From: a virus
Direction: 5' to 3' (one strand)
IMG/VR virus record: IMGVR_UViG_3300037452_000034
Span: 1-37,989 of that record
Length of the DNA: 37,989 nt
In this document: piece by piece, positions 1 to 37,989 of the stretch
How positions within the stretch are numbered: the first letter of the stretch is position 1
Layout: the number at the start of each line of letters is the position of its first letter
The notes under the pieces: model-generated
Databases searched by the model: none
What the model saw: only the letters and a program-made list of their open reading frames with translations
What the model was told of the DNA's origin: nothing
Translations under genes and position numbers: made by a program

Positions 1-175
1 GATCCGGCAGGCGCTGAACGGCACGAACGCACAAGGCCAGCCGAACGGTATGACACAGTCCGACTTCGAGAACATGGTCAGACAGTCTCCGCAGTGGCAG
101 CAGACCAGCAATGCCCGTGACAGCCTTCTGGCTGTCGGCCATCAGGTACTGCAGAATATGGGTGTGGCAACGTGA
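1..175 (+). CDS. C-terminal end of an internal virion protein (5' partial)
   Basis: An open frame enters from the left edge (first complete codon at 2-4) and stops with TGA at 173-175. The last 57 residues resemble the C-terminus of the next gene product: both share a pattern of I-x-x-AL, then FEN, then (Q/R)W-x-QT-N-ARDS and HQVLQ. They are therefore paralogous C-terminal domains of neighbouring virion proteins. The stop overlaps the GTG of the next gene (GTGA), so the two are translationally coupled. The rest of the gene lies outside the window. Its frame is continuous with the gene that runs off the right edge, but one junction in three would be in frame by chance. Confidence 0.75.
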   Translation, partial: IRQALNGTNAQGQPNGMTQSDFENMVRQSPQWQQTSNARDSLLAVGHQVLQNMGVAT

Positions 176-1461
176 CAAATGTCCCAGCTGAGTATCAGAG
201 CTATGTGAACAATGCTGCTGCCGCGCTGGGAATCTCCGCTTCGATTGTCGCAGCGCAGATCAACATGGAATCCGGCTTCAACCCTAATGCCACGGCCCCA
301 GACGGGGGTGAAGGCATTGCACAATTCATGCCTGGAACGTTCGCCGAGTACGGTAAGGGCTCTCCATACAATGTGGCGGATGCCTTTGCCGCCTACACTG
401 CCTTCATGGGGAGCCTCCTTCATCAGGAGAGCGGCAATGTCCAGAGAGCACTCGCGGCATACAATGCTGGTCCCGGGAATGTTTCCGCTGGCATTAACTA
501 TGCGAATACGATTCTATCAAATGCCAACCAGCCGGTAACCGATACGAGTAGCACCGACAATGCCGGAAGTGGTGATTCTACGTCTACTCCAGCGAGTATG
601 GATCCCGCCACTCTGGCTGAGACATACGGATTCACCAGTGCATTCCTGAATGCCAACCCTGAGCTGAAGACAATCTTCAACGAGGCTGTCACCGGCCAGT
701 GGAGCAACGACAAGTTCCAGGCAACGCTGATGACTACCAACTGGTGGAAGACTCACGATGCCGCAGAGCGCAAGTTCATCACGCTGGCTGCCACGGATCC
801 AGCAGAAGCCAACCAGCAGATGGCCGCAGCGAATGTCAAGGCTCAGCAGTTGCTGGCCAGTACTGGTGTGAACGTCCCGGCCGCACAGATGAAGTCGATC
901 CTGTCGACACTGTCGTACAACATCGCGGCCAAGGGCTGGTCGGACCAGCAGGCCCAGTACTTCGCTGGCCAGTACGTCACCCTGACGGGTGGACGGATGT
1001 CCGGGGATGCAGAGACGCAGTACAACAACGCACTGCAGTACGCCTACTCGATGGGTGTGACTGCCTCGAATCCCTGGTACCAGAACATGATCCGTGGAAT
1101 CGAGCAGGGAACCAGCACCTTCACCGATGTGCAAGCTGCCTTGAAGCAGCTTGCTGTATCCAAGTACAGCCAGTTCGCCCAGCAGATCAACGGCGGACAG
1201 ACAGTGCAGGACCTGGCCAGTCCGTACATTCAGCAGATGGGTACGATCCTTGAGCTGAATCCCAGCTCGATCAGTGCATTCGATCCCACCATCCAGAAGG
1301 CACTGACGGCTACGGGCACGCCCGGCGCTCCGGGCCAGCCCTTGTGGTCGTTCGAGAACGACCTCAGGTCCGATCCCAGATGGATGCAGACCAACAATGC
1401 ACGTGACAGTCTCTACACCGTAGCGCACCAGGTGCTACAGGACTTCGGGAAGGCCTTCTGA
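172..1461 (+). CDS. Internal virion protein with lytic transglycosylase (SLT) domain
   Basis: 429 residues from a GTG that overlaps the upstream stop. Residues 1-110 form a soluble lytic transglycosylase domain: catalytic Glu33 in NMESGFNP, then GEGIAQFMP (46-54) and AAYNAGPG (95-102). The enzyme class cleaves the MurNAc-GlcNAc bond of peptidoglycan. Placed among virion genes, it probably opens the host wall during DNA entry rather than during lysis. A polar Ser/Thr linker follows (about 115-145), then a helical region and a C-terminal domain shared with the preceding protein. Short-tailed phages often carry such a domain on an ejected internal protein; that role here is inferred. Confidence 0.85.
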   Translation: MTNVPAEYQSYVNNAAAALGISASIVAAQINMESGFNPNATAPDGGEGIAQFMPGTFAEYGKGSPYNVADAFAAYTAFMGSLLHQESGNVQRALAAYNAGPGNVSAGINYANTILSNANQPVTDTSSTDNAGSGDSTSTPASMDPATLAETYGFTSAFLNANPELKTIFNEAVTGQWSNDKFQATLMTTNWWKTHDAAERKFITLAATDPAEANQQMAAANVKAQQLLASTGVNVPAAQMKSILSTLSYNIAAKGWSDQQAQYFAGQYVTLTGGRMSGDAETQYNNALQYAYSMGVTASNPWYQNMIRGIEQGTSTFTDVQAALKQLAVSKYSQFAQQINGGQTVQDLASPYIQQMGTILELNPSSISAFDPTIQKALTATGTPGAPGQPLWSFENDLRSDPRWMQTNNARDSLYTVAHQVLQDFGKAF

Positions 1462-2363
1462 TGACTACGCCAGCGCCTTCCACGTCTTCCTCCAGTGCCG
1501 CCGCCACGGACCTCACAGGGGCCAACAGGGACGCCTACACAAGCCTGCTGGCACTATTCACCAGCTACGGCCTGGCGAGCCTGGCACCGACCATTCTGAG
1601 CTATGTACAGCAGGGCTACGGATCCGACACGATCACAGTCCTACTCCAGCAGACTCCTGAGTACCAGCAGAGGTTCGCAGGCAATGCCATCAGGCAGCAG
1701 AACGGACTCTCCGTTCTCTCCCCGGCCGACTACCTCTCTGCCGAGCAGAGCTACCAAGCAGTGGAGAGGGCAGCTGGACTGCCCGCAGGATTCTACGACA
1801 GTCCGTCCGACTTCACCCAGTTCATCGGCAACAACATGTCAGCCAGTGAACTGCAGTCCCGAGTCCAGCTGGCCAGTCAAGCGACGCTTACGGCGTCGCC
1901 AAGCTATACGGCAGCACTCAACCAGATGGGACTGAGCCAGGGAGATATGACTGCCTACTTCCTGGATCCGACCAAGGCTCTCCCTATCCTCCAGCAGCAG
2001 GCCAATACCGCTGCCATCGGCAGCGAGGCACTCCAGCGGGGACTGACCTTCGACCAGGGATATGCCACCCAGCTGGCGCAGGCCGGATTCACCCAGGCTC
2101 AGGCAGCCCAGGGATACAGTCAGATCTCCCAGGAGTTCAACACGTTCCAGCAGCTAGGCCAGCAGTTCGGTCAGAACTACACGTACGGCAATGAAGAGCA
2201 GGCAGTGTTCCAGCCCGGTGCCGGTACGGCTGGTACTGGGAATGATATCAACTCTGCCCAGCTCCAGAGCCGCCTCGCCTCATGGGCGAGGGCCAATGTC
2301 TCCGGTGTGTCCGGTGGCGCTGCACAGGGTCTGGCCCGCCATGGAGGCGGGCAGCTGGCGTAA
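1461..2363 (+). CDS. Ala/Gln-rich internal virion protein
   Basis: 300 residues. The ATG overlaps the upstream TGA by one base (TGATG). The protein is rich in Ala, Gln and Ser, mostly helical, and has no signal peptide or obvious membrane segment. The C-terminal 50 residues are Gly/Ala-rich and probably disordered. I recognise no catalytic motif. Its position directly after the transglycosylase protein and before scaffold and capsid suggests an internal core or ejected virion protein. A structural or assembly role is the only support; specific function unknown. Confidence 0.7.
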   Translation: MTTPAPSTSSSSAAATDLTGANRDAYTSLLALFTSYGLASLAPTILSYVQQGYGSDTITVLLQQTPEYQQRFAGNAIRQQNGLSVLSPADYLSAEQSYQAVERAAGLPAGFYDSPSDFTQFIGNNMSASELQSRVQLASQATLTASPSYTAALNQMGLSQGDMTAYFLDPTKALPILQQQANTAAIGSEALQRGLTFDQGYATQLAQAGFTQAQAAQGYSQISQEFNTFQQLGQQFGQNYTYGNEEQAVFQPGAGTAGTGNDINSAQLQSRLASWARANVSGVSGGAAQGLARHGGGQLA

Positions 2364-2370
2364 CAAGACT

Positions 2371-2447
2371 CGCGGGATAGTCCAAATGGAAGAGACGCCA
2401 GGCCTAGAGTCTGGGCCAATGTGTGGGTTCGATTCCCACTCCCGCTA
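2371..2447 (+). tRNA. tRNA-like element, possible tRNA-Leu(UAG), degenerate
   Basis: A 77-nt cloverleaf can be drawn. The acceptor has 6 good pairs (GCGGGA with TCCCGC) and a C1-U72 mismatch. The D-arm is GTC/GAC with GG in the loop. The anticodon stem is CCAGG/TCTGG (one G-U), the variable loop 8 nt, and the T-arm perfect: GTGGG, loop TTCGATT, CCCAC. The anticodon loop CCTAGAG puts TAG at positions 34-36 (reads CUA, Leu), but position 33 is C rather than U and there is no long variable arm as Leu tRNAs have. No CCA is encoded. It lies between two late virion genes, so it could be a decayed tRNA, a divergent tRNA or a tRNA-like processing signal. Confidence 0.55.
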
Positions 2448-2573
2448 CTCGTAGATAGATCGACCGGCCCTTTTCTACGTATCATAGACCGGTAGAACGA
2501 GCTTTAGTGAATTCTCCCCAGGGTTCACAATCGGCGTTCGATTAACTGAAACAGAAACTGGGAGCACAGTCAC

Positions 2574-3050
2574 ATGACTGATATGTTCGGCAACGACGAC
2601 ACCAACCCGTTCGAAGGAAACACCAACAACGGCCTTCGTAGTTGGGCTGAGAACGTCCAGAAGCAGAACCAGGAACTTCAAAAGGCACTTGCAGACGTGC
2701 AGGGCCAGCTCAAGCAGACCACGGTTTCTTCTGTGCTTGACGAACTAGGCGTCCCCAAGGCAGCGGCTTCGCTGTACAAGGGTGATGCCGACCCGGAGGC
2801 TATCAAGTCTTGGGTCACTGACATCAAGTCTGCCTTCGGAATCCAGGGCGAGCAGAACCAGCAGGGCACCGGTGAGCCGGTCGTCCCCTCGGCACCAATC
2901 CTTACACAGGAACAGCAGCTCCAGTACCAGCAGCTTTCTCAGGCTGGTAGCGAAGGACGGCAGTCAACCGGTATCGAAGACGTGCAGCGCGGGATCAACC
3001 AGGCAACCAATGTCCAGGAGCTGATCGCCCAATTCCAGAATCTCCGTTAA
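2574..3050 (+). CDS. Probable capsid scaffolding protein
   Basis: 158 residues, acidic and Gln/Asn-rich. A predicted coiled coil runs over about residues 25-50 (QKQNQELQKALADVQGQLKQ), followed by a Gly/Pro/Gln-rich middle and a short helical C-terminus. Size, composition and place immediately before the major capsid gene match phage scaffolding proteins, which nucleate procapsid assembly and are then released or degraded. No protease motif is visible, so it is not a fused maturation protease. The ATG lies about 10 nt after GGGAG. Homology is inferred from context and composition only. Confidence 0.7.
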   Translation: MTDMFGNDDTNPFEGNTNNGLRSWAENVQKQNQELQKALADVQGQLKQTTVSSVLDELGVPKAAASLYKGDADPEAIKSWVTDIKSAFGIQGEQNQQGTGEPVVPSAPILTQEQQLQYQQLSQAGSEGRQSTGIEDVQRGINQATNVQELIAQFQNLR

Positions 3051-3075
3051 TCGAGCGCCTTAGCGCTCCCTCCAT

Positions 3076-3080
3076 AAGGA
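3076..3080 (+). promoter_or_regulatory. Ribosome-binding site AAGGA for the capsid gene
   Basis: AAGGA is the only good SD sequence between the scaffold stop (3050) and the capsid frame. It sits 9 nt before an in-frame ACG (3090) and 39 nt before the first in-frame ATG (3120), which has no SD of its own. It therefore favours initiation at ACG. Confidence 0.6.
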
Positions 3081-3089
3081 TCTGATCTT

Positions 3090-4064
3090 ACGGCGAACGC
3101 CTTTACCGGCACCGCTGCAATGAGCAACCTTGTCCAGACTACCTACGACAGGGCTCTTGAGTTCGCACTGCGTGCTCAGCCCATGTTCCGTCAGGCAGCG
3201 GACAAGCGCCCCGTGCAGCAGGCTATGCCCGGTTCCAGTGTGGTCTTCGAGCTGTACGCCGACCTGGCGCAGCAGATCACTCCCCTGAATGAACTGGTGG
3301 ACCCGGACGCTGTCGCGGCCGGTCAGCCCACCACTGTGTCCGTCACTCTGAACGAGTACGGCAACGCCATCCTGGTGTCCAACAAGCTGGACCTTTTCAG
3401 CTTCACTGACGTGACCGCTGGTCTCGTCAACCAGGTTGCGTGGAACCTTGTCGACTCTGTCGACCTGATCGTTCAGAACGTCCTCGCTGGTGGCACCCAG
3501 ACCATCCGGCGTAACGGTTCCGCCTCGTTCGCGGCGCTTGCTGCGCCGTTGTACAACACTGGCACTGTCAACGGCGTTCAGCCGTTCGACATCTACGGTT
3601 CCGACATTGCCCGCATGGGTGTCGCGAAGCTCCGCAGCCAGTTCGTCCACCCGAACAAGGGGACGCTCTACACCCGGTACATGCACCCGGAGGTCTCTCT
3701 TGACCTGCGGTCCGAGACCGGTAACAACGGTTGGCGTATTCCGATGTCGTACAGCTCTGCTGACAACATCTGGGCTGGCGAGATCGGCGAGTACGAAGGT
3801 GCTGCGTACATCGAGACCCCTCGATGCCTCAACACCCTGAACACTGGCACCACTCCGACCCGAGTCTTCAACACCTACCTCATGGGCCAGCAGGCCCTGG
3901 CCGAGGCGGTTGCTGAAGAGTTCCACACCATCCGTGGCCCGGTCGTTGACAAGCTGACCCGGTTCCAGCCTCTCGGCTGGTACGGCGTTGCGGGTTGGTC
4001 GCTCTACCGTCCGCAGTCTCTGATCATCGAGCAGACCACCAGCTCGATCCAGAACACCACCTGA
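3090..4064 (+). CDS. Major capsid protein, N4-gp56 family (probable ACG start)
   Basis: 324 residues if started at ACG 3090 (324 including the initiator), or 314 from ATG 3120. The frame is open back to TAA at 3075-3077. The extra residues (ANAFTGTAAMSNLVQ after the initiator) look like the normal N-terminus of phage capsid proteins, and the only SD is correctly spaced for ACG. The body resembles N4-gp56-type HK97-fold capsid proteins: a P-L-x-E-L-V region, then TVSVTLNEYGNAILVSNKLD, a long helix, and a C-terminal R-P-x-S-L-I-I-E strand. It should be the main shell subunit. The family call is from pattern memory. Confidence 0.8.
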   Translation, partial: TANAFTGTAAMSNLVQTTYDRALEFALRAQPMFRQAADKRPVQQAMPGSSVVFELYADLAQQITPLNELVDPDAVAAGQPTTVSVTLNEYGNAILVSNKLDLFSFTDVTAGLVNQVAWNLVDSVDLIVQNVLAGGTQTIRRNGSASFAALAAPLYNTGTVNGVQPFDIYGSDIARMGVAKLRSQFVHPNKGTLYTRYMHPEVSLDLRSETGNNGWRIPMSYSSADNIWAGEIGEYEGAAYIETPRCLNTLNTGTTPTRVFNTYLMGQQALAEAVAEEFHTIRGPVVDKLTRFQPLGWYGVAGWSLYRPQSLIIEQTTSSIQNTT

Positions 4065-4087
4065 TAACCAAGTGATTGGGGCCTCCG

Positions 4088-4411
4088 ATGTCCGAGTACT
4101 ACTTTGCTACTCCGACTGTGTCGGAGGCCCCTTTCGCCTGGAACCCGCTCATGGAGCGGTACAGGATGAACAGGGCTGAGAGCGTCCTTGAAGTCTCTCC
4201 GAATGTGTTCGAGATCGGCCGGTACGAATCCTACACAGATGTACTGAACTACACAGGTACGGGGCCTGGAGCCCCGACCGTCATCCAGCCCAATGGACTC
4301 AGGTACTACCAGGGCGGATATAACTACATCGTGTCTTCCACTGACATGGCACAACTCATAGCTGGCTCTAGTGGTGCAATCACTTCGGCCAACTTCACAT
4401 TGGTTACGTGA
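4088..4411 (+). CDS. Small virion or head-completion protein
   Basis: 107 residues starting at the ATG that follows GGGGCCTCCG; an in-frame TTG at 4076 is less likely. Tyr- and Asn-rich, predicted mainly beta, no membrane segment or catalytic motif. It is the first gene after the capsid protein and overlaps the next gene by one base (TGATG). A decoration or head-tail joining role is possible from position alone. Family not recognised. Confidence 0.65.
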   Translation: MSEYYFATPTVSEAPFAWNPLMERYRMNRAESVLEVSPNVFEIGRYESYTDVLNYTGTGPGAPTVIQPNGLRYYQGGYNYIVSSTDMAQLIAGSSGAITSANFTLVT

Positions 4412-4665
4412 TGGACATCTACCGCGAGCGAGCACACCTTACATCATTCCTGTCGAAGGTCTACCCTTCGAGGCTGAGCTATTCGGATCCAAGCGAACCC
4501 GACTGGCCGGTGCTGTATGTGCAGACTCCAGAAGGTCAGCTTTCCTGGCACATCAGTCCAGATGACCTAGACCTCTTTGGCCACCTAGCCGTCGTTCCTG
4601 GCGTGCAGTGGGATGGTCATTCCACTGAAGAGAAGTATGAAAGGCTGGGAAGACTCAATGGCTAA
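4411..4665 (+). CDS. Conserved small actinophage-type protein (WDGHSTEEKY motif)
   Basis: 84 residues. The ATG overlaps the previous stop; a GTG one codon upstream is possible. The C-terminus carries WDGHSTEEKYERL, a motif I recall from small uncharacterised actinobacteriophage proteins. The middle (PSEPDWPVLYVQTPEGQLSW) looks like a small beta fold. No known activity. It lies in the late virion operon next to a basic protein. Confidence 0.65.
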   Translation: MDIYRERAHLTSFLSKVYPSRLSYSDPSEPDWPVLYVQTPEGQLSWHISPDDLDLFGHLAVVPGVQWDGHSTEEKYERLGRLNG

Positions 4666-4849
4666 GCCCAACAAGAATGCACCGCTCGGTCAGGGCGGCC
4701 GTTTCGCGGCCGTAGCCAAGGCTGCCGGGGGTGGAGAGAAGGGAGCTGCGATTGCTGCGGCTGCCGGTCGAGCTAAGTACGGCAATGCCAAGATGTCCAA
4801 GATGGCTGCTGCTGGCAAGAAGAAGGCAAGCGGGAAGAAGGGCAAGTGA
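4658..4849 (+). CDS. Small basic Ala/Gly/Lys-rich protein
   Basis: 63 residues starting at ATG 4658, overlapping the previous gene by 8 nt. Strongly basic, with an Ala/Gly-rich centre and a C-terminal run of Lys and Gly (AGKKKASGKKGK). The composition fits a nucleic-acid-binding peptide or a processed internal head peptide. No defined domain. The stop overlaps the next ATG (TGATG), so it is part of the coupled late gene string. Confidence 0.65.
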   Translation: MAKPNKNAPLGQGGRFAAVAKAAGGGEKGAAIAAAAGRAKYGNAKMSKMAAAGKKKASGKKGK

Positions 4850-5178
4850 TGGCACTCTCCAACGGCAATGCCATGGGCTACGAGCGTGGGATGTACGATG
4901 CCCCGAATCAGATCATCGATGTCGCGAAGACTCCGACATCTCCGGCGTGCGGTTGCACGCCTGGCAATTGCAGCTGTGGTCCTGACTGTGGTTGCATGTG
5001 CTGCTACGGCAACGGTCCTGGTGGCAATACGACTCTGATCCAGTACAACGAGAAGGGCATCCTCGAGACCGGCCTGCAGCGTGTCATCGACATGCACTGT
5101 GAGGCTGTGCTCGGATCCCAGCACGACCCGAAGCGCCAGGGAATCTACGCTACCAATTCGGTAGGCGACAATGACTGA
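4849..5178 (+). CDS. Protein with metallothionein-like cysteine cluster
   Basis: 109 residues. Eight cysteines fall within 19 residues (positions 34, 36, 41, 43, 47, 49, 51 and 52), as CGC, CSC, CGC and MCC, the CxC/CC spacing seen in metallothioneins. The flanks are ordinary: an N-terminal polar segment and a C-terminal helical half with one more Cys and His (IDMHCEA). Metal binding (Zn, Cu or Fe-S) or a disulfide-rich knot are the two readings. Its place in the late operon suggests a virion or late cytosolic role. No family recognised. Confidence 0.7.
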   Translation: MALSNGNAMGYERGMYDAPNQIIDVAKTPTSPACGCTPGNCSCGPDCGCMCCYGNGPGGNTTLIQYNEKGILETGLQRVIDMHCEAVLGSQHDPKRQGIYATNSVGDND

Positions 5179-5320
5179 GATCGTTATTGACCCGGACACC
5201 TGTCTCTTCATTCCGCAGGGTACCTATCACGCCTCCGACTGTCGGTGTGACTCCTTCGATGTGGTTGAAGCTAAGGATGTCGACACCGGCGAGGGTTTCA
5301 AGTGGAGTGACCTTGACTGA
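5171..5320 (+). CDS. Small acidic protein
   Basis: 49 residues from ATG 5171, overlapping the previous gene by 8 nt. Acidic (DPDT, EAKDVDTGEGF), with three Cys at 11, 24 and 26 including a CRC motif. Predicted small beta domain. Reading frame, tight overlaps and codon use support it as a gene. Function unknown. Confidence 0.6.
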   Translation: MTEIVIDPDTCLFIPQGTYHASDCRCDSFDVVEAKDVDTGEGFKWSDLD

Positions 5321-5531
5321 CCATCTCAGGATCGCCGACCGATTCACCTATCATGCACCCACCCCGGACCAGATCCCGCTATATGAGGAGATCCGTAACC
5401 GGGCACGGCTTCTGGCCGTGCTACTGGGCAATATCTGTCCTCCGTCGCAAGAGCTGACCATGGCAGTCAACAGCCTGGACCAGATGGTGATGTGGGCGAA
5501 TGCTTCGATTGCGAGGCATGATGTGCCGTAG
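5313..5531 (+). CDS. Acb2/Tad1-like cyclic-nucleotide sponge (putative anti-CBASS/anti-Thoeris)
   Basis: 72 residues from TTG 5313, which has GGAG 5 nt upstream (GTG 5307 is the alternative). Two motifs identify the family: FTYHAPTPDQ (11-20), followed by Y-E-x-I-R-x-x-A, and then CPPSQE (42-47) ending in V-M-W-A-N-A-S-I-A-R (59-68). Small helical proteins with this FTYHxPxxxQ ... VMWANAxIAR layout belong to the Acb2/Tad1 hairpin family. Members bind cyclic oligonucleotide or cADPR-type signals and so block CBASS or Thoeris immunity. Many sit, as here, among late virion genes. Ligand specificity cannot be read from the sequence. Confidence 0.75.
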   Translation: MTDHLRIADRFTYHAPTPDQIPLYEEIRNRARLLAVLLGNICPPSQELTMAVNSLDQMVMWANASIARHDVP

Positions 5532-5784
5532 TGGATGCTCGACCAAGGATCACTCCACCTGGGGCGAGTGTGCCAGGGCTGCGCGACTTCAGGTCGCGCC
5601 TATCGCCAACCTCCAGGCCGCTAAGGCCTGGGATGCTGAGCTGGATGCCTACCGTGATGCGAAGCGCCAGGGCGTCAATCCTTCCGGCACCACCATGCAG
5701 AAGGTGTCGGATGCCATGGAGATCTCCCAGCGGACCGGCAAGGCTTTCGATTCCGAGAACGTGATTGAGAGTATCAGCGTATGA
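5518..5784 (+). CDS. Conserved small actinophage-type protein (CRSGC...DHSTWGEC motif)
   Basis: 88 residues from ATG 5518 (ATG 5521 follows directly), overlapping the previous gene by 14 nt. The N-terminus MCRSGCSTKDHSTWGECAR resembles a motif I recall from short actinophage proteins of unknown function in the capsid-tail region. Two to three Cys and a His could bind zinc. The rest is helical (NLQAAKAWDAELDAYRDAKRQG). Stop and next ATG overlap as ATGA. Confidence 0.65.
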   Translation: MMCRSGCSTKDHSTWGECARAARLQVAPIANLQAAKAWDAELDAYRDAKRQGVNPSGTTMQKVSDAMEISQRTGKAFDSENVIESISV

Positions 5785-6245
5785 CACAGTCCCCAGGCAT
5801 GATCGTACGTGCCGTCAATCCTGACGGAACCAACATCGGCAGTGGTGCTGGTGGATCCGTCTCCGTCTCCAACTTCCCTGCCACTCAGGTGACGACCCCG
5901 TTCTTAGCACAGTCGCTCTCCACTAACTCCGCCCCGGTATCGGCCCCTACGGCCGGTACGACTATCTGCACCATCGCTTCCGGATCCTTAGGAAACGGAC
6001 TGTACCTCGTCAACATCTGGGGCAACCTGTCGGGCAATGCCGCAGCCGATGAGGGCAACATGGCCTTCACTGCCAACGGTCAGACCACTCGCCTGACAAT
6101 CCCCACCAACGCCGGTAACGGCTGGTGCTACGTCGGACAGGTCTACTTCACCACTGGTGCCACAGCCATGACTGTCACTGCCGTGAACAATGCAACTGGC
6201 GGCACTGAGTACATGGCGACCATCACTGCGACGAGGATTGCCTAA
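5781..6245 (+). CDS. Beta-rich virion surface protein
   Basis: 154 residues coupled to the previous gene by ATGA. Gly/Ser/Thr/Ala-rich with alternating hydrophobic residues throughout, typical of a beta-sandwich or head-fibre/decoration protein. The central GNGLYLVNIWGNL and C-terminal TEYMATITATRIA strands support a jelly-roll-like fold. No enzyme motif. Probably a decoration or fibre component, by composition and place. Confidence 0.65.
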   Translation: MTQSPGMIVRAVNPDGTNIGSGAGGSVSVSNFPATQVTTPFLAQSLSTNSAPVSAPTAGTTICTIASGSLGNGLYLVNIWGNLSGNAAADEGNMAFTANGQTTRLTIPTNAGNGWCYVGQVYFTTGATAMTVTAVNNATGGTEYMATITATRIA

Positions 6246-6619
6246 TGGGAACGTACATCGCTGGCAGCTCCACTACTGACGGTGGAACCGTTCTCACTAT
6301 CCCGGCTGGCGAGGCGTTCTTCCAGGGGACCATCACCCTGTCGGCCGCACAGAACGGCCTCACTGGCGGTTCGGCCTCGGTCAACTACCCGTCTGTCACG
6401 GTCGAAGGCGGACTCGCCTTCTACTCGCCTGGCGATGTCATGGCTCAGGTGGCCGTTGCCGCTCCGGCCATCAATCTCCTGAGCCTGCTGGGCACGTCCA
6501 ACAGCAACTCAGTGGTCGTGCCGGTCACGGTGATATCCGCAGCCTCGGAGGCTGCGACTCTCAAGCTCAACTTCAATGGGGCAAGCGGCGTATGCGCCGC
6601 CGCATCCGGTAGCTACTAG
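6245..6619 (+). CDS. Beta-rich virion protein, possible decoration protein
   Basis: 124 residues; the ATG overlaps the previous TAA by one base. Begins MGTYIAGSSTTDGGTVLTIPAGEAFFQGT, then alternating beta strands rich in Val, Ser and Ala, including LLSLLGTSNSNSVVVPVTV. No charged catalytic cluster. Composition matches the preceding gene, and the pair probably forms part of the same virion surface structure. Family not recognised. Confidence 0.62.
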   Translation: MGTYIAGSSTTDGGTVLTIPAGEAFFQGTITLSAAQNGLTGGSASVNYPSVTVEGGLAFYSPGDVMAQVAVAAPAINLLSLLGTSNSNSVVVPVTVISAASEAATLKLNFNGASGVCAAASGSY

Positions 6620-6631
6620 GACAGGTGATCC

Positions 6632-7558
6632 GTGACTACCATCACATATGAGGGACTGACTGATGCGGTCAAGCAGCTCCTCATGGGTTACACCAAGAAC
6701 CAGGACCAGTTCTCTTGGCTGACGGCTCCGATGGCAGCCACGGACACGACCTTCACTGTCGACCCTTCCACTGTCACATCGATCTCACGTGGCGTGAACG
6801 AGATCGATAATGAGCTGATGTATGTCAGCAACTACAATGTAGGCAACGGTCTTGTGACCGTCGCCGCTGGAACCAATGGTCGTGGCATCTTCGGTACAAC
6901 CGCGACAACCCACAGTGTCAATGCACTTGTCACAGCTGACCCCGACTTTCCCCGCAGTGCCATCCAGCGTGAGATCAACAACACAATCGTGGCGATGTAC
7001 CCGAGTCTGCCGGTCTTCGCGCAGTACGACTTCCCGAAGGTGGCAGCTCGGTATGAGTTCGACCTTCCTGCCACGACCGACCAGGTCTACCGTGTGACGG
7101 CTGACACCATCGGCCCTTCCCGTGTGTGGTTCCCGTCTCAGACCTGGCGATTCAATCCCCAGGCCAGCACCACATCCGATGGCAACAATGCTTCGGTGAC
7201 CGGCAAGACCCTGCAGATCATGGACTTCATCGTCCCCGGACGGGCAGTGCATGTCGTCACAGTCCAGCCTCCGAATACCCTGGTCAACATGACTGACGAG
7301 TACGCTGCCACTACCGGCTTCTTCGAGCGGTCCTCTGACTGTGTCGTGTACGGCACTGCTGCCCGCGTGCTGGCAGGCTATGAGCCTGCCCGTTTGCAGC
7401 AGAAGGCAGTGGAATCCACTGAGCGTGGACCGCTGGTCCCCGCAGGGTCGGCCACCAATGCGGCGAACTACTTCTGGAACCTGTACTACAGGCGGCTCCA
7501 GGAAGAGCAGGACTACATCCGTCGGCTCTATCCCGAATACCAGACCTTCTCTTCCTAA
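6632..7558 (+). CDS. Head-tail connector or tail adaptor protein
   Basis: 308 residues from GTG 6632 after AGGACAGG. The N-terminal 100 residues contain a beta domain (TTFTVDPSTV, then INELMYV-type strands and NGRGIFGTTATTH) similar in layout to the start of the next gene product. The C-terminal half ends in a helical segment with aromatic and Arg residues (NLYYRRLQEEQDYIRRLYP). Position between small virion genes and the fibre suggests an adaptor joining portal and tail in a short-tailed virion. Function inferred from order. Confidence 0.6.
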   Translation: MTTITYEGLTDAVKQLLMGYTKNQDQFSWLTAPMAATDTTFTVDPSTVTSISRGVNEIDNELMYVSNYNVGNGLVTVAAGTNGRGIFGTTATTHSVNALVTADPDFPRSAIQREINNTIVAMYPSLPVFAQYDFPKVAARYEFDLPATTDQVYRVTADTIGPSRVWFPSQTWRFNPQASTTSDGNNASVTGKTLQIMDFIVPGRAVHVVTVQPPNTLVNMTDEYAATTGFFERSSDCVVYGTAARVLAGYEPARLQQKAVESTERGPLVPAGSATNAANYFWNLYYRRLQEEQDYIRRLYPEYQTFSS

Positions 7559-7566
7559 GGATTTAC

Positions 7567-8991
7567 ATGGGCCAGAGCCGATACTTCTCTTCGGTGGCAG
7601 AGCCGACTACTCTGACCTCGGGGATCTCCAATACTCAGACCACCATTCCACTGCAAAGCCTCACCGGATACCCGATCAACTACCCGTACACGATCGCACT
7701 CGACTACGGCACCAGCCTGGAAGAGCTGTGCGATGTCACTTCGGCTGCTGGCCTCAACGTCAATGTGACTCGGGCTGTCGACTCCACATCCGCTGCCGCG
7801 CATGCCCTGGGTGCGAACGTCAGGCACGTCTCCAGTGCCCGTGACTTCACCGAGTATGACACCCATGTCAATACTGACAACGGCGTACACGGTATCGTCA
7901 GTATCTCCGATGTGGTCGGTACGACCGATGTGCAGACACTGACCAACAAGACCCTTGTCGACCCTGTCATCAACGGTCCGATCCCGAATATGGTCATCGG
8001 TCCTTCGAGTGGCGTGGGTGCCACAACCCTGACGGTACAAGGATTGACCGGCCAGACTGCAGACCTGATCTATGTCGAGAACGCTGCCAGTACTGGTCTG
8101 ATCGCAGTCAACCCTGTCGGCGATGTGGTGATCTCACCGGTTGACACGGCAACCAACGTCGACCTGGTCTCGATCAACCCCACTGCCCCGACTGCCGCAC
8201 AGTTCCTTCTGGCCCTGCGCAACAACGGCAACCTTGCTTTCGGCGTTCAGGCCGAGGGCAACACCCTTGTGAAGGCACTGAACACTGTCACGACTCCGCT
8301 CACCGTCACGGCACCCACAGGTTCGGCCACCGATGTGGCCGACTTCTATGCACCCAGTGGCAACCTGGCGTTTGCCGTACAGAACACTGGTGGCGTCGCA
8401 GTCACCAACAGCACCACTACTGCAGTACCGCTGACCGTCAATGCTCCGACTGGGCAGTCTGCCAACCTTGCCTCGTTCGAAGTCAACTCGACCCAGCTGT
8501 TCGGCATCCTGCCCAGTGGTGGGATCATCAACAACGGTCCCATTAACGGCAACTGGGTGGGCTACTCCACTTCCAACACCACCCGGACCAGCAACACCAC
8601 GCTGACCGCTGACACGTTCCTGACGATTCCACTCGGAGTGCCAGGCACGTATGCCATTGACGGGATCATCTTCTACAACGGTGCCAACGGATCCTCGGAC
8701 ATCAAGTACCAGTTCCAGTTCACTGGCACTCTGACCAACAGCCTGTTGCAGCTCCTTGCTCCTGCTGTTGCAGGATCCACCCTGCAGCCTGCTGTCGTAT
8801 CCGCAGCGGTCGGTACGACCCTGACGTCGGGCACATTCGGTACTCCGTCGCTCATCGGTATGCGAGTCAACGGAACCGTGGTCGTATCGGCATTCGGGTC
8901 ACTCACCTTCTACTGGGCACAGAACACCAGCAACGCCACTGCTACCACCGTCATGCAGGGATCGTACATCAGGGCAACCCGAATCGTCTGA
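7567..8991 (+). CDS. Tail fibre / receptor-binding protein
   Basis: 474 residues, low in charge, rich in Thr, Asn, Val and Gly. Residues around 115-125 carry DVQTLTNKTLVDPVINGP; the TLTNKTL phrase is common in phage tail fibres. The middle has at least three imperfect repeats, each ending in a phrase such as TPLTVTAPTG or VPLTVNAPTG followed by a D/S-F and a G-N-L or G-I-L-P turn, as in beta-solenoid shafts. The C-terminal third looks like a globular beta tip, the likely host-binding part. No enzymatic motif seen. Confidence 0.7.
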   Translation: MGQSRYFSSVAEPTTLTSGISNTQTTIPLQSLTGYPINYPYTIALDYGTSLEELCDVTSAAGLNVNVTRAVDSTSAAAHALGANVRHVSSARDFTEYDTHVNTDNGVHGIVSISDVVGTTDVQTLTNKTLVDPVINGPIPNMVIGPSSGVGATTLTVQGLTGQTADLIYVENAASTGLIAVNPVGDVVISPVDTATNVDLVSINPTAPTAAQFLLALRNNGNLAFGVQAEGNTLVKALNTVTTPLTVTAPTGSATDVADFYAPSGNLAFAVQNTGGVAVTNSTTTAVPLTVNAPTGQSANLASFEVNSTQLFGILPSGGIINNGPINGNWVGYSTSNTTRTSNTTLTADTFLTIPLGVPGTYAIDGIIFYNGANGSSDIKYQFQFTGTLTNSLLQLLAPAVAGSTLQPAVVSAAVGTTLTSGTFGTPSLIGMRVNGTVVVSAFGSLTFYWAQNTSNATATTVMQGSYIRATRIV

Positions 8992-9000
8992 GGGGGCGGC

Positions 9001-11100
9001 ATGGGCTTTTACTCCATGGTCAACCGAATCCCTCAGAAGATATCTGGTCGGGTCGGTCTGTCCTCAGGCAACTACCAGTTGCAAAGCAACATCTTTGACT
9101 GGGCACTCGGAGGAGTGCCCCTGCTGTCCGCTACCGACGACCAGAAGCCTGACGTCGAATCCCCAGTGGACCAGCGCAAGCAGCAGTTCGACAGCTACAA
9201 GGACCCTGGCGAGTACTCGCTCAACCAGTGGTGGCTTCGGTCCCAGTCAGAGTTCAACGGTGGAGCTGGGATCGTCTACCAGGACCCCGACACCCAGGAT
9301 ACATACCTGATCACGAAGAACACCAGGTATGAGACTTCACTGGGTATCGACCCTTTCACTGACTACAGCCAGATCAGCCTGCTAAGGCAGGCGAATCCTT
9401 CAGCAGTACTGCCAACTGGTCTCGACCAGGGATTCTCGTACAACGCATTCCTCCAGACTTTCAACAGCTCTACCGGTGGAGACAATGTCTTCATCGCACG
9501 AGGACACTCGATCTACAACGCGACCGTAGGGGTCGCGGACATCACCTTGAACGGCACCGCCGTCCTGCCGACAGAGACAGGCCACGACTTCGGGATTACC
9601 GGGGGAATAGCGTACCTCGGTGGTGGAGCGCAGGGTGGCAACGAGATCTTCGTGTACCAGGACCAGTTCGCCACTGGTGACGACGGAGTATGGTCATGCA
9701 CTGAAGCCGGTATCACCACGAACATCTATGCCGGTGACGGCCTGCACAATACGAAGGTCATCAAGTTCGCCAAGGGACAGCTCCTGCTGTCCTCCGGGAA
9801 CAACCTGTACCAGCTCAACACCACCGGATCCCGCACTGCCCTTCCCACCCCGGTTGCTGTCGCACCGCAGGGGCAGGTCATCACCTCGATGACCGAGGGG
9901 CCTGACGCTGTCTATGTCTCAGCCAACGACGGGTACTGCGGGTATGTCTACAAGACGACCTACGCCACCACTCCGGTCACCCTGATCAACGGCCTTGAGC
10001 AGATAGCAGTGCTCCCTGCAGGGGAGCAGATCAACGACATAGCCTTCTATGTCGGTACCTACCTGATCCTGGCAACCGACCAGGGGGCCCGTGTCGCGAG
10101 TGTGTCTGCCACCGGACTGTCCTACAGCCCGCTGAACTTCAACTTCCCGAAGAAGGTCGGGCAGACCAACGGCTGCAAGGGTATCGCCTTCTACGGCACC
10201 GTTGCTGTGATCGGAACGTACAGCTACCTCCCACAGCACGACGGCGCCTGGGGCACCTTTGCCATCGACCTCGGGACTGTCAATACTGACAACGTCACCG
10301 GCTTCACTACGAACGCCTGGACCAGGTGGACGTACAATAGCGGGACGGCTGAACCGGTCTGGGATGTGGCAGTCACGCAGTCTGGGCGAGTGCTCTACAC
10401 GAGCCTGATCCCCAGCAATGTAATCCAGGGCACACTGTGGGTCGAGCATGCCACCAACCTGGTCAGTGAGGGATACCTTCAGACCGGCCGGTGCCGGTTC
10501 AATACCCTCGCACCAAAGCTGTTCAAGTACTTCTCGATCAGGACTCCTCCACTCGAGGGATCCCTGTCGGTATCAGTGCTGGATGCTGGTGGCGGTGAGA
10601 CACCGTACATCACCTACACCAATGCCATCTCCCCGGAAGTCACCGACGTATCGATCACGTATCCGTACGGGCAGCAGGACTACATCCAGCTGAAGTTCTA
10701 CCTGTTCGCCTCCACCACTGCACCTTCGCAGGGTGCCAGCATGAACGGCTGGCAGATCAAGGCGCTTCCCGGTGAGACCAAGCAGAGGACCTTGAGCAAG
10801 TGGTTCCTCTGCTTCAACAACCAGCAGGACAAGGCCGGGAACCGCATAGGCGGTGACCTGTACGCACTGGATACTCTCAATCAGATACGCCTGATGTGCC
10901 AGCGCGGTGACACTGTCAACTTCCAGGACCTCATCAACAATGTGTCGACATCAGTGGTGATCGACACCTACCAGTTCGTGATGATGGCTCCGCCTGGACC
11001 GAACCAGGAGAACTACGGTGGCTACTTGAAGATCAATATGAGGACCGTCGCTGACGACGTCCCACCGATCCCGGCTACCGTCGGACAGCAGGTGGATTGA
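9001..11100 (+). CDS. Large beta-propeller-like tail protein
   Basis: 699 residues, the largest complete tail gene here. It begins MGFYSMVNRIPQKISGRVGL, then a series of beta repeats in which each blade shows hydrophobic strands followed by G-x-x-Y or D-x-x-Y turns (GKGQLLLSSGNNLYQLN; PDAVYVSANDGYCGYVYK). This is the pattern of propeller-type tail nozzle or stopper proteins in short-tailed phages. The C-terminal 150 residues (GWQIKALPGETKQRTLSKWF; TVNFQDLINN) look like a separate beta domain. GGGGCGGC precedes the ATG. Fold and role are inferred. Confidence 0.6.
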   Translation: MGFYSMVNRIPQKISGRVGLSSGNYQLQSNIFDWALGGVPLLSATDDQKPDVESPVDQRKQQFDSYKDPGEYSLNQWWLRSQSEFNGGAGIVYQDPDTQDTYLITKNTRYETSLGIDPFTDYSQISLLRQANPSAVLPTGLDQGFSYNAFLQTFNSSTGGDNVFIARGHSIYNATVGVADITLNGTAVLPTETGHDFGITGGIAYLGGGAQGGNEIFVYQDQFATGDDGVWSCTEAGITTNIYAGDGLHNTKVIKFAKGQLLLSSGNNLYQLNTTGSRTALPTPVAVAPQGQVITSMTEGPDAVYVSANDGYCGYVYKTTYATTPVTLINGLEQIAVLPAGEQINDIAFYVGTYLILATDQGARVASVSATGLSYSPLNFNFPKKVGQTNGCKGIAFYGTVAVIGTYSYLPQHDGAWGTFAIDLGTVNTDNVTGFTTNAWTRWTYNSGTAEPVWDVAVTQSGRVLYTSLIPSNVIQGTLWVEHATNLVSEGYLQTGRCRFNTLAPKLFKYFSIRTPPLEGSLSVSVLDAGGGETPYITYTNAISPEVTDVSITYPYGQQDYIQLKFYLFASTTAPSQGASMNGWQIKALPGETKQRTLSKWFLCFNNQQDKAGNRIGGDLYALDTLNQIRLMCQRGDTVNFQDLINNVSTSVVIDTYQFVMMAPPGPNQENYGGYLKINMRTVADDVPPIPATVGQQVD

Positions 11101-11101
11101 C

Positions 11102-11389
11102 ATGTTCGAGAACATCACAGGGTATGTCATCCTGGTCGTGGCAGCTGTCGCTTCGCTGGTCGGAGGCATCATCGCTGGCAGGGCTCAAGCCCTGCAAGGA
11201 CACGCCAGCATCAACCAGCTACTGCAGTCCAAGGTTGACTTCCTGGAGAACCAGAACAATGGACAGGCCGAGCAGATAGCACGCATGGAACTGCAGCTTG
11301 AAGTCCTCAAGGACATGGTCACTCAGAGGTCCGAGGTCGCGGAAGTCAAGGCCATCGTCACCAGGATCGCAGAGAAGGTGGGTGTATGA
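11102..11389 (+). CDS. Membrane-anchored coiled-coil protein (holin or spanin-like)
   Basis: 95 residues. One hydrophobic segment at about residues 7-25 (YVILVVAAVASLVGGIIAG), then an amphipathic helix to the end with heptad-like spacing (LLQSKVDFLENQNNGQAEQI). The N-in or N-out orientation is not clear. Next to a peptidoglycan-binding protein and another membrane protein at the end of the late operon, it is probably part of the lysis set. GTGT-ATGA coupling leads to the next gene. Confidence 0.6.
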   Translation: MFENITGYVILVVAAVASLVGGIIAGRAQALQGHASINQLLQSKVDFLENQNNGQAEQIARMELQLEVLKDMVTQRSEVAEVKAIVTRIAEKVGV

Positions 11390-11628
11390 GTACGGACTGC
11401 CCGTGGTTCAAGAAGGAGATCATCCAGTCTCCGACCAGGGAGTTCGACATCGATGCCGTCAGGCACGTGCAGCGGGTACTGCACTGCGAGGAGACGGGCA
11501 GGATGGATGAGCCCACAAGGCAGGCCATTCGTGGCCTGCAACTGCTGTTCGGTATGACAATCACTGGTACAATCAACCTCTCGGTTGCACAGGAGGTCGA
11601 CCGTCTCATCCCGATTGGTGCTTGGTGA
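11386..11628 (+). CDS. Stand-alone peptidoglycan-binding domain protein
   Basis: 80 residues, overlapping the previous gene by ATGA. Residues about 18-75 match the PG_binding_1 three-helix layout: V-R-H-V-Q-R-V-L, then TGRMDEPTRQAIRGLQ and a final TGTINLSVAQEVDRL. In most endolysins this domain is fused to a hydrolase; here it is alone, while the catalytic DUF1906 lysin lies 21 kb away at 32360-33169. It may target a partner to the wall or belong to the virion tip. Confidence 0.7.
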   Translation: MSTDCPWFKKEIIQSPTREFDIDAVRHVQRVLHCEETGRMDEPTRQAIRGLQLLFGMTITGTINLSVAQEVDRLIPIGAW

Positions 11629-11634
11629 AGCGAA

Positions 11635-11847
11635 TTGAAAACAACCTGGGCGAAGGTTGCCCGTTCCGTACTAGCGACCCTGATCGGCCTGGCACCTGTT
11701 GTGCCAGAACTCGCGGCCAAGCTGGGAGTCAGTACGACTGCCGGTGTCAGCGCGGCAATCCTCGCAGTCGCGGGGACAATCACACGGATCATGCAGATCC
11801 CCACCGTTGATGCCAAGGTAGATGCCTGGCTCAAAGTAAAGGAGTGA
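11635..11847 (+). CDS. Small two-segment membrane protein, probable holin
   Basis: 70 residues from TTG 11635. Two hydrophobic stretches (about 10-30 and 37-52, SVLATLIGLAPVVPEL and AGVSAAILAVAGTITRI) are joined by a short polar turn, with a basic N-terminus and a Lys-rich C-terminus. Size and topology fit class II-type holins, which time lysis by forming membrane holes. The candidate pair 31721-32373 competes for this role. Confidence 0.6.
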   Translation: MKTTWAKVARSVLATLIGLAPVVPELAAKLGVSTTAGVSAAILAVAGTITRIMQIPTVDAKVDAWLKVKE

Positions 11848-11850
11848 CCC

Positions 11851-12165
11851 ATGTCGGGTCTTGACAACACTTCCGAAACGCTGCGCACCAGCGCAGCGAC
11901 TACCAACGTCCTCACCCAGAACGACTACGTCCTGCTTCTGGCGGCTCTGACTGGTGCCACTGCGGTTACCCTGCCGAGTGCTGCGACTGTCCAGCCCGGC
12001 CGTCCCTATACTGTCTACAAGGACGCCTCCGCTCAGACTGTCACTATCACCCCGGCGACCGGTACCATTGACGGTGGTGCGAACACCACCCTGGCTACCG
12101 GTGCTGCCCACGCGAAGCAGTTCATCACCGACGGTACCAACTGGTTCACGCTGACCGCTTACTGA
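11851..12165 (+). CDS. Small beta-rich tail tip / fibre-associated protein
   Basis: 104 residues with a strong AAGGAG SD. Polar and beta-rich. The sequence runs from a Ser/Thr N-terminus through L-L-L-A-A-L-T-G-A-T-A-V-T-L-P and Y-T-V-Y-K-D-A-S to FITDGTNWFTLTAY at the end. This resembles short phage surface proteins whose last strand has the ITDGTNWF phrase. It is the last gene before the late terminator. Probably a virion surface or fibre accessory protein. Confidence 0.6.
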   Translation: MSGLDNTSETLRTSAATTNVLTQNDYVLLLAALTGATAVTLPSAATVQPGRPYTVYKDASAQTVTITPATGTIDGGANTTLATGAAHAKQFITDGTNWFTLTAY

Positions 12166-12178
12166 TCCACAGAACAAT

Positions 12179-12213
12179 GAAGCCCCATCCCACTACTCCT
12201 GGGATGGGGCTTC
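12179..12213 (+). terminator. Intrinsic terminator of the late operon
   Basis: A perfect 13-bp stem, GAAGCCCCATCCC (12179-12191) with GGGATGGGGCTTC (12201-12213), 9-nt loop, followed by ATTTGTATTTC. It lies 13 nt after the last plus-strand stop and 13 nt from the end of the convergent minus-strand gene, so it may stop both transcripts, although the U-run is better on the plus strand. Confidence 0.85.
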
Positions 12214-12226
12214 ATTTGTATTTCTA

Positions 12227-12451
12227 CTACTTCACTTCGTGCAGTCCATGCTTCCAGGTTCCGTCATGGAACAAGGTGATGGACACTCTGTCCTCGCCTC
12301 GGGCTCGCTCGGCAACCTTGAGGGTGCTGTAGGTTGCCCAGCCGTGAGCATCACGGCGCTGACTCTCGGACTGAACGAGCCAGATGATGCCCCACATTGC
12401 GTAGCACTTACATCCATCGGCGTGCAGCGTGCAACCCCTCTCGCTGCTCAC
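12227..12451 (-). CDS. Small protein of unknown function
   Basis: 74 residues from GTG 12451, overlapping the upstream stop by GTGA. N-terminal Cys/His cluster (GCTLHADGCKCY), then a mixed alpha/beta domain (WLVQSESQRRDAHGWATYST) ending HDGTWKHGLHEVK. It is the last gene of the minus-strand early block, converging on the late terminator. Possible metal site; no family recognised. Confidence 0.6.
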   Translation of the reverse strand: MSSERGCTLHADGCKCYAMWGIIWLVQSESQRRDAHGWATYSTLKVAERARGEDRVSITLFHDGTWKHGLHEVK

Positions 12452-12687
12452 TCGTCCGCCGCCTTGCTCATGGTCTCTTCGTCCTGGTTGAAGTCCTCCT
12501 TGGTCAGGCCGAACTGCCTACCGATCTCATCCCAGGTGATCCAACCGGTCTCCTGGGTCAGCTCCCCTGTTGGCTCTCCGTACGCCGCCGCATGGGCGGC
12601 GAACTCCTGCGGATTCAGGTCGAACTCAAGCTGTTCAGGATACTCCGGCGCATCGAACACTCCGGACTCTGGGCCGTACGGTGTCAC
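12448..12687 (-). CDS. Small acidic protein
   Basis: 79 residues from GTG 12687, coupled at both ends by GTGA overlaps. Acidic, with many Glu, Pro and Phe (EYPEQLEFDLNPQEFAAHA) and a C-terminal helical part containing ITWDEIGRQFGLTKEDF, which resembles a short helix-turn-helix. Could be a protein-binding or DNA-mimic type early factor; no direct evidence. Confidence 0.6.
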   Translation of the reverse strand: MTPYGPESGVFDAPEYPEQLEFDLNPQEFAAHAAAYGEPTGELTQETGWITWDEIGRQFGLTKEDFNQDEETMSKAADE

Positions 12688-12884
12688 GTGTTGCCTCCGT
12701 CCACGTTCACGATCTGGTAGTTCAGGATCTCCTTCACCAGTACCGGACCGATGTCGGTCGGAATGGTGACATTGGTGAAGAGCTGCTGCCTGAGCTGCAG
12801 CTCAGTCCCGTTCTGGTAGCTTGCTGTTGCCACTCGACTGTTGGTCAGGAAGAACTTTACCCTGAGGATTCCAGGTCCTGCCAC
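12684..12884 (-). CDS. Small protein of unknown function
   Basis: 66 residues from GTG 12884, which overlaps the preceding TAG by one base. Predicted beta strands (ILRVKFFLTNSRVATASY) and a Gln/Leu-rich middle. No motif recognised. Supported by tight coupling to both neighbours. Confidence 0.55.
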   Translation of the reverse strand: MAGPGILRVKFFLTNSRVATASYQNGTELQLRQQLFTNVTIPTDIGPVLVKEILNYQIVNVDGGNT

Positions 12885-13063
12885 TAGATCAGCCGCCTGA
12901 ACCGTGCCTCGGCAAGCAGGATCTTGTACTCGTCCGCAGTGAAGGTCTCACCAGGAGAGTCGTAGTAGTCGTCCAGCAGCATGTTGATGGTGCTGCTGTC
13001 CATGCCTCGGAGGTTGCGCCTGAACGTGATGAGCTTGCGGTCTGCCTTCTTGAGGATGTTCAT
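12884..13063 (-). CDS. Small helical protein
   Basis: 59 residues from ATG 13063 (ATGA overlap with the upstream gene). Basic N-terminus (MNILKKADRKLITFRRNLR), then an acidic stretch with LLDDYYDSPGETF and a helical end. No motif recognised. Overlap at both ends and normal codon use support expression. Confidence 0.55.
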   Translation of the reverse strand: MNILKKADRKLITFRRNLRGMDSSTINMLLDDYYDSPGETFTADEYKILLAEARFRRLI

Positions 13064-13224
13064 CGGATGAGACCTCGCTTCTTCATCTCATCACGGAGAA
13101 CGTCCACGTAGTCAGGATCGACGTGCTTACCCATGCTGCGCATGGCAAGGACCTTGTCCCATACCCGCGTCAGGTAATCGTCGGACCATGTCTTCACCTT
13201 CTCATCCTGCGGGAACTTGGTCAT
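13060..13224 (-). CDS. Small charged helical protein
   Basis: 54 residues from ATG 13224. Nearly all helical and strongly charged (FPQDEKVKTWSDDYLTRVWD; RDEMKKRGLIR). Couples to the next gene by ATGA. It lies one base after the stop of the 13226-13447 gene. Function unknown. Confidence 0.55.
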   Translation of the reverse strand: MTKFPQDEKVKTWSDDYLTRVWDKVLAMRSMGKHVDPDYVDVLRDEMKKRGLIR

Positions 13225-13225
13225 G

Positions 13226-13447
13226 CTACTCCACCTCTCGCTTCTCTATGTAGAACTGGTCCAGGTCCATGCCATAGGTTGTGGCATTGAAGACCGAGTG
13301 GTTGTCTGTCCACTGGCCCTTGAGGCCAGTGACGTGCTTGTCGAGCCAGTCGACTGCCTTCTCCTCATCCTGGAAGATGCGGATGAGATCGACACCACCG
13401 AAGCCGGTCGTGTCTGAGTAGTCATTCCATACCAGGAACACGTTCAT
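13226..13447 (-). CDS. Small early protein, tandem paralogue A
   Basis: 73 residues. Shares a clear pattern with the gene just upstream: M-N-x-x-L-V-W-N-D, then D-L-I-x-x-F-x-D-x-x-K-A-x-x-W-L-D-x-x-V-T, a G-x-W-x-x-NHSVF core, G-M-x-L-D-x-F-Y at the end. The pair is a tandem duplication that has diverged to about half identity. The aromatic and acidic pattern suggests a compact alpha/beta fold. Function unknown. Confidence 0.65.
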   Translation of the reverse strand: MNVFLVWNDYSDTTGFGGVDLIRIFQDEEKAVDWLDKHVTGLKGQWTDNHSVFNATTYGMDLDQFYIEKREVE

Positions 13448-13453
13448 GCTCTC

Positions 13454-13684
13454 CTACTCCTTCAGTGCGTGAGATGCTACATAGAACTTATCCAGGACCA
13501 TGCCAACGGAGGTCGAGTAGAACACGGAGTGGTTGTTACTCCACTTCCCATCGTGGGAAGTGACATACTCATCGAGCCATGCCATCGCCTTCTTGCGGTC
13601 GGCGAAGACCTCAATGAGGTCACTGCTCATTGGGCTGTCGTACTCTTCCGCCCAGTCATTCCACACAAGCCACACGTCATTCAT
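13454..13684 (-). CDS. Small early protein, tandem paralogue B
   Basis: 76 residues, paralogue of the 13226-13447 product (shared LVWND, DLI, KA-x-x-WLD, NHSVF and FY positions). The ATG overlaps the stop of the primase gene (ATGA). The duplication is separated from its partner by only 6 nt. Function unknown; such duplicates often arise in phage early regions that counter different host targets, but that is inference. Confidence 0.65.
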   Translation of the reverse strand: MNDVWLVWNDWAEEYDSPMSSDLIEVFADRKKAMAWLDEYVTSHDGKWSNNHSVFYSTSVGMVLDKFYVASHALKE

Positions 13685-14319
13685 TCTTCAATCCTGTCCA
13701 GTAGGTACTGCCTGCCGCGCTGAAGGTAGATGCTGTTCACATCTTCCCCTGCTGGCATCGGTACGTCAATCGCCACATCACAGTTTGACAGCACCAGGTT
13801 GGCGAAGTCACGTCCGGCGCTGTCGCCGTCCGAGAACACGTAGATCCGACTGAAGTCCTGCATGATGGAGGACCAATGGGGCTTCCACTTGGTGGCCCCT
13901 GAGACGCCCATAGCAGGCATCCCGCACATCTTGAGTACGATAGTGTCAAGCTCCCCCTCGCAGAGGCACAGGAAGTCTCCTGCACGCCTGTACGAGGTCA
14001 CTCCGTAGAGGTTGGACTCCAGTCCCTTGGACTGCATGTACTTGCTGTGCTCCGGGATGCTCTTGCAATCGTGGTCCTTCAGGCACCGGAACGACATATT
14101 GACTGGGCCCTTGTCCGTCACGTACGGGATGGCGAGCCTGCCAGTCATGTACTTGTGCTCAGCTGGCGGATCCACGACGACCCCCAGGTCGGCGCGCTCT
14201 GCGGTTGCCCGATCGATACCCCGACCTTCGAGATAGGCGAGTGCTTGCCCGAGGTGAGTCCTGTACTGGGCAGTCGCTGTCGCGAAGAATTGCCTCTGCT
14301 CGGTCGAGAGCATCTCCAT
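13681..14319 (-). CDS. DnaG-like primase, TOPRIM subunit
   Basis: 212 residues. TOPRIM signature: Glu121 in CEGELD (120-125), then SDGDSAGRDFA (163-173) with Asp164 and Asp166, which bind the catalytic metal in primases. Residues 28-46 (YLEGRGIDRATAERADLG) match the segment before the TOPRIM fold in DnaG. The zinc domain is missing; it is encoded by the upstream gene in another frame. ATG 14319 has AAGGGG 6 nt upstream, so this is a separately initiated protein. Together the two should form a split primase that makes RNA primers for phage replication. Confidence 0.85.
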   Translation of the reverse strand: MEMLSTEQRQFFATATAQYRTHLGQALAYLEGRGIDRATAERADLGVVVDPPAEHKYMTGRLAIPYVTDKGPVNMSFRCLKDHDCKSIPEHSKYMQSKGLESNLYGVTSYRRAGDFLCLCEGELDTIVLKMCGMPAMGVSGATKWKPHWSSIMQDFSRIYVFSDGDSAGRDFANLVLSNCDVAIDVPMPAGEDVNSIYLQRGRQYLLDRIEE

Positions 14320-14551
14320 GTGTCACCCCTTCATGCTTTGCTATCAGGTGCTCTGCCCGTCCACGCATTCCACAGGAGTGGCAGACGAACAACTGCAGTG
14401 TGGTGTTGACGGACGCAGAGGCGTCCGAGTCCGGGTGGAACGGACACTTGACCGACTTCCACCCGAGCCCTTCGGCTACCGCAACCATCCCGTAATATTC
14501 CAGGATGGGACCGATCGGGAACAGCGGGTCGTCAGACCCTGTTCGGCTCAT
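14159..14551 (-). CDS. DnaG-like primase, CHC2 zinc-binding subunit
   Basis: 130 residues from ATG 14551. Residues 36-60 are a CHC2 zinc ribbon: Cys36, His39 (CPFHPDSDASAS), Cys57 and Cys60 (FVCHSCG), the N-terminal template-binding module of DnaG primases. The last 50 residues are basic (Arg/Ser/Gly-rich) and overlap the TOPRIM gene by 161 nt in a different frame. That tail may be a real nucleic-acid-binding extension or simply read-through. Confidence 0.8.
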   Translation of the reverse strand: MSRTGSDDPLFPIGPILEYYGMVAVAEGLGWKSVKCPFHPDSDASASVNTTLQLFVCHSCGMRGRAEHLIAKHEGVTHGDALDRAEAILRDSDCPVQDSPRASTRLSRRSGYRSGNRRARRPGGRRGSAS

Positions 14552-14718
14552 GCATCCTCGACGGTGAACGAGCCGACCCTGAAGTCAGCATCGATCTTCT
14601 CGATCAGCCACTCGTCCGGATAGTCAGCAGCTACCCAGCGGGTGTACTGCTCGTCAGTCATCTGGCACTCGTACTCATGCGGATTGCCAAGACTGATGTC
14701 GAACGTGATGGTCTTCAC
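14548..14718 (-). CDS. Small acidic protein
   Basis: 56 residues from GTG 14718, with GTGA overlap upstream and ATGA overlap to the primase zinc subunit. Acidic and aromatic (EQYTRWVAADYPDEWLIEKI), predicted alpha/beta. No motif recognised. The tight coupling to the primase genes may reflect a replication accessory role, without direct evidence. Confidence 0.55.
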   Translation of the reverse strand: MKTITFDISLGNPHEYECQMTDEQYTRWVAADYPDEWLIEKIDADFRVGSFTVEDA

Positions 14719-14909
14719 GCTTCCGTCACCCTGTCGATGTAGAAGTCCAGCTCGCTGGCCACATCATCGGTGATGAAGTCGGCGAACTCATCGTAGTCGG
14801 CGTCGCTTTCTGTCTTCCTGTACTTCAGGTATAGCTCTTCCGCCTTGTCCAGCAGGGTCAGCCTGACCGAGGCCCTGTCTACAACCACATCAACGTTTAC
14901 GACTATCAT
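14715..14909 (-). CDS. Small acidic helical protein
   Basis: 64 residues from ATG 14909. A beta hairpin start (MIVVNVDVVVDRASVRLTL) is followed by acidic helices (ADYDEFADFITDDVASELDF). Very acidic overall, so a DNA-mimic or protein-binding role is possible. Coupled downstream by GTGA. Confidence 0.55.
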   Translation of the reverse strand: MIVVNVDVVVDRASVRLTLLDKAEELYLKYRKTESDADYDEFADFITDDVASELDFYIDRVTEA

Positions 14910-14922
14910 GCTTAACCCTCCG

Positions 14923-15312
14923 TCACTGACCGACTACCATCTTAGCCAACTGCGCACTTCGTTCCAGTACCTCCACCAGATCCATCAGATCCTTCCAGAG
15001 CTTCACGAAGTTGGCTCCGTCCATCGTGACGTACCAGTCGGCCGGACTGCCCTTACGGGCGCGCTTGTGCCAGACGACTCCGTACGGAGCGTTAGCGTTG
15101 GTTGCCTCTCGGTTAGCTTCATCCAACCAACCAGCAAGCTCCATTCGCTGGTGATCCTTGACCTCGATAACCAAGTGCTCACTCAGGTTGATGTCGCCCT
15201 TGTCGTTGGCTCCCGACAGGGTCCGACGCTCAGCCGATTCGAAACCAACTGAGTGCAGGTAGTTAACGACGGCCGTCTCAGCGGCGGTACCCCTAGCCTT
15301 CTGCTTGCTCAA
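14923..15312 (-). CDS. Archaeal-type Holliday junction resolvase / PD-(D/E)XK nuclease
   Basis: 129 residues from TTG 15312, overlapping the upstream stop (TTGA) with GAGGTGGG upstream. The PD-(D/E)XK core is clear: Glu12 in the first helix (AAETAVVNYL), Asp40 in NDKGDI, and Glu50-Val-Lys52 (VIEVKD). This layout is that of Hjc-like resolvases, which cut four-way DNA junctions during recombination or before packaging. Length fits that family (about 120-140 residues). Confidence 0.78.
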   Translation of the reverse strand: MSKQKARGTAAETAVVNYLHSVGFESAERRTLSGANDKGDINLSEHLVIEVKDHQRMELAGWLDEANREATNANAPYGVVWHKRARKGSPADWYVTMDGANFVKLWKDLMDLVEVLERSAQLAKMVVGQ

Positions 15313-15479
15313 CTGCCCCACCTCTCGTCCAGCTTCTTCTTCAGGTAGTAGGCGTTCTCCATGAACCGGGCCAGATCGGCTCGCTTCTGGCTGCACTCGT
15401 CGTCATTCCGGCAGCCGCACTTCTTCTTGTCGTGAAGTGCGATCTCCTTCTTGACTTCCTTCCAGTTCTCTTCACTCAT
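15309..15479 (-). CDS. Small zinc-finger-like protein
   Basis: 56 residues from ATG 15479. Charged, with Cys at 21, 23 and 29 (KKCGCRNDDECSQK) inside two helices. The Cys group resembles that of the next upstream small gene, so the two may be distant relatives. The stop overlaps the TTG start of the resolvase gene. Function unknown. Confidence 0.55.
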   Translation of the reverse strand: MSEENWKEVKKEIALHDKKKCGCRNDDECSQKRADLARFMENAYYLKKKLDERWGS

Positions 15480-15645
15480 GGGTGATCCTCTTCAGGATGT
15501 TGTGGATCGCGTTGGTGAAGTCGGCCTGCTTGAGGTGGCAGGCACCGGAGTTCTTGCACTTGCAGTTGCCGTTGATGTGCTCGGCGCGCTCCCGCTTGAT
15601 GCGGTCGATGGAGTCACGCGCCTGCTGTACCTGTTCAGGAGACAC
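15472..15645 (-). CDS. Small Cys/His-containing helical protein
   Basis: 57 residues from GTG 15645. Cys28, Cys30, Cys36 and His37 (NCKCKNSGACHLKQ) sit between two helices, a possible zinc knuckle. Overlaps the downstream gene by 8 nt. The same helix-Cys-helix arrangement appears in the neighbouring 15309-15479 product. Function unknown. Confidence 0.55.
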   Translation of the reverse strand: MSPEQVQQARDSIDRIKRERAEHINGNCKCKNSGACHLKQADFTNAIHNILKRITHE

Positions 15646-15832
15646 TCTTCACCGTCTGGTATCCGTCGGGAAGCTCGGTGTGGGTGTCACAGCGACCGCA
15701 CCAGATGCCCCACCCCTTGGTAGCGGGACGGGTGGGCAGCCACTTGACGCCAATCAGGCGGTGCTGGAGCTTGACCCAGACCTTCTCAGCGTTCGGGGAT
15801 CCGCACTTCGGGCACTTGACGTTCTCGGTCAT
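15635..15832 (-). CDS. Zinc-ribbon protein
   Basis: 65 residues from ATG 15832. Two CxxC knuckles, CPKC (residues 7-10) and CGRC (about 49-52), with basic and aromatic residues between (VKLQHRLIGVKWLP): a typical zinc ribbon. Such small proteins usually bind nucleic acid or RNA polymerase. No specific family recognised. Confidence 0.6.
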   Translation of the reverse strand: MTENVKCPKCGSPNAEKVWVKLQHRLIGVKWLPTRPATKGWGIWCGRCDTHTELPDGYQTVKSVS

Positions 15833-15833
15833 G

Positions 15834-16076
15834 TCAGAAACATCCTTCGAGTAGGAGCCAGTTGTCAGGGTCGAGCGGGAAGCGCTTGATGCGCTCATCA
15901 CGGAAGATCCAGATGCGCTCATGGATCCTGTTGGCCAGCGTCATCTGGGTGAGGTTCATCGAGAGGTAGCAGCCACGGTACATGGCCACCAACCGTTCAA
16001 TGTGCTTGTTGAACTGATCCAGGTTCCAGCCCTCAGGGGGCTGGTCCAAGGACAGGTCGATTACGCTATGTCCCAT
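15834..16076 (-). CDS. Helical protein of unknown function
   Basis: 80 residues from ATG 16076, overlapping the helicase gene end by 16 nt. Mostly helical and basic (DQFNKHIERLVAMYRGCYL; NRIHERIWIFRDERIKRF). No motif recognised. Its coupling to the helicase gene suggests a replication accessory role, by context only. Confidence 0.55.
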   Translation of the reverse strand: MGHSVIDLSLDQPPEGWNLDQFNKHIERLVAMYRGCYLSMNLTQMTLANRIHERIWIFRDERIKRFPLDPDNWLLLEGCF

Positions 16077-16912
16077 TCCATTTCTTTCATGTTGACCGAG
16101 GCGGGGTGCTCCGCCTCCCTGATCTTGCAGATGGATGCCAGTGCCTTCATGGGAAAGAAGGTCCTGCCCGTCGGGTCCTGCTGGCCGAACCGGTTCTTCA
16201 CGATCGCCACGTCCAGTGACTCGTTGATCGAGTCACCGTTCAAGGTGATGATGAGGGCTGGGAGCTGGTTGGCCTTCCCCATAATGCTGCTCCGGGGTGG
16301 GCAGGGCTCACCCTTCACGCCTTCACTGGTGTGGTGAACGATGAGGATGGCGGACATCCACTTGCGGGCCATGACCTTCAGCTCGTTCATGAGTGCCCAG
16401 TAGTTCTGCTCACCGGCACCCTCGTAGTCGACATCCATCATGATGTCGATGACCACTAGTGGAGGATATTCACCGTTGATCTCTGCATACGCATCGGCCT
16501 CCAGCTCCATGTGATCGAGTGTAGGCGCACTGTGGAAGGACCAGCGAACGTGATCGAAAGTCTCAAGTACCCTTTGGGCATTGGAAACGTTGGTCTTGGT
16601 CCACTGCTCTGTCGTTTCAGTCGGCTCACCTGTCTTCATGGCCAGTACCCGACTGGCCATGGTGAAGTCGTCAGAGTCTGACGAGAAGTACAGGGTGGGG
16701 ACGTTCATCTTGTCCACCATGTTCAGGGTCAGGATGGTCTTCATGGATCCCGGCGGTCCAGCAATCATGGTCAGTGCACCACGCCGCACTAGGGCGCGGC
16801 TTGCTTCGAAGACTGGCCAAGGGGACGGGAGCGGCTCGCCCGAACTCAACCCCCGGCCGACAGACCTACGCAACGTTTTCAGAGGAAATCGATTCCCTTC
16901 TCGTCGAGCCAC
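16061..16912 (-). CDS. RecA-fold replicative helicase (AAA_25 / DnaB-KaiC type)
   Basis: 283 residues. Walker A GPPGSMKT at 52-59; Walker B hydrophobic strand ending in Asp at 153-160 (VVIDIMMD); a VHHTSEG motif further on with the sensor-like His pair. Single RecA domain without the DnaB N-terminal domain, as in RepA/AAA_25 helicases. Should unwind DNA at the replication fork with the split primase. The start is uncertain: the ATG overlaps the upstream gene by 34 nt, and in-frame TTG codons up to residue 22 are alternatives. Confidence 0.75.
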   Translation of the reverse strand: MARREGNRFPLKTLRRSVGRGLSSGEPLPSPWPVFEASRALVRRGALTMIAGPPGSMKTILTLNMVDKMNVPTLYFSSDSDDFTMASRVLAMKTGEPTETTEQWTKTNVSNAQRVLETFDHVRWSFHSAPTLDHMELEADAYAEINGEYPPLVVIDIMMDVDYEGAGEQNYWALMNELKVMARKWMSAILIVHHTSEGVKGEPCPPRSSIMGKANQLPALIITLNGDSINESLDVAIVKNRFGQQDPTGRTFFPMKALASICKIREAEHPASVNMKEMEWDIA

Positions 16913-17163
16913 GCCTTGAAGGACTCGGCGATGAACTTGTTGAACACCCCTTGCACCGCGAATCCGATGTACTCCACATATGCAGGAGTGATGCCAGGGA
17001 TCTCGATGATGTCACGGCCTCCAATGTTGACCGTGTAGACCTGGGTCATGGGACTGTAGTAGTCATCGAACAGGTCAGAGTACTTGTCGGGCTCCATTCC
17101 ATACTCAACCCCCATGAACCCAAGGGCATTCTTGAATGTCTCAGGATCCGTGTTACCTGACAT
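16879..17163 (-). CDS. Small acidic protein upstream of helicase
   Basis: 94 residues from ATG 17163, which follows a strong GGAGGG. Acidic N-terminus, Tyr- and Ile-rich centre (DDYYSPMTQVYTVNIGGRDI), helical C-terminus. Overlaps the helicase start. Preceded by a GC-rich hairpin (17180-17201). Possibly a helicase loader or regulator by position; family not recognised. Confidence 0.6.
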   Translation of the reverse strand: MSGNTDPETFKNALGFMGVEYGMEPDKYSDLFDDYYSPMTQVYTVNIGGRDIIEIPGITPAYVEYIGFAVQGVFNKFIAESFKAWLDEKGIDFL

Positions 17164-17179
17164 GGTTCCCTCCAGAAAG

Positions 17180-17201
17180 GGCGGGGCTCGAAAGCCCCGC
17201 C
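17180..17201 (-). terminator. GC-rich hairpin between early genes (attenuator or processing site)
   Basis: Minus strand: GGCGGGGCT, loop TTCG, AGCCCCGCC, then CTTTCT: a 9-bp stem with a stable UUCG loop and a short U-rich tail. It sits 16 nt after the stop of the 17218-17433 gene and 16 nt before the start of the next. Because more early genes follow, it is probably a partial terminator or mRNA-end protector. Confidence 0.65.
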
Positions 17202-17217
17202 ACAATCCTGCTAGATG

Positions 17218-17433
17218 CTACCAAAGGTCTTTGAACTTGCCGTTCTCGTCGAACTCGAAGACGAGGAGTTCCTCTTCGAAATTGCTGCCCGAGGTATTGT
17301 AGACGGCGACCCGCTCCATTCCAGCCGGATAGTCGGCCACCTGGCCGACAGTCCACAGACTCCACTTGATCCCGAGGGCATCGAAGACGTTGGTGAGAAG
17401 CTCTCGCTGACCTATCGTCTCCGCGCTAGCCAC
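17218..17433 (-). CDS. Small alpha/beta protein
   Basis: 71 residues from GTG 17433, overlapping the upstream gene by 8 nt. Pattern of strand and turn residues (VGQVADYPAGMERVAVYNT; ELLVFEFDENGKFKDLW) suggests a small beta domain. No motif recognised. Last gene before the 17180 hairpin. Confidence 0.55.
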   Translation of the reverse strand: MASAETIGQRELLTNVFDALGIKWSLWTVGQVADYPAGMERVAVYNTSGSNFEEELLVFEFDENGKFKDLW

Positions 17434-17716
17434 GATCCATCACTCGGGACAGGGCCACATAGGCAGCCTTCGATACGGCATCGATGACCTCGGCCTGCTC
17501 GGGCACAGTGATGGACTCGTCGAACTTGAAGTTGACAGTCAGAATGTCGACGACCTTGCCTGACGGGGCGGTGCCGGTCACCTTGAACTGGTTCTCACTG
17601 TCGAGACGGTCATCCGTCTCGGGGTCGACATAGGTTGTGCGGTCCTCAGCATCGCGGCGGTAGGACTCATCGACGCTGGACTTGAAGTCCGGAGACATAT
17701 CGCAGAGGCGGCACAT
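17426..17716 (-). CDS. Acidic protein of unknown function
   Basis: 96 residues from ATG 17716, two bases from the upstream gene. N-terminal CxxC (CRLC), then an acidic, Asp-rich linker (DAEDRTTYVDPETDDRLDSE) and a C-terminal alpha/beta part (VDILTVNFKFDESITV). The single CxxC is too little for a zinc finger. Function unknown. Confidence 0.55.
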   Translation of the reverse strand: MCRLCDMSPDFKSSVDESYRRDAEDRTTYVDPETDDRLDSENQFKVTGTAPSGKVVDILTVNFKFDESITVPEQAEVIDAVSKAAYVALSRVMDRG

Positions 17717-17718
17717 GA

Positions 17719-18243
17719 TCAGGCACCTTCCGGCCGGACGTACTTGACGTCGTACTCGGTCTCACTGTTCACCCGACTGACACGGATCCCGATCTTGGCA
17801 CCAACCTCAACCTCGCTGCCACCAGCAGCCTTGACCGTCGAGACGATCTTCTTGAGCAGCCTGTTGGCTGCCCACACGGTCTGCTGCTCGTTCACGTCGA
17901 TGACCAACTGCATCACCGGCTTGATGAGGCCCGTGCTCAGCATCGGAGCATCGGCCTGGGTGACCGGACGGGGCCGGTCCTCACCCGGCACCCAGAACAG
18001 CTTCTGCCCGGCCCCCGGCTTCCCCTTGATGAACTCCTTCTGCTGGACGGTGCCCACTCGAGTGACAACGCCCTGGACGATGTCTCCGTCGTCCTTCAGC
18101 TTCGCACTCGGAAGCTTGGGGCCGCTGTCACCGAAGATGCTGGACTGGTCGCTCATACTTTCCACTACCTTCTCGTAGTAGGCAGCCTCAAGGGCTGCCA
18201 TCATTTCTTCTCTGTGCTCTGGATCCATCCGGCGGAACGCCAT
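17719..18243 (-). CDS. Possible OB-fold / single-strand binding protein
   Basis: 174 residues from ATG 18243, which lies 4 nt after the upstream stop. Helical N-terminus (HREEMMAALEAAYYEKVVE), then from residue 50 a beta-barrel-like pattern: GDIVQGVVTRVGTVQQKEF, VMQLVIDVN, then VGAKIGIRVSRVN. This matches OB-fold proteins of phage replication modules. An in-frame ATG at residue 30 is a possible internal start. ssDNA binding is inferred from the fold pattern and location. Confidence 0.6.
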   Translation of the reverse strand: MAFRRMDPEHREEMMAALEAAYYEKVVESMSDQSSIFGDSGPKLPSAKLKDDGDIVQGVVTRVGTVQQKEFIKGKPGAGQKLFWVPGEDRPRPVTQADAPMLSTGLIKPVMQLVIDVNEQQTVWAANRLLKKIVSTVKAAGGSEVEVGAKIGIRVSRVNSETEYDVKYVRPEGA

Positions 18244-18247
18244 CGGA

Positions 18248-18640
18248 CTAGAAGAAGTCTACCACGGCGGGGGCTGGGCGCTCCCACGGCTTCTCTTCTA
18301 CGTCGATGACCTTGCCGTCGAGCTCGGTGATGATCAGCTCTTCGGCCGACCGCACGTCGTGCACCGCGTTAGGTGGCGGGAGGATCTCGGCCAGCGACAT
18401 GCCACTTACCGATGGCGGCAAGTTCGGCTTCGCCATGACGATAGCCGTGGCCTGGTCATGAGCGGCCTTCAGGGCTGCTGCCACGTCGGCGTTGATCTCA
18501 CCGAGGTTCTTGTTGAACTCCTCGATCGTCTCACCCTTGACGGTGATGTTGATGTAGGCGTACTGCTGCCGTGCTGGCAGCCGCAACTCAGCTTCGAAAG
18601 GCACGTCCTTCAACCCCCTTGTGGATCCAGCAGATCCCAT
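18248..18640 (-). CDS. Early protein, possible recombination/replication factor
   Basis: 130 residues from ATG 18640 (GGAA 5 nt upstream); TTG 18613 is the alternative. From residue 13 a beta-then-helix pattern (FEAELRLPARQQYAYINITV, then KGETIEEFNKNLGEINADVA), Pro-rich middle and acidic end finishing in VVDFF. An acidic C-terminus ending in two Phe resembles the SSB tail that recruits partners, but the residues before it do not form a recognisable SSB fold. Function uncertain. Confidence 0.5.
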   Translation of the reverse strand: MGSAGSTRGLKDVPFEAELRLPARQQYAYINITVKGETIEEFNKNLGEINADVAAALKAAHDQATAIVMAKPNLPPSVSGMSLAEILPPPNAVHDVRSAEELIITELDGKVIDVEEKPWERPAPAVVDFF

Positions 18641-18800
18641 TGGTTTCCAGCATCATTTCAAGGTCATCGTAGACCATGCCCCTAGCCCTGCTGAGGAGCT
18701 CAAGCATCTTCACTTCGGCGAAGTCATAGCCGCCCTGGGTCGCCTCGGCATATGCGTCAATGAACGAACGCTTGAGGCGTCCGAACTCCTCGTATGTCAC
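18588..18800 (-). CDS. Helical protein of unknown function
   Basis: 70 residues from GTG 18800, overlapping the previous gene by GTGA. Nearly all helical (EEFGRLKRSFIDAYAEATQG; LELLSRARGMVYDDLEMM). Overlaps the following gene by up to 53 nt, which makes that gene's start uncertain. No motif recognised. Confidence 0.55.
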   Translation of the reverse strand: MTYEEFGRLKRSFIDAYAEATQGGYDFAEVKMLELLSRARGMVYDDLEMMLETNGICWIHKGVEGRAFRS

Positions 18801-18955
18801 CCGTGCACCTTCAATCCTGCTCGCTGGTACTCCTTGATGAGCTGCTCGACGTCTTCCTTGAAGTCGGACCACATCTTGTCGTCCTGACTGTCGCGCTCAT
18901 CATTGTGACGGCTCATCGTGACCGAGATGCGGAATCCTTCAGTGTGGTAACCCAT
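18797..18955 (-). CDS. Small charged protein
   Basis: 52 residues from ATG 18955, overlapping the nuclease stop by one base. Acidic centre (HNDERDSQDDKMWSDFKEDV) and a helical end. Coupled by GTGA to the next gene. Function unknown. Confidence 0.55.
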   Translation of the reverse strand: MGYHTEGFRISVTMSRHNDERDSQDDKMWSDFKEDVEQLIKEYQRAGLKVHG

Positions 18956-19794
18956 CAGAATGCGGGCTTCCCTTCCCTGTAGAGTGGATCGAAATGCTTG
19001 GCCTGCCTGGTCATGCCGGTGTAGCTCAAGCAGTTGTCCTGCTGAGTGCACCACTTGCAATTGAACTCAACACTGGCAGGGTACTCGCTGGCTGCTTCGG
19101 CAGCCACCATCTCACGGTATACCTGGCCGAACATCTCACCGATCTCCTCGCGGTCGTCAGTGAACTCGACAGGCTTGCCGATGATCCGGCCTTCCCGTGC
19201 CATGAAGTAAGCGCCCTTGGTGGGCGCATGCCCGAACTTCTCAAGCATCAACGCATGGTAGATCCTGAGCTGAAGAGGATCCTTCGGCTTGTTCTTTCCG
19301 GACTTGATGTCAAGGATCATCCTCCCGAAGGACTCATTCACATGCTCACCCACCCTGTCGATGAAGCCCTTGATGGGAATAGGACAGCCGGGCAGTGTGG
19401 TAGTCACGTCGAGTTCGATTCCATTGGGGCTGATAACGAAGTCCTTCCTGGTGAACTCGATCCAGTTCTCGATGCACTGGGGGCCGATGGTCATCCAGCC
19501 CTGGGGAGATTCAGGATTAGAGGATGAACCACCGGTCAGCCAGTTCTTCACGTCCCAGTGGATTCCCCCGTAGTCTTCCATTCTACGGGCTACCTCTGGA
19601 TAGAAGTACTCCTCCCATGACTTCATCACACGATCTCCACGATCGTGGTCCTCGGTCGCCATGTGAACAGCACTCCCACCGGCGAAGTATACAGCAGGCT
19701 TCTCCGGAGCTTCGATGATCTTCTCAAGCTGGTACGACTTATTGCACCGCTGCCACTTGGACAGCGAGCTATAGCTGAGATGGGTCGGTATCAT
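18955..19794 (-). CDS. Cas4/RecB-like exonuclease with iron-sulfur cluster
   Basis: 279 residues. RecB-family PD-(D/E)XK nuclease: LSYSSLSKWQRC at the N-terminus (7-17), His44 in GGSAVHMA, Asp146 in GFIDRV, Asp162-Ile-Lys164 (LDIKSGK), and Gln175 in the following helix. Four cysteines are placed as in Cas4/AddB-type Fe-S nucleases: Cys17, then Cys246, Cys249 and Cys255 (FNCKWCTQQDNC). Likely processes DNA ends for phage recombination or replication. It starts in its own promoter context: TGCTACAAT lies 6 nt before the ATG. Confidence 0.85.
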   Translation of the reverse strand: MIPTHLSYSSLSKWQRCNKSYQLEKIIEAPEKPAVYFAGGSAVHMATEDHDRGDRVMKSWEEYFYPEVARRMEDYGGIHWDVKNWLTGGSSSNPESPQGWMTIGPQCIENWIEFTRKDFVISPNGIELDVTTTLPGCPIPIKGFIDRVGEHVNESFGRMILDIKSGKNKPKDPLQLRIYHALMLEKFGHAPTKGAYFMAREGRIIGKPVEFTDDREEIGEMFGQVYREMVAAEAASEYPASVEFNCKWCTQQDNCLSYTGMTRQAKHFDPLYREGKPAF

Positions 19795-20426
19795 CCACCT
19801 ATTGTAGCAAGCTTTGTCTCACGCTGGGCAGCGCTACGGCGCTGCCACCTCACGGCACTCTGTTCGTTCTGCAGGTCCTTCTTGCACAGTCGGCAGATGC
19901 CATGGGCCGTACGGCCCTCAGGGCCGCTGATGTCGTGCCCCTGGTCACATTGTACCTGGGCCGCCTCGTAGCGCTGGAGACGGGCGTCCAGGACCCTTGC
20001 TGCGTGCCTTCTGGCCCGCCGCGTGGCCAGGTCGACCTCAAGCTGCTCCGTGTAGCAGATGTAGCAGCTGCTCCGGTCGGGGCGCTTCATGATCCCGGTG
20101 ACTGACTTGTCGTGCCCCTTGGAGCAGGTGCCCTCGCCCCTGATGGGGGCGACACGCGGGCGTCCCACGCTGAAGGAGGTGGGCCAGACTCCGCCCCGCA
20201 TGGTGACCTTCCGAGCCTCCCTGTCGGCACTGTCGTAGCACTCCGCCTGCACTGGGCACATGCTGCAGATCATCTGAGCCAGTTCGAGATCGGCTTGGAT
20301 GTCTGGGTCCAGGGGACGCCCCTCAGGGGGGCTCCACAGGATGGGATCCGCACCTGCACAGAGTGCCTTCTTGATCCAAGTGTCACTCACTATATGTGTC
20401 ATAAGCCTGTCAAGCCTCACATTCAT
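19791..20426 (-). CDS. WhiB-family regulator with two extra Cys/His motifs
   Basis: 211 residues from ATG 20426 (GGAG 6 nt upstream). The WhiB signature is complete: Cys23, Cys54, Cys57, Cys63 (ICSMCPVQAEC) and GGVWP (78-82). WhiB proteins bind a 4Fe-4S cluster and act through the principal sigma factor. Beyond the usual length are two similar motifs, C-x3-H...C-x2-C at 101-124 (CSKGHD, CYIC) and 160-181 (CDQGHD, CRLC), separated by an Arg-rich helix. These look like paired zinc knuckles. Probable transcription regulator of phage or host genes. Confidence 0.85.
   Translation of the reverse strand: MNVRLDRLMTHIVSDTWIKKALCAGADPILWSPPEGRPLDPDIQADLELAQMICSMCPVQAECYDSADREARKVTMRGGVWPTSFSVGRPRVAPIRGEGTCSKGHDKSVTGIMKRPDRSSCYICYTEQLEVDLATRRARRHAARVLDARLQRYEAAQVQCDQGHDISGPEGRTAHGICRLCKKDLQNEQSAVRWQRRSAAQRETKLATIGG
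19801..19809 (-). promoter_or_regulatory. Extended -10 promoter for the Cas4-like nuclease gene
   Basis: Minus strand TGCTACAAT: a TGn extension followed by TACAAT (one mismatch to TATAAT). The -10 ends 6 nt before ATG 19794, so transcription would start at or next to the A of the start codon. No clear -35. Lies inside the WhiB 3' end. Confidence 0.55.
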
Positions 20427-20584
20427 CAGCAGCTCCGCTGCTTTATCCGGGGGAGGAGTTGTCCCACTGAAAAGGACATACTCCACTGGGTAACTGCTGC
20501 TAACCAAAAGTAGCAGCCCCTAAGGGCTGCCACATGTGAATCGAAATTCGGACAAATAGGGCAGCCCTTAGGCTGCCTCATATA

Positions 20585-20599
20585 GTAACAACTTGTTAC
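20585..20599. promoter_or_regulatory. Perfect palindrome, candidate operator
   Basis: GTAACAA-C-TTGTTAC, two 7-bp arms about one central base, in an AT-rich gap between two GC hairpins. Palindromes of this size are typical repressor sites. Regulator unknown. Confidence 0.5.
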
Positions 20600-20822
20600 A
20601 TCTAGTGACGGAGCCCTTAGGCTCCGCAGGACACACCTGTCCTTAAACCATCGAGTTACTCAGCGGCCCGCTAGGGCGGTCCGACTCCCATTTATCTCCT
20701 TGCTACAAGAGCAGTTTACCGAGACTCCTGGGAACCTGTCCACTGGGTATCCGTACAATCGGGGTAACGATTTGGTAACAGCCCCTCAGGGGGCTGGCAT
20801 ATGCAGTCACTGCTACAACCTG

Positions 20823-20831
20823 TGCTACAAT
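20823..20831 (+). promoter_or_regulatory. Extended -10 promoter for the metallophosphoesterase gene
   Basis: TGCTACAAT, identical to the one before the nuclease gene on the other strand, and again exactly 6 nt before the ATG (20838). A leaderless or near-leaderless transcript is predicted. A second TGCTACAA at 20810 lacks the final T. Confidence 0.55.
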
Positions 20832-20837
20832 GGGAGC

Positions 20838-21590
20838 ATGACACAGAAGATCATGATTCTGCCGGACCTTCAGGTTCCGTATCAGGACACAGCGTACGTC
20901 AAGAGGCTGCTCAGGGTGGTCAGGGTTTGGAAGCCTGACACTATCGTCCAGGTCGGAGACCTGATCGACCTCCCTGAGGTGAGCCAGTGGACCAAGAACC
21001 TTGCCGGTGAGTACGCGGGAACGCTCCAGCGTTCCATGCACACCGCACAGGAACTCCTCCGCACTTTCAGGGATGCCGCGCCTCAAGCGCGGCTCAGGGT
21101 CAAGGAAGGCAACCATGACCTCCGCTTCGAGAAGTACATGCGGACCTATGCGCCCGCCGCAAGCGGGCTCGACTCCAACACCCTGCCGTACCAGCTGAAC
21201 ATGGCAGAGATCGGCATCGAGTATGAGCGGAAGCCCTTCCTGGTGGCACCTGGTGTGACCGTGGCACACGGCCATGAGAAGGCCTACAGCTCCATCCCTG
21301 GCAAGTACGAACTCGCCCGCATCCAGGAGTACGGAACCAGCCTGATCACTGGACATACCCACACTCCAGTCCTCGTCACCAACACCGTGGGCACTGGCGA
21401 GAACGCCAGGCACTTCTTCGGGATGAACGTGGGGCACGCCATGGACGTGAACCAGGTCGGCTATGTGGCCGACGGCTACACCAAGTGGTGCCAGGGGTTC
21501 GGAATGCTGGAAGTCTACGGGGACAGCGTGCACCCCAGGCTGGTGACCGCACCAAGCGGTCACTTCTCATGGCAGGGGAAGGAGTACTGA
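20838..21590 (+). CDS. Calcineurin-like metallophosphoesterase
   Basis: 250 residues from ATG 20838. Phosphoesterase motifs in order: DLQ at 10-12 (Asp-x-His expected; His replaced by Gln), GDLID at 40-44, GNHD at 91-94, HGH at 144-146 and GHTH at 172-175. These bind two metals and hydrolyse phosphoesters. Phage members may act on DNA ends, nucleotides or cyclic nucleotides; substrate unknown. First gene of a four-gene plus-strand island set between two minus-strand blocks. Confidence 0.82.
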   Translation: MTQKIMILPDLQVPYQDTAYVKRLLRVVRVWKPDTIVQVGDLIDLPEVSQWTKNLAGEYAGTLQRSMHTAQELLRTFRDAAPQARLRVKEGNHDLRFEKYMRTYAPAASGLDSNTLPYQLNMAEIGIEYERKPFLVAPGVTVAHGHEKAYSSIPGKYELARIQEYGTSLITGHTHTPVLVTNTVGTGENARHFFGMNVGHAMDVNQVGYVADGYTKWCQGFGMLEVYGDSVHPRLVTAPSGHFSWQGKEY

Positions 21591-21700
21591 TGGACTGGCT
21601 GTTTGCCGTGTTCGTACTCTGCGTCTGCCTGATGATGCTTGCTGGCGCAGCAGCAGTCATATGGATGATCGTCAGTGACATCAAGGAGGATCGCAAGTGA
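21590..21700 (+). CDS. Single-span membrane peptide
   Basis: 36 residues; ATG overlaps the previous TGA. One hydrophobic segment covers residues 3-27 (LFAVFVLCVCLMMLAGAAAV) followed by a charged tail (SDIKEDRK). Could be an inner-membrane peptide acting on host functions. Coupled by GTGA to the sigma-like gene. Confidence 0.6.
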   Translation: MDWLFAVFVLCVCLMMLAGAAAVIWMIVSDIKEDRK

Positions 21701-22371
21701 CCATGCTCTACGAGGATATCAAGGTGGTGCTCGAAGGCATCGCACGCAACGTCGCCAACTCCTTCCCCGGATATGTCTCTGCTGACGACGTCACGTCCGA
21801 ATGCTGGGTCTGGGCTATTGAGAACCAGGACACTGTCAAGCGGTATGCGGCTGAGGAGGGAGGCGAGAAGACTCTAGCCTTTGTGATCAAGCAGAAGGCA
21901 ATGACCTTCGCCTTCAAGGCGAAGGCTGATGCAGTCGGCTACTCCCCTGAAGACCTCGCATACTACAGTGTCAAGACCCTTCGAGAACTCCTCAAGGATG
22001 TGTTCTCCTACGAGGACTGGCAGTCTTTCCAATCAGTAGGGGATGGTCAGCCGGGGGCTCAGAAGATCGAAGCCACAGGCGATCGTCTCACCATGCTGAT
22101 CGATGCCAAGAATGCTGTCGAGAAGCTCGATGAGCGCAACTACAACATCATCATTGGCAAGTTCAAGGTGGGCATGCCGGATAAAGAGATTGCCGACATG
22201 CTTGAGATCCAGATCCAGAGTGTTGCACCAGCCATTACCCGCTCCATCAAGGCCCTGTCCAAGATCCTCAACGAGGGCAAGGACATGGAGCCTGCCGACA
22301 GTTACGGACGCCGAAGCGTCCGCTCCAATGCAGCATGGCGAGCAGAATTGAGCAACCACTATGAAGGCTGA
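21697..22371 (+). CDS. Sigma-factor-like / HTH transcription protein
   Basis: 224 residues from GTG 21697. C-terminal residues 139-191 have a sigma region 4 pattern: N-A-V-E-K-L-D-E-R-N, then a first helix, GMPDKEIADML, and a recognition helix IQSVAPAITRSIKALSKIL. The N-terminus has DDVTSECWVWAIEN (30-43), like the sigma region 2 helix. It could redirect host RNA polymerase or be a sigma-derived replication/regulatory protein. No anti-sigma partner is seen. Moderately confident of the fold, less of the role. Confidence 0.65.
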   Translation: MTMLYEDIKVVLEGIARNVANSFPGYVSADDVTSECWVWAIENQDTVKRYAAEEGGEKTLAFVIKQKAMTFAFKAKADAVGYSPEDLAYYSVKTLRELLKDVFSYEDWQSFQSVGDGQPGAQKIEATGDRLTMLIDAKNAVEKLDERNYNIIIGKFKVGMPDKEIADMLEIQIQSVAPAITRSIKALSKILNEGKDMEPADSYGRRSVRSNAAWRAELSNHYEG

Positions 22372-22753
22372 CCACGTACCGTTCTGGCCCGATGAACTGG
22401 AGGAACTCCAGAAGGCCAATGCGATCCGCCAGAGGATCCGTGCAGCTCGAAACAAGAGGCAGGAACTCCACAACAGGACAGTTGAACGGAACAGGCTCGC
22501 GGCACTTGAGCGCGCCAATGAGGTAGCCGCAGCCCGTAGGGCCGCACGGGACAAGTTCGATGCCCACGCAACCAAGGTTCTGCTCGCCCTGAGCAGGGGA
22601 ATGGAGGCCGAAGGTCTGGTGATGGTCGTCAAGGACGCCCAGTTCGGCGAGAACAGGATTCCCGTATTCACCCTTTCCGATGGAAAGCTCCAGTACATGA
22701 TCTACTGGGTTTACGGAAAGGGTTTCGAATGGGGAGTGGACAACGAGGAATAG
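22361..22753 (+). CDS. Coiled-coil protein
   Basis: 130 residues; ATG 22361 overlaps the sigma-like gene by 11 nt. Residues 10-75 are a long, Arg/Ala/Glu-rich helix (IRQRIRAARNKRQELHNRTV), then a small beta domain (IPVFTLSDGKLQYMIYWVYG). Last gene of the plus-strand island. The basic helix might bind nucleic acid. Function unknown. Confidence 0.6.
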   Translation: MKADHVPFWPDELEELQKANAIRQRIRAARNKRQELHNRTVERNRLAALERANEVAAARRAARDKFDAHATKVLLALSRGMEAEGLVMVVKDAQFGENRIPVFTLSDGKLQYMIYWVYGKGFEWGVDNEE

Positions 22754-22757
22754 CAGA

Positions 22758-22782
22758 GGGACAGGGTCGAAAGACCCTGCCC
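22758..22782. terminator. Bidirectional terminator hairpin between convergent genes
   Basis: GGG-A-CAGGGTC, loop GAAA, GACCCTG-CCC: a 10-bp stem with one bulged A and a GNRA loop. It lies 5 nt after the plus-strand stop and 5 nt past the end of the convergent minus-strand gene. The tails have few Ts, so termination strength is uncertain. Confidence 0.65.
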
Positions 22783-22787
22783 AACTG

Positions 22788-22940
22788 TTACACCTGGTGG
22801 TTCCGGTGGAAGTACTGCTCGCGCTCTACATCGTTCTCAGCGTTCCACTGGGAGTCGCGGTGCTTCTCCCGTGAGTACAGCAGGAACCAGAAGGTAGCGA
22901 CGAGGACGAAGATGATGACCTCGAATATCAGGAAGATCAC
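22788..22940 (-). CDS. Small membrane protein
   Basis: 50 residues from GTG 22940, overlapping the upstream stop by GTGA. Residues 2-22 are strongly hydrophobic (IFLIFEVIIFVLVATFWFLL), then a charged, His-rich tail (SREKHRDSQWNAENDVEREQ). One membrane span with a cytosolic tail. Function unknown. Confidence 0.6.
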   Translation of the reverse strand: MIFLIFEVIIFVLVATFWFLLYSREKHRDSQWNAENDVEREQYFHRNHQV

Positions 22941-23293
22941 TCGTCTACCTCGATCATCGTCTCGAGGCTGGCGGAATAGAGGGTTGCGTGGCTACCCTTC
23001 GGGCTGACGACGAACGCCGCCTTCTCCAGCCCACTCTCGTGGATGGCCAGAACGGTCCAGATTGTACCGTTGTAACCATTGAACTGGTACGTCTTGCCCA
23101 GCTCGAAGAACGGCTTCACCTCGGTGCAGTCCTTGAGATAGGGCGAATAGCCGATCTGCTCATACCCGTCGGTGGCGTCGCTCTTGATGTACAGGTACTT
23201 GCTGCGACCGACGGCAGTGACGGTTCGGACTTCGCCATTCGAACCTTTTCGGATAACCATGCCGACCTTGAGGTCGGCCATTGTGAGACTCAC
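22937..23293 (-). CDS. Beta-rich early protein, tandem SH3-like pattern
   Basis: 118 residues from GTG 23293 with AAGGAG 5 nt upstream; ATG 23281 is also in frame. Two similar halves: ADLKVGMVIRKGSNGEVRTV followed by a Y-I-K-S strand, and FELGKTYQFNGYNGTIWTVL followed by AAFVVSP. The G-x-x-Y/I-x-x-x-G-x-x-G pattern suggests repeated SH3-like barrels. Function unknown. Confidence 0.6.
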   Translation of the reverse strand: MSLTMADLKVGMVIRKGSNGEVRTVTAVGRSKYLYIKSDATDGYEQIGYSPYLKDCTEVKPFFELGKTYQFNGYNGTIWTVLAIHESGLEKAAFVVSPKGSHATLYSASLETMIEVDE

Positions 23294-23433
23294 TTCTTCT
23301 CCTTCTCCCGATAGAACACGCACGGGCACCGCGACTCGGTGCACCGCTGGCCACCACCAAGGATCTTGGATCCCGTGTGCTTTTCACGAGGGTGACCACA
23401 GTTGAAGCAGTCACCCTTGAGTCTTCCGAACAC
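23290..23433 (-). CDS. Small Cys-rich zinc-binding protein
   Basis: 47 residues from GTG 23433. Cys and His at CFNCGH (9-14), CTESRCPC (about 32-39) and a His pair resemble a treble-clef or zinc knuckle. Basic C-terminus (REKEKK). Directly follows the upstream stop with no gap. Possible nucleic-acid binding; family not recognised. Confidence 0.6.
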   Translation of the reverse strand: MFGRLKGDCFNCGHPREKHTGSKILGGGQRCTESRCPCVFYREKEKK

Positions 23434-23895
23434 CTACCATCCACCTTTTCTCCAGTGGTCCACGTCCCCTTCGGGGCGCAGCCACGTCCACTTGCCTATC
23501 TCGTCCTTGAGCCATCCGTGATGCAGGGAGCAGCAGGGGTGAGTCTTGGAACTGCTGGCTTCCCACGCATGTGCCGCAGCCTTGGCTGTCGGCGACAGGA
23601 TCGGGACGACACGCCATCGGGCGTGTCCTTTACCTGTAGCAGGATCCGATGCGAACCTCTCGCCCATCCGCTGGGCCTGCAGTTCCGTGTTGAACGGACC
23701 ACACGCCCACAGGTGGAAGTCGGCATCACCGGCATACTTGAGGTTGGCCACCATCACGAAGCGCTTGGCTGTCTCACGGACGGCGTCGATCGCCTCAATG
23801 ATGCGGTCGGCCGCATCCTCCTCCAGCCACATATCGTAGTCAGGATCGGAGAACACAGCCAGGACCGCCTTGCGCTCAGATGCCGGGATCGGCAT
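23434..23895 (-). CDS. Early protein of unknown function
   Basis: 153 residues from ATG 23895, overlapping the upstream gene by 20 nt. Helical N-terminus with an acidic DYDMWLEEDAADRI patch, a central beta part (RFVMVANLKYAGDADFHLWA), and a C-terminus with CCSLHHGW that might bind metal. No family recognised. Confidence 0.6.
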   Translation of the reverse strand: MPIPASERKAVLAVFSDPDYDMWLEEDAADRIIEAIDAVRETAKRFVMVANLKYAGDADFHLWACGPFNTELQAQRMGERFASDPATGKGHARWRVVPILSPTAKAAAHAWEASSSKTHPCCSLHHGWLKDEIGKWTWLRPEGDVDHWRKGGW

Positions 23896-24310
23896 CTTCG
23901 TATTTCATGGTCAAGTCGGCCATCTCTACGGCCCGACCCCAGGTGGTTCCCGAGTCCTGCTCACCCTGTACGATGCGGAGCCACTCTGCGACGCCCTTAT
24001 CGAAGGTCAGGAGACCACAGGCATTGCCATAGCGGAGGATGTCAGGGGCAGCACCGTTGTAGGCGTTAGCCAGCAGCCACTCCAGCGGAACTCCGCCCTT
24101 GTGCAGGGCGACGCCGACAATGCATGCCGGGCAGGCCTCAGTGGTGACAGCGTCACCTTGGAAGGAGCCGTCATCGTCGACGTAGCCGTACATGGTGTCC
24201 GCCTCAACGGCGTAGACGCAGGCATTGAAGGGGTAGACGTAGTCCTCGCCCTTCTCCGCAACTGCCTCATTGACGAGACGCTTGGCTGTTGCCAAGTCGA
24301 GGTGAAGCAT
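23876..24310 (-). CDS. Early protein, paralogue of 26741-27340 (downstream of the hammerhead ribozyme)
   Basis: 144 residues from ATG 24310 with a GGGGAGAGAT SD. Shares with the 26741-27340 product: E-K-G-x-D-Y-V-Y near the start, a C-I-V-G-x-x-L-H-x-x-G-V-P-L block, and F-x-x-G-V-x-E-x-L...Q-D-x-G-x-T-W-G-x-A near the end. Function unknown. Its 5' leader contains the 3' part of the ribozyme: self-cleavage would give a 55-nt leader before the ATG. Confidence 0.65.
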   Translation of the reverse strand: MLHLDLATAKRLVNEAVAEKGEDYVYPFNACVYAVEADTMYGYVDDDGSFQGDAVTTEACPACIVGVALHKGGVPLEWLLANAYNGAAPDILRYGNACGLLTFDKGVAEWLRIVQGEQDSGTTWGRAVEMADLTMKYEDADPGI

Positions 24311-24337
24311 AGTATCTCTCCCCTGTCGAGCCTGTCT

Positions 24338-24393
24338 GGACTCATCAGCACTGGATTCACCAGTGGACGCTGCCCAATGGCAGCGTTTCGTCC
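24338..24393 (-). ncRNA. Type II hammerhead ribozyme
   Basis: Minus strand, 5' to 3': GGAC (stem II) GAAA, stem III ACGCTGCC/GGCAGCGT with loop ATTG, cleavage nucleotide C (24366), stem I CACTGG/CCAGTG with loop TGAAT, core CTGATGA (24348-24342), GTCC (stem II). Every core nucleotide of the hammerhead is present: CUGAUGA, GAAA with the A15.1-U16.1 pair, G10.1-C11.1, and C17. Stem II is the open helix, so this is type II. Cleavage is predicted between 24366 and 24365. The RNA begins directly after the TAA of one gene (24396-24394) and ends 27 nt before the next gene's ATG, so it would split the polycistronic mRNA. Confidence 0.93.
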
Positions 24394-24573
24394 TTAGAGT
24401 TCCTCAATGGTGACTGTGACCTTGTACATGTAGTCACGGTAGTCGTTGACGTCGGCGTCCGAGTCGCACACAACATCACTCATGGCCCTGTCGACCTCAG
24501 CCGTGGCAATGGAGATGTTGTCAGCCGACATCCATCCGTACATCGTGACCGGAACGGGCTTGCTGCGCTTCAC
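24394..24573 (-). CDS. Small early protein upstream of the ribozyme
   Basis: 59 residues from GTG 24573 (GTGA overlap upstream). Begins MKRSKPVPVTMYGWMSADN, then an acidic DSDADVNDYRDY part and a final beta strand KVTVTIEEL. The TAA stop abuts stem II of the hammerhead ribozyme, so its mRNA would end with the ribozyme 5' product. Function unknown. Confidence 0.6.
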   Translation of the reverse strand: MKRSKPVPVTMYGWMSADNISIATAEVDRAMSDVVCDSDADVNDYRDYMYKVTVTIEEL

Positions 24574-24890
24574 TCGGCACCAGCCTCGTGCACGATACCC
24601 AGGAACTTGAGCAGGTTGGCATGCTTGCTGGCGTAGGCCTTGACGATCTCCTCACGGTGGTAGAACTCGGACCGGCCCACCTTCATCACGGACTGCACGT
24701 TGGCACCAGTGATGATGCCCTTGACGGTCTGCTCGATGGAGCCGACCTCCTTGGCGATCTGTGCGATCGTCACAAGCTTCTCGGCGTTGGACACGAACTC
24801 CTTCAGCGCTTCAGCCTTGGCCTCGGCACGGACCTTCTCCGTGATCTCAGCCTCGATCTTGGCGCGGAGCTCTTCCATGTTGACGCTCAT
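24570..24890 (-). CDS. Coiled-coil plus HTH-like DNA-binding protein
   Basis: 106 residues from ATG 24890 with GGGAGAGA upstream. Residues 1-35 form a charged coiled coil (EELRAKIEAEITEKVRAEAK). Residues 40-95 look like a winged helix-turn-helix (LVTIAQIAKEVGSIEQTVKG, then a basic wing and HREEIVKAYA). Likely an early DNA-binding regulator or host-takeover factor. Its mRNA leader contains copy 1 of the 62-bp repeat. Confidence 0.65.
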   Translation of the reverse strand: MSVNMEELRAKIEAEITEKVRAEAKAEALKEFVSNAEKLVTIAQIAKEVGSIEQTVKGIITGANVQSVMKVGRSEFYHREEIVKAYASKHANLLKFLGIVHEAGAE

Positions 24891-24915
24891 AATCTCTCTC
24901 CCTTGTTTCCAGTAT

Positions 24916-24977
24916 CAGACTGATATCTGGAGTATCGACAGCCCTGAAGGGCTGTCTCAACCTCAAACATCACTCAC
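24916..24977 (-). repeat. 62-bp structured leader repeat, copy 1
   Basis: Same length as copy 2 at 25600-25661, and nearly identical outside the hairpin stem. Contains GACAGCCC, loop TGAA, GGGCTGTC (24937-24956). Flanks are CAGACTGATATCTGG on one side and TCAACCTCAAACATCACTCAC-type sequence on the other. It lies in the leader of the 24570-24890 gene. Confidence 0.8.
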
Positions 24978-24979
24978 TG

Positions 24980-25573
24980 TCAGTCCTCGCAACCACAGTG
25001 GCACCGGGGGCGGTCGTACTCGGACCTCCCCCAGGGGGCGTTGCACTCCTCGTACAGCATGCTACTGTCGAGCTTTCCGGCGATCCGGGCGTACTCCTTC
25101 CACTCTTCGACGGTCGGCATGTCGCCGACGGCCAAGCGCTCCAGGATCCGGACAGACTGGCAACCACCGTCGAAGGTGCCGTAGAAGATGATGAACGCCT
25201 GATAGCGCTCAAGCCCGAGGTACTCGGCCCCGACCGTCCAGAAGTCGAGCTCCCTGTGCTCCTGGGTGCTGGGACTGATCCACTGGGTCTCGTAAGCGTC
25301 CCAGGACTGGCTGCTGTAGGTCTGCTTGATCTTCCTGATCTGCACGGACCAGCCAGCTTCGATGGCTGCGAAGCCAGCGACACACATGGTGGTTCCGCAG
25401 AGGGTCGGGCTCACCCCAGCCTTAAGGGTGAACTTGCTCTGTCCGGCGGGGAGGCGGAGGCGGGCCTGATTGAACCAGGTACTGATGTTGAAGCCAGACC
25501 CGCTGGGAAGACCCTCCTTCTCCTGCTCCTCCAGGATGTCTGCGAGGACTCGATGAATTCCGGCTCGGTTCAT
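24980..25573 (-). CDS. Early protein with Cys motifs, unknown function
   Basis: 197 residues from ATG 25573 with GGGAGAGAT upstream. Middle contains CGTTMCVAGFAAIEAGW, a phrase I recall from uncharacterised actinophage early proteins. C-terminus ends CHCGCED with a CNAPW before it, a possible metal site. Predicted alpha/beta, no enzyme motif. Lies between the two 62-bp leader repeats. Confidence 0.65.
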   Translation of the reverse strand: MNRAGIHRVLADILEEQEKEGLPSGSGFNISTWFNQARLRLPAGQSKFTLKAGVSPTLCGTTMCVAGFAAIEAGWSVQIRKIKQTYSSQSWDAYETQWISPSTQEHRELDFWTVGAEYLGLERYQAFIIFYGTFDGGCQSVRILERLAVGDMPTVEEWKEYARIAGKLDSSMLYEECNAPWGRSEYDRPRCHCGCED

Positions 25574-25599
25574 GATCTCTCTCCCTGGTTGTACTGTTC

Positions 25600-25661
25600 C
25601 AGACTGATATCTGGAGTATCGGCAGCGCCGAAGCGCTGCCTCAACCTCAAACATCACTCAC
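25600..25661 (-). repeat. 62-bp structured leader repeat, copy 2
   Basis: Hairpin GGCAGCGC, loop CGAA, GCGCTGCC (25621-25640). Compared with copy 1, the second pair is A-T to G-C and the seventh C-G to G-C, both compensatory. The flanking blocks are unchanged. It lies in the leader of the 24980-25573 gene, and its far end overlaps the stop of the upstream gene. Confidence 0.8.
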
Positions 25662-25882
25662 CTGTGTCCGCCGTTCAACTCGATCAGGATCCGCTCAACG
25701 GCATTGGACCATGAGGTGGCATTGGCGTGCCACTCCTCACTGAAGCCCAGAAGCTTCCATTCGTACTTCTCACCACGACTGGTCTTCTGGGCATAGGCGA
25801 CCGGTCGACCGCCGTCCTTCAGGTAGACAGTGCGTCGACGCTGCCTGGAATGGCCAGCAAGGGTCACCATGGAGCGGTTCAA
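25658..25882 (-). CDS. Small basic protein
   Basis: 74 residues from TTG 25882 (TTGA overlap, GGGAG 7 nt upstream). Basic N-terminus (HSRQRRRTVYLKDGGRPVAY), then an aromatic middle (KYEWKLLGFSEEWHANATSW) and a helical end. Could bind nucleic acid. The stop lies in the 62-bp repeat copy 2. Confidence 0.55.
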   Translation of the reverse strand: MNRSMVTLAGHSRQRRRTVYLKDGGRPVAYAQKTSRGEKYEWKLLGFSEEWHANATSWSNAVERILIELNGGHR

Positions 25883-26073
25883 AACTGCACTCCCATCCAG
25901 TACCGTTGAAAGTTGGTAGTGCAGGGGCCGCAGAGATTGACACCCTTGCGACCACTCATGACTCTGCCACCGAACATGGTGGTCCAGCTCATGTTCATGG
26001 TCTGTTTGTCGACATCGTGCTCGTACTCCTCGTGGCACCTGTCACAGGTGATTACCACCCTGTACGCCTTCAA
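25879..26073 (-). CDS. Zinc-ribbon-like small protein
   Basis: 64 residues from TTG 26073. Two CxxC motifs, CDRC (10-13) and CGPC (about 48-51), separated by a charged and Met-rich stretch (EEYEHDVDKQTMNMSWTTM). Zinc-ribbon geometry. Overlaps its neighbours by 4 nt each. Function unknown. Confidence 0.6.
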   Translation of the reverse strand: MKAYRVVITCDRCHEEYEHDVDKQTMNMSWTTMFGGRVMSGRKGVNLCGPCTTNFQRYWMGVQF

Positions 26074-26294
26074 TGCTTCACCTTCACCATCAGCATGGAG
26101 TTGACTGTGATGCTGCCTTCACGGCCGTGGATGGTCGTCCAGCCCTGATCAGAGATATCCACACGCTCAATCAGCATGTGAGCATTCCCCTCGAAGGCCG
26201 TCGGCTTGCGGTGCCTGCCCATCTCCGGGGAGACGAGGATCACCATCGTTGGGTGTAGTTGGTGTGCCGGTAACGGCACGTACTGCTCAGCCAT
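26070..26294 (-). CDS. Small beta-rich protein
   Basis: 74 residues from ATG 26294, 4 nt after the upstream stop. Contains several strand-like stretches (PTMVILVSPEM, AHMLIERVDI, SITVNSMLMVKVKH). No motif recognised. Probably a compact beta barrel. Confidence 0.55.
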   Translation of the reverse strand: MAEQYVPLPAHQLHPTMVILVSPEMGRHRKPTAFEGNAHMLIERVDISDQGWTTIHGREGSITVNSMLMVKVKH

Positions 26295-26298
26295 GCCA

Positions 26299-26481
26299 CT
26301 ACTCCATTCCCATGGCAGCAAGCCACTCGTCAGCATCCATGCCATCGATCACCAGATTTCCACCGGACAGGTAGAAGTCGGTAACCCCCAGCTCGATGCC
26401 GCCGAAGCGTGCATCACTGATGATCCGGTTGCGCTTCAACCGAAGCGCAATGATCTCATCATGGGTAAGCGTGGTTGCCAT
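26299..26481 (-). CDS. Small early protein
   Basis: 60 residues from ATG 26481 with GGGAGAGAG upstream. Helical N-terminus (THDEIIALRLKRNRIISDA) followed by strands and an acidic end (DGMDADEWLAAMGME). Its leader carries the CTGA-loop hairpin at 26532-26551. Function unknown. Confidence 0.58.
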   Translation of the reverse strand: MATTLTHDEIIALRLKRNRIISDARFGGIELGVTDFYLSGGNLVIDGMDADEWLAAMGME

Positions 26482-26531
26482 AAGTATCTCTCTCCCTATG
26501 TCCTGCGTTCGGCACTGTGATGCCGCTACAA

Positions 26532-26551
26532 CGCACGCCCTGAGGCGTGCG
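26532..26551 (-). promoter_or_regulatory. Leader hairpin with CTNA-type loop
   Basis: CGCACGCC, loop CTGA (plus-strand reading), GGCGTGCG: 8-bp perfect stem in the leader of the 26299-26481 gene. A second smaller hairpin, CGGCA/TGCCG, follows in the minus transcript. The order large hairpin, small hairpin, GGGAGAGA matches the 62-bp repeats without sequence identity. Confidence 0.65.
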
Positions 26552-26561
26552 CTCTAGTTGG

Positions 26562-26744
26562 TCACAGTTCGTCTGTCCATTCGACCGTGTAGTCGTGGCC
26601 GAGCCAGTCGGTTACTACGCCAGCAGCATGGAGCTTGCCATGTGTGTAGTAGGCCTCATCGACTACGTCGATCCTGTGAGTGTCAGCCGGAGCTGACACC
26701 AAGTAGACGTACTCCAGCCCATTATTGCGCCCTAGGGCGCTCAC
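26562..26744 (-). CDS. Small protein of unknown function
   Basis: 60 residues from GTG 26744 (GTGA overlap); ATG 26753 is an alternative. Alternating strands and acidic turns (GLEYVYLVSAPADTHRIDVV; HDYTVEWTDEL). No motif recognised. Confidence 0.55.
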   Translation of the reverse strand: MSALGRNNGLEYVYLVSAPADTHRIDVVDEAYYTHGKLHAAGVVTDWLGHDYTVEWTDEL

Positions 26745-27340
26745 TCGCCACATGCCATGGCCTCCCCGAAGTTGCCGTCCTGCAAGTTGCAGAACAGGCA
26801 CTTGGTCCCGGCTTCGAGGTTGCCACAGAAGCAGTTGTTCTCACAGACAACGCAGTCGTGCAGCGTTCCGGGGGTGTGAGGGGAGTCACCGTGGAGCCAT
26901 CCGGCCTCATTGAGTGCGGCCCGGTATGCCGTGCCCCAGGTCTTCCCCGCATCCTGCTTTGTCTGTGCAGCCTGAAGGATTTCACCCACGCCGTCCTCGA
27001 AGACGAGGTTCGGGATGTACTTCTCAAGATCCTCGGCCGAGTGGTACTCGGCCTCCGAGAAGTCGCGAAGTGGAACACCAAGACGATGCAGGGTGCTTCC
27101 GACGATGCATCCGGGGACGCCGGAGGATGCACTCCAGTGCACATAGCTGCACCGGACAGAATCCTCCAGGCTTGTCGGGCTCTCGCCTGCGCCGTTGACG
27201 TAGACGTAGTCCGAACCCTTCTCTGTCACCGCAGCCTTGAGCGCCTCAATGGCGCTCTCCTTGGTGACAACGATGTCGTTCTCGCTCATACTGGTCTCTT
27301 TTCTTTGAAAAGCGACGGCCGATGGTTTCATGGAAACCAT
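26741..27340 (-). CDS. Early protein with C-terminal Cys motifs, paralogue of 23876-24310
   Basis: 199 residues from ATG 27340, chosen because GGGAGAGAG lies just upstream as in the neighbouring genes; ATG 27289 (MSENDIVV) is an alternative. Residues 40-150 align with the 23876-24310 product (EKGSDYVY, GCIVGSTLHRLGVPL, QDAGKTWGTA). It has an extra C-terminal region with CVVCENNCFCGN and CLFC, six Cys likely binding zinc. The start codon lies in a perfect 9-bp hairpin. Function unknown. Confidence 0.62.
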   Translation of the reverse strand: MVSMKPSAVAFQRKETSMSENDIVVTKESAIEALKAAVTEKGSDYVYVNGAGESPTSLEDSVRCSYVHWSASSGVPGCIVGSTLHRLGVPLRDFSEAEYHSAEDLEKYIPNLVFEDGVGEILQAAQTKQDAGKTWGTAYRAALNEAGWLHGDSPHTPGTLHDCVVCENNCFCGNLEAGTKCLFCNLQDGNFGEAMACGE

Positions 27341-27341
27341 C
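27321..27341 (-). promoter_or_regulatory. Hairpin burying the start codon of 26741-27340
   Basis: GATGGTTTC and GAAACCATC, 9-bp perfect stem with a 3-nt loop. In the minus transcript the ATG at 27340-27338 is inside the 5' arm and the SD lies directly before it, so the fold would hide the start. The arms include codons 1-6. Confidence 0.65.
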
Positions 27342-27382
27342 AACTCTCTCCCTGTGTTCAAGGACCGCTTGCGCGGTCCAGC

Positions 27383-27423
27383 TCCGGGGGATGGAATCGA
27401 ACCATCCTATAACCATTCCCGAA
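27383..27423 (-). other. tRNA T-arm-like minihelix
   Basis: Minus strand: TTCGGG paired with CCCGGA (one G-U), stacked on GGATGG, loop TTCGATT, CCATCC. The loop has the conserved T54-T55-C56-x-A58 pattern. Stacked arms total 12 bp, the length of a tRNA acceptor plus T minihelix. It begins 11 nt after a stop codon. D- and anticodon arms are absent, so it is not a complete tRNA. Confidence 0.45.
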
Positions 27424-27433
27424 TCCTCAATGC

Positions 27434-27703
27434 TCAGGCGTTGCTGATAACCACTCCACCACGCTTGCCGGACTCCACAACCTTCCACGGGTAGTCGAAC
27501 GGGCACCCGATCGTGGCGTATTCGAGTGCACTGGACCAGTCTTCCTCGCTCCACGGGTACAGGCTTGCTGAGACATTCTCGTCTCCACTGTTCCGGCGTA
27601 CATTGCGGAGGAGCTGTCGGACCTCGGACAGACTTGCTGCCTGCTTGAGGTCGAATCCACCCATGGAGTAGTGGATGTACATGATGTACCGCATCTTCTT
27701 CAT
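27434..27703 (-). CDS. First gene of the early operon, unknown function
   Basis: 89 residues from ATG 27703 with CAGGGAGAGAAC upstream. Basic start (MKKMRYIMYIHYSMGGFDLK), a helical centre and an aromatic stretch (SLYPWSEEDWSSALEYATIG). First gene after the rRNA-like leader, so it is probably among the earliest and most abundant transcripts; such proteins often act on the host. Function not recognised. Confidence 0.6.
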   Translation of the reverse strand: MKKMRYIMYIHYSMGGFDLKQAASLSEVRQLLRNVRRNSGDENVSASLYPWSEEDWSSALEYATIGCPFDYPWKVVESGKRGGVVISNA

Positions 27704-27720
27704 GTTCTCTCCCTGTGTTC

Positions 27721-27840
27721 ACCGTTCGCTATACGAACGGTCTGGGAAGGTGGCAGGCACTCATGTGGACATGACTGCCACCAACCCTTGATTTAGGGAA
27801 AGAAAGAGATGACTAGTAGTTGCAGGGCCTCAAGCCCTGC
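27721..27840 (-). promoter_or_regulatory. Structured early leader: three hairpins
   Basis: Leader of the early operon. 27721-27741: ACCGTTCG/CGAACGGT. 27749-27782: GGTGGCAG/CTGCCACC with an inner TCATGT/ACATGA stem. 27822-27840: GCAGGGC/GCCCTGC with loop CTCAA. All three are perfect stems. None is followed by a U-run, so they are more likely stabilisers or NusA-pause structures than terminators. Confidence 0.65.
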
Positions 27841-27860
27841 CGTTTACCACTAGTGGCACA

Positions 27861-27880
27861 ATGTTGAGTTCTCAAAGAAC
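27861..27880 (-). promoter_or_regulatory. rRNA-operon-type boxA/boxC antitermination element
   Basis: The minus strand reads GTTCTTTGAGAACTCAACAT. The GAACTCAA core with the preceding TTTGAG matches the boxA-boxC region of actinobacterial rRNA leaders; the boxC 11-mer GAACUCAAUAG is the RNA bound by the KH domains of mycobacterial NusA. It is placed about 75 nt downstream of a -10 hexamer and heads the long minus-strand early region. Host antitermination factors (NusA, NusB, S10) would be expected to bind. Confidence 0.8.
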
Positions 27881-27953
27881 GACCCATCGAAGGCTTTGCG
27901 GCCGGTTGCCAGTCCGGACGAGTGCTTCTCGGCTTGCTCTGTGGTGCGTAGCC

Positions 27954-27984
27954 AGCTTAGCAGCTGGATCCTGCGGTCTGTCAA
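27954..27984 (-). promoter_or_regulatory. Early promoter P1 (TTGACA / TAAGCT)
   Basis: Minus strand: TTGACA at 27984-27979 and TAAGCT at 27959-27954, spacing 19 nt (or CTAAGC at 18). The -35 is perfect. It is followed by the boxA/boxC element, as in rRNA operons. Confidence 0.6.
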
Positions 27985-28299
27985 TCCCCCAGTTTCAGGG
28001 ATTCGCACCGTGGTTTGCCTGTTCGGACCGGCCGATGTGATCGGTCGCGGTACTACTGGGCTAGCCGCTGGTGCTGAGGAGAGCTTCGCACTGCCGTGCT
28101 TCCCGTGTCAAGACTCTCTTTCGAGGATCTCAATCCGATCTTCACTGCCCGTGCTGCGTTTTCCTGCTGGACACAAATCTAGGGGGATGAGTCCTCGTGT
28201 TCCAGCACGGACTGATCACGGCAATGTCACGGAACGATAACGGGATTTCGGCCGGCCAATCGGACGGTTGGTATTTGCAACCATATGGACATGAGGAAA
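27985..28299. other. Non-coding region upstream of the early promoters
   Basis: About 315 bp without a convincing gene on either strand. Contains P2 and several partial inverted repeats, for example CGTGCTG near 28150 with CAGCACG near 28203. I see no third -35/-10 pair and no riboswitch consensus. May hold activator sites. Confidence 0.5.
28082..28111 (-). promoter_or_regulatory. Possible upstream early promoter P2 (TTGACA / GAAGCT)
   Basis: Minus strand TTGACA at 28111-28106 and GAAGCT at 28087-28082, spacing 18 nt. The -10 is weak but resembles that of P1, and a tandem pair of TTGACA promoters is the rRNA-operon arrangement. Confidence 0.45.
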
Positions 28300-28315
28300 G
28301 GCCGCCGAAGCGGCC
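28300..28315 (-). terminator. Terminator of the two-gene minus operon
   Basis: Minus strand GGCCGC, loop TTCG, GCGGCC, then TTTCCTC. A 6-bp GC stem closed by a UUCG loop, 5 nt after the stop of the 28321-28482 gene, insulating it from the rRNA-like promoter region. Confidence 0.75.
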
Positions 28316-28320
28316 CTCCC

Positions 28321-28482
28321 CTACTCTCCTCGCCTGATCAGCTCCTTGATGATGTACCGGATGTCCGTCAGCGCCGCAGTCCGCTTCGGCTGATGGGGGT
28401 CATGGCGGTGAACCTCTCGCAACTCGGCCAGCCTGGCCTTCAGGTCCGCCGTGCTGGTGTTCTGGAGGGTCGTACCGGTCAC
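28321..28482 (-). CDS. Small helical protein
   Basis: 53 residues from GTG 28482, overlapping the upstream stop by GTGA. Two helices (STADLKARLAELREVHRHDP; ALTDIRYIIKELIRRGE), charged, resembling a helical hairpin. Second gene of a two-gene operon. Function unknown. Confidence 0.65.
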   Translation of the reverse strand: MTGTTLQNTSTADLKARLAELREVHRHDPHQPKRTAALTDIRYIIKELIRRGE

Positions 28483-28874
28483 AGGTTGGAACTCCAGTGG
28501 CTAGGGCAGACAGTCTCGTGGACGATGTACGGGTCCGACTCATAGCCGTCCTCCCAGTCGCTCGCCCAGTAGCAGTCGGGCTTGCAGTTGTCGTAGGACT
28601 CGACCATCTCGATGTCCTCGTTCATCTCCAGCGCCTCGACGTGTGCAGCCGCGACGATCTCGTACGAGACAGCGTTCGCCATCTCGCCTGCTGCGGCGAC
28701 CGTGAGGATGTCGTCGTCGAACCACTGGGTCGTCATCAGCAGGATGCCCAGCATGTCCGGGCCAGCCGTGACAACCGTCTCGCCGGTGTTCGGCGTGTGG
28801 ATGACGACCATCTCATAGCCGTTCCACTTGCGGTTGAGCCGCACTACCTGCGGCTTCGTGAGATCGATCTGCAC
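28479..28874 (-). CDS. Acidic early protein
   Basis: 131 residues from GTG 28874 with GGAGG 6 nt upstream; an in-frame ATG at 28910 is less likely. N-terminal alpha/beta domain (VVRLNRKWNGYEMVVIHTPN) and a very acidic C-terminal half (DWEDGYESDPYIVHE). Two Cys and a His near the end may bind metal. The acidity suggests a DNA mimic or protein binder; unproven. Confidence 0.6.
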   Translation of the reverse strand: MQIDLTKPQVVRLNRKWNGYEMVVIHTPNTGETVVTAGPDMLGILLMTTQWFDDDILTVAAAGEMANAVSYEIVAAAHVEALEMNEDIEMVESYDNCKPDCYWASDWEDGYESDPYIVHETVCPSHWSSNL

Positions 28875-29078
28875 CGTGTGCCTCCATGTGTCGTGTTGTG
28901 CCGCTGACACTCGCCTACGTGGTCCGCCATGTCAAGACCGTGTGACCGAACCGTTACCGAAGTCGTCCAGTGTGTCCGGTTCTGTAGTGGTTGCACACGG
29001 GCGTCATCCTGGTAAAGAACCCTAACCAGGACAGTTCGCGTCAATGTGACGATAAGTCGTTCAACATTCAACAATATC
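28875..29078. other. Non-coding region with possible minus-strand promoter
   Basis: TTGACA on the minus strand at 28935-28930 has no clear -10 at 17 nt. The plus strand has TTGCAC (28991) with TAAAGA 16 nt on. Start of the long gap between divergent operons. Nothing coding is supported. Confidence 0.4.
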
Positions 29079-29290
29079 GCACACATCATCCGCACATCGC
29101 CACACATGACATCACATCGCTACATATGTCGCACATGCACACACATACCATGCTGACCATGTACATATGATCACACATATGATGACATCGACACACAACA
29201 ATCCAAACTACGACAAACAATCCTCAATGATGACTCAATGATGATGATCGATGACACAATGTGATGAGTCATATGATCCACAAGTCGCTG
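29079..29290. repeat. AT-rich CACAT / ATGATG repeat zone
   Basis: About 210 bp, clearly more AT-rich than the rest of the window. ACAT occurs at least ten times in 29079-29192 (CACAT, ACATATG and ACATC variants). ATGATG runs follow at 29228-29260, and CATATGATC words occur near 29163, 29177 and 29272. No ORF. Closest to iteron-like origin or nucleoid-protein binding DNA; it lies just upstream of the terminase operon. Confidence 0.6.
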
Positions 29291-29466
29291 CGCAAACCAG
29301 GACAGACCGGGACGTTTTTTAATCCGAGTCGCAGTCGTAGTCGTATCTCCCACTGCAATTCTCTGGTCGAACCATAGGCCCCTCTGTCCCTGTATGTCCT
29401 AGTTCATCCTGTGACGTTGGTCACACTTTTCGCAACCCCATCTGAGGACCATGATCATATCGCCTC

Positions 29467-29472
29467 TATAAT
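29467..29472 (+). promoter_or_regulatory. Consensus TATAAT -10, promoter for the terminase operon
   Basis: Perfect TATAAT in CCTCTATAATAATGGG. There is no TTGACA 17 nt upstream (GAGGAC instead), so it may need an activator or the phage sigma-like protein. It lies about 300 nt before the terminase start, leaving a long structured leader. Confidence 0.6.
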
Positions 29473-29497
29473 AATGGGACACACTGAGACACAAGCT

Positions 29498-29710
29498 CCA
29501 CGCCCCTTAGGGCGTGGCTAACTACAACTGAGTAGCCACGGGTATGTCTTCTTCCAGAAGACCACTGGAGCGGACCCCTGAGGGTCCGTACCATGTAGCA
29601 CCTGTAGCAGGGTCCCCTATGCAGGAGCCCCTGTGGGCTCCCTCCTGCTTTCCCCTAGAGTCCCTTCCTCATGGGAATCATCCCCCCGGATAGCAGCCCC
29701 TGAGGGCTGC
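29498..29710 (+). promoter_or_regulatory. Late leader with five hairpins and an alternative fold
   Basis: Hairpins at 29498-29517 (loop CTTA), 29546-29562 (TCC), 29571-29588 (CTGA), 29624-29641 (CTGT) and 29693-29710 (CTGA), all perfect 7-8 bp stems. The 3' arm of the first (GTGG, 29514-29517) can instead pair in GTGGCTA/TAGCCAC (29514-29520 with 29533-29539), so the two folds exclude each other, as in attenuators. Confidence 0.65.
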
Positions 29711-29765
29711 CTACCTTGAAGTGAGGTCCGACAGGACCGGCCGACATGAGAGAGATGTGCCGCAT

Positions 29766-31724
29766 ATGGCGAACAGAAATACGCTCGCCAAGGACGGCAA
29801 GTACTCTCCTAATGTCGCACAGGTAGGCGGCAAGAACATCGGCAGGAAGGGCTCCCGAGAGGGAGCAGCCAGGAACAAGGAGATCGTTCTCGGTTACAGG
29901 AAGAAGGGCATCCCCATCGCTAGGGCGATGGAGGACCTCGGCCTGTCCGTCAAGACCTATGAGTACTGGCGTAGGACTGATCCCAACTTTCGGCAGGACA
30001 TGGATCGCCTCAAGGCGATCGCTACGAATCCCGGGGAGGGAAGAGCTGAGGGCATGCCCTCGTTCGAGGACTTCTGCATGAAGTACTTGGACACCCAGCT
30101 CTTCAACCACCACCTCCAGTGGATCGACCTCCTTGAGGACCGTGAACCCAGGAACCTCCATGAGTCCCAGGTGTACTCGCCTGGTGAGCCTGAAGTCCTC
30201 ATTATCAACACTCCCCCTGAGCATGCCAAGTCCACGACGGTCACGATCAACTATGTGACGTACCGGATCTGCGAGGATCCCAACGTACGCATCATTATCG
30301 TGTCGAAGACCCAGGAGATGGCCAAGCGCTTCCTCCGTGCGGTCAAGGACCGGCTTGCCGGTACCAACTCGTCCTACTCGAAGCTGCAGATGGACTTCGC
30401 CCCTGAGGGCGGATTCGATGCGAACAGCTCCGCCTGGACCGCCAGTGAGATCTACGTCTCCGGCGACAGCCGTGACTCGGGCGAGAAGGATCCGACGGTT
30501 CGGGCCGTCGGTATCCGTGGCCAGATCTACGGTGCCCGTGCCGACCTCATCGTCATGGACGACTGCGTGGACATGGGGAACGCTCATGACTTCGCGAAGC
30601 AGATCGACTGGATCCAGAACGAGATCATGTCACGTCTCGCTGTTCCTGGCGGGAAGCTGCTGCTGGTCGGCACCCGACTGGCCCCTGTTGACCTGTACGT
30701 GGAAATCCAGAAGCCCGAGTACTACAGCGACGACGACTCCTCCCCCTGGACCTACCTGACTCAGCCCGCAGTGCTGGAGTTCAGTGACGACGCCAAGGAA
30801 TGGGTCACGCTCTGGCCCAGGACCAACAGGCCCCCGGTCTCCCTGAAGGCCAAGAAGCTTGTTGAGCAGGCGGCAGACGGCACCTACCCGATGTGGGATG
30901 GACCGGCGCTTCAGAAGAAGCGCTCGAAGATGTCCCCTCGGAACTGGGCCATGGTCTATATGCAGGAGCAGGTGATCGAGGATGCGATCTTCCCGGTTGC
31001 TAAAGTGGTTGGCTGTGTCAACGGCATGCGTCAGCCTGGCCCTCTGGTTGGTGGCGCACCCGGCCATCGTGCACATGGCATGGAAGGTACATATGTCATC
31101 GGGGGTTTCGACCCGGCGATGACAGGCCACAGTGCCAGCATCGTCATGGCGGTCGACCGCTACAGCGGCGAGCGCTGGGTGCTGGACTGCTGGACCAAGC
31201 CGCACTGCAAGCCTGACGACATCTTCGACAAGATCAAAGAGCTGACAGTCAAGTACAGGATCAACGAGTGGCGTATCGAGAAGAACGCCATGAACCTGAT
31301 GGTGACCCAGTCGAGTGAGCTGCGGAAGTTCATGGCCCAGCGGGGCTGCCTCCTCAAGGAGCACTTCACTGGCAAGAACAAGTGGGACACGGACTTCGGT
31401 GTTGCCTCCATGTCGATGCTGTTCGACGGGCATGAGACCGGCCGCAACCTCATCAAGCTCCCGAACCGTGGCGGCTCCGAGGGCGTCAAGGCCCTGGTTG
31501 AGCAGCTCACCACCTGGTTCCCTGAGACCAAGTCGAAGACCGACTTGGTCATGGCACTGTGGTTCGCGGAGATCAGGGCACGTGAACTGTGCGACCAGCT
31601 CGACAACCAGTTCACCATCCCCAACAGGTACCTGTCCCAGCGGGACAGGGAGAAGGTCATGACAGTAGATCTGGATTATGCAAGCCAAGCGGCTATGCAA
31701 TCGGGAAACGGGGGCTGGTCGTGA
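29766..31724 (+). CDS. Terminase large subunit with N-terminal HTH
   Basis: 652 residues from ATG 29766. ATPase: Walker A-like PPEHAKST at 150-157 and Walker B LIVMDD at 261-266. Nuclease: GGFDPAM near residue 450 and a later acidic stretch, as in RNase H-fold terminase nucleases. The ATPase pumps DNA into the procapsid and the nuclease cuts it. Residues 43-72 (GYRKKGIPIARAMEDLGLSV, then YEYWRR) form a helix-turn-helix like that of small terminase subunits. No separate terS gene is visible nearby. Confidence 0.9.
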   Translation: MANRNTLAKDGKYSPNVAQVGGKNIGRKGSREGAARNKEIVLGYRKKGIPIARAMEDLGLSVKTYEYWRRTDPNFRQDMDRLKAIATNPGEGRAEGMPSFEDFCMKYLDTQLFNHHLQWIDLLEDREPRNLHESQVYSPGEPEVLIINTPPEHAKSTTVTINYVTYRICEDPNVRIIIVSKTQEMAKRFLRAVKDRLAGTNSSYSKLQMDFAPEGGFDANSSAWTASEIYVSGDSRDSGEKDPTVRAVGIRGQIYGARADLIVMDDCVDMGNAHDFAKQIDWIQNEIMSRLAVPGGKLLLVGTRLAPVDLYVEIQKPEYYSDDDSSPWTYLTQPAVLEFSDDAKEWVTLWPRTNRPPVSLKAKKLVEQAADGTYPMWDGPALQKKRSKMSPRNWAMVYMQEQVIEDAIFPVAKVVGCVNGMRQPGPLVGGAPGHRAHGMEGTYVIGGFDPAMTGHSASIVMAVDRYSGERWVLDCWTKPHCKPDDIFDKIKELTVKYRINEWRIEKNAMNLMVTQSSELRKFMAQRGCLLKEHFTGKNKWDTDFGVASMSMLFDGHETGRNLIKLPNRGGSEGVKALVEQLTTWFPETKSKTDLVMALWFAEIRARELCDQLDNQFTIPNRYLSQRDREKVMTVDLDYASQAAMQSGNGGWS

Positions 31725-32074
31725 AGAAGTGGAGCGATGCAGCTCTCGCCTGGTTCGAGGACTGGTTCACATCAGGTCCTGGAGTGTGGCAGACCTTCGG
31801 AGTCACCGTAGGTGTTGTCCTTGTCGAGTTCTTCTTTCCGAAGCTCGACGCCAATGGCTTCCTGCTTCTGTACTGGCTGACGGTGTACTCCGCGATCACA
31901 CAGCCAGCGTTGGCCTACTCCGGTGCCCGCAGCTCGAAGAAGATGGACGACATGCTCCAGAGGATCGCGGCCATCGAGGCTGCGCAGAGTGCAACCGTCT
32001 CTGAGGACTACCAGGTAGACATGCGCACTCTTGAACTCCTCAAGAGGCTGGCGCAGAAGATGGGTGTCGAGTGA
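31721..32074 (+). CDS. Membrane protein of the lysis/packaging cluster
   Basis: 117 residues from GTG 31721 (GTGA overlap with the terminase stop). Two hydrophobic segments at about 22-38 (VWQTFGVTVGVVLVEFFF) and 43-60 (GFLLLYWLTVYSAITQP), then a C-terminal helix with heptads (MDDMLQRIAAIEAAQSA). Size and topology fit a holin. It is followed by a second membrane protein and the endolysin. Confidence 0.65.
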   Translation: MKKWSDAALAWFEDWFTSGPGVWQTFGVTVGVVLVEFFFPKLDANGFLLLYWLTVYSAITQPALAYSGARSSKKMDDMLQRIAAIEAAQSATVSEDYQVDMRTLELLKRLAQKMGVE

Positions 32075-32373
32075 GGAAGTTCAATGAGTGGGTGGCCGTC
32101 AAGGCCACCGACATCTTCGGCACGATGTACACCACGTACGCGCTGTTCCTGTACGGGTTTCTGCCACTACTGTTTCCCAGTCTCATGGTCACGCTGCTCT
32201 ACTGGTCCAACACTGTGCAGCTCTGGAGCCTCCCGCTGCTCATGGTGGGTACGGCCGTTACCGGCCGGTCCGTCACCAAGCAGGCCAAGGAGACACACGA
32301 CATGGTGAAGAAGGAGCTGGCCCTCATGAAGGAGATGCTCGAATGCCAGAAGGAGCACGATGAAGGGCATTGA
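32071..32373 (+). CDS. Second membrane protein, holin or antiholin candidate
   Basis: 100 residues from GTG 32071 (GTGA overlap). Two membrane segments (about 20-45, YALFLYGFLPLLFPSLMVTL, and 50-65) and a charged C-terminal helix (KQAKETHDMVKKELALMKEM). Directly upstream of the endolysin, with a 14-nt overlap. A pair of small membrane proteins before a lysin is the usual holin/antiholin arrangement. Confidence 0.65.
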   Translation: MRKFNEWVAVKATDIFGTMYTTYALFLYGFLPLLFPSLMVTLLYWSNTVQLWSLPLLMVGTAVTGRSVTKQAKETHDMVKKELALMKEMLECQKEHDEGH

Positions 32374-33169
32374 TATTGCCTGGGCGCGTCCGGATACGGA
32401 CGGCATCAAGGCCACCGGGGCGAAGTGGGTTGCACGATACTTCAGCGACGACCCGACGAAGAACCTCACGGCCGATGAGGTAGCGGCCTATACGGCCGCA
32501 GGACTGGCTATCGTGGCCGTCTGGGAGTATACCGCCGGGGCGGCCCTGGAAGGCCGCGACAAGGGCATCCAGGACGCTTCCCAGGCCTATTCTCAGCAGA
32601 AGGCTGTCGGCCTTCCAAAGGATATGCCGATCTACTTCGCTGTCGATACCGATGCCGAGTGGCCCCAGGCAGAGCAATACTTCGCTGGAGTGGCATCCGT
32701 CATAGGTGTCGACTACGTCGGAGTCTACGGTGGCGTCAAGGTCATCGAGGGCGCGCACGCTGCCGGGTACAAGTACCTGTGGCAGACCTCGGCATGGTCG
32801 AACGGCCAGTGGTCGCCCTATGCCACCATCCGCCAGGACGGCGGTACCGTCCTCAGTGGCGGAGCAGATGTAGACGATTCCGAGGTTGCAGACTTCGGCC
32901 AGTATCCCCAGGAGATTGACTTGCCCCTCAATGCCGAAGACCTTGCGAACGTCAAGGCCGCCGCTGTAGCGGCGATCCAGGAGGAGCGCGGTGTGATCGT
33001 GGCAGACACGATCTTCTGGCTCGCCAACGCACTCAAGGGAACCGTCCCTGAGAACGCCCCCGCCGTGGACGCGTGGTCCATCAATACCATCCACGAGTTC
33101 TTCAACGGCCTCAAGCCTGTTGCCACCCCCACCCCGGCTGCAGTGGCTCCCACCGTACCCACCACCTGA
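32360..33169 (+). CDS. Endolysin, DUF1906 glycoside-hydrolase-like
   Basis: 269 residues from ATG 32360. DUF1906 (Rv2525c-like TIM barrel) pattern: MKGIDIAW at the start, VARYFSDDP, then VWEYTAG, PIYFAVDTDAE and VGVYGG, and W-Q-T-S-A-W-S further on. Asp5 and the Asp of FAVDTD are the expected acidic active-site positions. The domain ends near residue 190; a helical middle and a Pro/Thr-rich end (PVATPTPAAVAPTVPTT) follow. Probably cleaves host peptidoglycan at lysis. No signal peptide, so export needs a holin. Confidence 0.85.
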   Translation: MKGIDIAWARPDTDGIKATGAKWVARYFSDDPTKNLTADEVAAYTAAGLAIVAVWEYTAGAALEGRDKGIQDASQAYSQQKAVGLPKDMPIYFAVDTDAEWPQAEQYFAGVASVIGVDYVGVYGGVKVIEGAHAAGYKYLWQTSAWSNGQWSPYATIRQDGGTVLSGGADVDDSEVADFGQYPQEIDLPLNAEDLANVKAAAVAAIQEERGVIVADTIFWLANALKGTVPENAPAVDAWSINTIHEFFNGLKPVATPTPAAVAPTVPTT

Positions 33170-33180
33170 GGTGAGGCTCT

Positions 33181-35022
33181 ATGGCACTCAGCAACAGTGA
33201 AATCGCCGACCTGGTCACGAAGCTGAGGTTCGCCGCTAGGGCCCGCGATCAGCGGAACAAGGATGTCCGGGACATCCGGTCCGGGGATGTGGACACCATC
33301 ATGCCCGGTGCCATGCCTGACGCATGGCCCAAGCCAATCGTGGCGAACCTCATCGACACCACCGCTCGGGACATCTCCGAGACCATGGGTGTCATGCCCA
33401 GCATCAACTGCACTTCTGGTGTGATCACCAGCCAGGCAGCCAAGAAGTTCTCTGCCAAGCGGACCAAGATCGCACACTACTGGGTCCAGCGCTCCCAGCT
33501 CCCCTCGGGGAAGCAGGTCGAGTTCTGCGACTCCTACATGTCGTACGGCATGGGCGTCTACTGTGTCGAGCCGGACTTCGAGTCCCAGATGCCTGTCATC
33601 AGGGTTGAGAACCCGATCGGCATCTACCCGCAGTGGAACCTGTTCGGGAAGCTGGTCTCCTACAGCAAGGTCTGGTACGAGGAGGCTGTCCACCTCGTTG
33701 CCAAGCACCCCGCCCTGAGGCGGGTGCTCTGTCCGAACAACAGCAACGACAACACGTGGGCCTCCCGAGAGATCGAGATCTGCAAGTATGTGGATGCCGA
33801 CCAGATCGTGATGTTCCTGCCTGGCCACTCCAACCAGGTCGTCTCTAGCATGCCGAACCCCATGGGCAAGGTGACCATCTCCATCGCGGTCCGTCCGGGC
33901 TTCGACAAGGAGATCCGTGGTGCATGGGACGACGCCATCTGGGTCCAGCTCGCCAAGGGCCGCATGGCCCTGCTCGGACTGGAGGCGACCGAGAAGACGA
34001 TCCGGGCACCGTTGGCGGTGCCTCGTGATGTCCAGCAGATGACCTTCGGTGACGATGCCATCATCCGTACTGACTCCCCGGACAAGATCCGCAGGGTCGG
34101 GCTGGATGTTCCACAGGCTGCCACTCAGGAACAGGAGATGCTGGAGCAGGAGCTGTACAAGAGTGTGCGCTACAACGAGGCACGCTCGGGCTCCATTGAT
34201 GCCAGCATCATCACCGGCAAGGGCGTACAGGCCCTCATGGGCAACTTCAACATGGTCATCACCACTGGCCAGCAGGTTGCCTCAGAGGCACTCCGCTGTG
34301 CCATCGAGATGGCCTTCGACATGGACGAGAAGCTCTGGCCTGACGTCCAGAAGACGATCAGGGGGATGGTGAATGGAACACCGTTCGAAGAGTCCTACAC
34401 TCCGGTCAAGGACATCCACGGAGTACACACAGTTGATGTCACGTACGGCTTTGCAGCAGGCCAGGATCCGGCACGTGCGATCGTTGCACTGCTCCAGCTT
34501 CGCGGAGATCAGCTTGTCTCTCGCGACTTTGTACAGCGCCAGCTGCCGATGGACATCGACATCGTGCAACTGCAGACCCAGATAGACAACGAACAGATCA
34601 CTGATGCGATCAAGCAGGGCCTCATGGCTTATCTCCAGCAGATCGGCATCATGGCATCGCAGGGTCAGGATCCGACGACGCTTCTCAAGGAGGCGGCGCA
34701 GGTGATCAAACTGAGGGAGAAGGGAACGCCACTGCATGAAGCGGTACTCGAAGCCTTCACTCCCAAGCCAGCGCCAGGAGCTCCGCCAGGTCAGCCTGGA
34801 TCAGCTGGCGGTCCTGGTATGGCTCCAGGAGCAGGAGGACCAGGGCAACCCGGTCTCCCTCCAGGATTTGAACAGAGTGGCCTTCCCCAAGGTGTCGCTC
34901 CTGGCCAAGCAGGCCAGGGACCCGGTGGACGAGCTGACCTGATGTCACTACTTGCTGGAATGTCTTCCAGTGGGCAGCCCAACCTTTCCGCAACAATCAA
35001 CCGTAGGGGACCGGCCGGATGA
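33181..35022 (+). CDS. Portal protein
   Basis: 613 residues from ATG 33181 (GAGG upstream). The sequence has the usual portal layout: helical N-terminus, a long wing/stem region (VENPIGIYPQWNLFGKLVSY), a helix near residues 270-330 (QAATQEQEMLEQELYKSVRY), a basic crown helix, and a low-complexity Pro/Gly/Gln-rich tail from about 520 on. Twelve copies form the ring through which DNA enters the head. Position after terminase and lysin supports it. Confidence 0.85.
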   Translation: MALSNSEIADLVTKLRFAARARDQRNKDVRDIRSGDVDTIMPGAMPDAWPKPIVANLIDTTARDISETMGVMPSINCTSGVITSQAAKKFSAKRTKIAHYWVQRSQLPSGKQVEFCDSYMSYGMGVYCVEPDFESQMPVIRVENPIGIYPQWNLFGKLVSYSKVWYEEAVHLVAKHPALRRVLCPNNSNDNTWASREIEICKYVDADQIVMFLPGHSNQVVSSMPNPMGKVTISIAVRPGFDKEIRGAWDDAIWVQLAKGRMALLGLEATEKTIRAPLAVPRDVQQMTFGDDAIIRTDSPDKIRRVGLDVPQAATQEQEMLEQELYKSVRYNEARSGSIDASIITGKGVQALMGNFNMVITTGQQVASEALRCAIEMAFDMDEKLWPDVQKTIRGMVNGTPFEESYTPVKDIHGVHTVDVTYGFAAGQDPARAIVALLQLRGDQLVSRDFVQRQLPMDIDIVQLQTQIDNEQITDAIKQGLMAYLQQIGIMASQGQDPTTLLKEAAQVIKLREKGTPLHEAVLEAFTPKPAPGAPPGQPGSAGGPGMAPGAGGPGQPGLPPGFEQSGLPQGVAPGQAGQGPGGRADLMSLLAGMSSSGQPNLSATINRRGPAG

Positions 35023-35201
35023 GTATGACCAGCCTCAGCCAGACGCCGACCCATGTCGGCGGCATCTGTACTTCTTGCCATCTCGGCGAGCTGTACCAGT
35101 ACATTCAGGATCAACTGGGCAAGCTCCGCTGCGGTCGCTGCGGTGAGCCTGAAGCGGTCGAGGAACCTCCTGCCGCTAACACACGGAAGAAGGCAGCGTA
35201 A
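35019..35201 (+). CDS. Zinc-ribbon small protein
   Basis: 60 residues from ATG 35019 (ATGA overlap with portal). Two CxxC motifs, CTSC (17-20) and CGRC (38-41), about 18 residues apart, and a basic C-terminus (NTRKKAA). Typical zinc ribbon. Role unclear; perhaps a DNA- or polymerase-binding late factor. Confidence 0.65.
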   Translation: MSMTSLSQTPTHVGGICTSCHLGELYQYIQDQLGKLRCGRCGEPEAVEEPPAANTRKKAA

Positions 35202-35503
35202 TGGCGTACGAATCTGCGGGCGTCGGTGGTGTCACTACCGGCTTCACCTCTGGCCCTGACGGCCAGTTCTCCGACGACCAGGGCATGACCTCTGGCATGT
35301 TCCCGGGCCACGCCGAGAAGAACTCGACCCAGTGGGAGACCCTGAAGGGCATGATGATGCAGCCGTACGAGTTCGACGGCATCGAGTCCACCAGTGAGAC
35401 CGGTGCGAGCCGGGCCCACAGTCCGTCTCCCGCCATCAGCCCGAACTCGACTATCGAGGTCAACACTCCACTCACCATGGGTGGCGGGAGCATGGCCAAG
35501 TAA
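35201..35503 (+). CDS. Gly/Ser-rich small virion protein
   Basis: 100 residues; ATG overlaps the previous stop. Low complexity, rich in Gly, Ser, Thr and Met (GVGGVTTGFTSGPDGQFSDD), no membrane segment. Probably a small virion or core protein between portal and internal virion genes. Confidence 0.6.
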   Translation: MAYESAGVGGVTTGFTSGPDGQFSDDQGMTSGMFPGHAEKNSTQWETLKGMMMQPYEFDGIESTSETGASRAHSPSPAISPNSTIEVNTPLTMGGGSMAK

Positions 35504-35706
35504 TGGATGACGAAGTGGGGATCGAATACGTACTCAAGCCGTTCAGGCATGACAGGCTGTCCGTTCTGGCCGTCGGTCTCCACTTCGCCTCCAGTGTTGC
35601 TGACGCAGCAGCCCAGACCCTCAGCGGTCTGGCCATGATGACAATGCAGCACCAGATGCAGCGTGATGTCGACCGCAAGTTCGAAGGGATGATCAGTGGC
35701 CGCTAA
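35503..35706 (+). CDS. Small helical protein
   Basis: 67 residues; ATG 35503 overlaps the previous TAA by one base. Alternating hydrophobic and charged helix (LSVLAVGLHFASSVADAAAQ) with Met-rich stretch (GLAMMTMQHQMQ). Possibly membrane-active or an internal virion peptide. Function unknown. Confidence 0.55.
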   Translation: MDDEVGIEYVLKPFRHDRLSVLAVGLHFASSVADAAAQTLSGLAMMTMQHQMQRDVDRKFEGMISGR

Positions 35707-36127
35707 CCAGGTGTCAGGCCCTGGCGGATTCGCCAAGCGCACTGACATCGGAGATGTACAGAAGACGAGGGATCTGCCCAATGCCGACTACGGAGAACAG
35801 CAGGCCTACCAGTCGCAGCAGCAGGGTGCTCCCATGGCTGCGGACTCGGGCCAGGCACCCGCTCAGCCTGCTGGAAACCCACTCGCGGCGCAGGTGGTTC
35901 CGATCGGGGCACCGAGTCAGCGACCGAATGAGCCTGTCACTGCCGGTGCCAATTCTGGTCCTGGACCCGACATGTCCAGCCTTGGGCTGCCCAACCAGTC
36001 CGGACAGGATATGAAGTCCCTGCAGTCCTACCTGCCAGTCCTGCAGTTCATGTCCAACCAGCCCAACTCCAGTTGGGCACTGGGCAACATCGTCCGGCAG
36101 ATCAAGGCGAGCAGCTCCAATGTCTGA
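35696..36127 (+). CDS. Gln/Pro-rich virion protein
   Basis: 143 residues from GTG 35696, overlapping the previous gene by 11 nt. Rich in Gln, Pro, Ala and Asn (QQAYQSQQQGAPMAADSG), mostly disordered, with a helical C-terminus (QSYLPVLQFMSNQPNSSWAL). Probably internal to the head. No motif recognised. Confidence 0.6.
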   Translation: MAANQVSGPGGFAKRTDIGDVQKTRDLPNADYGEQQAYQSQQQGAPMAADSGQAPAQPAGNPLAAQVVPIGAPSQRPNEPVTAGANSGPGPDMSSLGLPNQSGQDMKSLQSYLPVLQFMSNQPNSSWALGNIVRQIKASSSNV

Positions 36128-36314
36128 AGCGCCCTCCGCCTACGAGCATCCTGGACAGTGGGCTGACGACCTCGGGAGCCTGGCACTTGTCGCCAATCAG
36201 ACTCCCCGTGTCGCCTATGACCTGTCGAGTATCCCGATGTCGCGCACTGCTATCAGTGCCATAGCGTCCAGCCTGTTCCAGAGCCAGACGCCACCTTACA
36301 ACCCCGGAGACTAA
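36120..36314 (+). CDS. Small virion protein
   Basis: 64 residues from ATG 36120, overlapping the previous gene by 8 nt. Ser/Ala-rich, with a hydrophobic helix (SRTAISAIASSLFQSQ). Immediately before the large internal virion gene. Function unknown. Confidence 0.55.
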   Translation: MSEAPSAYEHPGQWADDLGSLALVANQTPRVAYDLSSIPMSRTAISAIASSLFQSQTPPYNPGD

Positions 36315-36316
36315 CT

Positions 36317-37989
36317 ATGGGAACGCCAGTCCAGCCGCAGGGGAGCCAGTTGCCGACCACCCTGGTCGGCCAGCCTAACCCGACTCCTGGCGTTGCCCCG
36401 TTCACCGCTGGCTCCCCGCAGGCGATCCAGCAGATGCAGAACGCCTACGACAAGCAGATCCAGCAGCAGATCGAGACCAAGGGTCTCGACCAGGCCAACC
36501 TCGGTGATGCGATCATGCATCCACTGGAGGCTATCGGCTCTGGCGCGTACTGGGTCTGGAGTAATATCATGTCCAGGCCTCTGTCTACCGCCCTGATTGC
36601 AGGGCAGGAACAGGATGTCAATAACAAGTCCCTGTTCGCCGGTTCCACCTGGACCCAGTCGTGGGATCTGGCCAAGCATGTGTCTCCTGGCCAGGCTGGC
36701 TATATCGATGCCCGTGGCTTCTTTGATGATGCCTGGGAGAAGAAGCAGCTCATTGGGCAGAACACCGACGGCACTCTGATCTGGGACCACCCGGACCAGA
36801 AGACCGCCTATTTCAACCACGGTATCCAGCAGTGGGTTTCCGGCGGCATGGATGCCGCAGCGGGTTTCTATCTGGACCCACTGACTCTCGCTGGCAAGGG
36901 TTTGAAGTACATCAAGGACGTCGGCTATGTGAAGCCGATCGTCACCACTGAGAACGCCACCTTCAAGGGTGCGATCACCGCAAAGGCCCTCGGTGCGGTA
37001 AACAAGGTGACCCGCGTATCTCCCACCGGTGTCAAGAATCTGGCTACCGTGTGGAATGATGCGGGCTTCGGATTCGGCGACAGCATCTCCAGGGTCAGCA
37101 AGAAGGCCCTCGCATCCAACATCGAGGGCTCGAACTTCACAAAGTTCGGCGACTATATCCAGGGCATGAAGGACAAGATCGGCGACGACCAGTTCGCCCA
37201 GTGGGTAGTGAAGCAGCCCTTCGCCAAGCAGGGTGCAATGTCCGGCACGATCGCAGCCTCGATGGCTGCGGCCAAGGACCGTGACGAACTCAACGGTGTC
37301 ATCAAGGCCGGTCTCGGGGACCAGAACCACCTCGATGGACTGAAGGCCAAGAACGCACAGCTGGGCAATGACCTCCTCAATGCACAGCAGAAGATCAACC
37401 TGCTCCACTCGAACATCGCCAAGCTTCCTGATCCTGCATCTCCGATGGGTCAGCAGTACGCACTGGAGCTTGCCGACGCTACCAACAAGATGCAGGATGT
37501 AGAGAACCAGACCCACATTGTCAGCAACCAGCTCGCTGCTGAGGGTGCCGGTCTGCAGAAGGGGTTGTACTTCAACTCGAAGATCACGCCCACGCTGTCC
37601 GCAGCTATGGCTGCGGCCAACCCGCTGTATTCCTATGCGGGAAGTGGCAGTATCCTGTACAACCACCTGTTCGCACGGCCTCTGCGGTTCTTCAACAAGG
37701 TCGGAACCTCATGGTCGAACGTCCTGCCGAACGGCTGGCTCGACCTGAAGGACCCCAACTCGCACCGCGAGCTGGATGCCCAGCTCCGTGAGTCCGGGGT
37801 ATATACGGATGCCGAGCGTTCTACCGCTGTCAGCAGCTACATCGCAGCACCGTACGACCTGAAGCGCCAGGTGGTCACCAGCCTCGAAGCCAAGACCCTG
37901 GCACGCCTGGCAGCGAATGCCGGTATGGACGAGCATGGTGCGCAGACCCTGTACAACGTGTTTAGCAACGGTCGAGCCCATGCCTTCAA
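36317..37989 (+). CDS. Large internal virion protein (3' partial)
   Basis: At least 557 residues from ATG 36317; open to the window edge. Disordered Gln/Pro-rich N-terminus (about 1-45), then helical segments (DAIMHPLEAIGSGAYWVWSN; GGMDAAAGFYLDPLTLAGKG), an alternating Ala/Lys-rich central part, and a long predicted coiled coil (HLDGLKAKNAQLGNDLLNAQ). No enzymatic motif yet; one may lie beyond the edge. The pattern fits large ejected core proteins of short-tailed phages. Its frame continues into the gene fragment at 1-175 if the ends are joined. Confidence 0.75.
   Translation, partial: MGTPVQPQGSQLPTTLVGQPNPTPGVAPFTAGSPQAIQQMQNAYDKQIQQQIETKGLDQANLGDAIMHPLEAIGSGAYWVWSNIMSRPLSTALIAGQEQDVNNKSLFAGSTWTQSWDLAKHVSPGQAGYIDARGFFDDAWEKKQLIGQNTDGTLIWDHPDQKTAYFNHGIQQWVSGGMDAAAGFYLDPLTLAGKGLKYIKDVGYVKPIVTTENATFKGAITAKALGAVNKVTRVSPTGVKNLATVWNDAGFGFGDSISRVSKKALASNIEGSNFTKFGDYIQGMKDKIGDDQFAQWVVKQPFAKQGAMSGTIAASMAAAKDRDELNGVIKAGLGDQNHLDGLKAKNAQLGNDLLNAQQKINLLHSNIAKLPDPASPMGQQYALELADATNKMQDVENQTHIVSNQLAAEGAGLQKGLYFNSKITPTLSAAMAAANPLYSYAGSGSILYNHLFARPLRFFNKVGTSWSNVLPNGWLDLKDPNSHRELDAQLRESGVYTDAERSTAVSSYIAAPYDLKRQVVTSLEAKTLARLAANAGMDEHGAQTLYNVFSNGRAHAF

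Follow-up and report, generated by a model that had tools for sequence, protein, structure and literature searches.

The minus strand of the phage DNA analyzed here carries, at positions 24393–24338, an element that is almost certainly a type II hammerhead ribozyme. This element very probably acts in cis, cutting the leftward early transcript and separating the fates of two neighboring messages. The DNA (IMGVR_UViG_3300037452_000034, 37,989 nucleotides, referred to below as the window) comes from a soil Streptomyces-type phage. At this locus the sequence, the fold, the conservation, the sense orientation, the position at a gene junction and the membership of a large phage family are directly established. 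Read on the minus strand (24393..24338), the ribozyme is GGAC-GAA-ACGCTGCC(ATTG)GGCAGCGT-C-CACTGG(TGAAT)CCAGTG-CTGATGA-GTCC, and its parts and surroundings are as follows.

24394..24573, minus strand: upstream gene, 59 aa, phrog_8802 (unknown function), whose TAA abuts the ribozyme
24390..24393, minus strand: stem II, 5' strand GGAC, directly adjoining the TAA stop
24387..24389, minus strand: core G12 A13 A14
24367..24386, minus strand: 8-bp stem III with an AUUG loop; the core is closed by A15.1-U16.1
24366..24366, minus strand: C17, a residue read directly, with cleavage predicted 3' of it
24349..24365, minus strand: stem I hairpin, 6 bp, loop UGAAU; the loop U and A are conserved in the phage subclass
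24342..24348, minus strand: core CUGAUGA
24338..24341, minus strand: stem II, 3' strand GUCC, followed by a conserved A
24327..24344, minus strand: possible post-cleavage hairpin UGAGUC-CAGACA-GGCUCG, a rival to core and stem II (from the MFE only)
24315..24324, minus strand: ribosome-binding site AGGGGAGAGA of the downstream gene, a recurring junction motif
23876..24310, minus strand: downstream gene, 144 aa, phrog_572 (unknown function)

The hammerhead at 24393–24338 is complete. The core residues C3 U4 G5 A6 N7 G8 A9, G12 A13 A14, A15.1-U16.1 and H17 are present as CUGAUGA, GAA, an A-U pair and C (C17 = 24366), and the three helices, stems II, III and I, have 4, 8 and 6 bp, respectively, each paired next to the core. 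The permutation is that of type II, with loops closing stems I and III and with stem II open at both ends. Both the MFE and the centroid folds are the exact hammerhead (-26 kcal/mol, z -3.8), and none of 200 shuffles was as good. A loose descriptor (requiring the core, 4 bp or more in stems I and III, and 2 bp or more in stem II) found a single match in the real window, on the ribozyme strand, and one in 150 mononucleotide-shuffled windows searched on one strand each. The first-pass annotation had described a complete type II hammerhead on the minus strand, with C17 at 24366 and a 55-nt leader (24365–24311); direct reading and the fold bear out its parts, its helices and every coordinate.

Its placement of the ribozyme between a TAA stop (24396–24394) and the ribosome-binding site and ATG (24310) of the next gene likewise agrees with direct reading. 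The ATG of the 144-aa gene is preceded by the ribosome-binding site GGGGAGAGA and lies 27 nt from the ribozyme end, and the ribozyme and both flanking genes share one orientation (leftward). The element had also been called an early intergenic mRNA element: the type II identity and the intergenic place in a leftward operon stand, and the word "early" is to be understood as synteny with the right-arm leftward genes of Beephvirinae, not as expression. The homologous region of named Beephvirinae phages of Streptomyces likewise runs leftward.

The closest relative found, and the sole close one, is IMGVR_UViG_3300037248_000019 (G001). At the same junction it carries a ribozyme identical at 56/56 positions, or 83/83 with the leader, in an identical run of 150 nt; the genes flanking the ribozyme are 87–95% identical between the two phages. 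Another type II hammerhead, the second in this relative, lies 1.27 kb upstream; its stem I is the same and its stem III is different yet fully paired.

In a search with the Rfam model Hammerhead_II (RF02276), the window ribozyme is aligned over model positions 1–66 of 66 with a score of 35.6 bits (E 9.7e-4), which falls 1.4 bits short of the gathering score of 37. The first-pass annotation had named a score below threshold in a type II model search as grounds for refutation, and formally this is the outcome (35.6 < 37); we ascribe it to the weakness of the cut-off for this subclass. Because of this low score, an independent covariance model (R1) was built from the short-loop ribozymes of 38 other phages, with the window and its relative left out. 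R1 gives the window ribozyme 64.7 bits (E 1.2e-15) and the two copies in the relative 64.7 and 70.9 bits, and the runner-up in the same 190-kb search reaches 15 bits. Strong covariation is seen in stems I and III of the short-loop alignment (38 sequences), where the figure of 100% paired is partly obtained by construction, since pairing of at least 3 bp in these stems was a selection criterion. With the short-loop phage type II subclass represented by R1, the window ribozyme shares the GGAC/GUCC stem II with flanking A, the U-N-A loop I and the junction position. Six multi-ribozyme loci (L083, L027, L040, L016, L021, and L048) hold 16 pattern matches, only two of which pass the RF02276 cut-off. 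Together with the R1 score, this result indicates that the low Rfam score reflects the family model. The RF02276 gathering score misses most phage type II hammerheads of the short-loop subclass, and its use as a cut-off conceals them. When ten named Beephvirinae-like phages were searched with R1, which does detect the window and its relative, no hammerhead was found in these records, which contain no positive control.

When IMG/VR was scanned with the ribozyme pattern, at least 97 matches of the same architecture, each with 3 bp or more in stems I and III, were obtained in at least 75 loci, among them the window and its relative. R1 yielded 129 matches in 79 loci, with as many as six co-oriented copies per locus. 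Among the matches listed from the pattern scan, 76 of the 91 ribozymes with enough flank have a stop immediately upstream and a ribosome-binding site/start immediately downstream, compared with 460 of 1820 random positions (25%); the median distance is 2 nt from the stop and 27 nt to the start, and 17 of 71 loci hold more than one ribozyme. Also among the matches listed, 25 of 90 distinct cases have UAG as the upstream stop, with the G of the codon forming the outer pair of stem II, and 13 of 90 have UAA followed by the outer stem II G, the type to which the window belongs. That stem II so often contains or abuts the preceding stop codon suggests that cleavage is coupled to translation termination. 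Exact matches to the ribozyme pattern in bacterial genomes are few. One hammerhead sequence is common to assemblies of Phycicoccus jejuensis, Streptomyces iakyrus and an Eggerthellaceae MAG (L144, L145, and L149), and these matches are probably one cross-contaminating sequence; the proteins of L144 and L145 are 100% identical, and L149 was compared at the ribozyme junction alone.

The U and A of loop I and the A residues flanking stem II are conserved in the phage subclass, a pattern which suggests a tertiary contact other than a pseudoknot. For a pseudoknot between loop I and the tail, at least 4 bp were sought in the window, where the best pairing is 2 bp (UG/CA); a pairing score of at least 4 was obtained for 13 of 88 members of the set, among the matches listed. 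The pseudoknot was therefore rejected as a feature of the window and fits the long-loop minority instead; with it absent, no tertiary contact that would allow rapid cleavage at low Mg2+ was found in the window. CATCAG, the complement of the core CUGAUG, occurs within the first 10 nt of the tail in 18 of 90 cases among the matches listed, against 2.8 expected, and the tail of the relative's second hammerhead can form CUGAUG-AGUC-CAUCAG. As a general rule, pairing of the 3' tail with the core as an alternative hairpin was weakly supported (mean rank 0.45, Wilcoxon p 0.03) and was not retained.

Hammerhead self-cleavage 3' of H17 yields a 2',3'-cyclic phosphate and a 5'-OH. For the window ribozyme, we infer a self-cleavage activity, a coupling to the ribosome, stabilizing ends and an effect on expression. 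In the leftward early transcript, the RNA would fold after the terminating ribosome quits the UAA abutting stem II; as the stop codon abuts this stem, a terminating ribosome would cover it, so that cutting should follow release. On established hammerhead chemistry, the cut would fall between C17 (24366) and 24365. The upstream mRNA would then end in the closed stem III hairpin, with the 2',3'-cyclic phosphate one nucleotide past the hairpin, and the downstream mRNA would open with the stem I hairpin, carrying a 5'-OH, 55 nt ahead of the AUG. The two products should part easily, because stem II, the sole helix joining them, is 4 bp long; after parting, the 3' product may form the UGAGUC-CAGACA-GGCUCG hairpin. 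The cut would decouple the decay and translation of the two messages, as has been proposed for other phage hammerheads.

Hammerhead clusters flanking prophage genes have been reported, and were proposed to divide transcripts into messages of one gene each (Perreault et al., 2011; PMC3088659). For some arrays, cleavage of tandem bacterial hammerheads was observed both in transcripts and in E. coli (PMC3088659); stop codons are not mentioned in the main text of that paper. Given this 2011 proposal of operon-cutting phage hammerheads, the window ribozyme is a further example of an already known kind. Like the type II hammerheads of bacteria and prophages (PMC3088659; RF02276), it has closed stems I and III, an open stem II and the CUGAUGA/GAA/C17 core, and like them it lies between phage genes, a setting in which clusters were reported and transcript cutting was proposed (PMC3088659). 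Compared with the type II of RF02276, the window ribozyme differs in its 4-bp stem II (GGAC/GUCC) flanked by conserved A residues, its short U-N-A loop I, its lack of a loop I–tail pseudoknot and its sub-cut-off score. The theta (HDV-like) ribozymes of gut phages are also self-cleaving RNAs in phage genomes, but they differ in their HDV-like fold and are tied to tRNA-based recoding (PMC10879173); none was found here. In a 2017 review, the role of hammerheads in phages was listed as still open (PMC6155905). The window locus bears on this question and offers a clean natural test.

The second hammerhead of the relative (G001 2574–2638) occupies a neighboring junction; between the same two genes, the window instead has an unrelated long irregular hairpin (25656–25605). 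Two copies of this hairpin are present in the window.

25605..25656, minus strand: long irregular hairpin, at the junction where the relative G001 holds its second hammerhead
24921..24972, minus strand: second copy of the long hairpin, at the next junction, with an upper stem that differs by paired changes

The hairpin at 25656–25605 consists of a lower stem UGAUGUUUGAGG/CUCCAGAUAUCA, a UGA/GAU internal loop and an upper stem GGCAGCGC-UUCG-GCGCUGCC; among the copies, the lower stem and the UGA/GAU loop are invariant and the upper stem covaries. The relative has an orthologue of the second copy (24972–24921); besides the two window positions, the recurring hairpin was noted at L006 1955–1902 (minus strand). 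The long hairpin has no significant match in Rfam. A search of IMG/VR with both hairpin halves returned copies in the one relative only, the other matches being without the paired architecture. Named phages gave no nucleotide match to the junction, to the ribozyme or to the second hairpin. On direct reading, a 16-nt apical hairpin, CAGCGCTTCGGCGCTG, is common to the relative's hammerhead and the window's long hairpin; little weight is given to it, because GC-rich GCAGC hairpins are common in the window genome. The two phages thus provide a natural comparison, in which the ribozyme of one junction is conserved in both and, at the neighboring junction, a ribozyme is set against a different structured RNA.

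More generally, among the 59 early junctions tested in Beephvirinae and in the window, 45 are strongly structured (z < -3), compared with 8 of the 58 coding controls. The ribozyme junction of the window is the one preceding the phrog_572 gene; there, 11 named Beephvirinae-like phages instead have a conserved structured RNA of ~120 nt, with the conserved parts GGATGCACAGG...AACATAAGTAGG...CTGTGCATCC and the following positions.

L135 4666–4827: ~120-nt RNA
L136 5116–5327: ~120-nt RNA
L137 4623–4791: ~120-nt RNA
L138 5004–5165: ~120-nt RNA
L139, L140, L141, and L151–L154: ~120-nt RNA also present

In the seven that were scanned (L135–L141), this RNA has no Rfam match at the gathering score. The exchange of hammerhead and hairpin at one junction and the structured early junctions of Beephvirinae are new here, and suggest interchangeable processing elements. 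On the simplest reading, the gene junctions in this phage group would be sites for RNA elements that separate or protect adjacent messages, the hammerhead being one filler.

In phage T7, the early polycistronic mRNA is split at intergenic sites by host RNase III. Intergenic splitting of early mRNA is common to both cases, and the long irregular hairpins of the window are alike in outline to the T7 sites, their cutting being putative; T7 uses a host enzyme, whereas a hammerhead needs none. It is possible, if rather unlikely, that the early junctions of this phage group hold several interchangeable mRNA-processing elements, the ribozyme among them and the hairpins possibly being sites for host RNase III like those of T7; this reading is compatible with cleavage by the hammerhead. 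The swap of hammerhead and hairpin between the same genes, the apex common to both structures, the excess of structured early junctions over coding controls and the ~120-nt RNA before the phrog_572 gene in 11 named relatives all point this way. However, the hairpins could instead be terminators, 3'-end stabilizers or protein sites, the swap is a single one seen in one relative, and the apex match may be partly due to chance where GCAGC hairpins are common. A more specific version, in which the early operon would be partitioned by interchangeable RNA-cleavage elements swapped during evolution, comprising hammerheads and at least one undescribed long-hairpin element that is cut by an enzyme or is even a self-cleaving substitute for the ribozyme, is more doubtful still.

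The points against cleavage are the sub-cut-off RF02276 score, the missing pseudoknot, which is essential in one tested type II ribozyme, and the competing hairpin in the 3' flank. All three would also suit an inactive relic, or a slow folded hammerhead acting mainly as a 3' stem-loop. This is improbable for an RNA in which all core residues are intact and which has zero substitutions relative to the relative's copy; moreover, most members of the phage subclass are also without the pseudoknot, yet share the loop I U/A and the stem II-flanking A. Junctions here are generally hairpin-rich, and an intergenic double hairpin might resemble a hammerhead by chance, but the E-value of 1.2e-15 with the independent model, the single descriptor match in 150 shuffled windows and the perfect conservation contradict this, and make it exceedingly improbable. 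Cleavage of the leftward transcript by a cis-acting hammerhead is the reading preferred here.

At ~27372–27420 of the window (minus strand), a T-arm-like sequence, GGATGGTTCGATTCCATCC, lies in a junction beside a gene missing from the relative; it was not called by ARAGORN and is possibly a tRNA remnant or an RNase P-type minihelix. At ~29300–29700, the leftward early genes are directly followed by the terminase, a gene order which suggests a Beephvirinae-like phage whose genome ends are joined within the contig.
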